From: Amyloporia xantha
Taxonomy: Eukaryota; Basidiomycota; Agaricomycetes; Polyporales; Adustoporiaceae
DNA length: 64,000 nt
Assembly (NCBI GenBank): GCA_036971615.1
Contig: JAYKKR010000028.1
Span: forward strand, 372,001-436,000
Reading direction: 5' to 3'
In this document: piece by piece, positions 1-64,000 of the stretch
Position numbering within the stretch: position 1 is the first letter of the stretch
How the letters are laid out: the number at the start of each line of letters is the position of its first letter
Translations under genes and position numbers: made by a program
Notes under the pieces: model-generated
The model's database searches: none
Told to the model about the DNA's origin: nothing
What the model saw: the letters and a program-made list of their open reading frames with translations, nothing else

Positions 1-885
1 TGTGCTAGTGCTACAGATCGGAGAAGGAAGAACAAGGTTGACTCGACGGGCGTAGAGAGCGCGTCCCACGAGGTCTGCGGGGAATGGAAGCTGGGAGGTC
101 GGAACAGTACGACGTCCACTAGCGTCGAGCACGGATCCGCAGCAATTAGACCGGAGAACATAATCTACAGCCAAGACTGATTGATTTGTAGTATTACGCC
201 GCATCGGAGATGACACCAATTGACTCGGATACGAGGATGGGTGTATGGGGGTGTCACGCTGCACGCCGAGACTCTTGGTTCGCCAGATTGAGAATATCAG
301 AGTTTTCGATGAGACATCGCAGATATCCTGGAATGTGTAAGAAGTATGGTCCACCGTACATGATTCTGTACAGAATAGAGACCGATGGACGCCGATCGAT
401 ACAAACACAGCGAGCAGGATGACCGACGGGTAATCGACCAGAAAGAGAGTGTCCGGTGTATCCGGCTTGCAATGTGTCGTGAGAGTAACCGACTTCACGT
501 AATATAGACGACCGGGAATCAGGCTTCCACTTCGAGCAGAAACTGTCAGGGTGTCACATCAAGGCTGCAGACTTATGAGGAAGCCGTGGCCGAACAGGGT
601 CGACCACGACGCCACGTCCATCAGGGGCGCTCGAGAGAGCGGCAAAGCCATAGCGATCATCATGACATCCATGACATCGGATGAAGGAAGACTACTAGCT
701 CTGGGAACCTGATCCATGGGTCAAATACTTCCTCGCTTGAAACTCCGGCACGTAACGTTATCTGGCAGCGGACCGGATGGGTCAATGCCCAACAAGGGTT
801 TACATCCCCGTTCATGTAATTTCGACATTCTTGACAGACCTTTCTCCTTCTAGGAACACCAAGCTGGGAATATCAGGGTCGCCTT
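1..885. other. No gene recognised
   Basis: I see no supported coding region, RNA gene or repeat here. Short open frames exist on both strands but show no family resemblance, splice structure or compositional bias. The last 100 bases lead into the promoter of the proline-rich gene that follows. Confidence 0.6.
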
Positions 886-930
886 CATAAAAGGGCCCCT
901 CTCCATCTCCCTGGTTTCCCCCTTCCTCGC
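886..930 (+). promoter_or_regulatory. Core promoter of the proline-rich gene
   Basis: A TATA-like CATAAAAG lies at 886-893 and is followed by a strongly CT-rich stretch. The ATG of the next gene is at 963, about 70 bases downstream. A TATA-like box followed by a pyrimidine-rich start region is common in highly expressed fungal genes. The assignment is inferred from position and composition only. Confidence 0.45.
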
Positions 931-962
931 TCTCCCAAACCAACCCGCTGCCATTATAGCCC

Positions 963-1842
963 ATGTCCTCCAAATATCACCTGCGCCCGGTCTCAGACGG
1001 ATCGACGTCTCCCAGCACGAGCACCTCCACCGTCAGCGAGCAAAGTCCACAGTACAACTCCAGACCGTCCGCCGGTCCCCCTCCCCCACACACCCGGGTC
1101 CGCCGTCCGCTCTCGCCGTCTTCTCTGAAAGGTACGCCGCCCTGCGATATTGCATGCTATTGTGCCAGCGCGACCTACCATGACTGCAGATCTTGACCTC
1201 CCCGTTGACCACGACATGCCTTCATCGAGGCGGTACCCTGCACCCCCCACCGGCCACGACCTCATGGCGCTATTCCCCCCGGCCCCTCCACTCAACCCGA
1301 GCTCTGGGCCCACGAGCGGATACTTCAAGCAACAAGAACGCGCCTTCTTCGCCAAGCGGGGTAAAGAGATCGTCAGAGTCCAGATTGAAGTGGACGTGCC
1401 TCGACGCTCCGAAGCAGATGATCCCAGATCAAAAATCCGGGAGTCAGGCGCAGGTGCACCCCGCCAGTGGCCTCCGCACGCTATACCTTCACAATTGCCA
1501 GACCATCGTCCATCTTCGAGTATGGCTCCCCCACCCCCGCCTGTCCCACATCCCAGCACAAGCCGAGGTCCTCGAGGTGTCGCTGTCATCCCCGTCTTCG
1601 CTGCACCGCCGCCGCCGCCGCCTTCCCAGCTGCACGTCAACCATCCTCCCCCCGTAGATATGCAGCCCATTGTCTATCCCGTGCGACCGCCGCAGGACCC
1701 TCGTGCTGGTGCTGGAGAGAAGCCGACGGAGACATACCCGGACGATTATCGGGATGAGACTGACGACTCATGGCGACGTCCAATGCCGCACAACGAGCGA
1801 CGACGTGCTGGAAAACACACGAAGCGTGTGATTGTCAAGTGA
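963..1842 (+). CDS. Conserved proline-rich protein of unknown function
   Basis: Two exons, 963-1131 and 1190-1842, separated by a 58 bp GT-AG intron, give a 273-residue protein. An acceptor at 1168 also keeps the frame but would make the intron only 37 bp. The N-terminal half is rich in Ser, Thr and Pro with several proline runs. A block near residue 100 (TSGYFKQQERAFFAKRGKE) and a basic C-terminus (WRRPMPHNERRRAGKHTKR) look conserved rather than low-complexity, and I recall similar blocks in uncharacterised agaricomycete proteins. There is no signal peptide or membrane segment. The basic tail could contact nucleic acid, but I assign no function. Confidence 0.7.
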
Positions 1843-4800
1843 TAGTTTCTATTCCTCCCGGTGAGAACATGCCATTGAGTACACTCCGCGGTCTAGTTCT
1901 GATCGATGTGGTTCTTGGTCTTGCAGTTCTTGGTCTCGCCACCGTACTATACTTACCTTGTCTCGGGTTGATGCTGCTGTTTGTGGGCTTTGGGTCGAAC
2001 GTAATTGGGTGCACAGGACATCCTGAGGCGAGGATAGTACTACATGATGCGGCTAGTTGATCCGACTATAGCGCACCGCAGTCGCCTGACAGACGATGTA
2101 ACTTGATCCTACTTAGTGATAACGTTGTTCGTAACCGATGATAGGGAGATGAACGCAAAGATGGCTAAGTGGAAGCGGTAAGTCGACCTCGCGGCGTGCA
2201 GACAGCTGGCTGTGTAAGCCCCATGAGACATGTGATTTGGGTCTGCATTAGAGAAGAGATCAATCCCACGCTGGCGCTAATTCAAATTGTGATCACGATC
2301 GACTCGGCTATCACCATCGTCCAGATCGGGTAAGAGAGATCTCGTCCGATATGCTTCCGTGCGATTACCGGGCGCGTACCTTTAAATTACGCACCCTTCT
2401 TCGGATCCCAAGTTCGTCGTCCAGGCGCCGTCGTCCGCGCGCTGATGCGGCCTTCATGTCCTTTCGCCTTTGTGCGCTGTAGAACTCCAAAGAACGGCGT
2501 CGCGAACCATCATATCCGGATCTTGTTCTACGAATGGGAACGGCCACTGGGAAGACACACTGACAGAAGCGCGTGCTCTTATGTCCAAGCGCGGATCCTC
2601 CTCTATCAGCGGAAGCCACCCCACGCGCCCAATCCTGCTCCCTTGCAGCTCCGATAGTAAAAACCCACACCATCCAGGTGCTTCTATTCTCCATAGACGG
2701 ATACCCTGCGAACGCATGACACGTGCAATAAGGTGTCGAAGAGGGAAAGGTCCGGCCCCTCTCAACGATGAATGGTGTCTGTGACTGGCGAGCGACTCAT
2801 CTCAGTAGCGAGATCCGTAGCTCAGGAGACCAGCCAGCTTCCAGGACGATAGACAAGAATAATGTCATCCTGGCAGTTCGACCCAGCACACCATAGCGCG
2901 ACAGGTCAGACTTGACGTCCCACCCCGCAATTTGTCCTCCAGTAAGGAGCATGACAACAAATCCGGAAAGTCACGCTCGGGAGCGACGACGAATGACTTG
3001 GACTGCGATACATTCCATGATAGGGAGACAGATCTGCCGGCATTACCAGAAACCAGTATTCTGCGAACGATCCGCATTGGAGCAGCCCCCGAGCGCCTGA
3101 GCGGAGCAGCGAGGCCTGTCGCCGTGCCGCCAATCCGCCACCGCATGTTATCAGGATAAGAGCACGGAACGTCGCGCGCCCGGCGGATATCGACGAGTCG
3201 CTAAGACGCGGCGAGGATAAGTAGCAGGTGTGTAAGTGCGGCGGACTACTTACGTCACAAGTATCATTCGCGCGTCTGTCGGCGGATGCGAGCACAGCGT
3301 TGCCTGCATGCGTGCGAGTCAAAGACGGACGACAGAGCCAGCGGAGGAGAGTCGTCCGGGGATAGCGACCGCCAAGCTTCACGCCAGACAGCACATTGAC
3401 ATCTCCGGCGAGTCCCAGAGCTCTATCATGACCACCCTGCATTGTATGACAACACTGGGCTGATTGAATATTGGCAGGTGTCTGAGAAGATCAATGTTAT
3501 GGAATATAATAGCACGGAGATATCCGAATAAGCCCTGAAGATCCCGAAATCCCGTCTCGATATTTGCTCAGGAGCCTTGGCTTGAGGCCTGAGGACCCAC
3601 AGGACAGCCGCCCATCAGATAATGATTCGCTTGCACGAGCGGCGAGTCTTCCATAATTAAGCAGTAAGCGGGAGACGCTCTAGGAGTACGCCGCACTTTC
3701 CCCAGAGCACAGGAGAGACGTCAACGTGTCTGGGCCTCTGAAGATCCGGCTCCGTGGAGAGACACTGTCGTTTCACAGAGCGCGTAGCATACACAGAACA
3801 CGCGTGTGTCCGTACCGCAATTGGTGTTCGACCGTGATTACGTTGACTAGAGGCACCCCAGAACTTCCTGAGAGTTCATTAGGGTTGGCATACCTGATCC
3901 GGCTCGTCGCAATTTGCAGTCTCGGTACCGCTGGTGATGGCAGAAAATATCGCTACGCGTTCTGACGCGCGCATATAAATGGGCTTGATGGAACTAGGGC
4001 CCTAGGGCCGAGAAAACGAGATTTCCACGAGGCGCATAGGATTGTGAGGAAGGCGAGGTGCAGGACGCCAGTCGATAGGTGCAAGTCGAGACCCGGGGCT
4101 GTTGAGTTCATGAGGCAAGCCAAGACTAGTAGACAAAAGATCCTGAAGATCTTGCAGCACTCTTCGTGAAAAATCACAGACAGTGTTCCCGGCGCGCTAC
4201 AATTTTCTGATGCAAAAGTAAAGACATATTTCCAAAAACCATGGGAATCAAGTCAACTACTTACTCCTACCACATTCGATTGAGCAATTTGCGTTGATCG
4301 GTGATACGGCGAATTGTGCAAAATTAAAGCGGATCAGCCACGACCTCTGATTTAATTTAGTAGAGTCCGTGCCGAGGCATGGCTATAACATGACATAGAT
4401 CATTCCAGAGATGCATTGGAAGCTCTCATTGATATTTAGAGGTCAAATTTCAAGAAGGAACGTTCTGGAGACAGACGCACCTATCACTTCTAGACCCACG
4501 CTGGCGACCATAACCTCGGACGCCTAGGCGTTCGACGCAGTTTCACCTCGTGGTATCGGGCAACAACACTTCGGGCATGATGGAGCCCCGCCTCGAATGT
4601 CAAATGAGGCAGGAAACCACACCAGCTGTTTGTGAATATAGTCACTCCTTTTGCGCTCGATAGATATCGGCAACGGCACCACCCGCAATTAAAATTGCCT
4701 GCGTGTAGTACTAATCTTAGTAGGTTTGAGGGCGACCAGCTGGAGTTTCCAGACTAGCGGAAAAACGCAGTTATCGTGAGCATTTTTGAGGTAGGAAAAA

Positions 4801-5245
4801 ATGGATATAGTGGACCAGGTAGACACGGTTGCTACGATGGTCGAGTCCAAGCCTGGTTTCCCGTCGACGTTCAATAGAGTTAAGTTCTATTCGCCGGCGA
4901 GCGCTGGGTCAGAATGAATTCGGCAGTGTCCGGAACCGTCTGATGGGATCCTTCGTGTGCAAGGCTATCATCAATAATCCTGGCTAAACTCGCCTCGACT
5001 GATTCGAATAGTACGTCTGCGACGCTCTGCAGCGCGTTCAGTGCAATTGTCGTCGTCTTGTTCTCTGCGTGGATCATGGTCAGTACTCCGAACATTCCCG
5101 CGAGTGCCTTATCCGGCCAGAAGCTGATGTGAACTCAATCATCTCCCGCGTCCGCTCCTCCTCCGCATCGCGTCGTCCTGATAATCTCGCACCCCGCTTT
5201 CCCTAGTCCAAGTCGTCCAAGTCCCGGTCTGCGTCTGATAAACCA
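1843..5245. other. Gene-poor stretch, nothing recognised
   Basis: About 3.4 kb without a supportable gene. Several open frames of 60-180 codons occur on both strands (for example on the minus strand at 2906-3442 and 4880-5095) but none resembles a known family or joins into a plausible spliced model. A TATAAAT at 3974 has no recognisable gene behind it. No inverted repeat longer than about 12 bases was spotted. The last 170 bases may hold a tiny first exon of the DCN1 gene. Confidence 0.5.
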
Positions 5246-6432
5246 ATGGATGGGAGAGTAGAGCAGTTTGTCAGTGTCACGGGTGCTACGTGAGTCCGCT
5301 TCGAGATGCCGTGCGATCGTATGTGCTGATTGAGTCAATGTGAACGTTGATGCATGTGGCGTGCGCGTAGATCTCGAGACGCGAGGAGGTTTTTGGACAA
5401 GTATAAGCGGGTGGACATTGCTATTGATGCGTACTACAATGACCCGAACGCCGTGCAGCCCGTGCGAAGCAGCGGGGTCTCGACGACGAAGCTCAATCAA
5501 TTGTTCGATCAGTATAAGGGTATGTGCCCTTTCCCTCTTGACTATCGGCATTGCATATTCGTGGCGCAGATCCAGATGGGGAGGACATCAGTGTGGATGG
5601 CACGATCAAGCTCTGTGAGGATCTTGGCGTGAATCCCGAAGACGTCGTGTTACTGGCCGTGGCCTATAACCTGAAGTCGCCGAGAATGGGCGAGTGGTCC
5701 AGGAAAGGCTGGTTAGACGGATGGAAGGCTTTGAGGTATGTATCGGGCTGCACTCCAGTGCTACTCGCTGACGATTGAGGCAGTTGTGACTCGATACCTG
5801 CCATGAAGGCAGCCCTCGCGCGGTTGCGCGACAAACTAGGATCGGATCCTGCGTACTTCCAACAGGTTTATAACTACACGTTTGACTTCTCAAGACCAGC
5901 GGGCCAACGCAGTTTGGGTGCGTTTCTCTCCCACTTGATGTATGACCGCCCAAGTAATTATTCCATGCTGTGCATAGCGCTGGACATGGCGCAAGGCTTT
6001 TGGAATCTGCTCATCCCTCATGGGCTACAACATGGTGCAATTTCGCATATATCGCCTGTTACAGATGATGAAGACGTCGACATGACTGAGGAAGAGGAAG
6101 GGTGGCGGAATGAGTATACTCAATGGTGGTTCGATTTCCTTAATGAGAGAGGTGGAAAAGGCGTCAGCAAAGACACTTGGCAGATGGTGAGTAGATCCGA
6201 CGAATTCCGGGAGTCCGATCCTCATTTATGATACGTCGATTAGTTTTTGGAGTTTGTGCGTACGATTGACGCGAAGTTCGAGAAGTACGACACGGAAGGT
6301 GTGCATTTTTCTTCCATGTAGTAGGAAATCAAAACCGCCACTAACCGCGATGATCTCCTAGCTGCGTGGCCGTCAACGCTCGACGACTTCGTTGAGTACG
6401 CTAGAGAGCGACTAGCTTCTGGAGGTGCTTGA
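5246..6432 (+). CDS. DCN1: DCN1-like protein (cullin neddylation E3 component)
   Basis: Dcn1 is a scaffold E3 that helps Ubc12 attach Nedd8 to cullins. Seven exons: 5246-5289, 5371-5519, 5570-5735, 5784-5917, 5978-6186, 6244-6298 and 6362-6432, 275 residues, all phases consistent. The N-terminal UBA-like part carries VSVTGATSRDARRFLDKYK. The C-terminal half is the potentiating-neddylation (DUF298) domain, with FWNLLIP and WPSTLDDFVEYARE near the end. An acidic insert lies near residue 200. The frame upstream of 5246 is open back to an acceptor-like CTAG at 5203-5206, so a tiny extra first exon is possible, for example an ATG at 5076 followed directly by GTCAGT. It faces the Pop8-like gene tail-to-tail across 323 bp that hold nothing I recognise. 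Confidence 0.92.
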
Positions 6433-6755
6433 TTGGGTTCTGTTCGGATCGCTACAGCGATGTTGTTGTATTTATCATTGTACATGACGCAATGTATCGT
6501 TAAGAGTCCAATATGTAAAGCAGATCATCTTAGGTTATCCTCGCTATTTACGTTTCATTGACACTGCAATCAAATCGCATCGGGGACTTTGCACTGCTCC
6601 AGGTTGTAATATCCTTCTGGATATACTGTCAAGAAGTTTCAGGGAAACAGGTTAGATATACTGCCTAATAGATCGGTTCAACGAGCGAGTAAGAAAGTAA
6701 TGGTATTTGAACTTGTGCCTGCTTAGCCGCCACTAACGGACGGTATTCTGGGCTG

Positions 6756-7119
6756 TCATACAGTAGTTTGCGTAGACAACAGTGACGGAAGAAAAGGCGA
6801 TTCTTTGACCAGCGAAAGTCTAGGTGAACCTTGGTATGCGGTTGCGGAAGCTAACAGCTTTGCAGCCTCACTGCATGTCGGCGTCAGATAAGCCTTGATG
6901 AATGAATAGAAAAACACACCTCTCAGCAATCCTTATGACCATCTCAGACCCATCTTCCGCTACCCAGAGAACATCAACATACGTGTTTGAGTAGACCATC
7001 CCAAATGACTGTCCGAGCGCGTCCTGAATTGACTTTCTCAGAGTCAGTGCATCCGAGCAAGGAGGGGTCACGCCGAAACGAATGTAATGATATCCTGACG
7101 ACAATGAATACGTCGGCAT
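6756..7119 (-). CDS. Pop8-like RNase P/MRP subunit (Rpp14/Pop5 type)
   Basis: A small two-exon gene, 7119-6920 and 6870-6756, with a 49 bp intron (donor GTGTGT), 104 residues. The N-terminus reads YHYIRFGVTPPCSDALTLRK, followed by a segment with QDALGQSFG and DVLWVAEDGSE, the pattern I associate with fungal Pop8-type proteins of the Rpp14/Pop5 fold. These bind the RNA of RNase P and RNase MRP and act in tRNA and rRNA processing. The second exon supplies the expected short C-terminal helix and ends at TGA. Assignment is by recalled family resemblance. A different Rpp14/Pop5-fold protein is the main alternative. The gene is divergent from the DHHC gene, 246 bp away. Confidence 0.72.
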
Positions 7120-7365
7120 AGAGAATATGAGCTAGTCAAAGTCTCAAAGATATCTTGAGCCTGCGAAGATTGAAGGAAGCTACTCTGCTCACAAGAGATT
7201 TCAGCGATTGAATTTTTGCCTATTCGAGGATTGGTCACGTGCTCGATACGATCGGTGACGGCTGGTGGCGCGTGCTGCGCGTGCTCTCCATGGTCCGCGA
7301 GTTGGGTCTCAGTCCGCGGAACCTCTCACTTGTATACCCTCTGGACGACCTGCACGATATCCTAC

Positions 7366-9298
7366 ATGGCCAAGCATGAAGACAAAGGCCGCAAGGAAGA
7401 ACACACATGCTGCGGGATTGTCGAAGAAGCAATCGCCCGCTCGGCAGAGAGGCGCGAGAAGAGACGACAGAAGCAGATGCCATGGGTCGTCCTCAAGCTC
7501 ACTATTGCAGTCACCCTCGGCATAATAGGATATGCATTCTATGTCTACATTGGCAGGCTTTGCGTTCCGATGATTCGACGAGACACGGGTGTGCTTGGTG
7601 GTCGAAGTACAGGCAGTGAGTGGCATTTTGTTGCATGAGTGATCGTAGATTGAAGCCAGTACTGTGCTCGCAGTCGGCTTCCTCGTGGTGTTCTGCATGT
7701 TGGGGCTTATGATGCTCTGGGCCTATGGGATGGCATGTTCACTCTCGGGTTCAATTATCCTTCAATACTTACTGTGCCGCAGATTTGTTTCATTTCACCT
7801 GGACTAGCGAAAGAGGTCCGTCATTTACCTTTTATGTACGTAGAAGAAATATTTAATAATAGGAGATTCCTGCAGCACGTAGAAAAATCGCCTAAACCGG
7901 TGATAGAGAATGCTTTCCCGAGCTGGTGGGATTCAACGAGAGATCTTGCAGGCACACCCTATCAATACCAGCCGCAACCAGGCGGCAATACAACCGCCGG
8001 GACGCATGTTGAACCGCACAGCAGAGCCGGACAGCATGGTCCACAGCCGGACGGTAGGTTCTTCCATTGTGTTTGATGCTAAATGACAAGCTGATCCCTA
8101 CTTGGCACCTAATAAGATGAGGCTAATGCTGGTGTGACGGATGCCATCCCCGCAGTTGCTGAAGCGCGTGTTGCGCGGCCAAATGGCTCAGCAGGACGTT
8201 TACCGTCAGCTCCGAACGGGAGCGCAGCGCGTCAGCTTCCTATGATGTATACTAGGAAGCCAAGCGAGACACCGGTATTGCGTCCGGAGCACCGATATTG
8301 TTACAAAGAGGGATTCCTGAAACCTCCAAGAGCGCACCATTGTCGTGCCTGTGGGACGGTATGAGTTTTGGTAGTTCATCTTTGTGATGTTGGATTGACG
8401 CTGTCACTAGTGTGTGCTTAGATATGATCACCACTGTCCGTGTGAGTAGTTTGTCGTCCTGTACGTCGCTTCTGTCGGGCTTACTATACTCTTTCAGGGA
8501 TAGGACAGTGTGTGGGAGCTCGGAATCATAAAGTGAGTACCTGTGCACGACATGCGCACAGCCCACTGATGTCGAAATCATGTGTAGTTCTTTGTAATAT
8601 TCCTTGAATGGGCTGGGATTTTCTGTCTCTGGACTTTCGCAACATTGATGGCCAATGTCATCAAGTCAGGTACGAGGCGCGGACATGTTGACCCCCAGAT
8701 GATCGTGATCATCGCTCTGTGAGTTGAAGTCTCGACATTCGGTGAGATTTTTGGGGCTTACATTCATTTGCAGTTCTGGTTTATTCATCATTTTTACTTC
8801 GTCATTGCTGGTCTCGCATGTGACTCTCATCATGCACAATCAGACCACAGTCGAGTCTATGGGAGTGTACAGGATGAAGGATCGCGAAAAGAGGGTCTTG
8901 GCTCGGTTGCATGCCTGGCACGAATTTGGGTGGGTATTCAGTTTAAGTTGATGAACGTAGATTGGCTCACTGTTACGTGTTCTCCCATCGTCAGCGCGAA
9001 GAGGCGCACGAGGAAGCAATGGGATCGAGAGTGGGGCAGAATTGGTTGCGAAGGCAACCTCTGGTGGCTCGGCAGCTATCGCAAGAACTGGGAGTCCGTG
9101 ATGGGGCATCACGTCTGGGAGTGGTTCCGTGAGTTTGGCTTTTCATCTAGACGCGAACATCCCATCATGAGTCTCTGGTTTGATGTAGTGCCGATCGGGC
9201 GGAGTCCTCTTGATGGACTGTCATACCCCACCAATCCACGGTTTGATGCTGAAGGGCGCTGGATGCCCCGCAGTGAGTGGCCGCCGGAATTGCGGTAG
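7366..9298 (+). CDS. DHHC-type protein S-palmitoyltransferase
   Basis: This enzyme transfers palmitate to cysteines of membrane-associated proteins. Eleven exons (7366-7615, 7674-7732, 7783-7815, 7876-8053, 8117-8358, 8411-8441, 8498-8532, 8588-8718, 8774-8929, 8995-9128, 9189-9298) give 452 residues with every phase consistent. The catalytic cysteine-rich domain spans about residues 240-285: PPRAHHCRACGTCVLRYDHH, then CPWIGQCVGARN. The active DHHC is therefore intact. Two membrane segments lie before it and two after, the usual four-pass topology. The motif is split by three introns. The intron at 7733-7782 begins with GC instead of GT, because the protein frame leaves no usable GT. The 7816-7875 intron is 60 bp and in frame, so retention would add 20 residues. 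Pfa3-like is the nearest class I can suggest. Confidence 0.93.
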
Positions 9299-9795
9299 AC
9301 CATGATGGTGCACGGTTGCAGTTGCCAGGTGGGTGTTCGCCGGTCTGTGGCGTGCAATTATTCAGTTGTTGACGAAGCGTCACTCGTTTAGTCTTTTCTA
9401 ATGCCTATCATGATTCTCCGTGCCATTCGAGTCGCTCACGACAGACATTGGATCATATGATACTAAATATACACCCTTCCTGATCGTTATAGTCAAACGT
9501 GTATCGTAGTTCATTCTAGCCACTCGCACTCAGTATTTATTTGCTAATCGTTTGCTCTTGATGTTTTAATATCCTTTACACATCTGGAATATAATGTCAT
9601 GACCATGTGTGTGTGTTGCATGGGGATGACTCCATTCTGAAACAAAAGTGAGATCCGTTCCGCATTTGGTTGCCTTTTGCGGAGATGGTGTTAGAGCGTG
9701 ACTCAAGGGGGAAGCACGACCAAGAATCTTCCCTTTAACCACAACATTGCCACACTTTGACGAGAACACCCACGTCTATCATAGCAACATTCACA

Positions 9796-12275
9796 ATGGC
9801 CCCAGCTGCGCTCACTACGAACGAATATAACGCTAACGGGACCGCAAGCGCGAATGGAAAGCGCCATGCTACTAAGAAGGCGAATGGGGGGCAGGTGCAT
9901 CTATCTTCAGCGGATGTGATCAGACTAGAGCATGAATACGGCGCACACAAGTAAGTCGATGGCTATCTTGGCGCACTAATGCTCTCTGTCGCCGAGGCGC
10001 TTCTTTGATGCATTGAGAACAGCTGCGGGGAGCGATGATCGCACTGGCATGCAGTGTACCGGAGACAGTTCGCCCAGTTCCATTTTCTGTGTGTTCCGAG
10101 TCCGCCTTTTCACACGAATCCTACCAGCTATCATCCTCTACCTGTTGTATTTGAGTCCGGAAAAGGTGCCAAGTGAGTGCAATCCGCTACTTGTCCTATC
10201 TGACCCTGATCGGTCTGATCTCGGGCCGCAGAGTATGGGACCCGGAAGGCAGGGAATACATCGACATGCTGTCTGCATACTCGTGAGTGCTTTCTCATAC
10301 GCTGGACATAGTGTCAATCTGGTCGGGCTGACCCAATGCCGGTTACAGCGCCGTTAACCAGGTCAGTGGTTTCACCGGAAGAGTTTTGAGATAGCCTCGT
10401 CATAAGTTAGAATCATCCCCGTCTTGAAAGGGACCACTATGGTAGGACATGATTGCTGGTGGATATAGTCAGATACCATGGAGTTTAAACTTGCTCGCCG
10501 GACGTGACATGATGTGTCTCGCTGTGCGACTCTCACTTGAGGTCAAAAATCAGTACAGGCCTCATGTTTTCCGAGCGCGTCAGGGTCTGGCCTACCGAAT
10601 CATTCTACCATTGTCCTCCCCCCCATCCGTGATTTGCCAAGTGCCGCGGATATAGACGTGTTGGGGATTTCTCTCATTGGTCGCGTTTCTCTCCGGTATC
10701 AGCGTCCTGATAACATCGCGAAAACAGGGTCACTGTCATCCCAAGATCGTCAATGCCCTTGTTCAGCAGGCGCAGAAGCTAACTTTATCGTCGCGCGCCT
10801 TCTACAATTCAGTGTTTGGGAGCTTCGCGCAGAAGATCACGCAGATGTTCGGATATGATATGGTCCTCCCCATGAATACGGGTGCAGAGGCCGTTGAAAC
10901 TGCCATCAAGCTTGCGAGGAAATGGGCCTACGAGAAGAAGGGTGTCCAGGACGGCAACGCTATCGTCTTCAGCGCCGAGGGAAACTTCCACGGAAGGACT
11001 ATCGGTGTCATCAGGTCTGTTCTATCGTGATACTGAGTAGACTTTTAGGTTTGGTGCTGAAACAGCACAAATCTCTCAGCATGAGCACGGATCCGGAGAG
11101 CCGCAGTGGATTCGGACCTTATCTCCAGGCCGTCGGACCGACATTTGAGGACAGTGGTAATCTAAGAACCATTCGCTACGGCGAAATCTCCGACCTAGAA
11201 CGTGCCTTGCAACTACATGGCAAAAATGTGGCTGCATTCCTTGTTGAACCCATCCAGGGTGAAGCTGGGTACGTCCATACCATCTGATTGTCATATCTCG
11301 GCTGAATTCTTGCTGTGCAGTATCGTTGTTCCTCCTGCAGGCTACCTCGCGAAAGTGCGCGAGTTGTGCACGAAGCATAATGTTTTGCTGATTTGTGATG
11401 AGATTCAAACAGTGCGTGACCTGCTAATGTAATCTTCAAAGTGTAATTCAAAATGTTTCTATAGGGACTTTGCCGCACCGGGAAGATGTTATGTTATGAA
11501 CACGACGATATAAGACCGGATATTGTTCTCCTTGGAAAGGCGCTTTCCGGCGGTGGTAAGCATGTCCCTATTTGGCCATCACACAGCACATTGATCGGTG
11601 TGGCTAGTCTACCCTGTGTCCGCAGTACTCGCTGATCGAGATGTTATGCTTTGCATCCAACCGGGGGAGCATGGCAGTACCTATGGAGGGTACGGGATAT
11701 TGTAACGCCGTCATTGGCACGAGCTAATCTTTCCAAATAATTTTCAGCAACCCCCTTGGATGTGCAGTCGCAATGACAGCACTTGATGTTCTCGTTGAAG
11801 AGAATCTTGCACAGCGAGCAGATGTCCTAGGCGATAAATTTCGCTCAGCTGTACGAGCTATCAAATCTCCGCTGATCAAGACTGTCCGTGGGCGTGGACT
11901 ACTGAATGCTCTTGTAATTGACGAGGAAGCCAGCTCACAAGGCCGAACCGCATGGCAGTTCTGTCTTCTCTTGAAGAGCAGGGGCGTCCTTGCGAAGCCC
12001 ACTCATGTCAACATGTGAGCAACTACCGTCGGCAGTTGAATTCCTATATGCTAAAAGTGATCCCTTAGCGTTCGTTTTGCACCGCCGCTTGTGATATCTG
12101 AGGAGGATCTCATGAAAGCCGTAAAAATCATTGAGTCCTGCCTCATGGATCTTGATCAGGTGAGTGTGATAAAACAATTTCGACGGATGGCGTAGCTAAT
12201 TAACCCAATTAGTTGGACAACATTCCGGGGGAAGTGGATAGTGAGAGGGGACACAAGGACACGCTTACACTCTAA
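9796..12275 (+). CDS. CAR2: Ornithine aminotransferase
   Basis: A PLP enzyme that moves the delta-amino group of ornithine to 2-oxoglutarate, forming glutamate semialdehyde in arginine catabolism. Twelve exons: 9796-9950, 10128-10172, 10232-10282, 10349-10361, 10728-11014, 11080-11268, 11321-11411, 11465-11555, 11608-11689, 11748-12014, 12069-12159, 12213-12275; 474 residues. Visible class-III aminotransferase blocks are [27 protein letters not shown], and LLGKALSGG with the PLP lysine. The C-terminus has [14 protein letters not shown]. Exon 4 is only 13 nt. Introns 1 and 4 are 177 and 366 bp, far longer than the usual 50-65 bp here. The N-terminus looks cytosolic, as in yeast Car2. Confidence 0.95.
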
Positions 12276-13950
12276 CATCTGACAGCATCTATCTCTCCGC
12301 TACCAACGGCAGCAGCACGTCGAACACTCTTCTATGACAAGACCCCTTTTCTGTATCTATATAGTTGACCTTCCAGTGGTCGCGAGGATGTCGGTGCCTA
12401 GCGCCCATTTTGTAGCTCTTGGAAATGTACCGAATATGACAAAGCTTAAATTGATGAACGTGACACGAGATGCGTGTTGTTGATCACCTGAATGACAAGT
12501 CCCGGTCGAGTGGTCAGGCTACTGAACTGCAATGTCTGACGGAGATGAAGTAAGCTGAAATGTCGCTGGGATTGGGATAATAGCCATTGAAGTGCTGGTC
12601 AAGAAGATATTGCCAAAAGGTGCAACGTGCAGCACGGAAACTAGGTCAGACGTTAATGAGGGGCCCTGCAGGCTCCGCTCATTCAAGCAGCAAAGTCTCC
12701 GCGTATCCGCCGATATTTACAATGGCTACTGACCTTACCTACATTTTTCGTCATGTCTCTACCTGTGCGATGTTGGGATTACCCAGTGATCATCCCTGAC
12801 ATTCTCAAGTGAAACTGTGATAACTAACAGTGCCTGAGGCCGAACCGACCCAGCCCCTCGCGTGTCCGGAGAGATGATGGGAAACCCTCATGACTGAACT
12901 CATATGCCAGTTTGATCGCATCGGGATCTGATATGCATAACAGAAATGGTAGCTCGAAGGATGGCAACAAGGTTGTGGAGCTGCCAGGGCGGCTTCGGAA
13001 CCAAGAGGTGGTGTTCGCCACGCCCCATACTGCCTGGTTTTCTTCAGGACGAGACCAAGACGACGAACGGCACGGTTCATGATCTTCGCCAGGATAGAAC
13101 CGGAGCTTTTTCATATGACGGTAGCCTAGGTCTCACTCGTAAGCTTGTGGTAACCAGTGCTCGTATTATAGAAGGCTAGAAACCAGTAGTTCGGCTGTTA
13201 TAATAGCACGCAACTGGTCATTTGTCATGTAAAAGTGAACCTGGTGCTTACATCGCGATACCTTCCTATAGCTAATCTCATTCCAAGATGAGCAAACACT
13301 TATAGTCGCAGTTCTGTGGAGCTTTTTGATGAGAGGGTTCAGCACGCACAACGCGATGTATTTCCTTATCGGCTATGAACGCCTCAGCAGCAATACGAGA
13401 ATTAGGTGACCGGAGTTCGAAGCTGTCACACGATATTATTTTCCAATTCAGAGCGCGCGTTTTCGCCTTGTTCATGGCCTGCCAGACGCCTGATTATCAA
13501 CCACATTTGCAGAAAGAGGAGAATTCGTGTTATGACGTACGGCTATCACATATCAGATGCTTGGAATTGGAGATGTCGGAGCCAAAAGCAAATATAGTCG
13601 GACCTGAAGACTCACATACCCCCTGTGTTAAGCTTTCCTTCATTCATGCGCCGGGCACTGTGCTGAATACGCGCATGCGGGGTACCATGATCCGAGCTAG
13701 TATATTGCAGAAGCTTCCAAGCTTCTACCACGTCTTGCAATATTGTGTGGTCAGCGGCACGGATAACTGCTCATGACTGAAACGCATCGAGAGCCATCAA
13801 ATGAGTCGCTGCTAGCTGGTCATGGTAAGTCCGATACAGGCGACTGACCTTATATAAGAGACTACCAGATTTTAGTCTGAGCAGCCTTGTCCTTCTTCGA
13901 ACCACTGATCGAGAATTCGGATTCTGTCTTTCTAGCAAGAATTGCAAAAC
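12276..13950. other. No gene recognised
   Basis: About 1.7 kb between ornithine aminotransferase and the Zn2Cys6 exons. Open frames up to 133 codons (13375-13776 on the plus strand) show no family signature or convincing splice sites. I saw no long inverted or direct repeat. Confidence 0.5.
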
Positions 13951-14285
13951 ATGTCAAGCTCTGAGCAAGTAAGTCCTCTGAGCTCCATGGCGAGCGACGC
14001 TCATGGGACTGAGCAAAGACTATCTCCAGGACACTACTAGCCATACCAACGACGGTGCTTCCGGCAGCGAACAGAGGCCTGAGGGGGAAGCTCCGGCAGC
14101 TGAGAGGATTCCGCGGAGGACGCCCATGGCTTGCCAATTCTGCAGAGGTAGACATATTCCAGGAACATTACTCGTCTAGTCTTTCTCATGCGGTGCGGCT
14201 TTGCAGGACGCAAGCTGAAGTGCGATGGTCGACAAACCTGTGCGAATTGTCAGCGCCGTGGTATTCCATGCAACTATGTCCCAGT
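13951..14285 (+). CDS. Zn(II)2Cys6 transcription factor, N-terminal exons only
   Basis: Three exons join in phase: 13951-13968 (MSSSEQ), 14030-14147 and 14207-14285. Together they encode the DNA-binding Zn2Cys6 cluster, ACQFCRG then RKLKCDG, then CANCQRRGIPC, with all six cysteines present and correctly spaced. The spliced N-terminus is followed by a GTGAGT donor at 14286. Beyond that I cannot build a convincing continuation. Fragments in several frames between 14300 and 14830 look faintly regulator-like but are broken by stops. The gene is therefore either longer with introns I could not place, or a decayed copy that kept only its DNA-binding end. Family assignment of the cluster is firm; gene integrity is not. 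Confidence 0.7.
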
Positions 14286-17200
14286 GTGAGTGAGCCAAGC
14301 GATTCCCGTCCGCTGACATGATGCACTGAAAGACGGCTGCGCGGCACAGGTCAGCGCAGAAATAGATGCTCTACCTTGCGCCCCAGGCCACCGTGTCTAC
14401 TGGCATCTGACATGCGCAGGCTCTCCGTGATCTCCTTACCAGAGGGACAGCTTCGAAGAGTTATGCTAGTAATGACAGCCACTATGCCTAATCCGCCTCT
14501 TTCTCTTATTTGTCAGCATAATGCCAGATTATCGTGCTCTTGCTCAATGCGGATCAACCTCGAGGAGATACGATCCCGTTCTAACTGAATTGATCTGTGC
14601 ACGATGAGACCACGTTTCCGATACTACTGACCCTGTCGTCTAGCGGCCACCCAGTGTGTTGGTTAGAGAACCCTACAGAGCGCTATAGAACGCTATTGAG
14701 CGCTGCACAGAGCATATAGTTCATTGCAGCCGGTCTGAGGTTTCCCCATACATCACTAAGGTCTCAGGGAGAGCGAGACCCATGAGGATGGACGCGCCTA
14801 AGAAGGTAACCCTTGATCTTGACGATAATGAATAGTATGACTGTTATGCGGTCCAGTTGTCAGTTCGTGCGGCACGTAAATTCTAAGGCACGAGTCACCA
14901 TTGTAGCGAATACACCATCTTCCTACGCACAGCCATACCCTTGTCATCGCACGCCGGCGAATGCACACCGAATTGTGGTTGAATGGAGATTGGACGAGCC
15001 TACGGATGAACAACATGATTGTGAACAGGGAGTAATAATGTTCGATCTCTTGGAACATCTGTCGTCTTCTCGCACGCATCCGTCAATCTTAGACGGGTGG
15101 TTTATACTCAGAACGGCATATGTCTCGAGTCGGCCCTATATATCCCCGGTCAACGTCAGCTTACACAAGTCCGCATACGACTCACCTTCACCTTTTGGAA
15201 GCCCCTCACCTCTTGAAAGGCCCTCTACTCAATGTACTAGAAGCACCTGGAAGCTTCGAGGCCATCAGACAAACCGAACCCGATCTTCTTGTTTCCATTT
15301 AATGGGGATACAGAGTCCAGACTGGGTTTTGTGGCGAGCCCGCAGACAAGAGGTGCACAACACCGTCAAAGACATTAGGATGGCGGTGATAGCACCATTG
15401 GAATTTGGACCTACTTAACGAATGCGACACCGCCATCACTGGGCGCAGTGTTCGATCGTGACTTGCGGCTTCAAGCGCTTGCGACGGTACCGGTGGTCGA
15501 AATGCTAGGAATCTACCGCCAGACACCAAAGGTCGGTCGAAATTAAGTAGTGCGAGCAGACAGTTGTCATCATTCCGTTTTTTTCACGCATTGACAGAGC
15601 CGCAATGACTGCTGACGATTAATATTCAAGTTGGACATTTTCATGACATATAGCGGCATTCCCGCCACTACAGCTGCTGTCAATGATAAAGACAAGCAGC
15701 AATTGTCATTTCAAAATTTGAATGGCCTTGTCATACTTCTGTCCGTGAACTCATAGCGCGACCTGCAGATATGATGACGGCTTGTGAGTCCTGAATCTTC
15801 CTAATGTTTCCCATGCAGACATGCTTCTCAGGCTGTCGTTCGAAGCCATATCTAGATGGCAGAACCTACATTTGCTCTCATTATAGCCTCGAATCAAGGT
15901 GACGTACAGATACAACAGCCATCGGCCCGATGTACAGCAAGCACTTTGACTGCCGAATTCAAGTTCGACCGAGCATACGGCGCCTTCCCTGAACCGAGCT
16001 GAGATCCATAAGCTGGACGCGAACTGCTCGAGTTCAGTAGCATACCTCTGATGGGTTTCTGCATAGGATTAAGGCTGGACCTCTTATTCGAATAACTTAT
16101 GCCGACATTCGCCTTGCGAGTTGGCCTGACGCACTCGATACGTATGGATAGCATGTTCGTGTCTATCCATGCATGCACTCGACGTTACAGGCTCAAAACA
16201 CCAGCAGCAGCAGCAGTGCTACAACCGAGTCAAGATACGGAGATTCTAACAAGAGGGTCAGTGACGTTATCACCATCCGTAAGATTTATTTTTCAAGCTA
16301 TGCCGGAACGCATCTGTCACAAATTATAATAACTGAATTCGCTTGTGGGTGACCTGAAAGATGGCAAGTACAATCGAGAAGAAATCAGGGATATGATAAA
16401 CGATGCTATTTTAAAGCGTGTCGCGCCAAAGGCCAATCACACTCCAAATGGATGTTATAAGGAGACCTGCAGATGATCACGACATGTCAATTCCGCTGTC
16501 GCAAAGTATGAAAGCATACACACCAAGCCACAGAATCATACCCAATCTCGCACTCTGCAAGGCATTGCGCTAAGATGTAGGCTGGTTAGGTCACAAAATA
16601 GCGAGTGAATATGCGTAAACTCACGCGGTCGGGGTCGCCGGTGCTGTAGCCAATTGTGTAAATGATGCGTGACAAGGTCCAGGTGCCGCACAAAGACGCA
16701 GCTACCAGTGGATGCTGCACAGACGTAATAACCGTACTAGAAGGATCGACATCGAATATCTACATCATTCACACCATATTCATCACGAGTGTGTGCGCAC
16801 CTGAACACAATTGAAGGTAGAAACTCGAGCGTATTTTGGTGGGCACCTGTCCATAATTTAAGAAATACGTTTCACGAAGACTACCAACGGCATACGTTGG
16901 ATGCAGTTGAAGACATTCGCTTCCTTCGACGCAGCTACTTCAGCCTTCTCCGCGTAGACTAGAAAGCGTCGATGAGTAAGAGGCACTAGTGGTAAATTCG
17001 TTCCCTCACCTTGAGGGTATTGGATCCCAGAGCGTGCGCGTGCACGGCCAATTTTCAAAACCTGCCAAAGGGGCAACCAAAGGAGTGAAAGGATAGCAGC
17101 CGCTGGGTATACATGACTGCACACAGACACAGTCGATCAGCACAGTGCACATTCCAGGATTATAACTAGAACTGACTCTCGAGAAAGCACGATCGAGGTC

Positions 17201-17816
17201 GACATTGTATGTGATTGAGTAGCGGGAAGTTGGACTCCGGCTGCTCTGGCGTCCAGTGTGCTGAAGAATTCTCTTAAACACTCCAGGCCCGCACAAATCG
17301 GGATTTGTAAGTCGAAAGAAGTACGTCAACCCAAGCTTGGTCAGCTCTGCTATACTGCGGTTTATAAAGCACAGAAAGTACGAATGCACCCGGCATTGGA
17401 CCTTAGCGATGGGAAGATGATCGCCACCCGCCGGCTTTCGCGTAGTGCAGTCTCAAATGAGCGCCCATAAACATAACAATATCTATTCTTGTCAAGTCCG
17501 TAGGGATTACATCTCCGTTTCTATCACAGATCCTCTTTGCATCAGCAGAAATATAGAGGGTATAGCATCGTAAATAACGTATCACGTATCTTCACAGCAA
17601 AGACAGTGGACGGCGATGCATCTGCTTATCTTGTGGGACCTCATATTCACAAGTATAGATAGTGGAACACCACAGCGCCCGGAGTGGATATGTAGCAGTC
17701 GCTTGGAATTCGGCTGGCGTTGGCAGGAGCGTGTATTTTCACTGCCTGTACCATGGTCGACGTGCGTAAAATGTTGCAATCGGTGCTTCCGTGTCGAAGA
17801 AGCTTTTCCACACGTG
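14286..17816. other. Gene-poor stretch with possible decayed coding remnants
   Basis: The first 500 bases may contain broken remains of the Zn2Cys6 gene, with short open pieces in different frames. The rest holds open frames up to 201 codons (14813-15418) without recognisable motifs. A short CAG tandem (five copies) lies at about 16204-16218. No terminal repeats or transposase motifs were identified. The region ends at the stop codon of a minus-strand membrane protein gene. Confidence 0.45.
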
Positions 17817-20632
17817 CTATGAAGCAGTCCTGTATTCCTCCACCTGCGCAGCCGGACTAGGACTGGACCGAAGGTACTCCTGGTCGTACGCGTTTGCCTC
17901 CCGGGTATCCTCTGCAGGCGACGCAAGTGCAAGCGCAGCATCCAGGCTATTTGTTCGGCTCCGGGTGGAAGGTGTGCTGGTGCCCGCCTCACTCATGCTT
18001 AAATTATTCGACCGTGTGGATGGCCGCGACAGGTGGTGGGGGCCTGGGGACGCGCGCCGTGCGCTCGATCCTGACCGTCCCGACGCCAGGCTCATCACTT
18101 CCCGAGAGCCCAGCGACTCGATTGTCGGCATCCGGTGGACCGTCCGCCCCAGCACCGGCACATAGTCGTCGTCCGGAGCGCCTGCATAACCTGGATGCGC
18201 CTCGTGCTCGTCGTCCATCGCTGGAAAGGGCGCGACGTAGTACCCCGGCCTGTCATTCTGCGCCAGCTCGATGCCTTGCTCAGTCTCGCGGGAGATTTCC
18301 GAGACGAGCGACCGGAAGTGCTCCGCGAAGCTGCTCAGCTCGCTGTCCGAAAAAGACGAATGCGGATCGTTTGCCTCCATGTCGAGTGCGTGTCCGGCTC
18401 CAGGACTGGTGGGCGAATGCAAGGAGGCGTACGTCCCTGGTATTCGCCCCACCTGCCGCCCGTATCGATCGGGGTCAAAGCTAGCCCGAAGGTCTTCCTC
18501 GGAAGAGTTGGATGATGCATCCCCTCTGTCCACAGGCAGCACGGTCGGAGAACCCGGGCCTTTCTCCCCTCTGGGTGGCGACGCGGCAGAGGGCAACTGA
18601 TACACATCCCTTGACGTCCCCGCGGGGAAATTATGTGTTGAGTTCCGCCAACGTGAGCTGCGTAAGGGACGGTCTTCACCCGCACTGCCGTAGCTCTCGG
18701 TGGTGGTGTGCCCTTCTGACGTAGAGATGGACGGCTGCCGGCCGATCTGCGCTATCGAGACAGGCGAGGCAATGAGCGCCGCGGACATCGGAGGGAAACT
18801 CCGAGATGAGGATGCGGTGGCCGTGGTGGAAGGTGAGGACATGCCTGACCGAGGACGCGAACGGCGTCTGCGCCTTGAGGGTTGCCTCGTGACGTCGTAT
18901 TGGTAAGAGGTCAAGTGGTAGCCAACCTTGACAGCAGAATTAATATCAGTCCCGAAGGAACGAAGTGGTTCAAGCAAAGAGGGAGATCGAAGGGACATAC
19001 GAGGACGATAGCAGTAAGGACCAGGCGGACGGTAGCTCCTGCAAGCCAGTAGCCCCAGGCCGGGCTTCGGCCACATTCTGCGCCAAGGTCAGACCAGAAG
19101 ACGTCAATGTCCCAGTGACACCGGCCAAGCAGCGTGTCGACGGCGCTGGGGGCATGTCTCCATAAGAAGACGAAAATAAAATTTACAACGGCTGGACCGA
19201 GTAGCAAAGCAGACGACGAATAACTTAGTACAGCCTGTAAGACGACGTAAGGCGCCTTGGGTCTGTATATCCAACCCAGGCGTGGAGCAAGCGATTTGAC
19301 AGCGAGAGAAACGAGGACAAGGGTGAGTGAAAGAGCGGTGCTCGTGCCGAGCGCAAGCAGAATTATCTGTCGAACGTGGTACCGGTAAGTCGTGAATGCA
19401 AGAAAGTAACGAGTGGTGTTGTATATTGCCCAGCAGCCTGGATCAAATTTATCTCAGCGTGAGTTAGGGTTTTTCGACGAAAAAGGGATGGGCATAAGCA
19501 TATCAAGGGCGCTAGTGCTCTAAGAAAAAGTCACCGCCGGTCTTCCTCACAGAGCACACACCTCTGACATTATGTGACACCGAGGTCCGTGCTGCGAGGC
19601 CGGGCTGAAGATGTCCCGCCCAATGGGATACCAGCAAATACAAGGAGGATCTCCTCCCCAGGTATTAGACTGGCCGCTATACAACTCCACTCATCTGCGA
19701 GATTTCTCCCCGCTGAAGACAGCGGCTCATGGTCAATATTATTGTCCTACGACTCATGTGCAGCGGGTCGATCATCGGAAGTCCCAATAGTTGGTATTAT
19801 GCTGGGCTAGGCTTCCAAACCTGAGTCCGGCCAAGACTGTGGCATTGGACCGCAAGTCCGGTTGAACAGCCTAAAAGATCGGGGCTCGGGCCTGCCAAAG
19901 AAACTGGTGAAGCTGTGTTTTCACCACCACCATTTTCCAAAAGCCCCGATCTCAGGCAAACCTCTGGCCAGACTGAGCAAAGCTATGCTTAAACTCCGGG
20001 CTTGACACGAAGGCGTTCGAAAGCCCACGCCATGCATCGCATTCAATTGTTTGGAACGATTGAACAAGCTGCCCAATGCCCGCCATGAGTCCTCGGTAGG
20101 TGTTACCAACCTGACGTCGATGACCGTATAATTGAGAGCCCACTCAACACAATGCCTCCGCCCATTCGCCACAGATTGGCAACGACGATCGAGCGAAGTC
20201 TCCAATTGCAAGTTCCGCGCGAATGAGTTGCTCACCTATCACTGTCAGCAGCGTGTGTCCTGCCCATCTTAGTGCACGCAGCCTCCGGCGCACCTTGCGT
20301 TCCCACCGACTCCTGCGCTCGCTGGGTGTCACCGGATCGCCTTCTAAGCTCAGCGGCTGGTTGGAGGGGCTGCTGGGGCTGCTCAAGTAGCGCGGCTGCC
20401 TCGCGAGCAGGTCCAGATACGCCGACGACTCGGCATCTGGCGGATGGAGAAGGGGCTCGGTCGGATGGGAATGATCCGAGTTGGACGCGGTCCGTAGGGT
20501 GACAGTCGAAATGGAGGACAATTGTCGGGGGACATGGATAGATGAACGAAAGCTGGGCGAGGCATGGACTAGAACTGGTGGCGTAGACGGCTCGGGAGTA
20601 AAAATGGCCTGGTGGAGGTACAAGGCTGCCAT
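17817..20632 (-). CDS. Uncharacterised multi-pass membrane protein with Ser-rich tail
   Basis: Three exons, 20632-20236, 19437-19001 and 18926-17817, give 647 residues with exact phase agreement. Exon 1 encodes a soluble Ser/Pro-rich N-terminus ending in a basic patch (RRSRWERKVRRRLRALRWAG) and the start of a hydrophobic segment. Exon 2 encodes about four membrane segments; the clearest are around IILLALGTSTALSLTLVLVS and LLGPAVVNFIFVFLW. Exon 3 starts with a polybasic run (RRRRRSRPRS) and continues as a long Ser-, Pro- and acid-rich cytosolic tail. I recall this architecture in unnamed agaricomycete proteins and assign no function. A receptor-like or trafficking role would be guesswork. The first intron is 798 bp. 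An alternative in which exon 1 is a separate gene is less likely, because splicing restores a continuous membrane helix. Confidence 0.78.
19438..20235 (-). other. Unusually long (798 bp) intron
   Basis: The donor GTGAGC and acceptor ATCCAG match the reading phase exactly, and a CTAAC branch-like motif lies about 26 bases before the acceptor. Almost every other intron in this window is 44-95 bp. Inside is an 11 bp inverted repeat (arms AGATCGGGGCT near 19877-19887 and its complement near 19942-19952). No open frame inside resembles a known protein. An old insertion inside a normal short intron would explain the size. Confidence 0.6.
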
Positions 20633-21215
20633 GGCAATCCAAGTTCAGAGATATAAGTTAAGCAAGACTTGGAAGTGGGATGAGTGCCTCTCGAGCTTCC
20701 CCATTGACTGCTGGCTGTATGTATGGGCAGCAGTTGCCTTCCGTAGGTAGACTCTCAGGTGGTGGGAGACACAGACCCAATGCCAAATATCCCTCAGCCA
20801 GAGTAGAGTCGGCCCAGGCCACTCAAATATTATTTAAGCACGAGTTATGAGCGTGGTGGTACAGCCCCTAATTTAGCAAGAAGGATGATGTAGGTTGCCA
20901 GGCACGAAGGTATTTGACTTTAAGAAGTCCAATATTTGGTAGTGGGGTTGTGCTGGATGAGTGTCGAGGCAAGCACGAGCCAGGATGGTGGCGGCGGGGG
21001 GAGGTGGCCACAATTCTCGGAAGAGCTCAACCTTGAATACAGCATGAACATTGCAGTACTAGTCAATTTCCGGCGGTACAATCAAATTAGCCTATCGCGA
21101 CAGGGGTCACAGGAGTAGATGATAAGTATGGTATACAGGTGTTTCTTCGATGGCACAATAATGACTTCATTATCCAAAACATTCCGGCAGAACGTAAGAT
21201 GAACATAGATAATTG
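20633..21215. other. Intergenic, no gene recognised
   Basis: This 583 bp stretch lies between two minus-strand membrane protein genes. It should hold the promoter of the downstream gene (ATG at 20632) and the 3' end of the upstream one. I see no repeat or RNA gene in it. Confidence 0.5.
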
Positions 21216-22638
21216 TTACGATAGGGCACCCCACAGGGCCAATCCCGCAAACACACTCCCGAGGCCCACCAGCAGGCCCACATACGCCGTGCTATGCACG
21301 CCGATATTGCGAAGAACAGGCGGCGTATGTAGTAACGCGAGGAAGAGGTGCAGTAGTGCGACGACGGGGAACGTGATGGCGAACGCGCGATTGGTATAAA
21401 TTGGAGGCACGTCGCCGTCCGGGAATGCGATGCGGGAGCGGAGATATGATGCGGCTATAACGAGAGTGAGGCCGACTGAGAGCACGAGCGCATCAATGCG
21501 CTGCAGGCAGGACACGAACACCGGGATCCTCTGCGCAGGACATCAGCAAGCGGGAGCTGCAACGGAAGAGGCACGTACGATCGGAGGCATGCCGTAGATC
21601 TCCTCCAGTTCTTCCCGGTCCCTGAGTCGCACCAGCTGCTCCAGGTCCTTGTCTACTGCTAACTTCACAGCGGCCTCGACGCTCCTCGGCCGCAGATCGT
21701 CGTGGTGCGACGTCTGGCTCCGGTCCCAGCTGCCACGATGGCCGTCTCTCCACTGTACGAGCATGTCCTGCACCCTTTCTTCGGGGACCATGACCTCCCG
21801 GTACAGCGCAAGCTGCTCGTAACCTTGCGCAATGCCTACCGCGACGTCCGCCGCCGCCCACCCGAGCGCCACCCACCAGACGCGGTAAAACGCGGGGTCG
21901 CGCCAGGTCGGCAGTGGGTATTGCATAGCGTGGCGGATGTGGAGGATGGGCAGCGCGGAAAGACGCAGCAGCTGGCTAAGGAGCACGTAGATGGTATTGA
22001 ACAGGGAAGTCTGGAGGAGCGGCGAGCGGATGAGGGAGCAGAGGTTAAACAGTGGGAAGCGGAGGAGATAGGACAGGCTCCACAGGGCTGCAGAGACGAG
22101 TACCTCAGGCAAGGGTGACGGAAAGTACCTTGAGTATGTCGGCACCCCGACGTGTCGACTGTGCCATATTGCAGACGGGAGGACCGACAGAATCACGAAT
22201 ACCAGTGCGGAACTCAATGGTACAAACGTATAGAGCATCACTTTCTGCTTGTATGATCCTGCACTCCATGAACACTTGGGTTAATAGTCAGCCTGTGTGG
22301 TGAAGTTACTCACCTATGTAAAGTCCTCGCTCTTCGAGATCCCATTCGTCCCGTTCCGCCTCTGCGGGCACATCTCCATCCATAGGCGCGTCTTCAGGCA
22401 CCCTGCCGAGCAGACTGTCCCTTCTATACCTCTCAGGGCTCGTCCGTATACTGGACGTACCCACATCTGTCGCGCCATAGCTTGTATGAGTTGTTGACGG
22501 CACGGAAAGTGTTAACAGCGGTCTTCGGCCTATGGAGTCCTCATCCTCAGCAATCGGCACGGTTACACCAGCCGCTTTGTCTTTGCTAGACTTTGAGAAT
22601 GGTTCCATTGCTGCATTGACGACCGACCGGAGACTCAT
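21216..22638 (-). CDS. Uncharacterised multi-pass membrane protein
   Basis: Three exons, 22638-22314, 22258-21579 and 21530-21216 (introns 55 and 48 bp, phases consistent), 439 residues. The N-terminal ~110 residues are soluble and acidic. Hydrophobic stretches follow: LYTFVPLSSALVFVILSVL, a segment around VLVSAALWSLSYLLRFPLF, and three near the C-terminus (SVGLTLVIAASYL, AFAITFPVVALLHLFLALL, YVGLLVGLGSVFAGLALWG). A charged cytosolic segment rich in Glu and Arg separates the two hydrophobic groups. I recall no characterised homologue and give no function. The protein resembles conserved, unnamed basidiomycete sequences. The ATG at 22638 is the first in frame. Confidence 0.75.
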
Positions 22639-23836
22639 AAACACAGAGGAAAGGTTGTGGCAGAACGCAAGCTAGGTACGGTACATATAGTTACAGCCCA
22701 TGCAAACACTAAAACAAGTCAGGATGGAATTTTCGATTCATTCAGATTCGGACTCACCCGAGAGCGTGTTGAAAGCGAATATGAGTACTGATCACAGTTG
22801 CAGATATTCAATCTTATACGTTGGCAAAGGCGACAGCCACGACGTGAAAAACTGAGCAGTATGAGATTCGGGACTGAATTCAAATTCAGGTGTACTCATC
22901 ACAAACACCGGTACCGAATTCACCACATGCATAAATCGAAGTGGAGACAACATCATTGATTGACCTAAGCCCATACATGCCCACAAGTTCTACAAACATA
23001 CAAGAACACACTACGGCATAGACACAGACAGCGTGCATTTCGCCCTCGCGGCTGTGGTAGTTACGGTATCACTGACCTGGAACAGAACCAATGTCAGAAC
23101 GAGTTATGAGGCCAGACAAATACTCATAGCAAGAATAAAACTCAGGTACTCGATGCATATCAACAAGCACCCAAACCCATCTCCATTTTGTACACAGGAG
23201 ACTTTGGTATAGGCAGGGGGCATTCGTGTCCGCCCATCGAACGAATATCATCCGTGTAGAAGAGATGGTACAATGAAAATATGCTCACCTGAAGGATTTC
23301 CCAACAACAATACAAGAAGTGTGCAGTCTGATAAGCAAGGAATCAGCACTGCAGATGGACTACTCGGACTACAAGCAGAAGGAATGGGTCAGCCAAGGCT
23401 GAAACTAGATTGATTTTTGTCCACATTGTGTATTTCGGAGTAAAACGGTTATAGAGAAATCATCATAGAGATAACATATGTTCAGAAGATACTCACGACT
23501 GAGAAAAGAGTAGCAAAAGCAGAACAAACAGTAGGAGGAGAATGGTGGACGACTCGTCACGAAAGTTTGCCGTTTTGACGTGTTCGGTCGTTGCCGTGCA
23601 CTTCGGCCATTGCCGATCGGTCAGATCTAAGCTATTTCGACGATAGACGCCGGTCTCAGGATTGCTTGAATCTTCGAGCATATTCTTTTTTGAATTTATG
23701 TATCTCTAGGACGCTGTACTCTTTCTACTGTTTCGCTTACGACCTTTCTCCTCTGCTGGCTGTATTTCTATCCGACGCGACTGTCAAGACCAATCTACCA
23801 ATCTAACAGGCACACCTATATTGCACCTAATACATC
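22639..23836. other. Intergenic with many minus-strand splice-like signals
   Basis: About 1.2 kb between divergent genes. On the minus strand, GTGAGT-like donors recur (complements near 22755, 23286 and 23493), as if a transcript with several small exons ran here. No protein could be assembled. A 5' UTR with introns for the membrane protein gene below, or a non-coding transcript, would fit. The last 100 bases should be the FES1 promoter. Confidence 0.35.
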
Positions 23837-25232
23837 ATGGAGAGTCTTCTGCGCTGGGGTATCCAGCACTCTACCGGAAATGAGAACGGACAGCCCATGC
23901 CTCCTCCTCGCCAAGATCTGGACCCAGGCATCATCGACGCAATATTGGGCAAGTCGGATTCAGAACTGATGAAAGAGGCGCTAGCGGTTGCAATGGATGA
24001 GACAAAGGGCGAGGATGAGCGGGTACAGGCATTGGATGACTTCGAAATGGTAGGTCCTACCCCTTTATAGCGCCATTTATGCGTATTTATTTTTCAATAG
24101 CTCGTCGAACAGATCGACAATGCGAACAGTGAGTAATTGTATCGATCTCCTTCGTCGCAGTGCTTACAGTCGCCTATAGACATTGTGAAACTGAACATGT
24201 GGGAGAAACTACACGGCCTTCTCACGTCATCTTCCTCAACAGATGCGGTGAAGATGCAGACGCTCTGGGTTGTCGGTACTGCGGTACAGAACAATCCATC
24301 CGCTCAGGCTTCGGTAAGGGTGCTCTCTACAGTGGCCCTACACATTTGATCAACTCAAAAATGAATTCCCAACAGTGCCTCTCCTTGCTGCCTATGTCGA
24401 CGTTAGTTTCGTTCCTGGACCCTTCCGTGAAATCAGGAAAACTTCGATCGAAGGCGATTTACGCACTTTCGGGGCTCCTGAAACATAATGCACCCGCCGT
24501 TAGACAATTCCAGGATGCGAATGGCTGGCAGGCGCTCAAAACCGCGTTAGAAGGTATTTCCGAAACAATCGGCGCATTTTCAATGTCTATGGAATCTAAT
24601 CTCAGTTCCTCGACAGATTCCGACATCACGGTTCGCCGAAAGACAGCTTTCCTTCTCAACACTCTGATCATACCGACACTCTCAGCAACCCATCCTAGAC
24701 AAACACCTCCCAATGCCCCTGTCTCCGCTTCCACCGCTCCTGCTACCTCAAATACAAGCGTAACATTGCACGCCTCCGCCGCGGAGGCGTCCGGCGGCAA
24801 CGATCCAGTACATCCGAATTCACATGCAGCTATGCTGTCTGATCCGTCATCCTTCTCAACATCCCCTGCAGCTCTCCAAGCTTTAGAGGAACATGGCCTA
24901 TTGCAAGCATTGGTCTCTGCGATGACATCGCCTACACCATATGGCGCGGATGGCGAGAGCGAGGGTGATGCTGACTTTGACGAGAAAGTAATGAGGTATG
25001 AATCGTTTTTATGGCTACTGAGCGGCTTGTAATTATTGATAATCCCGAATTTCTCAGGTCTTTGCATACTTATGTCACGTCTTGTAACGGCAGGTTCTCT
25101 GAGGAGCAAAAACGGGAGCTCCAGTCGTATATCCAGAGTGAAACGGTCAAAGCGGGAAGTGACCAGCATGCAGCGGAGAAATGGGGTCTGACAACGGACG
25201 AATTCAGGGCATTCAAGCAAGCAATAGAGTAG
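23837..25232 (+). CDS. FES1: Fes1-type Hsp70 nucleotide exchange factor
   Basis: Fes1 (HspBP1 in animals) is an armadillo-like cytosolic factor that releases ADP from Hsp70. Five exons, 23837-24049, 24101-24128, 24180-24313, 24376-24995 and 25058-25232, give 389 residues. The N-terminus starts MESLLRWGIQHS and continues with LVEQIDNANN, characteristic of the family. The helical repeats include MQTLWVVGTAVQNNPSAQ and KAIYALSGLLKHN. A Ser/Ala-rich linker of about 120 residues sits inside the fourth exon and is probably an unstructured insertion relative to yeast Fes1. Exon 2 is 28 nt. The C-terminal helices (LQSYIQSE to FRAFKQAIE) complete the domain. Confidence 0.93.
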
Positions 25233-25965
25233 ACATAGCTAATGAGATAAATGATTCTGCATTGAGCAGCATACACGCGTTCAACAAGCTTTCTCGAGCT
25301 CCAGTGGTGCTTGGATGTGGAGTCTGCAACGTCGGGAAGGGGTGTTCTGTCAGACTCGGTCCTCCTTCAGGATTTGAAAGGATACACCTACTTCTATCGA
25401 GTGGGGTTACCTCCTGTCGATAGGGTCCATCTACCGTTCGACGTACCACGAGCTCGCACAAACATAACTCTGCGTTCGCCGTTCAGACGCATCCGAATGC
25501 GTTGTGTATGCCTGCGTTTGCCGCAAAATTTCGTTCGCTCGCTTAAGCTTTCTAGTTATATACATTGCCTTTCTCGAACTGCGTTCGCGGTATTGTAAAT
25601 AGAGCTTTCATGGCTACGCATAGGTAGTCGCGATGGATATCATAAAAGAAATTGTGTCGTGAGATTTCCAGGCCCGCTTGCAATGGCACTCAGGACCTAA
25701 ATCGCCTTTAGCCATGAGCTCCGCTAGGTTAGAACCGTTCCGTTAAGCCACCCGTATCAGAAAGTCGACTAATGCATGAGCCTGGAGTGAACTATGGCAT
25801 TGTCACCGCGAGAGTAGAACGCCACATGTGGGCGAATTTGATAGCGACGCGTTACAGACATGCACGTGGTCTCTCGTCACGCGTCTATTGTCACTGTCGC
25901 GCCACGGTATCATTGTCAAGCTCATTGTCGCTCTTTTCACAAATCCGCATTGCTACTGCTTGGAA
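25233..25965. other. Intergenic, no gene recognised
   Basis: This is 733 bp between FES1 and the BTB gene. It contains several GTTCG/CGAAC-type short motifs but no ordered repeat. The open frame of the BTB gene extends upstream to 25828, so the start codon there is not certain. Confidence 0.45.
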
Positions 25966-27815
25966 ATGCTCAAGCTACAAAGATACGACCTCGATATTAC
26001 ACTCCAATTCCGCCTGGACAATATTCGGGAGTTTTTTGAACGACCGGAAAATGCGACTACTGCTGCCACGGTGGCCCGCGTCACCGAGCCCTTTGGAGCG
26101 GGATGGACCCTTAAATTCGAATTGGCTCAGGCTCAAGACGAAGAATGCATTGGGATATGGTTCTGCTCATCGAAGCGTTTTTCCCAGAAAGTCTACTTCT
26201 CTGTCACTGGCGAGTCCTGCTCGGGAACAAGATACTTCACCGCGTCCACGACAACCACATTCGGTTCACGGAATCAAAGCAGCGGTTGGAGGTCTTTAGT
26301 GACGCGAAAGAAGCATTGGGATAAATACCCGACGCTGCGCAGTGAAAACGCAATAGTAATCTCTGCTGCGTTTCAAACTCCTCCAGGCCCCACGGCACGC
26401 TCAAGAGAGACGCTTGCTGTGTTACATCGGTCAATAGTGAATCAGAAGTTTTCAGACGTGACTTTTATTGCATTCTCTCATCGCACGTTGAGTGGCGACT
26501 CCGCAGAGGGGGTACTTACTCAACCATGCACGCTCCTAGCGAACGAAGCAGCCTTGCGAGCGAACAGTACTCACATGGATGACTGTGAGTGAGTACCTTT
26601 CCCGTTGTATATGCTACTAATGATTTTGGCAGGGTTTAGCGACTCAGCTACCACGTCAGACATTCTAGAAGAAATTGGTGATGAGAATGGAAAGGCCAGG
26701 AACCCTGAGTCAGATACTATCGACACCACTTATGTGGATAGCGATAGTGATTTTGAAGATGAACACGAGGGTGAGAGTGAGGGTGAGGATGAGGGATCAG
26801 ACGAGGACGATGAAGGAGGCGACGGCGAAGGTGATGAGGACGAGTTGATGGTCGACCAAGACGAAAAACACAATAAGCAGAGTATTCGTCATGGAAATGA
26901 AGCGAAGCCAGATCCAGGAGACTCTGAACCTGCCTTGGACAGAGGCAAAACCCGACACGCTATTCAGGACGAGTCTAATGATATGGAGACAGATGATACT
27001 GGTAAGCCCATCTGAATATCTCTCAATGATCTTATCTTACGATCGAGTCCGGAAAGCAGAAGTCGTGGCCGTGCCCGATGTCAGTACAGGCAACCTGGAG
27101 GCTGATTCAAACACACAGCCGTCTGATGCAATGTCATCTTCAGAAAACCCCCCGTCAGCAATACTTGTCGTTGGCGCCGCTTTACCCACGTCCGTCTTTA
27201 TTTTTATTGTTGTGAAACTAGTCTTTGAGTTCACTTCCGCTTGCAGGTGGAAAGCTTTCCTCTTCTACATGTATACTGGCACGATTGTCTTTGCACCACT
27301 CATGAGCGAGGGCGACGTCGTCAGGCAAACATTCATAGATATGCACCGTGTAAGGCGCCCAGATCTACCTGCACCATGCTCGTGCAAATCCATGTACCGT
27401 CTCGCAGACAAGGTAACCACTGTCATTGTTCGTTCTCTTAATTTGACGGCTGATTTTTCTGCGACATGTTCCTAGATGAACTGTGAGAATCTCAAGGTCT
27501 TGGCGCTGAATCATCTCGTGTTTCGGCTGAACTCGCGTAATATTCTCACAGAGATTTTCAGCACATTTACGTCTCGGTTAGTTCTATTGATTATTTCAGC
27601 CCTTCTACACCAGCATTGACTTCCCTGTCCGCGCTAGGTATGAAGCGATCAGGAAAGTAGAATTAACCGCCCTGAGACAGCACTGGGACGAGCTTAGGGG
27701 CACTCCCTCCTTAGAAAAAAAGCTCGTGGAAGTTACCAGTGGAGATTATCCTCATGCAGGTCAAATTGTGGCAGAAATCTTGCGGAATGTCTCGATGAAC
27801 AATGTATCTAATTAA
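25966..27815 (+). CDS. BTB/POZ domain protein with acidic insert
   Basis: Six exons (25966-26584, 26633-27001, 27060-27189, 27247-27412, 27476-27576, 27638-27815), 520 residues. The N-terminal ~130 residues resemble the MATH-like domain of basidiomycete BTB proteins. A BTB domain follows from about residue 145 (FSDVTFIAFSHR), continues after a long Asp/Glu-rich insert, and resumes with TWKAFLFYMYTG. The family signature CKSMYRLADK and a BACK-like helical C-terminus follow. Such proteins are usually Cul3 substrate adaptors, but basidiomycetes carry large expanded families of unknown role. The 27190-27246 intron is 57 bp and in frame with a GTCCGT donor; skipping it restores the expected motif. 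An earlier start at 25828 is possible. Confidence 0.82.
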
Positions 27816-28089
27816 GAAGCAAGCGCGGAACGTTTTACGGATGGCACGCACTTGCAACTGTATGTGGTTCCTAGCTCCTATAAGTCAAGACCTCATAATA
27901 GACGATCGTGTACCGTGACATTTAATGCTATATATCTGTGCGTTATGCTTCACATTGCATATAGCTGTTTTATCAATGACACTCGTATCGGAACTTAAAG
28001 CATGCCAGGGGTAGATAGTGTAATAATTGCATTTTGTATATGCGAAACCCAGTGGTGGGTAGCGACTTACATCTGTGACTTAGTCACAA

Positions 28090-31000
28090 CTAAAGAATAC
28101 GAACACTTTCGGGTGGACCTAAGTAACTTGATTGCACTCCACCGGTATCTGGACAGAATCGATGTCTTATGAGGAGCACCAGGTGAGAAACGATGGTTGG
28201 CTTACCGATCACGATCTTCTGCAGGACCACAGTAGGTTCAATCATCCATATCTGAAAAGAGGTGCTTGTAAATGCATCGTAAATGACCCCTACACTCGAG
28301 CGACTTACTGTGAGCGTGTGGGCACCAGGTTCAGAAGTAAATGTGAATGGCACTGTCACGATATTGTCCGAGGCCCAGCCATCCAGACCGTCCCATTGAG
28401 CTGGCAAACTTCCTGGCGTCGCATTGGGGATATAATAGCTGACTTGAGGAGCGTCAGAATCCAACTGAACTCCAACAGCAAGTGGTCGATCGGGCCCAAG
28501 AGAGTTCAAGGATGGCGAGATATAGAGAACGACCGAGACATTGCCGCCCTCGTCGATGGTGTTAAAGGTGTAGAAATCATATTCACTGTGGAGGGAATTA
28601 GAAGCGAACAAACACTGTGCCGCCGAATTCACGACAACGGTGGACGTACATGCTGGGTCCAGTCCCGACGGTGAAGTTCAACTCATCACCTCCTCGGGGC
28701 CATGGTGTTACAGCCGAGAGTGTGCGACCATATCCAGGCAAGGTCGTCCATGTTATCCCGTCAACGGAAGTGTTCCTCGAAGCGTGAGCAGCCTCCATCG
28801 AGACGGTACCGTCACCTTCAATGAAACCTGGGAATAAAATGTGAGCATGCACCCAAGAACAAACAAACACTTGAAGGTCACCTGTGAAGTTGCTTGGTGC
28901 TTCTGTATAGTTCGCATTGAGCGTGGCGGTAAAAGACATCAACGGCTGATTGGGGATGGTTGCGTTGAACGTGATGAGGGCAATTTCAGTATCTGCAAGC
29001 TGACTCCAATCTACAGTAGCGAACACTCGCTGTTCCGGAGAACTAGGCGAGATGGATGCCTCTGCGGGTGATAGGGTCAACCATGATACATTGCTTGTCG
29101 CCGTGAAAGTGAAAGGAGCAGGACCACCAGCTCCGATATCGAAGTACCTGTTCCCCGCAGGAACATATGGATCGATGGACAGAGTCGGATTAGGGCAGCT
29201 GTAACCTTGGGCACATTGGTATATATTGTCGCCTGGCCTGCAGTCTGACTGTAAGTGCCGAGTTCCGCAGAACAATTACAGAAGACACACCAAGCTGCCG
29301 CTGTACCCTCAGGTGCGATTCTCATCGCTCCAGCCAATGCCTGTTTCTGCGCTTGCACTTTCGTGATGAATGGCATTCTATAGGAGCGTCAGTCTACCAA
29401 GTCTTGACGAGTGCAAGTGCGACGCACGTATTTGCTTGCGGCTCCTGCCAATAGTAATACATGACATGAGTTTGACTCATCATATGAGCCCTTCATGAAG
29501 ACCGATACTGTGAGTGGACTAAAGTTGATTAAACAGATCCAGATGCCTCACCATTTCCCTTTGGATAAATGTTAGGCTGGGTCAAACGAGGTCATCTGAT
29601 GCTCACCATCAAGCTGATTATCATATTCAAGCTCAAGCTCCCAATCCTGATCGAACAGTGTTTCCACCTGTGTTGCGTAGTTATTTGCGCTGAGGAAGGC
29701 TTGTGAAGCGCGCAGGTTGTTCATGCCCGCGGAGATCCACATGTTAGCCACTGTGTAGCTAGCTTGAACAGGGTGATAGACCAGCTGGAAGTAAGCAGAG
29801 AGCATATCGCCAGGAAGTGAGTCGCGGATGCGGGTTGCAGATTCGTTTGTGGCCTGCCACATAGCCAACATGTTTTCGGCCCTAGCATAGGCCGAACGTC
29901 AGAATGATTTAGTTTCGTAACGTAATACACTTACTCTCGATAGTTAAACAAACTGTAAGTGGTCGAGTTCAATAACTCAGGCTTCCTGTTGGCATTGAAC
30001 CGCGAGACATTGGCGATAATATCAGTGACTACGGCCGCATCTTCGGAAGAGAGGGAGAATTCCCGTTGCGCCCAGCTCGTCACGAAGCTGTCCAGATTAT
30101 TCATGTTCCATAGGGACGTGTCCCAGCCGTATGTTATAAAGAACTCTGTCTCCATTTCATAGGGCTTGAGATCGCCCACATTGACAATCCAGATACGAGT
30201 TGCGTTGCGGGCTGTCGCTAGGGACATTTGTTCGTATGTCTAGACACAACTCAGCCAAGCCGTATGCAAACTGACGGACCGAATTACGAACCTTGGTCAA
30301 TTGGCTGCTCTGTAAACACGGCCATGATTTAGAAGACGATTTTCGTACATCAAGAAAGCTTCACGCACAGCGATCCATTTGTAGTTTCGGGGATCTCCCA
30401 CCTAAGCCTCCGATCAAAAGGCTACCTCAATGACAATAAAAGACGAGCTTACGTAGTCATACTACAGAATTAGATACGTCAAAAGAAAACACCAATGGAA
30501 AATATTGGATGCTTACGTGATAGTATACTCCGGCTCCGCCTGTCCTACTGCGTTCCGCTGGAGTGGGCAAGCGTTCCATATTCCCATAACTAACATACAC
30601 ATACAGTCCAGTAAGCAGACAGACAGAACATAAACGGGCCAACAACGTACTTGTCGTCTGTCCACAGAAGAGCAACATCGTCGGGTACCGTCATACCGTC
30701 TTCATAGTAGCCTAGAACTTCCTTGTCTGTAAGATCGGTGCGTCAGAAGACAGTATACATAATATTGCAAATTGACCAACATAGGCACCACATCTGGGGG
30801 ATAGTGGACACATTGACTCCAGGGTACGTGTTACCCAAGATAGTCCGCTGATTGGAAATGATCGTCTCGAGTAAAGATATATCCTGACCACCGGCAAGCG
30901 GTTCTTTCAAAACGGTGAGAGGATGAGTCAATTTGCGGCGTGGAACTAGAAATTCGCGCATACCATCACCTAAGCAAATTACTATTAGACCTGTCCAATG

Positions 31001-32340
31001 TCGCGATAAATAGAAGTTGCCACGCACCATCTCCTCGCATGCCGACGGTAAAAATGTTCTCGTACGGCTTCGCACGCTCAGCACCAACAATCCAGAAATC
31101 GTAGATATTCTGCGCGTTGACGGTATAGTCCCAAGGCCCAACTCCAAATAAATCCCACTCGACAGGAATAGAACGCATCATTGGTTCCTCATGACTGGTG
31201 CCCATGACAATGCCGTACCAGTTAGCTAGAGGTTGGTTCAGTACATCATCGACTCCGAAAGCGCTGAAGAACTGTGAGTTTGTTAATGATAATACTTCAC
31301 AGACACGCATACCTAGCCCACATCGCTAGTAAATTCAACATTGCATGAGCTGAAATATTCGTGCGCCTGCTACATTGCTTTGCGCACCTGGCCACAGATA
31401 ATTCGCTTTCATACGGAGCAGGAGCTCGAACCTGCGTGATATTAGAACTCTCTCTATACAATAAATTTGCCAAGCAGCTTACAGCTTCGTATAGAAGAAA
31501 TGATTGAAGGGTGACCCTGTCAAGGGAGCACCAGTACCGTTTGTGAACCGCACCATAGCCCAGTTTTGCAAAGCAGGCTGCTCATCGTTCAAGAATATTC
31601 CTCGGTATTGTACTGTCGGAGAGCCATGTGCGCAGCCAGTAGACGCGACGTAGATCTCGGAATTTGTTTTGGTTGGAACATCGGCCCACCTGTTGAGAGG
31701 TTTTTCCATTGTCAGTCTCGATTGAGGGCTCGGAGCTGTACACACGTACCAGTACCATGGTGATACACCTTCGCAGATCATAAATTCCTGAATTAGCCGA
31801 CAAGGAACGTATACGTGAGGTAGGCCACGTACCAAACTGTTCCGAATGGTCATACAACGCGTAGATAGTTCCTCTCTTGTCTGCACCAATCATGACATAC
31901 GCACTGCTAATTCCTGGCAATGGGTTGGCAACCTCTTTTGTCATGAAAGCCTCCCATTGGCCCTCCACAGATGATACATCCAAGTTTGTGCGGTTCACGA
32001 CCGCGTCGATGAGCGATGACTGTCCGAGCGTACCGACGATGATAGCCCGAATGCCCCCAGATCCCAAATTGGCAGAGGCAGTCGATGCAGTGACGTTGAA
32101 CAAGCCTGGCATGACGCCTGTGACATTATGAATGTCCATCGCAAAGTCCGACGCGGCGCGCTGAACACCGCCCCATTCATCTTCGGAGAGCAAGATGGGA
32201 GTGGCCAAGCGATTGCTGACAATTGGGAACGAAGAAGCAGATGACGTGAATGAGACGCATGTGCTTTGGCCGATAGCGTGCACCCCGTTACCAAAAGCCA
32301 GTAGGCCAAGCAAGGCGAGACTGCCCCACCGTCGAAACAT
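28090..32340 (-). CDS. Secreted GH115 xylan alpha-1,2-glucuronidase
   Basis: GH115 enzymes remove (4-O-methyl-)glucuronic acid side chains from xylan. The protein starts with a signal peptide (MFRRWGSLALLGLLAFGNGV) and shows family blocks: KRGTIYALYDHSEQFG, VSPWYWWADVP, YRGIFLNDEQPALQNW, LLLRMKANYLWPAMW and GIVMGTSHEEPMMRS. A C-terminal beta-rich domain ends in TGGVQSSYLGPPESVRI, as usual for the family. The gene has many short introns and at least two micro-exons, 19 nt at 31750-31768 and 13 nt at 31313-31325; splicing through them restores the conserved blocks in phase. The first exon is 32340-31833. I did not resolve every internal exon, so the total length (about 1000 residues expected) is approximate. 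The enzyme fits a plant-cell-wall-degrading lifestyle. Tail-to-tail with the BTB gene across 274 bp. Confidence 0.92.
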
Positions 32341-33298
32341 GTCGTAGTAAGCTGCAGAGGCAGTGGACCACAGCATCCGATCGCTCTGGCGGGCACTTTT
32401 AAGTGCACGATGGCGTGTACATCCTCCTCACGGCATAGCAAATTTCGAACGACGCCGGTAATAGCGTCCTTGTGACCTCGGTAGGTATGAGAAGCACAAG
32501 GGCGCATCTCATACGGGGGATCCTCGGCATCAGACGCGTCCTGTGGGTAGGGCGGATGGTCGTTTCTCGTGGTTATACTCGACGACTGCCTTCTCTGTTC
32601 CTGTATAATTGAACGTGCCGGGCCTGGCGGAGAAATCGCGCGACGCGCAGAACGGGCGGACCGGGGAATATCACCTGATGCCGTGACGTCACGCGACATA
32701 GTCACTCACCTAGCCTTATACCCAGTCCGAAACTAGCCTGTGCTTGGAGAACTCACGACAGGAACGCGAACGCGTGAACGGTGAAGTGGCTCCACTTAAT
32801 GTGTGCATCGGGCCCATCCATTCGAGATTAGGCCTAGAACTAGATATACGACACACCCTTTGTGCTAACCCGTGAAGACTGACCTTGCCGCTCAACGAGG
32901 CTCCAGCTTTTCTTTACGAAGCCTAGAACAAACGGAACAGTTTTGAAAGGTGCCAGGAGGTTCTTCTCACTTCGTACGGTGCGGAATCCGTGCATGGGGG
33001 CCTTCTCCGCAACACGCACGTTCGTCTTGACGGCGGGCGTAGTCAAATACGAAGTGATGTGCTGTGAGCCCAGTCTCGTCATTTTCATCTGTGATGCATA
33101 AGAGAGAACAGTTCAAAAATCTATAGCAGAAGATAACATCGACTTCTTCATTATATGATCGATGCACCGGGTACACGGGGTTTTACAATAAAGCGCAATA
33201 ATTAGGAGTTACTCATGAAACTGTCAGACCCTGCAATGTGGTTCATTCAATTTTCAGCAAGAGGAAAAGGCTATTTGACGCGCACCATAGCCAACATC
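32341..33298. other. Intergenic, GH115 promoter side
   Basis: This is 958 bp upstream of the GH115 gene and downstream of the small membrane protein gene. A minus-strand open frame continuing to 32705 merges with the GH115 exon but has no recognisable content, so I do not call it. No repeats were noticed. Confidence 0.45.
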
Positions 33299-33803
33299 TC
33301 ACAAAGATTTCGATGGCAGCGCGGGGGGTGTTTCGTCGGCGAGCTCTAGGCTTGACCCCTCCGTCAAAGCGGCCTCTGGGGCAGCATGAGCTACTCTCAG
33401 GCGATCAGCTGTAACGGCAAGTAGCTCCTCATCTCCAAGTCTTTCATGGTCTTCGTCGTAATCATCTTCGAGGAACTCTCGCGACGGCGGCCCATCATCT
33501 ATGGATAGGCGAATTTGACCGTCTTTTCGCGTCCATGTGGACAACCTTGATAGCAATTGTGTCAGAGACGAAATTGGACTTATTATATATGTCAACATAC
33601 TGGTGCGCTACTACCGTCCGGAGTAAAGAAGCACGTCGCCACAAGATGAAGAGAGCACAGCATGTACATGTCGTAAAGAGGAATATTAGAGGGAAGCTGC
33701 CCAATGGCTGGGGTTTGGGAGCTTGGCGAGGTTCTGAGCTTGACCGAGTATCAGATTGAAAACTGCATCCGGTGGAGCCATACGTACCTCCTACAGGAGC
33801 CAT
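33299..33803 (-). CDS. Small single-pass membrane protein with acidic tail
   Basis: Two exons, 33803-33601 and 33545-33299, with a 55 bp intron (donor GTATGT), 149 residues. A short Ser/Gly/Pro-rich N-terminus precedes one hydrophobic segment (FPLIFLFTTCTCCALFILW, about residues 37-55). A strongly acidic stretch (EFLEDDYDEDHERLGDEEL) follows, then a hydrophilic C-terminus. The spacing suggests a type II or tail-exposed membrane protein, with the acidic face probably cytosolic. I recall similar short agaricomycete proteins but no function. The helicase/DUF6589 element begins about 240 bp upstream of its start codon, so its promoter has been displaced or shortened. Confidence 0.7.
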
Positions 33804-33936
33804 TCCCTCGAAGCAATAAGTAGATAAAGAATGTTTTTGTCACTTCACTGTAAGTACTAAGTACACGTAGCAGAAGGGGAGCCTGATAAGATAAGATTTT
33901 GAACTTGGAATATGCACGTGACCGGAAAAGTGCGTT

Positions 33937-33952
33937 GCCTTGCGCGCCTGTA
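33937..33952 (+). repeat. Left copy of 16 bp direct repeat outside the element
   Basis: GCCTTGCGCGCCTGTA occurs here, and GCCTAGCGCGCCTGTA lies at 41046-41061, in the same orientation on the far side of the mobile element (15 of 16 identical). The copies lie outside the hairpins that abut the terminal repeats. Whether they are a relic of the target site or chance is unresolved. Confidence 0.45.
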
Positions 33953-33970
33953 GACTCGTAAAACCAGTTA

Positions 33971-34044
33971 CGTTAGAATGCACGTGAACACATGCCTTTT
34001 AGGGAGAGGGGCGGAGTGTGAAAAGGCATGTGTGCATTCTAACG
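33971..34044. repeat. Hairpin abutting left end of the mobile element
   Basis: Arms 33971-34000 and 34021-34044 are complementary apart from a 6-base insertion in the left arm. The 20-base loop (34001-34020) contains CGGAGTGT at 34012-34019. The right arm ends one base before the terminal repeat. The loop resembles that of the hairpin on the other side of the element, in the same orientation. Confidence 0.75.
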
Positions 34045-34045
34045 A

Positions 34046-34142
34046 CTGGGCAAACTGGACGCGCGTCTAGGGGGTACTGATGGGTTCCCTCTTTTGGGGG
34101 GTCGTGTGAAAACGAACTTAGCGAAATCGCAACGTTCGCGCT
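34046..34142 (+). repeat. Left terminal inverted repeat
   Basis: Starts CTGGGCAAACTGGACGCGCG and matches the reverse complement of 40890-40986 along its whole length with about six mismatches and no gap. It contains a G run (TTTTGGGGGGTCG). Identity stops sharply after GTTCGCGCT on the inner side. On the outer side AACG is shared just beyond one mismatched base, so the outer edge is uncertain by a few bases. Confidence 0.9.
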
Positions 34143-34277
34143 CTAGAGAACGCAAGGGGATTGCAACGACAGTCTGAAATCGTAGTATATTCCGACTTTC
34201 CTCGCGCCGCTTGGCTACTGTATTGTTCGCGCTGCTCGAATGTCCATCAGACCTTAAATTTGGGACATCTCGTGGGA

Positions 34278-37200
34278 TTAGAAGCCGTCCATATCAAAAG
34301 CCACGTCTTCTTCTGTGTCCAGTGAGAGTGCCTCGTCGACGCCTAGATCCTCCCCCGCCGCTTCGTCCTCATCGGAATCGTCTGTATCGCTTTCGTCGCC
34401 ACTTGACTGGGACCCCTCCTCTATGATCACCTCGACAGTATCCTCCTCAACCACATCCATCGCGGCGCCTCTCGTACTCATGTTACATGGCGTGGAATCA
34501 TTGCGTGCAGCCGCCATAGCCGGTCCAACCAAAGGCACCGTGGACCGCCGCTTTTTCAGCTGTTCAATCAACGCGTTGTATTCTCGCAACGGCTGATGAA
34601 GCGAGTTGAGGCCGACAGCAACGACATTTGGTACGACTGGTTTTTCGCCTTCTATAACGCGGCCGTGTTCCATTTTGTAAACACGATGTTGATCCAGTGA
34701 GCGTTTGAGCTCCGCAATGTCTTTGGTCAAATCCGGGGCCGCGTGCTTTGCACCTTGCTTGGATCCTAGTGCTCCGTTGATTTCCGTAGCCAACTGACGC
34801 AGTATGCTGATACAAGGCGCGATCATTGCGAGCCATTCCCAGGATGCATTACTTCCCTGTGCCTTGTAAATGGTCTGTATTGTTCCATTAACAAGAGAGG
34901 TGTCTGAGAATTGAACACTAGCCTTGATCCAGAAATTCATATGTTCCTGCAGCAGATCTACAGGAATCCATGCGTTGGCCTTGCCGGTAGGATTTACAAG
35001 CCAATTATTGATGATAATGGTCCTGAAGATTCCAGATTTCGTCACACAGCTCGCATCGAACCAGGGTACACGTACCGTAGAGGCTTGGGCCATATATGTG
35101 CCAAATTATGTACGAGAAACAGCAGCTCGTGCGCATATTTCGTACGTCCACTTCCGCGATAGCTGAGAGCGAGAACTTTCAGACACAGGATGATTCTGCC
35201 CGAATCACCCATTTTGATGGCATCCGTTAGCTCGCGGAGCACGAGAGCGTCCCGCATGAAGAGGACTGCGTTTTCAAACACCATATCACCTTTCGTGGGT
35301 GGTGCAGTGTCCGTGATGGAATCTGGAACGCTCGCTAGGTGGGTAGTCGAGCCGATCTGCTCCTGTTCAATCTGCTCAAGCTGACGCTCGTGCCGCAATC
35401 GCGAGACGATAGATGTAGTCGCAAACCTAGCAACAATCTCCTTCGCGTGCATTTGCAATTCATCAAATGTGATGTTTTCCGCATAGTCGTCCAGGCTTGC
35501 GCAGGACGTCACAAGCTCCAGACAATGCAGGATTCGAGCATACAACGACGTGAAGATGAGATCGCGGCATGTGCGATAGGACGGCAGTGAGGAGAGTACG
35601 ATTGGTTTGCGATCTAAAATGATATTGTGGAATGACAGGCATCCAGGATTGCGTGAACCAGCGCTCGGATCACCCCAGTGGGTTTCGATTGTACCATGAG
35701 TTGCCGCCATTTGGTGGTGAAACAATCCGGGCCCAAACACGGCGTACAGGTACGATTGATTAAAGCTATCATGACCAGCACGATTGCTCATAAGGGCACG
35801 TAGACGAGCAATTGACAGTTGATCACCAAAGATCAATTTCACCTTGTCGCCAAATCCTTCGGCGGCCATGTCCTGACCAAGTTCAGAGAAAATGGTTTCC
35901 ATTACTTCGGCATTCCCAGTGATTTTGGATTCATCTATATGCATAGCTGGTAGGGGATAAATCTCCGTCTTGTGCAACGGGATACTCTCTGGTGTGCATG
36001 GAAGAGTTTTGCTGACTTCATCCTTGAATTTGGCAAATATAGGACCACCGAAAAGAACAATGATACGAAGCACAGTATGCGCCATTTGCTGATGAAACGT
36101 GGCATCTTCGCTCGGTGAGAGGATGATATCGGAGGCCCGAAGCGGCGCTGCAATATTGAATGCAGTAATGAGATCAGACGTGCGCATGCAGGTAGGCTCG
36201 GCAGCATACAGTGGAAATATTGTAGCGCAGGTCCCATTTTCCTGGGAGTCTTTGCGGCCGAGGATCTGCTCGGCAGTGCGAAACATGAAGTTGATATTGT
36301 CGTAGACGTGACCGAGGGGATGGAGGCTCGCTTGAGCGCGTGCAGTAATGCGACAAGCTGCGGACAAGCGGTTGAGCAGACCGGGGCTGCGTCGCGCAAT
36401 TTTGGCCTTTGCATTCGGGGATGGTGCAAGGGTGTTGGTGGCTGACAAATTCGTCATTGCAACACTATTTGGTGGCCGAAGTCGAGTTGGAGTAAAATCG
36501 CCATCCTCAGACTGCTCAGAGTCGGAGTCAAATTCAGAACTTTCTGAATCCGAGGACGAGTCGGGCTGCCATTCGGAGTCACCCTCCTCGTCTTCAGAGC
36601 ACCTGCGAAGCACTAGTCGAGCTGGAGAGTCTTGTCCTTCTTTCTGAGAGCCTGGCCCTGCAAGTGTCGGATAACTGCTGCAAAACCCGAGGTGTGCGAG
36701 GACACTCAAAAGCTGGCGCTGGGCGCCCGTGGCATACATGTATAATCCGAGGACATGCTTGACGTAGCTGTTTTTTTGGCTGCGTTCACCTAGAAGATCG
36801 ACCATGGCGGCGCCCACGCGCTGATGAGTTTATGTGAGAAACGCGCTAATACTATGCATGTTAAGAACCAACCAAGCAGGTAGTATTTACCTTGTCATTA
36901 CGAAGTAAGGTATGTTCGGTATTGTTTTTCTTCTGCTTTGGGGTCATACTGAACTCGAACATCAGGGTTGTCATACATGGACACAGTGATTTCAGCCGTG
37001 AGTATATTGCAGTGAGACTGAATCCGAGAGCAAATGATTCATCGACCTTCATCTTGTGTGCCTGGAGAAGCCCACTGCGGGTCGCTTCGTGCCCTTCACG
37101 ACTGACAATTTCAGCCGTGTATGCCATCACCCATCCTTTCACTGTTTGACGGCCTGTCTGGCTGTTCCGCGAAGATATCCAAAAATCCAAAATTCGTTCA

Positions 37201-37835
37201 ACAAGACCAGGAATCCCAAACAGGCCTTGATAGCGCTCGCGGCCTTGTTTCGAGTCTGGATCTGACATGTACAGAACAAACTCTCCCCAGGAGAAATTGT
37301 GGCTGTGCAGAAGCAGAAGGATTTCGGTGCACACTTCCGCAAGCGACATCGGGGGATCTGGAGTTGCGAGTCCAGAGGTGTGATCTTCATCATCATTGAG
37401 TTCCCAGTGTCCCTCATGCATTGCGGCTTCATCGTCCTCGATATCCGCTTCATGAATTGCAGCTTCATATGCAGCCTGTGCGGCTTCAGATTCCTGCCGG
37501 GCCTGCTGAAGCTTCCGCTGGTCTAGCGTAGCCAGGCGTTTTCTCTGCGCTTTTCGCCGAATTGTGGTGTTGCGTTCCGCGCGAGTCCCTCTAACTGGAG
37601 ATGAGTACAAGGGCCCGCTACTTGAGGAGAAAGCTGGGATTGCGTTGATCTCACCACGCTGTGGTGTAGTCGGTTCGAGTGTGGCCTGAGCTGACTCTGC
37701 AGGAGGGCTCCTAGTGCGATCAGGGGTGGAGGGATTTGACGAGAGTTCCGAGGAAAATCGAGTAAGTCCATCGAATAATGCAGTATAGTCAATCTCATCC
37801 ATGCTGAACTGCAGCGCGGGCTCAGATTGTGCCAA
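34278..37835 (-). CDS. DUF6589 domain protein (candidate transposase)
   Basis: Three exons, 37835-36891, 36820-35076 and 35022-34278 (introns 70 and 53 bp), 1144 residues with consistent phase. The N-terminus is a Ser/Pro-rich and coiled region, then a helical block. Around residue 400 lies an acidic Ser/Asp/Glu insert. The DUF6589 core includes MHIDESKITGN, IFGDQLSIARLRALM, GLFHHQMAATHGTIETHWGD and, across the last intron, NNWLVNPTGKANAW then LLQEHMNFWIK. The C-terminus is very acidic. The invariant-looking Asp residues near 611 and 646 and the Glu near 693 could be a DDE-type catalytic set, but that is my inference; the family has no established activity known to me. Its place inside terminal repeats makes a transposase role reasonable. 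Confidence 0.88.
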
Positions 37836-37979
37836 CAGTTTGGTCGCTTGCCGAAAGGTGAAGACGTGAACAGCATCTATATCCCACTCCTAGAGGCTGA
37901 CTCGATCACGATCGAATTGGAGCTATTTGGGGTCGGGCAATTTTCTTACAGACTGGCCATCCTCATTTCAGTCTCACCC
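37836..37979. promoter_or_regulatory. Shared divergent promoter of the element's two genes
   Basis: Only 144 bp separate the two start codons, which face away from each other. Both genes must be driven from this interval, so they are probably co-expressed. No clear TATA box was seen. The helicase frame stays open upstream through this interval, so an earlier helicase start cannot be excluded. Confidence 0.6.
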
Positions 37980-40730
37980 ATGGCTCGTGGTGCTCCCCGC
38001 CGCAATCCTCCCAAGCACACATGGGCCGTCCGCAAAGAACGGCCAGATCTGCATGCGGCACGCCCGAAGCTCACTGAACAGGACACCAAAAAATTGGCAG
38101 AGCTCATGCGCGAGAGATATGGTTGGAACCTGGATCCTCGGCCGTTTCAGCTTGCTGGAGTGTGTGCTCAAATCGAAGGAGTTGATGCTATCATCCAAGC
38201 CCCGACAGGCTCAGGCAAAACAGCTGTAGCTGCAGGCCCGCATCTTTGGCCTGGAAATGAAAACAAGGTGACCATCATGGTGTCGCCTTTGCTAGCTCTC
38301 GAAGACGAAATGGTTTGGACACTACTCACTCATATTATCGGTATTAATCCAATATGTCCATTTTCACAGGTCGAGACTTTTCGGAAAGATTTTGGGCTCG
38401 ATGCGATTGCGATCAACAGCCAGAACGGAGCTTGTTCACTTGATGTTGCCCAGGTCAGAGCTACGACCACTATTGCATCTTGCTTGCACTGATCTCAATG
38501 TTATGGGTCAGAAAATCGTCTCCGGGAAATATCAAATTATCTTAGCCTCACCTGAGATGCTTCAATCTCGCACCTTCATTAATCGTGTCTTGCGCAAGCC
38601 ATCCTTCGTGCGGAGAGTGATATCACTCTTCGTCGATGAGGCACATTGCATCTCTCATTGGGGTGCTGACTTCCGTAAGAAGTATTCTTCGTTGGGTATC
38701 ATTCGTGCATTTTTGCCACGCCAAACACCTGTCATTGCTGTCACCGCTACGTTGACAGCTCGAGTGCGCCGAGATATACAAAGCAAACTCCATTTTCCCA
38801 AAATCGGCTCTCGCTTCTTGAATGTAGGAAATGACCGTCCCAATGTCACGATTGTCGTCCGAGCAGCTGAGCACCCCATGAATACCTTCGCCGATCTTGA
38901 TTTCATCATCCCTTCCATCATCAGGAATCCCGCCGACATTCCTAAGACATATATCTACGTTGATAATATAAATCTTGGCGGCGAAATTGTGGACTATCTT
39001 GTCGACAAGATCCAATTGCGAGCACAGAATGAACCCTTGGCATCCTCTCTACCACTCACGATTGTTCGCCCATATAACGCTACCTTATCGCATGAATACC
39101 GAGTTGAAGCTATGGAGCAGTTTCGCTCTGGGGATATCCGTATACTAGTATGCACCGACGCTGCGGGGATGGTAAGCTTCCTAGAGCATGAAATATCGGC
39201 ACAAGAATAACCTTGATGACTCACCTTCTACGAACAGGGCTGCAATATATCCGATATTGATATTGTCGTGCAATGGAAGCTGCCTTCAACGCTTTCCAAT
39301 TTTATACAGCGTGCAGGCCGAGCTGCGCGTGGACATGGCCGCACTGGGATGGCCATCCTCATTGTTGAACGCTCAGCATATAGCATTGACCTGAGCAGCA
39401 CTGTATTAGACAGTACTGGTGGAACAACCTCACGGAAGCCCCGAGGACGAGGCAAAGCCAAAAACAAACAGGAGAAAAAGGGGCGCAAATCGACCGCCGA
39501 GACCAAAGCAGCCAAAAATTACGCACTCACCCACGGCGTTGATCGTGGTGGCACCTCCAAAAATGACGACGTTCCCACCGGCCAACAGCCAGTCCTCGAT
39601 CCTGATGCGTCCGATGAAGGCCTCCTCGTTTTTGTGCAAAGTGTACAATGTCGGCGCAAAGTGTGGGCGAATGTTTTCGAGAGTCCCCTTGATACCTGTA
39701 AGCACATTTATATAGGGTAGCCTGTCGAGCCTGACCTCCTCTGCTAGCCCCGATAGTTCCGTGCTGTGACATCTGTCATCCAGCCCAACTCGCAAGGACC
39801 CGCCCTGGCACCATTTTACAAGAGCCCAAAGCTAAGGCGCCGCACAAAGGCATGCCAGACCTAGATGTCAAGCTTCGTCTTCATTCATGGCGTGAAGATG
39901 TCTTTCAGCGGGATCATGCGCAGGCCCAGTTTGACTCGACATCCATTCTGGACGACTCTGTGATCGAGCAATTATGCACAGGTGGCCCGATCTCTGCACA
40001 CGCCTTGGCAATGTTGCTCAAGCCCACATGGCACTGGTGGGACAGTCATGGTCAGGAACTTACAGCTCTCATGTTGTCCCTCAATATCACATATACTCCT
40101 CGCCGACGGAAGACGAAGGTCCAGCAGCCTTCGGGCCCTCCGAAAGCCTCCATGAATGTCCAGAACGTCACACACACGCAATCCACTGTCAATGTGATTG
40201 CAGATACCCAACTAGCCCATGACACTCGTCACGGACAGGCCCTAGTGCCGCCAGGGTCCGAGCACCTCCGGGAGACAGTCACCCCAAAGAAACGTCCACA
40301 TGAAGATACTATCCATGATGATCCCTCTGTTCCAATAGCTGTATCTCGTACGCCAGGTCCGTCCAGAAAGAAATCACATACACGGAACCCTGCCTCGCAT
40401 CGCATCACCAATCCTGAGTCGACTACATCCGACATGTCTTCCGTCTCATCCCAGGCTGACTCAACGCCATTTGCACAGGCCTCAGAGTCATCACTGTCAC
40501 ACGCGCATGCTGTCCCAGCATCAGTCACCTCCAATATACCTAGACCGTCGCATCCGTCCCCTCAAACACCACGCACCACCGAGCTCACAGGATCTGCATC
40601 CCGCACCCTGGGGACATACAGGCCAACACATCCCTCTGGAGGGAGCACAAAACATGCCGACTCACCAGCGGCCGACAAGCCTCCATCCTACGACGATTTC
40701 TGGGCGTCGTTCTCTCAAGCACGTCGGTAG
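37980..40730 (+). CDS. RecQ-like superfamily 2 DNA helicase
   Basis: Five exons (37980-38312, 38370-38453, 38512-39171, 39238-39697, 39748-40730), 839 residues. Motif I is APTGSGKT (residues 74-81), motif II is DEAH (about 181-184) in LFVDEAHCISHWG, motif III is VTATL, and motif VI is QRAGRAARGHGRTG. The order and the CISHWG context match RecQ. The C-terminal third departs from classical RecQ: a CCDICHP cysteine pair, a basic linker and a Ser/Thr/Pro-rich tail, with no clear HRDC. The first intron (57 bp, donor GTTTGG) is in frame; splicing restores the family sequence. It is presumed to unwind or process element DNA during mobilisation. A telomere-linked RecQ relative is an alternative reading. 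Confidence 0.9.
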
Positions 40731-40889
40731 CTGCGTTCTACGGGTGGCAGTCGGGTGCGGAGTTCAGGCTATGGCTTGACTTGGTGTTGAGGAAGCTTGT
40801 TCGAACATAGGATGATGCGAAGACAGCATGAACGAGTCGTTCGAAGAGGTCCCTGGTATTGCGGCGGTACTGGCGGTACATGTACATAT

Positions 40890-40986
40890 AGCGCGAACGT
40901 CGCGATTTCGCTAAGTTCGTTTTCACACGACCCCCCAAAGAAGGGAATCCATCAGGACCCCCTAGACGCGCGTCCAGTTTGCCCAG
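40890..40986 (-). repeat. Right terminal inverted repeat
   Basis: Reverse complement of the left repeat at 34046-34142, ending GCCCAG at 40981-40986. Differences from the left copy are a few transitions and a two-base swap near the G run. The adjoining inner sequence (GCGGTACTGGCGGTACATG) is not shared with the left end. Confidence 0.9.
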
Positions 40987-41035
40987 CCGTTTCGGTAACG
41001 TAGAGAGCGGAGCGTCGGAGTGTCAAACGAAACGG
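40987..41035. repeat. Hairpin abutting right end of the mobile element
   Basis: Arms of eight bases (CCGTTTCG, and CGAAACGG at 41028-41035) enclose a loop containing CGGAGTGT at 41016-41023. The loop also shares TAG, GAG and AAA positions with the left hairpin loop, while the arms differ in sequence. The first arm begins directly after the terminal repeat. Confidence 0.6.
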
Positions 41036-41045
41036 ATGGTCACGA

Positions 41046-41061
41046 GCCTAGCGCGCCTGTA
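41046..41061 (+). repeat. Right copy of 16 bp direct repeat outside the element
   Basis: Matches 33937-33952 at 15 of 16 positions in the same orientation. It sits ten bases beyond the right hairpin, whereas the left copy lies 18 bases before the left hairpin. Confidence 0.45.
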
Positions 41062-41274
41062 TCGCGAAGACCTTAGACCTGTAACCTCCACAACTCTCAC
41101 CTTTTCGTGCTGCTAGCTTCGAAGATTGGTAGTACACGACGAGAACTCGAATAACCTAGTTGCACTGCGTGAAGGGCGATCACAGTCGAAGACAGATTCC
41201 TGACAAGGTGTTCCACTAAAGCCGCATTCCTGTTTACAATATTGCCATCCAAGTACTCGACTCTCACTCCGAAC

Positions 41275-42897
41275 ATGGAGAATCTGGACTCTACGCAAGC
41301 ACTTGGTTGTGTTACGCCACGTCGAAAGCGTACTTGGGAGCCTGGATCAATCACCAATGCCTTTTCAGCAAAACGGCGGCGGATCTCTACGGCTTCCGTC
41401 GACTTGTCACGGGATATTGTCTCTGCGGAAGACATGCCTAGCACCAGCAAGGCGACGGTGGTATGTAGTGTCTTGCCTCTTCTTTGATCTCTTCTGAGAT
41501 TATTTCTGTCAGGCCGACAGATTCATTGCGGCACCGTCAGAGTCCGCCATGCCGCTCAACATCACCCCCCGCACAAACCGCATCGCACGACAATTCGGAC
41601 TGGCCAAAGATCGCGTGCTCAACTTTGCCGACTTCAACTCGAGCTCATCCAACAGCCCAGACCTCAACATGCACCGCACGCAGTTCCAGCAGTTGTTCGC
41701 CGCGCCCCGCAAGATCTCGCCGACCTCCTCCCTCGCGCACCTCGGCACGCGCAAACACTTCGTCCTCGCCCTCGACGGGCCCGGGATCCCGGCGGACCCG
41801 TTCGCATTCCCGCTCTCGTGGTCCTCGCGCAACGCGATCGCGGTCGCGTGCGGGCGGGACATGTACTACCAGGATCTGAGCACGCGCGTGATCACGCACC
41901 TCGGTGCGCTCGAGCGGCGCAAACACGGGCGGCTTGCGAGCATCGAGTGGTCGCGCGAGGCGCCGGGAGTACTCGCAGCTGGGACGAATACGGGCTCGGT
42001 GCAGCTGTGGGACGCGGACACGAGGGCGACGACGCGCGATTGGCGCTGTCGAGACTGGTGCGCGGTGGGTGGGATGGATTGGAATGGGGAGGTGCTGGCG
42101 GTGGGCTCGGGGGACGGGACGGTGGAGCTGTTTGATCGGCGGGAGTCGAAGGCTGTCGGACGGCTGACGATGCATCGGTGCAAGGTGTATGGGGTGAGGT
42201 GGAGTCCCGACGGGAATTATCTGGCGACAGGCGACCAGCGTGGGGTGGTGCAGTTGTGGGACGCGAGAGCGGGCCAGCCTCTGTCGAATGAGAGTAAGAG
42301 GGGCAGCAAGATGAAACACAACAGCGCTCCCGTGAAGGTGTGTCGATCGCTGCAGGTAGCCCGTCACATCGTGTTGACGTTTTCATAATTGCACAGGCAC
42401 TGGCGTGGTGTCCGTGGAAGACTAATCTGCTCGCAACAGGATCGACGTACCCAGATGGCAAGATTCGCATCTGGAACATCAATGCCACCTCGTCCACCAC
42501 GCCCCAGTACACGATCCCTGTCAACACGTCCGTGACGTCCCTCATCTGGTCGCCGCACTGCAAAGAGCTGCTCAGCACGCACGGCACATCCTGGCAGCCG
42601 CGGTCCGCGTCCACACCCAACCTCGCCTCGGGTGTGACCGTCCTGCCATCCGGCATGATCCCGATCAAGTCCCCGTACACGAACTCAATCACCGTGCACG
42701 CGTTCCCGTCGCTGAAGCGCCTGATGAGTGTGCCCGCGCATACGGCTGCGGTGGGGCACAGCTGCCTGAGCCCGGACGGGACGATGGTGTTCACGATCTG
42801 CCCTGCGGAGGAGGCGATGAAGATGTGGAAGGTCTGGGGCGTCCCCGAGAACAAGGAGCGGCGGGAGAGCGTGTTCGATAAGTGCGGGATCCGGTAG
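41275..42897 (+). CDS. Cdc20/Fizzy-family APC/C activator, copy 1
   Basis: Cdc20-family proteins carry substrates to the anaphase-promoting complex. Three exons, 41275-41460, 41513-42337 and 42397-42897, give 503 residues. The short N-terminus has a basic patch (TPRRKR, AKRRR). A C-box-like DRFIAAP opens exon 2, where the consensus would be DR-aromatic-I-P. RVLNFADF precedes seven WD-type repeats; well-formed ones include GSVQLWDADTR, GTVELFDRRES, GVVQLWDARAG and GKIRIWNI. The block ALAWCPW and HCKELLSTHG are diagnostic for Cdc20/Cdh1. The C-terminus ends in Gly-Ile-Arg, the IR tail that docks on Cdc27. An ATG at 41242 in the same frame is an alternative start. The degenerate C-box could mean a specialised, for example meiotic, activator. 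Confidence 0.88.
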
Positions 42898-43575
42898 TCC
42901 GGTAGTTCGCCCGTTAGTCGTAGCGCAGTGCCCGTCCTTGGCTTGGGACGCTGCTGGGTGGTCCGTGATGTGTATCGCTATTCTTGGGTTCTGGGTGCTG
43001 GTGATACTCTGTGTCCGTGTGATTTCGTCGTCGTGTTGGGGCTGCTGTATCCATATATTTAGTCTGCTTATCGTTATGTTGACGGGCCCCACCGCCCTCA
43101 ATATGACACGGCCCCGAGCTGTGCCCGGGATAGTTTAATCTGTGTCAAATTTATGTAAACTCAATTTGAGCCGATGAGCTAGCTAGGAGATCATCGAATG
43201 ATATGCACTATTCAAATCCCTACACTCCTCTTTGGTTGTTCGCCTCAAAAAATTCATTGATGGTGGCTCAGCCATTCAATACGTAGTGTATTTGTCTGTA
43301 CACTGTGCCAGACAGTAGACAAGCTTTGCAATGAGTTGCCGCATGACTTGGTGATCACTGTACAAACGCGCGCGCAGAAATATAGCTTCACACGTGACTC
43401 CACTGATCCCCAAGGGAGTCTGGAGTCGATAATTTACTCTGTGGGTGTGCGCCGACAGGACTTCCTTTTATGGCAGGACAGCTTCCTCTTTTGGTGCTGG
43501 TCGGCCATTTGAGTTCGCGATCGAACCGAGTCTACGTTACGTCACATTGAGCTTCTGTCGATCGGGTCTCTGGGG
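42898..43575. other. Intergenic, no gene recognised
   Basis: 3' side of the Cdc20-like gene followed by AT-richer sequence. No open frame or repeat was supportable. Confidence 0.5.
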
Positions 43576-43583
43576 TATAAAAG
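43576..43583 (+). promoter_or_regulatory. TATA box with downstream CT-rich start region
   Basis: TATAAAAG at 43576-43583 is followed about 30 bases later by a CT-rich leader (CATCTTCCCCTCCAACC). No gene starts directly behind it. The next start codon is that of the F-box gene at 44721, beyond a 500 bp inserted element. This may be the original promoter of that gene, now separated from it. Inference from position only. Confidence 0.4.
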
Positions 43584-43919
43584 CCACGGCCGCTCGATGT
43601 CGAAGTAGACATTCATCTTCCCCTCCAACCCACATCTCACGACGACCCTCAGGCTCTGTCGGCTGGAATCAGTGCACACTGCCCACTCTGAAAATTACAA
43701 GACTTGTGTCTCCCTTCTATAAGCTTGAAATCATTTTTGGCGAGTTTAACAACTTCTTTGTGAGGGTTTTGTCTCTGTAGAGTCTGTTCCAGAGTACCTT
43801 CTAGTACCTTGCGCCACCGCAACATTGATTCGACCCTCCGAACAAAGCGCCCGGGGAATTGGACCGGGCCGCTAAGCCGCAATCACGCTGAGGTAAGCAA
43901 GAAAACCCGCGGGTCCGAG

Positions 43920-44419
43920 CAGGACCCCGGCGAATCCCCCAAGAGCCTCGATCCCAAATCGTCCTTCGTTCGGACCTCGCCCGACGCCCAATTCGGACTT
44001 TGGGCACATAACCTCGCGGCAAAAGGCCTAATTTCGGCCCCAAATGGGATCGAACCTCTTAAAATAGCTAAAGCCTCACAAAAAAGGCCGATCTGCTCAT
44101 CGGGCGGTGCTGGAATTGTTCGGCGCCGTCTGCACGCCATCTGGATCACGGAAGAGCATTCGGCAGGGGACCGAAGAGGCGTCTGAGGAGATGCCCGTCG
44201 GCTTGACCGGCCTGTCCATTTCCGCGCCAGGACTGGCCGGATTTCGGCCCTGATAGGATCGGACATGCGGGCTGAGAGGTACATTTCGGACCGTTATGGC
44301 ACCGAACATTTCGACCTACGCCCCCCAAATTCGGCCTTTTGGATCGAACATTTTCGAAATTTTGGCCGATTTTCGGACCAAATGGGATCGAGGATCTTGG
44401 GGGATTCGCCGGGGTCCTG
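43920..44419. mobile_element. 500 bp MITE with 37 bp TIRs and 6 bp duplication
   Basis: The ends 43920-43956 and 44383-44419 are inverted copies of each other with one mismatch in 37 bases, both starting CAGGACCCCGGCGAATCCCC. TCCGAG lies directly outside on both sides (43914-43919 and 44420-44425), which fits a 6 bp target-site duplication. There is no coding capacity. The inside repeats short motifs such as TTCGG and AAATGGGATCGA. It is a non-autonomous DNA transposon. Its terminal sequence differs from the helicase/DUF6589 element, so that element is not its obvious helper. Confidence 0.87.
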
Positions 44420-44720
44420 TCCGAGCCTGACGGACTCAGAAGGCCGGACATGGCTTCATCTTGTCTCTTGCAACTGCCGGGTGTCCTTCAGGAGTCAACT
44501 CTGCTTCCAGACGCCTGCAATCTGACACCTACCCGAATGACCGACATTGCGTAGTCAGCTCCGGTGCGAATCATACCCCGACTACAACCATAAATACCAC
44601 ACGGTCTCACGTCCGAACTATTCTGGCAGATTCATCTGCGGAGAAAGAACTCTGCGGTCTGACGAGTGGGAACGCATTTCATCCACTTTTCGACCTGCTT
44701 CACTGCAGTCACTGAACACC

Positions 44721-46654
44721 ATGCACACACTGGCGACGATACCACAGGAGGTCCTTGAACACATTGCTTTTTATACTGGCACACACTGCTTTCTGGGTCC
44801 ACCCTCTGATCTCATTCCTTTGCTCGGGCTGAATCACCGTTCGCATGCAGCGCTTTCCATCGACTCCAACCCCCATCTCTGGGCTCGTATTTTTGCCTAC
44901 AAGTTCGATCTCTCTGCAGCTGTCCGCCGCATTGGTCAAGAGAATACTACCCCTGTAGCGATTGCACAGGAGTTTCGGAGACGATGCGAGCTCTTGAAGC
45001 GCATCCGGGCATGTACGGACACCGTGGCTCCCACGTTCGACGTCAGCAAGGGGCACCAGCGCATACTGAGTTCCGTACTCTGGATGGCTTACCTGATGAT
45101 GCTGGAGAACGACGGGAAGAATGAGAGCCAACTGCGGGAGTACGCGCGTATCGATGAGTGGCTGAAACAGTACTTGCTGCATCCGTCGGGTGCCTCGCTC
45201 ATTCGATGGTCGGTGAGGCTGGATCGGTGGGCGCCGGGGAACGACGAGCGCATATCGTTGGCGATGTGGTTGTTCTGGATGTTGCTGAAAACGAGTGTGT
45301 GCGGTCTCCGTCTTGCTAGTCTTCTAGGCGTGGCTGATAACCCCTTACTCGCAGACGATTACATGATGGATGACACCACCTTCCGCGACGCTATGAGCGT
45401 CCTGAAGCTCATCGCTCTGGGCGCGCATCAGGTTCGTTGTGCCGTTGTGCTCCTTCTGTACATGATTTGCTGATCGACTCTCACATAGTATGTCCTGTGC
45501 TCCCCAACTTGGCGAGAGTTTGTTCCCTCCACCCGGCTTAAGGACCCTTCAATTGTCCCATACTTCGGCTGCGAGTTGCGCCTCGCCCCTCCGGCTCCAG
45601 CGGCACCAGCGGTCCTCGCATACCTGACTCTTCACAATAAGCTCTCCGTGTCATGGGATGCCATTAGCTATATGCGCCCGGTGGATCCGACTGTGCCGAG
45701 CGAGGCCGAGTGCGGGAGCGCAGAGTGGGAGGCGGAGTGGGCGCGGGGCATCCACATTGCAGAAGAGGGTAATTTTGGCACGGCAGAGCTGTCAGATGCG
45801 TTTGTCCCTGGCAGTCTGGAGGGCTCGTGGGAGGGCCTGTTCACGGTATGTCCAGTTCCCAATTAGCGCATCCCCGCTGTCCGCGGGGTGACGTCAAGCT
45901 GATCTAGCACTAATTTCCAATTCATAATGCAGTACACCGAGTTCACCGCATACGCGGCGCTTCTCTCCGGCGCATCCCCATCAGTATTAGAACGCAGCCT
46001 ACTTGCACAGCATCCGCAACTCTGGAAGCTTCGGGAGCATCATCTATATGCGCAAGATGACGAAGAAGATGTGAGCGTGGCTGTGGCAGGCGCCGCGCCG
46101 CTTTCGCCGGGGGCCCCGCTGCGTGCGTACATACCGGTAGGGACGGAGCTGCATGAAGGCCCGGGGGGGCTGGAGGTGCGAGAGCCGGGGCGCCCGCCGG
46201 TGATTTATGAGAGTTTTGCGTACGCGAAGAAGCGGGGATTCAAGAGGCGGGTAAGAGATATCATTATCACAGGAGAGGTGCGCCTTTATGGCCTAGAGCG
46301 ACTCGTATAGTTGCTGTGCTTTCATGACTGACTATTGTGCGTGTTCCAGGGACATTCGGCGTGGGGACAGTTCAACCTTGTTGGCCGGATCAGGCCGTGT
46401 GATGGGTTCATTAGCCTGTGTAAAGACTATGTGAGTGGTACTCGTTTTATAGCTCTGACTTCGGCGTACTCGATGGTATGGCTAATGGTGTGTTATTTGA
46501 ATTTTAGACTCATGGCGAGCGCGGGAGGTGGCTGTATCGATCTTATATGGTGGGCAACACACATGGGAACCTATCTGGGCGGTGGCGGGACACGCTCAGT
46601 CCGTCGGATGTGCTGGGATACGAAGGGTGCTTCTTGATGAGTAGGCGACGATGA
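44721..46654 (+). CDS. F-box-like protein
   Basis: Five exons, 44721-45431, 45489-45845, 45933-46277, 46350-46430 and 46508-46654 (phase consistent), 546 residues. The N-terminus has an F-box-like motif, IPQEVLEHIAFYTG, with LIPLLGLNHRSHAALS and LWARIFAYKFD. The C-terminal part holds a beta-rich domain with VRDIIITGE, HSAWGQFNLVGRIRPCDG and a closing YEGCFLMSRR. Expanded agaricomycete F-box families end this way. F-box proteins usually link substrates to SCF ubiquitin ligases. The substrate here is unknown. The 500 bp MITE sits about 300 bp upstream of the start codon. The frame is open upstream to 44547, so the exact start is inferred. Confidence 0.8.
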
Positions 46655-46902
46655 TGTGCAGCCTAATGAACTAGGGGCTATGGTCAAGAATCTCTGGGTG
46701 CCTGTATTATGGTGCTCCACGTGCGGTACTTATTGGGTTTGCTGGAGGAAGTACCTGCGATATGTAATCATTTTATGAGGTTTGGACGGGTACTACATTA
46801 ACACATATACCTTCGACGTCTTTTGCAATCGAGCATCGCATTTCTTCTCCTGTTCGCGATGAATATACTGGATCCCCACTGAAAAAATCTCGCCAGAGAT
46901 AC

Positions 46903-47049
46903 CAGTAGACAATCTCAGTCAATCTCAGAATGCATAGGCCAAGCCGGGAACCAACCTGGGGTCAGCCACCTAGTTGTCAATATGCTCATGCATAAAATCT
47001 CATAATGCATACGGGGGACCAAAGTGGTGCCTTATGAGATTGTCTACTG
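46903..47049. repeat. 147 bp foldback with 15 bp perfect inverted ends
   Basis: CAGTAGACAATCTCA at 46903-46917 is perfectly complementary to 47035-47049. Between them are short ATGCAT and AATCTCA repeats. No flanking duplication was found, so this may be a tiny MITE, a decayed one, or a structured non-coding element. The rest of the interval 46655-47332 shows no gene. Confidence 0.5.
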
Positions 47050-47332
47050 CACCAGTGCAATGGATGCGAAGTAGAACCTGGGCCGAAATCGAGATTCGGC
47101 GTGTAAATATGCGGAAGCGAAACGGTTACCGGACTTTTACGATTGTTACTATTTTTGGATTATCCCATCAATGATCAAGGAGGATTTAGTCACGTGCTCG
47201 CCGCAATCCCATCTTACATTGTACACAGTCAACTTCAGAAAGCATCCTCCGCCATCCCTGCCTACAGCAAACTGACAGCAATAGCATTTATTCCATATTG
47301 TAGGCTACCATTCCAAGGACGCTCTCTGGTCA

Positions 47333-48413
47333 ATGTTTGGCTTTGGCAGATCGCGTCGGCCACAGTCAACAGTAGAGCCCATAACCAGATCCACGAGGGA
47401 TCAGCCAGAGGGATATCCGACTGGCGAAATCGCGGAGGGGCAGTCGACAAGTGAGCGGTCAGCAAGGCCATCGACACTAGCCAGTGGCAGCCGAGGTGTC
47501 CATGGCGAGACATCTCATGGAAGAGGGCCTCGTGCACATCGTGGTCCCCTACGCTCAGCAGCGCCCCGCTTCTTCTCTGAGAATTCCACCCCGGCGGTGC
47601 CGGACAGCGCCTGGTTTGCGACAGACTTCATGACCGGGGCGGGCATGGTCGTCATCCAGCCGTCGAGCGGGCGGGTCGTTCTGCTGTATGAGACGGCCGC
47701 CAAGTTCTGGTTCCTGCCCAAGGGGAGAAAGGACGTCGGCGAGAGCCTCGAGCAGGCCGCGCTGCGCGAGGCATATGAGGAGGTGCGTCGCGGGTTTGGC
47801 CGTACCGCACTCGCGTGTCCGTTCATGCAGGGCCACTCTGAATCTAGTCGGGGTACCGTGTCGACTTCCTGCCGGTGATCGTACCGACGAACGCGCCCGC
47901 CCCGCCTGATTCGCCTTACAACGGCTGGCATATCCCGTCTACTGAACCCTTTTATATGTCCATGATGTCGTGGGGCCCTCGCCACAACGGCCGGGCAGCA
48001 AGGCCTGGAGATTTGGGCGGCGAGTATCTCACGTTTTGGTACCTGGGACAAATAGCCGCGGATGCCGTGAGTGGCCCGTCGACGCCCATGCGTATTGCGC
48101 GTGCTCATTATTGTTTCGTCCTCTGTTCTGTTGCTTGACTCTTAAGGTCCCGGAGCGCAATACAGGTATGCCGGACGAGCAGAACTACCAAGCGCACCTC
48201 CTGGATCCCCGCGACGCGCGCCACAAATTGGAACAGTGCGGGCGGCTCGAACTTGCGCATATTTTGACCATGGGATATCAGCTTTGGTTGGAGACTCATA
48301 GAATCCTGCGTGAGAGACAGGAGAGAGCAAGCGCTGCACCCCCAGCGGCCAGGGCCGACTCTTCGGATAGAAACTCTCGTGAACATCCTCCGGAACCAGA
48401 TCCCAATTCATAG
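47333..48413 (+). CDS. Nudix hydrolase domain protein
   Basis: Nudix enzymes cleave nucleoside diphosphates linked to other groups. Three exons, 47333-47782, 47848-48066 and 48147-48413, give 311 residues. The first ~85 residues are basic, Ser/Arg-rich and probably disordered. The Nudix fold follows, with WFLPKGRKDVGESLEQAALR and EAYEESGY forming the box; the pattern G-x5-E-x7-R-E-x2-E-E-x-G is complete, with the intron at 47783-47847 splitting it after the EE pair. The C-terminal region continues to a helical segment (LAHILTMGYQLWLETHRIL) and an acidic tail. The substrate is not predictable; diphosphoinositol or nucleotide substrates are possible. Confidence 0.85.
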
Positions 48414-49078
48414 CGTCATGCCTTCATCAAGCTCTTCTGTCGACGGTACCTGCCCTCAATATGGAATGCACTTCGTGTCGATCTCCATTGTTTGTTCTAA
48501 CATCACAGCCGTTTCTCCCTTTCACAGACAGGAAAATATGTTCGCACTCTAAGCTGTATCGGTGGCTTTAACGTGTTCCGTCCTTGTACCTGTATGATGA
48601 CTTGTGGTCTCCTGTAGCGTGATGCATTCTAGGCATCCGTATGGCCGTCTCCTCGGTGCTCAGTACCATGATGGTGTGGCGTCGGTGTGTCGGTACGACT
48701 GCAGAAATCTGCTGATCGGAGGCCCCTCATGCCAGTGGCCGCGTAGCGCATTGTATCACACGAGAGCAAGCGCTACAGTGTATCATATGCATAGCGGTAC
48801 AAGGCCTGTCTAACAACAAGGATCGTGGTGAGTGGAAGGAACGACGTATACAACACAGTGGCTGGTGATATTCGGAACAGTACGGCTATACAAGATATTG
48901 GGAGTCGAGGACCAGCGACCGAACGAGAGGTGAAGGACATAAATAGGGCAAAGTTTTGAAAGAAAACCTAGTTTCTGCCAGCTCGACGGCAATAACGTTA
49001 CGTTGCACGCGAGTGGAAGGATGAATAAACCGCGCTGATACGCGCCCTCAAGAGTCTAGTAGAAACAGCAGCCTGTGC
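48414..49078. other. Intergenic, convergent gene ends
   Basis: 665 bp between the 3' ends of the Nudix gene and the Ser-rich membrane protein gene. No gene or repeat was noticed. Confidence 0.5.
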
Positions 49079-50985
49079 TCATCGTCTATAAGAGGAGAAA
49101 GAACTGGACGTATTTGGCGTGCCAACAGCGTAGATAGTGTTTCTATACGGGTCTACACTGTCCGCTCGTGATACCCGTGCATCGGGTGCACGTGTCCCGA
49201 ACGAGCTTGACGACGCCCTCGACGAACGGTCAGAGGTAAATACCGCGTCGGGGTCGCGCCGGCCCGGCCACAGCGAGAACGAGTTGCGGAACGGGCCCCA
49301 GCCCACTGGCTGCTCGACGGGTGTGACGAGGGGGACTGCAAGTGCAGAGGGCGTGCTGGGGGATACGGACGGCGCGAGGGGCGCACCGTACTGTGCAGGA
49401 GCGCCCGAAGCAGATATGCCGGTGCCGCGGCCTAGAGGCGACGGCTGGAACGTCGTCCAGCGCGGGCTGCTGTCGCCAGACTCCAACATGTGGGAGGATG
49501 GTTGGCGCAGTGGGACTGTCGAGCTCGTCTGTGAGTAGGACGTCCCGCGGAAGGCGTCGGCGGCGGTGGGGACGGACTGGATGCCCGTGGTGCTGTCGAA
49601 CGGGTCCGGGCCGTACCCGAGGACGGAGCCCGGTACGCTGAAGTGGAGGCGGCGCGTACGTTTCTTCTGCCGCGTGCGCTTGTTGCGGTATCGGACGAAG
49701 AGCAAGAGGAGGACAAGGACGCCGATGGCGCCCAGAACGCTGCCGACGACGGCGCCGGCGATCGTTGCGCGTTTGCGTGCGGCGCTGTAAAGTTGTGGGA
49801 TGCGTCGTCAGCCGGGTGATTCAGGTCAAAGCTGAGGCTTGACTATGGATTGTGGACGGTAACAGCTACTCACTCTGTCTGATTTGAACCCGGATGTGCC
49901 ATGGATCCATATGGTGTTGATGAGGAGGACGAGGATGATTCAGATGTCGAAGGCCCCGATCCAGATGCTTGCGATGGGCCGGGCACAGGAGGTATTGATG
50001 TAAGGAGCGAGGTCACCGAGACTGGGAGCGTGGACGTTGGAGATGAGAGTCCGCTGCCCAGCCCTAAGGCTCCTGGATTATCGCTAAGTGACGAACTTAA
50101 TATGAGCAACTTCTGATGGAAGTGATTTGTGAGCCTGACCTTGACTCAGGAGCAGCAGTCCCTGACGGAGCTGGCTGAGGAGATGAAGGCGATGGAGAAA
50201 AGGTGAGGAAAGATGATGAGGCTGAAATAGAAATTGAAGAATCCGACGAAGAGCTCGAGACCGGGCTAGAAAGAGAGACTACAGAAGAGGGGGCAGATGC
50301 CTGCAATACCGAAGGGAAACCAGTCGAGAAGGAAAGGGTACTGAAGGCAGAACTAATGGAACTCGAAGTCGAACTGGAGATGCTGCTAGATTGCGACGGT
50401 GGGACATTTATACTGGTGCTGTTGAGCAGGGTCAGCTCGACGCCGTGCGATCGGGAATAGGAGGGATCTCACCTAGATATCGCTGAAGACGAGCTGAATG
50501 AAAAGCTGTTCAGCCCTGTGGCATTCGCACTAGCGCTAATGCAGGTGAGAGGAGGGTTATGAGGTATACTAAATCGCAGGCTCGCACCTAGAGGCTGATG
50601 TAGAGACGGAAGTAGAGCTTGATGAAGTTGAGGATACTCCAGGCGAAGATGAAGCAGAACTCTGCCCCGAAGAGGTAGGCGGAGGAATGCTCGCTGTCGA
50701 CGAGAGCATACTCGAGCTGCCTCCGAACACCGAAGGGGTCTCACCACTACTGGTGGAAGAAGAAGAGATGAGAGAAGAGGTAGCGCAGTTAGTCACCACT
50801 GTCGCGAAACAGGGTGTCGACGTCGAGCTTGACGCCGAGGAGGACCACATTGAGGAGGGATCAGACGGGGCTGCGTATCCAGGGGTGTCAAGCCCACGGC
50901 CCTCCGAGCGTGAAACCGACATCGCAGGAAGTGCACAATGGCACAATGTGAGCCCTAGAGCTCGCCTGGAGCTAGCGGTTAGCAC
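49079..50985 (-). CDS. Ser-rich single-pass membrane protein, 5' end unresolved
   Basis: Exons at about 50985-50588, 50535-50473, 50418-50140, 50095-49874 and 49784-49079 join in phase. The N-terminal two thirds is extremely rich in Ser, Thr and Pro, as expected for an O-glycosylated ectodomain. One membrane segment, AVVGSVLGAIGVLVLLLLF, is followed by a strongly basic patch (RYRNKRTRQKKRTRR) and a ~200-residue cytosolic tail. This matches the layout of fungal cell-wall sensors (Mid2/Wsc-like) and Skg6-type proteins, without sequence evidence for either. I could not find a credible signal-peptide exon; the true start is probably upstream of 50985. The 44 bp intron at 50096-50139 is near the lower limit. 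Confidence 0.65.
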
Positions 50986-52000
50986 GGGCAGAGGTCAGGA
51001 TGAGGGATTCAGCGAAACGAAACTACCACAGGCAGCGTAAGAAGAAGTAACCGAGGACTCCAGGTCACTCTGGCTGGCGGTGCTGCATAATGATGTGTCG
51101 GTGATGGATGCGACTTCGGGTGTCACATACTGGCGGAATCAGCTTGATGGGACTTCATGCCGACGGCGGCGCCACAATCTCATTTCCCAGAGCCCAGAGG
51201 ATGCACAAGACAAGTAGATCGATGACCGCAGCGTTGGCCTGGTAACTTATAATGTACAGATCCGCGACCATTGGAGAGGTGATTGCCGTGCAAAGTTGCG
51301 CCCGGCGCCTACATGTGCTCCGTGTTTGAACTTCGCTGCTAGCTCGTGTTCGAACATCTGAAGCAGCGCCAAAGAAATCAGTGGCTGAGGTTTTCTAGAC
51401 CTAGCATGAATGTGCGAAACCGAGCACCTGGGATGCTCACATCTTCAAATTCTGGGCCAGGCTAGGCCACTTGATGAATTTCATATCTTTCTGTGGTATT
51501 AGGGGACTTGGGTCTATTAATACCTGGTGAGAATTAGGGGTTTTTCATGTGGTTGCATCCAATTCTACCCGGAGAAGTGATATCGTGGCATGGGGACCGG
51601 CCCACCGAAGCGAGGCTACAGAGGACACAGAAAGATCGATCGAAGGAGGCTCGTACATGGTAATTCGGCTTCGCGGGTGATCGAGTCCAGATCCGGAGCG
51701 ATATAGGTCAATTGACTGACTTTTCAAGTGCACGGTTGGCAGATCTGTTGAAATGATATATATCGCGAACACTTCTACATGATGTATCAGTACACGACGC
51801 AAACGAGAGAGTTCCAGGGCTACATGGATTGGGAAAGCTCATAGAGACAGAGTGAAAATTAAGTACGTTACCATACGCGTCGCCCGCCTACTACCCTTGG
51901 GCCACGACCAACACCCTTGTCGCCTCACAACTACCTTTAGCATCACCGATTGACACTCACAGCTTCACTTCCCACAGCGCGTGATCAGCATCGCAGGCCA
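50986..52000. other. Probable 5' region of the Ser-rich gene, then intergenic
   Basis: Minus-strand coding continuation of the Ser-rich protein is likely in the first few hundred bases but could not be resolved. A hydrophobic minus-strand reading near 51200 (LLVLCILWALG) could be its signal peptide but lacks an ATG in place. From about 51300 to 52000 nothing is recognised. Confidence 0.35.
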
Positions 52001-53801
52001 TCACCGAATACCCGTCCCGTCCAGGACGCTCAACGTCCGTCTCAGCTCCTTTCGTTTACCCCATACGTCCCAGACCTTCAACTTTGACTCCTCCGGCACA
52101 GCCAAAACGAGTCTCTGGCCGTTCGGGCTCAGCACGCTCCCGGCAACATTCACATTCGCCGCTTGGAGTGAGACGAGCTGGCGGAGGGAGGGCAATGCGT
52201 GCACAACCACGGAATTGGCGATCCGCGAGGGGATGGGATCCGAGGGGAACGAGTGCGACTCGAGATGCACCGAGGGGGGCGGTGCCGGCGTGGACTTGCC
52301 TGGGCCGTGGGTACTCAAGAGCTCTTTGCAGTGTGCGGAAAAGTGGAGCGACGTGATCTGGGCGTCCAGCTCCAGTTTTGTGGGGTGGGCAGATGTAGGA
52401 TGAGAAGTCGGGGAGGCGCCTATGTTCCAGAGCCGGATCGTTCCCGTACCATCTGGGGCGGAGTCGCCGCTGGCGAGTAGTTTGGGCTGCCACGGGCACC
52501 ATGCCAAGGCCTGCGAAAGACATCGGAAAAGAGAGGTTATGGTATCAATCAGTGGGAGATATGTCGGAGGATTGTGTATGACTACGTACGTGCACTGGGC
52601 CGACATGCTGTATTTTGCGGCGCCGCTGTATGAGCTCGCCGACATCGAGCGGGGCGTTTTGTCTAGAGTCCCATACGTGTACCACCCCGCTTTCATCGCC
52701 GCTGGCGAAAAACTTGCCCTCCGTGTTCCACGTCAAGCTGCAGATCTTTGACTGGTGTCGCGTCACTTTCTTGGTCTGCTCCTTCATCTTTGGGGTATCT
52801 TTTATTCTCGTGTCGAAGTGGCGAATAGTGCCGCGAAGACCGCCAACCGTCAGCACCGGTCCATTCCAGTCCATAGCGGTGACTGGTTTTGTTGTCCAAT
52901 GCGCAGTCATTTTCTTTGTGGAAAGATCCCACAGCTGGATGAGGCCCTTGCTGGTGCATACGGCGACCACATTCGGCTGTTCCCTGCCACCACATCGCAC
53001 GAGCCGCAGGCTACCCTGCTCCTCGCGGATCTTGCAGAGTTGCGCCACATCATCGTTGGCGATGATATTTTTGTAGTGGACGCGATTTCCGCGACCAAAG
53101 ACCATAATGTTTTGCTCTGACCAGCTGACGGGGCACGCACCGCCCTTGGCGTCGGCTTCGGCGACGGAGAAATCGATGGCCATCTTCCCACCGCGAAGGT
53201 GGTAGGTGGCGGACTCGGCCACGGGCGGGTTCGTCGCGCCACGAACATCTTGCAGTGAGCTTGCAGAGGCCTTGCGCATGAGTTCAAGCCCCTCGGCCAT
53301 CACGCTCGACGAGACAGACGTCTGGCGCGAGAGGGACCGGTCGGAATAGGTGAAGGACCGTTCTGTGTATGTGAACGACGCGCTCGCACCGACGAGCCGT
53401 GAGCGACGTAAGGGTGCCGTCGACGTTGATGGTTCTGTGCCAAAGTGAAGCTCGTCCCTGGAGATACTTGGCATTCGATCATACTACAATGAAACGCGTC
53501 GATTCATGAGTACGGTCGCGTCTGTTACGTTAGGCGGGCGTATGCTACTGACGTTCAGATCCTGTGGTGGTATGTGCCCTATGGTTCTGTTGAACATGGA
53601 GGAGATTCTTGTAGACATGCGAGGTCTTTTCCGCTCCGCGGAATCATCTTCCAGGCCGGAAAGGACGCGCTTCCTATGCTGACCCCGCGTAAGAGGGCCG
53701 CTGCTGCGATCGATATTCAACGCGATAAATATTGGAACGGAGAGAAAAGAGAGCTCTTCGGCTCACCTAGGGCTGGGAGAGTCAGATAACAGAAACGACA
53801 T
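52001..53801 (-). CDS. Cdc20/Fizzy-family APC/C activator, copy 2
   Basis: Four exons, 53801-53767, 53700-53553, 53483-52590 and 52510-52001, give 528 residues. It starts MSFLLSDSPSPR, then a basic stretch (RKRVLSGLEDDSAERKRPR). YDRMPSISRDELHF stands where Cdc20 proteins have their C-box, again without the canonical DR-aromatic-I-P. A Ser/Thr-rich repeat (FTYTERSFTYSDRS) follows. WD-type repeats include GLIQLWDLSTK, GTIRHFDTRIK, GVVHVWDSRQN and GTIRLWNIGAS, with ALAWCPW and HCKELLSTHG. The C-terminus ends in Gly-Ile-Arg. It is a diverged paralogue of the gene at 41275-42897, in opposite orientation. The WD domain and IR tail argue for APC/C association. Its upstream region is shared with the triple-CRIB gene. 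Confidence 0.88.
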
Positions 53802-54124
53802 GTTGGTGTGAATGTGGTAGAGGTGAAAGAGTGAAGGAGAGATCGATATAAATCCGGCTCAAACAAGGCCACCGCGGAAAGGGTTACGTAATTGGCAGCG
53901 CGTTATTGACGCGCTCTCTGGCCGTGTCATGATGAGCACGTGATCGTGGCCACGGACGCGTCCATCAGGGCCGCGCTCTCACGCAGCTGTGCTCAAAGCG
54001 CGGACGTCTCCCATCTGGGAAAGAATGGCGGCTCCTTTCTTCTTTGTTTTCTTTATCTTGCTCCGATGCTCGACACAGCGGCCGAAATATAGCAACAACT
54101 AGTCGGTCCTTACCGTCAGCCACA
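53802..54124. promoter_or_regulatory. Shared upstream region of copy-2 Cdc20 and triple-CRIB genes
   Basis: 323 bp separate two divergent start codons. A TATA-like element (GATATAAAT on the plus strand near 53846) lies about 45 bases from the Cdc20-like start. A CACGTG core at about 53937-53942 is a possible basic-helix-loop-helix site. Co-regulation is inferred from the layout only. Confidence 0.45.
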
Positions 54125-55153
54125 ATGCCAACTCTTTTCAACGGCCGTGCCAGGCGCCACTCGACCACATCGTGTTTTAACATAGTGTCCTCACCCTCGC
54201 CAACACAACCCACTTCGGTCCCTGTAGCCTCTCGCAAACATATTCGTCGATTTTCCAGCATGGGAAACTGCTTAAAGGGCATGAAAGCTTCTCAATCACC
54301 GCAGCAGCACGACGGCGGCGACTTGGGAATCTCGTATCCTTGGAACTTTGAGGTAGACGACATGGTCTCGTGATGCTAGCTTTATCTGACGTTTTATGCA
54401 GCACAAAGTGCACGTTGACGAGCAGTGCGTATCCCAACAGGTTATGACGATAATTATCTCATGAGAGTTCGCGCAGTCTGAATGGATTGCCACCGACATG
54501 GTCTGCACTAATGGCGGCCAACAAGGAGAAGGAATCCGAGGTCGTCGCAGCTCAGGTCAACTTCTTCTGTCTCGGAAAGAAAGCACCGGTCCCTCAGCCG
54601 AAAGCTGCCAAGAAGCAGCCTCGCGAGCCCAGTGTTTCTAGGAATGGGGAAATCTCCAAACCATGGGGCACGCAGGTCCGTTTTGTTCCTGCGCCTATTC
54701 ATGTTGATGTCTGTCTCTGACAAGGATGTACGCGTAGCACAATATCCATGTCGACGAGAAGTACGTCACTCGTCCCGTTCCTTCGTTCTTGATCTAAACA
54801 GTCTCCAGTCTCAACGGATTGCCGCCGGCGTGGGCTCTGCTACTATCACAGTCTGCGCAAGAAAAGATGCCACCCTTGGCAGGCGGCGACCCCCAGATCT
54901 CGTTACCTTGCAACTTCAAGGTCAGTCCCTTATCATTATACTAGATTATTTTCTGAACCTCTCGGGTGTTCAGCACGACATCCATGTCTTTGTAGGGTAT
55001 GTCTTGACCAGTTCTCGACCATTTTGTGACACTGAGAAGTTGAGTTTCAGGGCTGATGGAGTACCTCGAGGTCTGCCTCCTGCGTTAGTTGCACGTCTTA
55101 CCGAAGTCGGCTACACCGAGGCCACAGTGGCGGCCATCAATAAGGAACAGTAA
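54125..55153 (+). CDS. Triple-CRIB protein without kinase domain
   Basis: Seven exons, 54125-54352, 54402-54424, 54477-54675, 54738-54760, 54809-54920, 54974-54996 and 55051-55153, total 711 nt, giving 236 residues with every phase matching. The CRIB/PBD motif I-S-x-P-x4-H-x2-H-V, which binds GTP-loaded Cdc42/Rac, occurs three times: ISYPWNFE/HKVHVDE, ISKPWGTQ/HNIHVDE and ISLPCNFK/HDIHVFV. Each is followed by a GLPP-type segment; the last (GLPPALVARLTEVGYTEA) matches the region after the CRIB motif in the neighbouring PAK kinase. Each motif is split at the same place, and its HxxHV half sits alone on a 23 nt exon. No kinase or other domain follows; the TAA comes directly after. It probably arose from duplicated PAK N-terminal exons. 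A competitor or scaffold for Rho GTPases is my inference. Confidence 0.85.
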
Positions 55154-55534
55154 TCAAGCGTATCTATTTCAGATTGCGTAGAACCGCAACCTACGCGTCT
55201 GCCAGTGTTCGGCATCGAAGGGCGTATATATTTTCAAACTGTATCTGTAGGGCTGTCAAGCTGTCTCTGCGGTATCCACTCGGTTGCCACTCCTTTCCCC
55301 TTATGTATGATACGATATCAGTTCAATATAGCGAAGCTCAAAGGGACAGTTGATCTGCCCGAAGTGCACCCTTGTGTCGATGGCGTTGTACGACCAGTGT
55401 GTCACCTTGACGATCACAACCGAAGGTAAAACACGCAGCACAACAAGTGTAGTATAGAAGATAGATGCTCTGTATAGTATATCACTAAATAGTGTCCGAC
55501 CAGTAATGCACGATGGGGTATATGCAGGTACAAG
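55154..55534. other. Convergent 3' ends, no gene
   Basis: 381 bp between the stop of the triple-CRIB gene and the stop of the PAK kinase gene. No feature was seen. Confidence 0.5.
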
Positions 55535-58500
55535 CTATGACAATGAAACGGTCCCGTGCGAGTCACTACTCTGCCGTCGGGCTAATCGCTCCTCGACAGA
55601 TCTGCAGTCTTCAAGTAACTTGAGGATTCCAGGGCGCCCACTCGCACTTTGAATAAAAGGAGTCTGAAAGAGAAGATGTGTTCAGCATGGCATCGACGCG
55701 TCATACGAGCATCAAATCGGCACACCTTGAGCAGTTCGTCGGGATCTGGTCGTGACGAACTTGGCTCTGAACATAAATGCAAGAAATCGTGGAAGGATCG
55801 TGAATATATTTCGGACTGGTTTAGTGGCGGCCATCGGTCAGGCATCTGTCGAGGATCAGTGATATTTGAGAACGGTGGCTCTGCCTCGGCCATCTCCCAA
55901 ACAGTCGCGCCCAACGACCACACGTCGACCTTCAAGGCATTGTATGATCCTCTGTAGACTTTAATGAGCACATGCGGGAGTTCGGATGATGGACAAAGAG
56001 TACATACAGTCTCATCTCGGGTGGCTGCAGAGAATGAGATTGTCAACATTGAACACCATGCCGTTTGTGGTACGAAGGGAATGAAAAGAAGCTCACCTGC
56101 CAATAAATAACACCCGCTGGATCGCTGCACGTCGGTTCATCTCGGGGCACTTGCACTGCGCTCGAGAAGTCAGCTGAGATCAACAACAATGTCAGCAACA
56201 GTCTCCCCGAGAAAAGAAATCAAGGGGCAACACACAAATCTTCACAACTCCTCTGGGGCTGACGAGGAGATTGTCGGATCGGAGATCTCGGTGCGCTATA
56301 CCCAGCAACTGCAGGTAGCTGAGAGCATGAAGTACCTGATGAACATTGTCAGCTGATGCATCACTGGAGCTCATAGTGACTATCGTCGCGCAGAGCAACT
56401 GCACGAGTACAATAATGTATATTAACTCACATCACTCGCAAACTGAGCAATTGGCTTCTCCTGCACCACGATGCCCTCTTCCGCAAGCATCACGACATCC
56501 GCCAAGCTGCGTTCCATCAGCTCCATCTTGATCCAGAGCGCGTCCTCGACGACGTCCACAAATACCTGCTCCATACTGAGTACGTTCGGATGTCGCACGT
56601 CCCGCATGAGCTTCAACTCCCGCTGCAGATCGGAAAGCTTCGGCGATCCATTTGGAAGTAACGGGAATTTCTTGATCGCGACGTAGCCCTTGTGGGTACA
56701 GTCATTCTTATTAGGAACGAGCACCCGCGCAGCGTACACACTCCCACTCTCGCCCTCACCCACCTCGCGCAAGTCTTCAAACAGCGCACGCGGATCAAGA
56801 CTCTCGTCGATGAACTCGGACAGCGGCGCGACCACCTCCGACACCCACCCTGGGTAGTGCGGCGCAGGAGAAATGGGAGAGACGCGGGCGGAGGAAGCTG
56901 ACGAAAGCTGCGTCGCTTCTGACAGCGCGCCCGTAGCGATGATGTCGTCAATGAGGATCGAAGGACGGCGTAGCACGTCGAGGTCCAGATCGAGGTCCAA
57001 GTCGATCTCCAGATTTAGCTTGGGCAGCTCACCCTTGCCCTTGCTCATGCGCGCTGCACGGTCCCGCTGTGCTGCCGCGAATGTGGCAACTCGGGGAGAA
57101 GGCGCGGGCGAAACCTTCATGTACGCCGAGCCCGAGGTCGACCCGGATCCGAACGCTGTCGTGGAGATGCTTGAACTACTCGAACGAGACTCACAGCTAA
57201 CCGGCGAGTGCGAGCGCCGACTCGTGTCGTCAGCAGTGTCTGTGGTTGGAGTTGTCACAAGGAAGGCCGACTGTCTGTATACGTCGGGGTCATCATTACT
57301 CTTCGCAGGCGACGCGACGATGTTCCCCCGGGCGCTGCGCGCAACGGCACCGCGCACGATCGTCGCGGGCACCACCGTCATCGTCGACAGATCCGAGTCA
57401 CGGTTCTCTTTTTCACGGGGACGCACGACGAGCATTCCATCCTCGTCATCACTCCCATTATCACCGTTGGCGCGCGTCGGTGTGAGTGGAGGGGCTAAAT
57501 TATCTGACACGGGAAGTAGAGGTTCTGGTGTGGGAGGTACATCAGACGAGCTGCTCGACGAAGAAGCAGAAGTCAACGCCGGCGTAGACTTGGGCTTGGT
57601 GAGGGACCGCGGCCGAGCGGTAGACTCTCTTGTAGCAGAGGGACGCACCAGGTCCATCACCTCCTGCCACAGCGGATTAGTCGTATTCGCCGTCGATGGT
57701 GGGGTATCATTAGCAGCTACAGGTGAAAGCACCGCTCGCTGGGGGAGATCGTGTAGTGGCACGGGCTTCTGCGGTGGGAGGTTCCGGTGTGACGATGAAG
57801 ACGAGCGCGAATGGGACTTGGAGCGCATACGAATAGACGCCGGAGAGCGATTAGTGGGGTTAGTAGAAGTAGAGGGCGTAGGTCTAGGGGGAGAATCTGC
57901 GGGCGGGATGATGGAGAACAGCGACTCAGTCCAACTCGAAAGATCACCGAGGCCATCTTTCTGCAGCGACAGCCGTGGTGGCGAAGCAAGAAGGGTTGAC
58001 GACGTTGTCGCTACTGCTGCAGGCGGTGAAGGTGGCGGTGGACTTACATGAATCGGTGGTTTTTCTGGCATCGGGGGTGGTACCAACCCCTCGTCTACAT
58101 TGCTCAGCGGCGCGTCTCTTCTCGTGGACGTATACGCCGGCGGCGGAGACATGCCCGTCAACGAGTCGTTCGCAACATGGTACGCGCGTCGCGGAGGCGT
58201 CTTCGGCACTGAATCCTTCGACGAGGACGTCGATGCAGACAACTCCGAAGGCACAGGGACTGGCCTCGAAGGCGGGGGCAATGCGCGTGCAGGTCGTGCC
58301 GGGGCGGAATCGTATACGCTGCTGAGCGCAACTTCCGACGATGACGCAGCGACAGAGATGTTGCGATAGTGCGATGGCGCGCCGGACGAGAGCGACGTCT
58401 GCGAAACGGACGCCTCCGACAGCCCGCGGTGTAGAGACGGCGGAGCGCCGGTTGCGAGGATTGTATTTCGGTCCATGTTCATAGAATAGATCGACCGCGC

Positions 58501-59179
58501 GCTCTGCGACCGTGCTGCCGCTCGACGAGAATTTATGGTCGCAATCTCCTCCTCACTCAGCCCCATCTCGTTCAGTCGCGCCGCCCACGTCGGTGGCAGA
58601 CTGTTGCAGCTATGCACAGAGTTAGCAACAAGGCAAAATGCACTTCAGGGCGCCTACCTTTCGTCGACGTGCAGATTATGCTGCAGATATACGAGTTAGA
58701 CAGTGGTGCACGCACAAGGCAACCAGGCGTACCTGGAAGTTCCACGGTAGAGATATCGACGGGTCCTCGACTGGCTCCTGGGGCTGCGGCTCTGATAGGT
58801 CAATTTCTGGAGTCCTGGGTGTCCTTGGCCGTCGCCCGAAGCTCGACAGCTTCTGCAAACCCCTCCTGAACCCACCTGATTCGGGCGAGAGGGCAGACGA
58901 CGACGACGAGGCGGGCGACATGGTCATACGACTGGGCGCATACGACGGCGACGGTGAAGGACTTCTAACTAGATTCGCGTACTGCGCAGACAGAGGTGTG
59001 ACAGGCTGAGATGAGAAAGAATCAGGGGATAATGAATGATTCAGTGAAGGAAGGGACGGATTGGGCAGATAGGCGATGTCCTTGGGCGGCAGGGGCGGCG
59101 GTTTCGAGCTCGAGGCGAACTTGAACACATTCAGGGAGGAGAAACGAGAGTTTTGCCGACCGGTGGTTGGGGCTGCCAT
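55535..59179 (-). CDS. PAK/Ste20-type protein kinase with CRIB motif
   Basis: Eight exons, 59179-58733, 58680-58658, 58609-56431, 56335-56236, 56173-56097, 56024-56008, 55951-55726 and 55663-55535, give 1065 residues. The CRIB motif near residue 142 (ISLPWNFQ/HNLHVDES) has its HxxHV half on a 23 nt exon. A ~550-residue Ser/Pro-rich linker follows. The kinase domain begins with the loop GEGESGSVYAARV, the lysine in YVAIKKF, then LGIAHRDLRSDNLLV, SDFSSAV and VDVWSLGATVWEMAEAEPPF. Catalytic Lys and both Asp residues are present, but HRDLK is HRDLR, DFG is DFS and APE is PPE. I recall these substitutions in an agaricomycete-specific PAK group, so activity is plausible. It probably acts as a Cdc42/Rac effector in polarity. 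One exon is only 17 nt. Confidence 0.9.
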
Positions 59180-59466
59180 CGTCCTCGTCGTCCTCGTCGT
59201 CGCCGGAGGCGGTGGTCGTCGATCCCGACTTTGTTGGTGCTGTGCTTGCGCTGTTATCAAACTCCGACAGCAGTGTTTCCGTCGACGCGGTGAAGCTCCG
59301 ACAGGTTAAATGATGTCCGCGCCTATAGGTAGGTTGTGAAAGAAAACTCCGATCAGCATTCCAAATATAATGAAATTTCTTTCCAGTGGGTAAAAGCATG
59401 TATTGTTTACAATCCATTTTTATACAGTAATATTTTCACCCCCATTATCAAATCCTGAGTGGCACA

Positions 59467-60125
59467 ACTGCAAAGAAATCACCGTTTCGTTGTGAGTGGC
59501 CCTAGGGGCATGCGCGTGGCTAGGTGTATTGTCCGTCATTCCTTTGTGATAGCGTCGTGGCCCAGCCATTGTTGCTTGGACATCGTGGCTTTGTTCGTAT
59601 CGTTGCGGCGAGTGGCTCGGGGGGTTTGGCGCTGGGGGGCGGTCAGCAGCGGGTGTGGGTCGTCGCAGTCTGCTCGACGCTGGGATCGTGCTCTCAGCTA
59701 TCTGTCTAACTTTGGGAGTTTCTCAGACTTCGTAGTCTCTGGGGAGTATGCATGAGGGTTGCAGCTCGGTCATCTCCCGAGTGGGGTTGCGTACAGTGGT
59801 GTGGGTGTCGTGGCGGGCATCGACAGTCGAAGCGAGGGCGGCGACGATGTCATGGTGCAATTGTAGAACATATGTATCTACTCTGCTCGTAGCTGTGTAC
59901 TTAGGTGTCGCGGGGTGCTATCCTCAGGGTTTGTCCCCTCACCGCACTCTGCGGCGGTGGCCACTCACTGCGTGCCACTCGTCGAGTGGGCATTCTCGAC
60001 TGGTGTCGCACTGACACCATTTCCCCTCGAGTGAACGAGACGTGGACGGCTGTTAGCTTCCCTGCATAGCAGGTACTCGTCCCTTGGGCCACTCGCTACC
60101 TGCGAAACGGTGATTTCTTTGCAGT
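59467..60125. mobile_element. 659 bp foldback with 23 bp perfect inverted ends
   Basis: ACTGCAAAGAAATCACCGTT opens a 23 bp end at 59467-59489 that is perfectly repeated in inverse orientation at 60103-60125. After a few unmatched bases GAGTGGCCC appears on both sides, and GAGTGG or CCACTC recurs many times inside, as in transposase-binding subterminal repeats. There is no coding capacity. I see no clear flanking duplication. A non-autonomous hAT-like or foldback element is the best reading. The gaps on either side (59180-59466 and 60126-60341) hold nothing recognisable. Confidence 0.72.
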
Positions 60126-60341
60126 GAGTCTTTCCGACGACCCTTCATGACCAACTGCACATTGTACTGCACTAGTCAGGCATTGATTGAATTTAGTCAC
60201 ACCGTAGCAGCCGCGAGAGGAATCCAGACGACATTGAGGCAGGCCGATCACTGACGTGTCGGTGCATAACTGACCGATCAGACGAAGCTAGGGGAAATCA
60301 AAATAATATATGTTCAGTCCGTAGCTAGTCTCCAATAGCAT

Positions 60342-63300
60342 CTAAAGTTCGTCGTGGTGATCTCGAGTTGCCCCCTCTGTCGGTGGTGTCGGTGGCGTAT
60401 TACTTGATTCGTCTGCAGTGGTCTGAGAAGGCTCCTCCGCGCTCGCTGTCTCCGTCGCTGAAGAGCTCGTCGACTTTTTCGTCGCCTTTGGCGGCTTCGG
60501 TGCTTTCTTCTTGACTAATCTCTGTAAATGGTTCTCCAGCGTCTTCGCGCGCGCGCGCATCTCGCTCGACAGAATGACAGGGTCCTCGTTCATCTTCACC
60601 TTTTTCTGCTTCTCCACCCATTCGTCGAGCCATTTCTCGTGATCATAAAGTGTCTTCTCGAGAGCATCTAGTTCTTCCGCGGTGTATTTTGACTGAAGAC
60701 CAGCTTCTTCAGCTGTGGTCAGGTTCAATCGCGCGTCGGCTAGGAACAGTCGAGTACTCCAGTTCCACATCTGGCTGTTGTTCAGGGCACGAGGGAACTC
60801 TTCAATCTCCTTGTATCTATGAACAATAGGGCGCTCGAGACTCCTAGATGGCGGAACAATTCAGTCAGTATGCACGACGGGACTGGGGAGTCAACAAGCA
60901 TGGACACCCACTCCAGCGCACTCCTTTTGTCGAGAAGTTCTCGCATGTCGGCATCATCCGCATACTCGGAGAGCCAAGAGAATGTCGCTTGAAGTGTGTC
61001 GGCGATTCTCCTCCTTTCCATGTCTTGCGAGCACTTGACAAACGGAGCGTCGGAGCTGTCGTCATCCAGCAAGTCTCGCAGGCGATACATATACGCCTCC
61101 AGCGTGTTCCGCGCCTCTTCTTTGCGTCGCTTGGCACCTTCCTCATTGTCCACGGAAATCAGTCTGTATCTTGTGATCAGAACTACCCTTCACTCATTAA
61201 ATGGTAATTCCAATCACGTACCGCGCGCGTGCGCCACGCTTTTCTTGAACAGACATGGGCGGAATAGACGGGAACCTAACATGCACATCTAGCGCAATAG
61301 TGCCATTCTTCGTCTTCTTCTCGGCTGCAACAGAGGGTGCAGCAGGCACAGGCGCAGAGAACGCAGCCTGGTCTTCTCGTACCATACCCTCCCCTCCACT
61401 TTCGCTCTCATCCGCATCCTCCGATGAAGATGAGCCGCCTCCAAACAATCCTTTCAGCTTGCCTGGTAGACCATAATGACGCACGAGGATAATAGTAGAG
61501 ACGCGACTACGTACCTGTGAATGAGTCGTCCTTGATCTCCCCGAACGCGACTGCGTCATGAACGGAAGTGAACCCGGACTCAGACAGCACGACTGTGGCT
61601 TTCACGACAGGGTCTATCGCGCCCATCTCGGTCAAATTCCGAATCGCGTCTGCTACACCTACTATGTCTGCCTCCAATACATCTGTGGCGAAAGCACTGA
61701 ATATGGCGCCGTGTGAGTGTTTGAGACGCTACAAATAAAGAAATGACTGCTGACAGAGCAGGTCGGCTCTTGTACGCCATCTTGACGGAGAAGTCGTCGG
61801 AACGTTTGAATGTTAATGTCTTTCTACTCCCGGTCTTCGAGCCCGTAGGGAAGACTAGAGTATTGATCATACGTGGCTTTGCATTCGGTGACTTTGCTTC
61901 GGCTGGGTAGGATACCTGGATATCATACGTCCCAATGTCGGAAACCTTAATATCTTTCGTCTTGAACTGCTTGCTGAGGGCGGCACCGTGTAGAGCAGCG
62001 CCTGAAGCATTGTTAGGAGCGTCATACATATACGAAGTATGTCCTACCTAGGACGGCGGCTTCATCCGCATTCACATTCATGGCTACCTTGCTAATGGGC
62101 TGATCAGAACGCGTTTCAAAATAACAGCTAAGCGCACCTACTCTCCGACAGCTGCCTTGACTGCAGCCTGAATCATCGGCGTCCGAGACGCGCCACCCGT
62201 TAGGATGACTGATGAGATATTATTCTAGAATCCTTTAGATGCTAAGCATAACGGTCTGCTTACAGACAACGTACCAGTGTCATCCCGGCGTTTGCCAATG
62301 CATCAAATATGGGGCGTGCAAACTCTCCCTTGAGATCCTTGCATGCAATTTCGAAATCGGCTCTGGTCACCTTAGACCGGTAGTCGATGTCAAAAGCAAC
62401 ACTTTCAACCTATGTGACACAAATTAACATAGACGCGATCACAGCATTGGCTCCGATACCTTACCGTCGCCATCGCATCCGCGTTCGCACTGAGGATAGC
62501 CTTGACGCGGCCCGCCTCCTTCCAAAGCTTTGCCATGCCCCGCTTGTCGCTCCGAATGTCCCTCTTGTGTTTACGCTGGAAGTCACTAATCATGATTTCT
62601 CGTAGCCGGCGGTCAAGTTCCGTTCCACCAGTTGCACGGTCATACCCTACCCCTGCGACAGAAATCTGCACGCTATCCTTTGTGAGTGCCTTAGACTTCG
62701 CATCACTCGCCACAGACGAGAACCCAACGACGGTTGCGCGGATTGCGGACGCACCCGCATCGTAGATGACGTGGTACTCGGGTGTAGGGAATGTCCGCGT
62801 CATTGCGTAGTTGACTGCAACCGCCGTGCCATCGTTAATGAGCGCAAGGGTACGCATCCCGGCAATCTCGATCGCGTCCGCCACCGCGTCGCGCTCAAAC
62901 TGCGTATAGTAAGGCGGCACGGTGACTATCACATCGTGCACCTTCTCGCCTGCAAGATCCTCCGCGAGCTGCTTCACGTATGCGAACTGCATCGCGGTAA
63001 GCTCTTCAACTGTCCATTCCGTGCCGTCCGACCGCCGAAGGGCAACTGTGCCACGTTCCGTCTCGACGACATCCGTGGTAGATATTGATCGGAAAAAGGA
63101 CACAGCTTCCGAGTCATATGGGACGGCTTGAAGGAATTTCAGCGACGAGAATGAGTCCAGGGGATACCGTCCTGCCTACAGTCGGAAGTTAGGCCGATCC
63201 AAGCGGAATTTACGTTCGAAGTGGTCTACTGACAATGCTGGCGGCATCTGACCCAAACAGTCTATCATTCTGCTTCCATCCCACAGTGGCTTGGATCTTC

Positions 63301-63470
63301 CGCTTGGAGTCTTTGTTCAGCAACACGTCGAAAGGTACTCCGGGCTTCATGAGAGATGCCTTGATCCAGTCTGCGCCATAGTCGATCGCCAGGACAGACG
63401 CAAGCACATCTTGCGCGAATAGGCTAAGAAAAAGAAACAAGCACAGAAGAAGTCGGTGCATCATGCTCAT
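60342..63470 (-). CDS. LHS1: ER-lumenal Hsp70-like chaperone (Lhs1/Grp170)
   Basis: Lhs1 is the nucleotide exchange factor and co-chaperone of BiP/Kar2 in the ER. The first exon encodes a signal peptide (LLLCLFLFLSLFAQDVLA) followed by SVLAIDYGADWIKASL, the Hsp70 phosphate-1 motif with changes typical of the Grp170 group. Further ATPase blocks are HDVIVTVPPYYTQFERDAV, ALINDGTAVAVNYA, VGYDRATGGTELDRRL and SSVILTGGASRTPMIQAAV. An acidic Gly/Ser/Glu linker precedes a long helical C-terminal domain. The protein ends HHDEL, an ER-retrieval signal. There are roughly ten introns of usual size; I did not fix every junction. The frame is intact wherever I checked. Divergent from UTP10. Confidence 0.94.
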
Positions 63471-63722
63471 GTTTGTAGGATGTTGAGCATGAAGACACTG
63501 CGTGGAGAAGGAAGGTAGATCTTAACTGAACACGACACTGTCCGCCTACTTCAAGTCTGAAGCGCTAGTGGACACGTCGCCCATATCACGTGCTCATCTG
63601 GTACAGATCTCATATGATCGGCTTAGGTAAGCCATTTTTTGCACCGGTACCTTTCAGCGCCTAAGTCATCTATAGCAGCCCTCAGCCTCTCATCTGGCTT
63701 GTAGAATTTCTTCTCTTCACCC
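63471..63722. promoter_or_regulatory. Shared divergent promoter LHS1/UTP10
   Basis: 252 bp separate the two divergent start codons. A CACGTG core lies at about 63588-63593. No TATA box was obvious, as is common for housekeeping genes. I looked for an unfolded-protein-response element here and did not find a convincing one. Confidence 0.45.
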
Positions 63723-64000
63723 ATGGTGTCAAGTCTGGCTGCGCAGCTCGCGCAAGGAGCATCGCTAAATGCCTCTCTTTTGGCGGACAGGTCGCGACGA
63801 AGGCCTACGGAGTCTTACTTGTTTACCGCGAAGGAAGCGCAACAACATGACCTCGATGCTATATATGCACTGGGTGTCAGCGGCTTCATGCAGCTGAAAT
63901 CTATGGAGCCAGAGCTCACGCCGTTCGAAAAGATACTTTTCTCTGATGCTGCGAAAGTCACCGACCGGACTCTGCAATCTCTGGACGCCAATGCGGAATT
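63723..64000 (+). CDS. UTP10: UTP10/HEATR1 U3 snoRNP protein, N-terminal part
   Basis: The first 92 codons of a long gene that runs off the window. The start MVSSLAAQLAQGASLNASLL, followed by SRRRPTESYLFTAKEA and then DLDAIYALGVSGFMQL, matches the N-terminus of Utp10, a HEAT-repeat scaffold of the t-UTP subcomplex needed for early 18S pre-rRNA processing and rDNA transcription. No intron is seen before the window end. Assignment rests on this short region. Confidence 0.8.
   Translation, partial: MVSSLAAQLAQGASLNASLLADRSRRRPTESYLFTAKEAQQHDLDAIYALGVSGFMQLKSMEPELTPFEKILFSDAAKVTDRTLQSLDANAE

Follow-up and report, generated by a model that had tools for sequence, protein, structure and literature searches.

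DNA transposons that carry a RecQ helicase have been described before, and the statements on them given here follow extracts of the cited papers. A RecQ helicase is in print for the Academ superfamily (PMC3627910). Within this superfamily, the AcademH lineage (Kojima 2020, Mob DNA 11:15, known here through citing papers) makes target duplications of 9 or 10 bp and AcademX makes duplications of 3 or 4 bp; duplication length seems to be tied to whether a helicase (AcademH) or a nuclease (AcademX) is encoded (PMC10045372). AcademH elements are present at low copy number in Basidiomycota, Ascomycota and Mucoromycota, and DEAD/Helicase_C domains have been traced to AcademH, KolobokH or Helitron elements (PMC10799480). 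Putative non-autonomous Academ elements have been reported from Marasmius oreades (PMC8290104). In KolobokH, found only in fungi, a RecQ helicase accompanies the Kolobok transposase; Kolobok elements have 4-bp TTAA duplications and 5'-RR ends, and share a C/DxxH motif with hAT, P, MuDR and Dada (PMC9587614). Helitrons encode an HUH/Y1 Rep protein with a helicase (PMC12730594).

The window analysed here, a stretch of 64,000 bp from the basidiomycete Amyloporia xantha, contains an element that encodes a DUF6589 protein and a RecQ-type helicase. It is very probably a low-copy fungal AcademH-type DNA transposon in which the DUF6589 protein would most likely be the DDD/E transposase and the helicase a second maintained protein. 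The element is filed under AcademH because its RecQ-like DEAD/Helicase_C helicase, its 9-bp duplications and its low copy number agree with what is printed on AcademH, including the 9- or 10-bp duplications and the low copy number in Basidiomycota; the assignment is based on described features and compares the element with AcademH through published descriptions. AcademX also belongs to the Academ superfamily but differs in having a nuclease in place of the helicase and 3-4-bp duplications. An earlier sequence-only reading of this DNA knew of no described class that pairs these two proteins. Novelty of the combination is not supported, given that the RecQ helicase of Academ (PMC3627910), the AcademH lineage (PMC10045372, PMC10799480) and KolobokH (PMC9587614) are all in print in the extracts consulted: the pairing of a transposase with RecQ is an already described type, and what is new is the corrected ends and a lead on DUF6589.

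Termini, target duplications and related copies

The genome scanned for copies comprises 46.8 Mb in 60 contigs, and the copy in the window is referred to as A. The whole element occupies 33951..41050 (7,100 bp, TAGACTCG...CGAGCCTA), with limits placed at these positions because copies B and C share sequence to there, where 9-bp duplications begin. A target site duplication, GCGCGCCTG, stands at 33942..33950 on the left and again at 41051..41059 on the right. The left terminal motif is TAGACTCGT (33951..33959, + strand) and the right motif lies on the - strand at 41042..41050, where the + strand reads ACGAGCCTA and the inward sequence is TAGGCTCGT; over the first 10 bases, the left end and the reverse-complemented right end agree at 8 positions. 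Similarity between A and copy B spans window positions 33951 to 41050 and so passes the inner inverted repeats, whose left arm (34041..34145, + strand) pairs with a right arm at 40887..40991 (- strand) at 98 of 105 bases, with 7 mismatches. The next longest inverted pair in 33500-41500 covers 29 nt at 72%. Inverted repeats of ~97 bp had been taken as the boundaries of the element in the sequence-only reading; they are real but subterminal, with the true ends of A lying 90 bp (left) and 59 bp (right) outside them. The same reading had proposed a comparison with further copies in the genome, and these do have common ends, although the ends lie outside its repeats.

Copy B (C14:620234-627276) has a perfect 9-bp duplication, GAATCGATC, and copy C (C25:42892-58952) has the same ends as A, the duplication TGTAGTTGC and two nested insertions. 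A distant relative on C58 is flanked by CGTCCTCCC on both sides, with identities of 41-64% in the helicase matches and of 32 and 47% in the DUF6589 matches. C1 carries a distant DUF6589-helicase element twice, in inverted orientation and with 99.8% identity between the two copies (C1a and C1b; 3662006-3668326 and 3670249-3676573); their 9-bp duplications, AGTCTGAGT and AGCGTATCC, are in swapped positions, which indicates that the intervening DNA was inverted by recombination between the two copies. The C55 copy has an 8-bp duplication, GCTGCAAC, and AGTGCCCAC stands at either side of a damaged C1-like element on C18. TAGNCT termini occur at both ends in A, B, C, C58, C55, C1a and C1b; the terminus of C18a is 5'-TT, unlike the 5'-TA of the other copies. 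Both ends could be read for eight insertions: identical 9-bp duplications flank five of them, two have swapped 9-bp duplications and one has an 8-bp duplication. These counts agree with the 9- or 10-bp duplications of AcademH.

The helicase and DUF6589 genes

The RecQ-type SF2 helicase gene lies on the + strand at 37980..40730 and encodes 839 aa. Its four introns (38313-38369, 38454-38511, 39172-39237 and 39698-39747) are all GT-AG, and the spliced frame has no internal stops. Pfam matches are DEAD (5.6e-21), Helicase_C (1.5e-17) and ResIII, together with a Cas3-like C-terminal model that scores below its cut-off. The best solved relatives are RecQ, RECQ1, WRN and RECQ5 (E 3.2e-32), and RecQ models also lead the NCBIfam matches, with scores below their curated cut-offs. 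This is the kind of element-encoded, RecQ-like DEAD/Helicase_C SF2 helicase described for AcademH. Neither spliced protein gave a Pfam match (E up to 0.1) to a nuclease like that of AcademX. Helitrons, which make no target duplication, were considered and rejected, with 9-bp duplications present and no HUH/Y1 Rep Pfam domain in the two proteins.

The DUF6589 gene, a probable transposase gene, is on the - strand at 34278..37802 and has GT-AG introns at 36821-36890 and 35023-35075, which gives a protein of 1133 aa and a spliced frame without internal stops. A 48-nt stretch with GC-AG borders (34875-34922, - strand) is a probable third intron, since splicing at this position is required in the relatives B and C58: C58 has a GT-AG intron there and B requires a 49-nt intron to stay in frame. 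Its removal would shorten the protein to 1117 aa. Copy A can be read through 34875-34922 in frame, which B and C58 cannot. The six GT-AG introns of A, counted over both genes, have counterparts in B that keep the GT and AG signals. Two complete, intact and divergent genes had been read from the window, and the helicase length given then was exact, whereas the DUF6589 protein as modelled here is shorter than the 1144 residues stated. The element is apparently intact and complete and may still be active.

Pfam DUF6589 (PF20231) matches residues 529-979 of the 1133-aa model at E=1.3e-141. Seven acids (D169, E292, D328, D507, D519, E525 and D534, numbered on the exon translation of window 35042-36805) are invariant in five aligned sequences, which include A and B, 84% alike, and a C1 row joined from two exons with an uncertain joint. 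D169 lies within YDN/FDN and D328 within GDQ/GDG, and the Pfam match starts at residue 220 of the exon translation, downstream of D169. Two AlphaFold models have mean pLDDT values of 44.6 and 48.5 and give weak structure matches only. In one of these low-confidence models, D169 stands at the end of a strand, D328 after a strand and D519/E525 in a late helix; the order D169, D328, D519/E525 would be that of a DDE transposase and offers a lead. The earlier suggestion of a DDE-like recombinase is plausible in light of the invariant acids, although the models are too weak to prove an RNase H fold.

Six alignment members gave no second Pfam family at E<0.1 and no Pfam transposase family at E up to 5, in searches whose program drops most matches above ~0.1. 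A C/DxxH signature is absent between D328 and E525 in all five aligned sequences, with the C1 exon joint uncertain as above. Mutator-like elements make duplications of 8-11 bp and hAT-like elements of 8 bp, and an element of either kind might have acquired a RecQ gene; the missing transposase families and the missing signature make this origin very improbable. KolobokH is a fungus-only group that encodes a RecQ helicase together with its transposase (PMC9587614), and the present element resembles it in these respects; it differs in that the 8-9-bp duplications are without TTAA, the ends are 5'-TA (5'-TT in C18a) rather than 5'-RR and C/DxxH was not found, so that membership in KolobokH is scarcely credible.

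A third alternative is a separate superfamily whose RecQ helicase and 9-bp duplications arose in convergence with AcademH, with DUF6589 as an undescribed type of transposase. Solved structures match the DUF6589 profile poorly (one hit, E=0.54), and DUF6589 received no mention in a full-text literature search that covered few subscription journals and did not extend to the original AcademH paper. Both results would suit such a superfamily, as would the palindromes described below, which interrupt the inverted repeat on both sides and are unusual to our knowledge. The agreement of helicase, duplication length and low copy number with extracts of the AcademH literature weighs against convergence and leaves it improbable. 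With AcademH as the preferred assignment, its link to DUF6589 may be unreported so far.

A PF20231 search of the genome found DUF6589 at six or more loci (C21, C14, C58, C55 and two on C1), and a RecQ-type helicase match adjoins all six of these, the DUF6589 and helicase matches being 1.6 to 2.3 kb apart. At least nine helicase matches were found, six beside PF20231, two on C18, in a region that contains remnants of a C1-like element, and one on C13. The two genes are divergent in A, B and C58 and convergent in C55 and C1, which implies that the pairing outlived a rearrangement. The sequence-only reading had proposed a survey of DUF6589 genes for a divergent helicase neighbour; at the loci found in the genome scanned a helicase match is always beside them, and divergent only in A, B and C58. 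The C13 match (C13:50947-51456) is a fragment with 43% identity to the helicase of the element over 113 aa and no PF20231 match nearby; it is a host gene or a relic.

Ratios of dN/dS between A and B are 0.116, 0.093, 0.216 and 0.292 for four of the five helicase exons (the 84-bp second exon was left out) and 0.165, 0.130 and 0.181 for all three DUF6589 exons, the last of which was compared from about residue 928 onward and takes in some codons that belong to the probable third intron. Values of 0.09-0.29 indicate that both proteins were kept functional while A and B diverged. As estimated from the sequences of these two copies, both genes are under purifying selection. Together with the pairing at all six PF20231 loci, this bears out the earlier claim of a mobile element that owns both genes.

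Subterminal palindromes and a proposed mechanism

Palindromic sequences separate the terminal motifs from the inner repeats. The left palindrome of A (33964..34049) has an outermost arm, CCAG, whose partner CTGG lies close to where the inner repeat begins; its inverted-repeat score of 28 was reached by none of 100 shuffles, and its folding z of -8.5 by none of 200. The right palindrome (40980..41042) has the stem CCGTTTCG/CGAAACGG and a sequence unlike that of the left one. Its inverted-repeat score of 20 was also reached by none of 100 shuffles; its folding energy is unremarkable, with 35 of 200 shuffles equally low. Imperfect palindromes lie between terminal motif and inner repeat at eight of ten ends (left and right in A, B and C58, left only in C55 and C1), with the outer pair starting 9-18 nt from the terminus. 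The palindrome of the C1 right end is deeper in, at 36-80, and inverted-repeat scoring gave no notable palindrome at the C55 right end. Scores of at least 20 occur at nine of ten ends and in none of 150 control stretches; folding energy is far less decisive and singles out four of the ten ends. The two palindromes of A have different sequences, both unlike those of C58, and yet occupy the same position, and in both A and C58 the outer arms (CCAG/CTGG) include the first bases of the inner repeat. Because sequences differ between ends and families while position stays, the comparison, which covers few independent families, suggests that the palindrome itself may be under selection.

Insertion between TAGNCT ends with a 9-bp duplication is observed. 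The DUF6589 protein would use the inner inverted repeats as binding sites, cleave at the TAGNCT termini and join them to the target with a 9-bp stagger. The RecQ-type helicase would open the subterminal palindromes, or the branched products and forks of strand transfer, and such unwinding would let the ends be cut, joined and repaired. The observations fit a cut-and-paste route as well as a replicative one; a replicative or hairpin intermediate had been offered as a possibility in the sequence-only reading. A more far-reaching proposal is that DUF6589-RecQ elements form a group defined by terminal repeats that are split by end-specific palindromes, constant in position and changing in sequence between subfamilies, with the palindrome as helicase substrate and transposition through extruded or unwound ends; this group could stand outside AcademH as a separate superfamily. 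We know of no description of an extruded or unwound end step for cut-and-paste elements, and we consider the proposal conceivable but doubtful.

A concrete and testable role is thereby proposed for DUF6589, a Pfam family of unknown function, and annotation could then treat DUF6589-RecQ pairs as transposons and no longer as host genes. Because there are copies whose frames are open and whose ends are exact, a bench test of why a transposon needs a RecQ helicase is possible, and the split terminal repeat, if general, bears directly on that requirement.

Divergence between copies and insertions nearby

An alignment of A with B over 7,003 bases gives 85% identity. Divergence per 250 bp is ~10-27% across most of the element, 4.4% in the first 250 bp and 0-6% in the last 1.1 kb (window 39951-41050), with a sharp boundary within the helicase gene; the mosaic is as recombination between copies would leave it. 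Of the seven exons compared, the last one of the helicase gene has a dS of 0.14 and the other six have values of 0.42-0.79. The sequence-only reading had called the element recent, which fits the perfect target duplication of A but not its divergence from B.

Isolated ends of the element family occur at C21:204946-205023 (left) and C1:4504391-4504432 (right), with no partner end in the stretch read in either case. One insert nested in copy C is an 8.08-kb KDZ-type transposon (PF18758) with ~289-bp inverted repeats and an 8-bp duplication, GGCATGTG, located within the left palindrome; the other is a 6.9-kb stretch whose open frames look like those of an LTR retrotransposon.

A diverged duplicate of the window flanks on C6 is without the element, and similarity reaches the target sequence from both sides. 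Empty sites had been proposed as a check on the ends, and this flank duplicate likewise speaks for ends outside the inner repeats. C6:165327-169000 matches window 32501-33922 and 41186-42175 at 88-91% identity in two main BLAST blocks, and carries at the corresponding position another insert, ~1.1 kb long and bordered by short inverted ends. C6 and the window apparently represent two independent insertions at one site.
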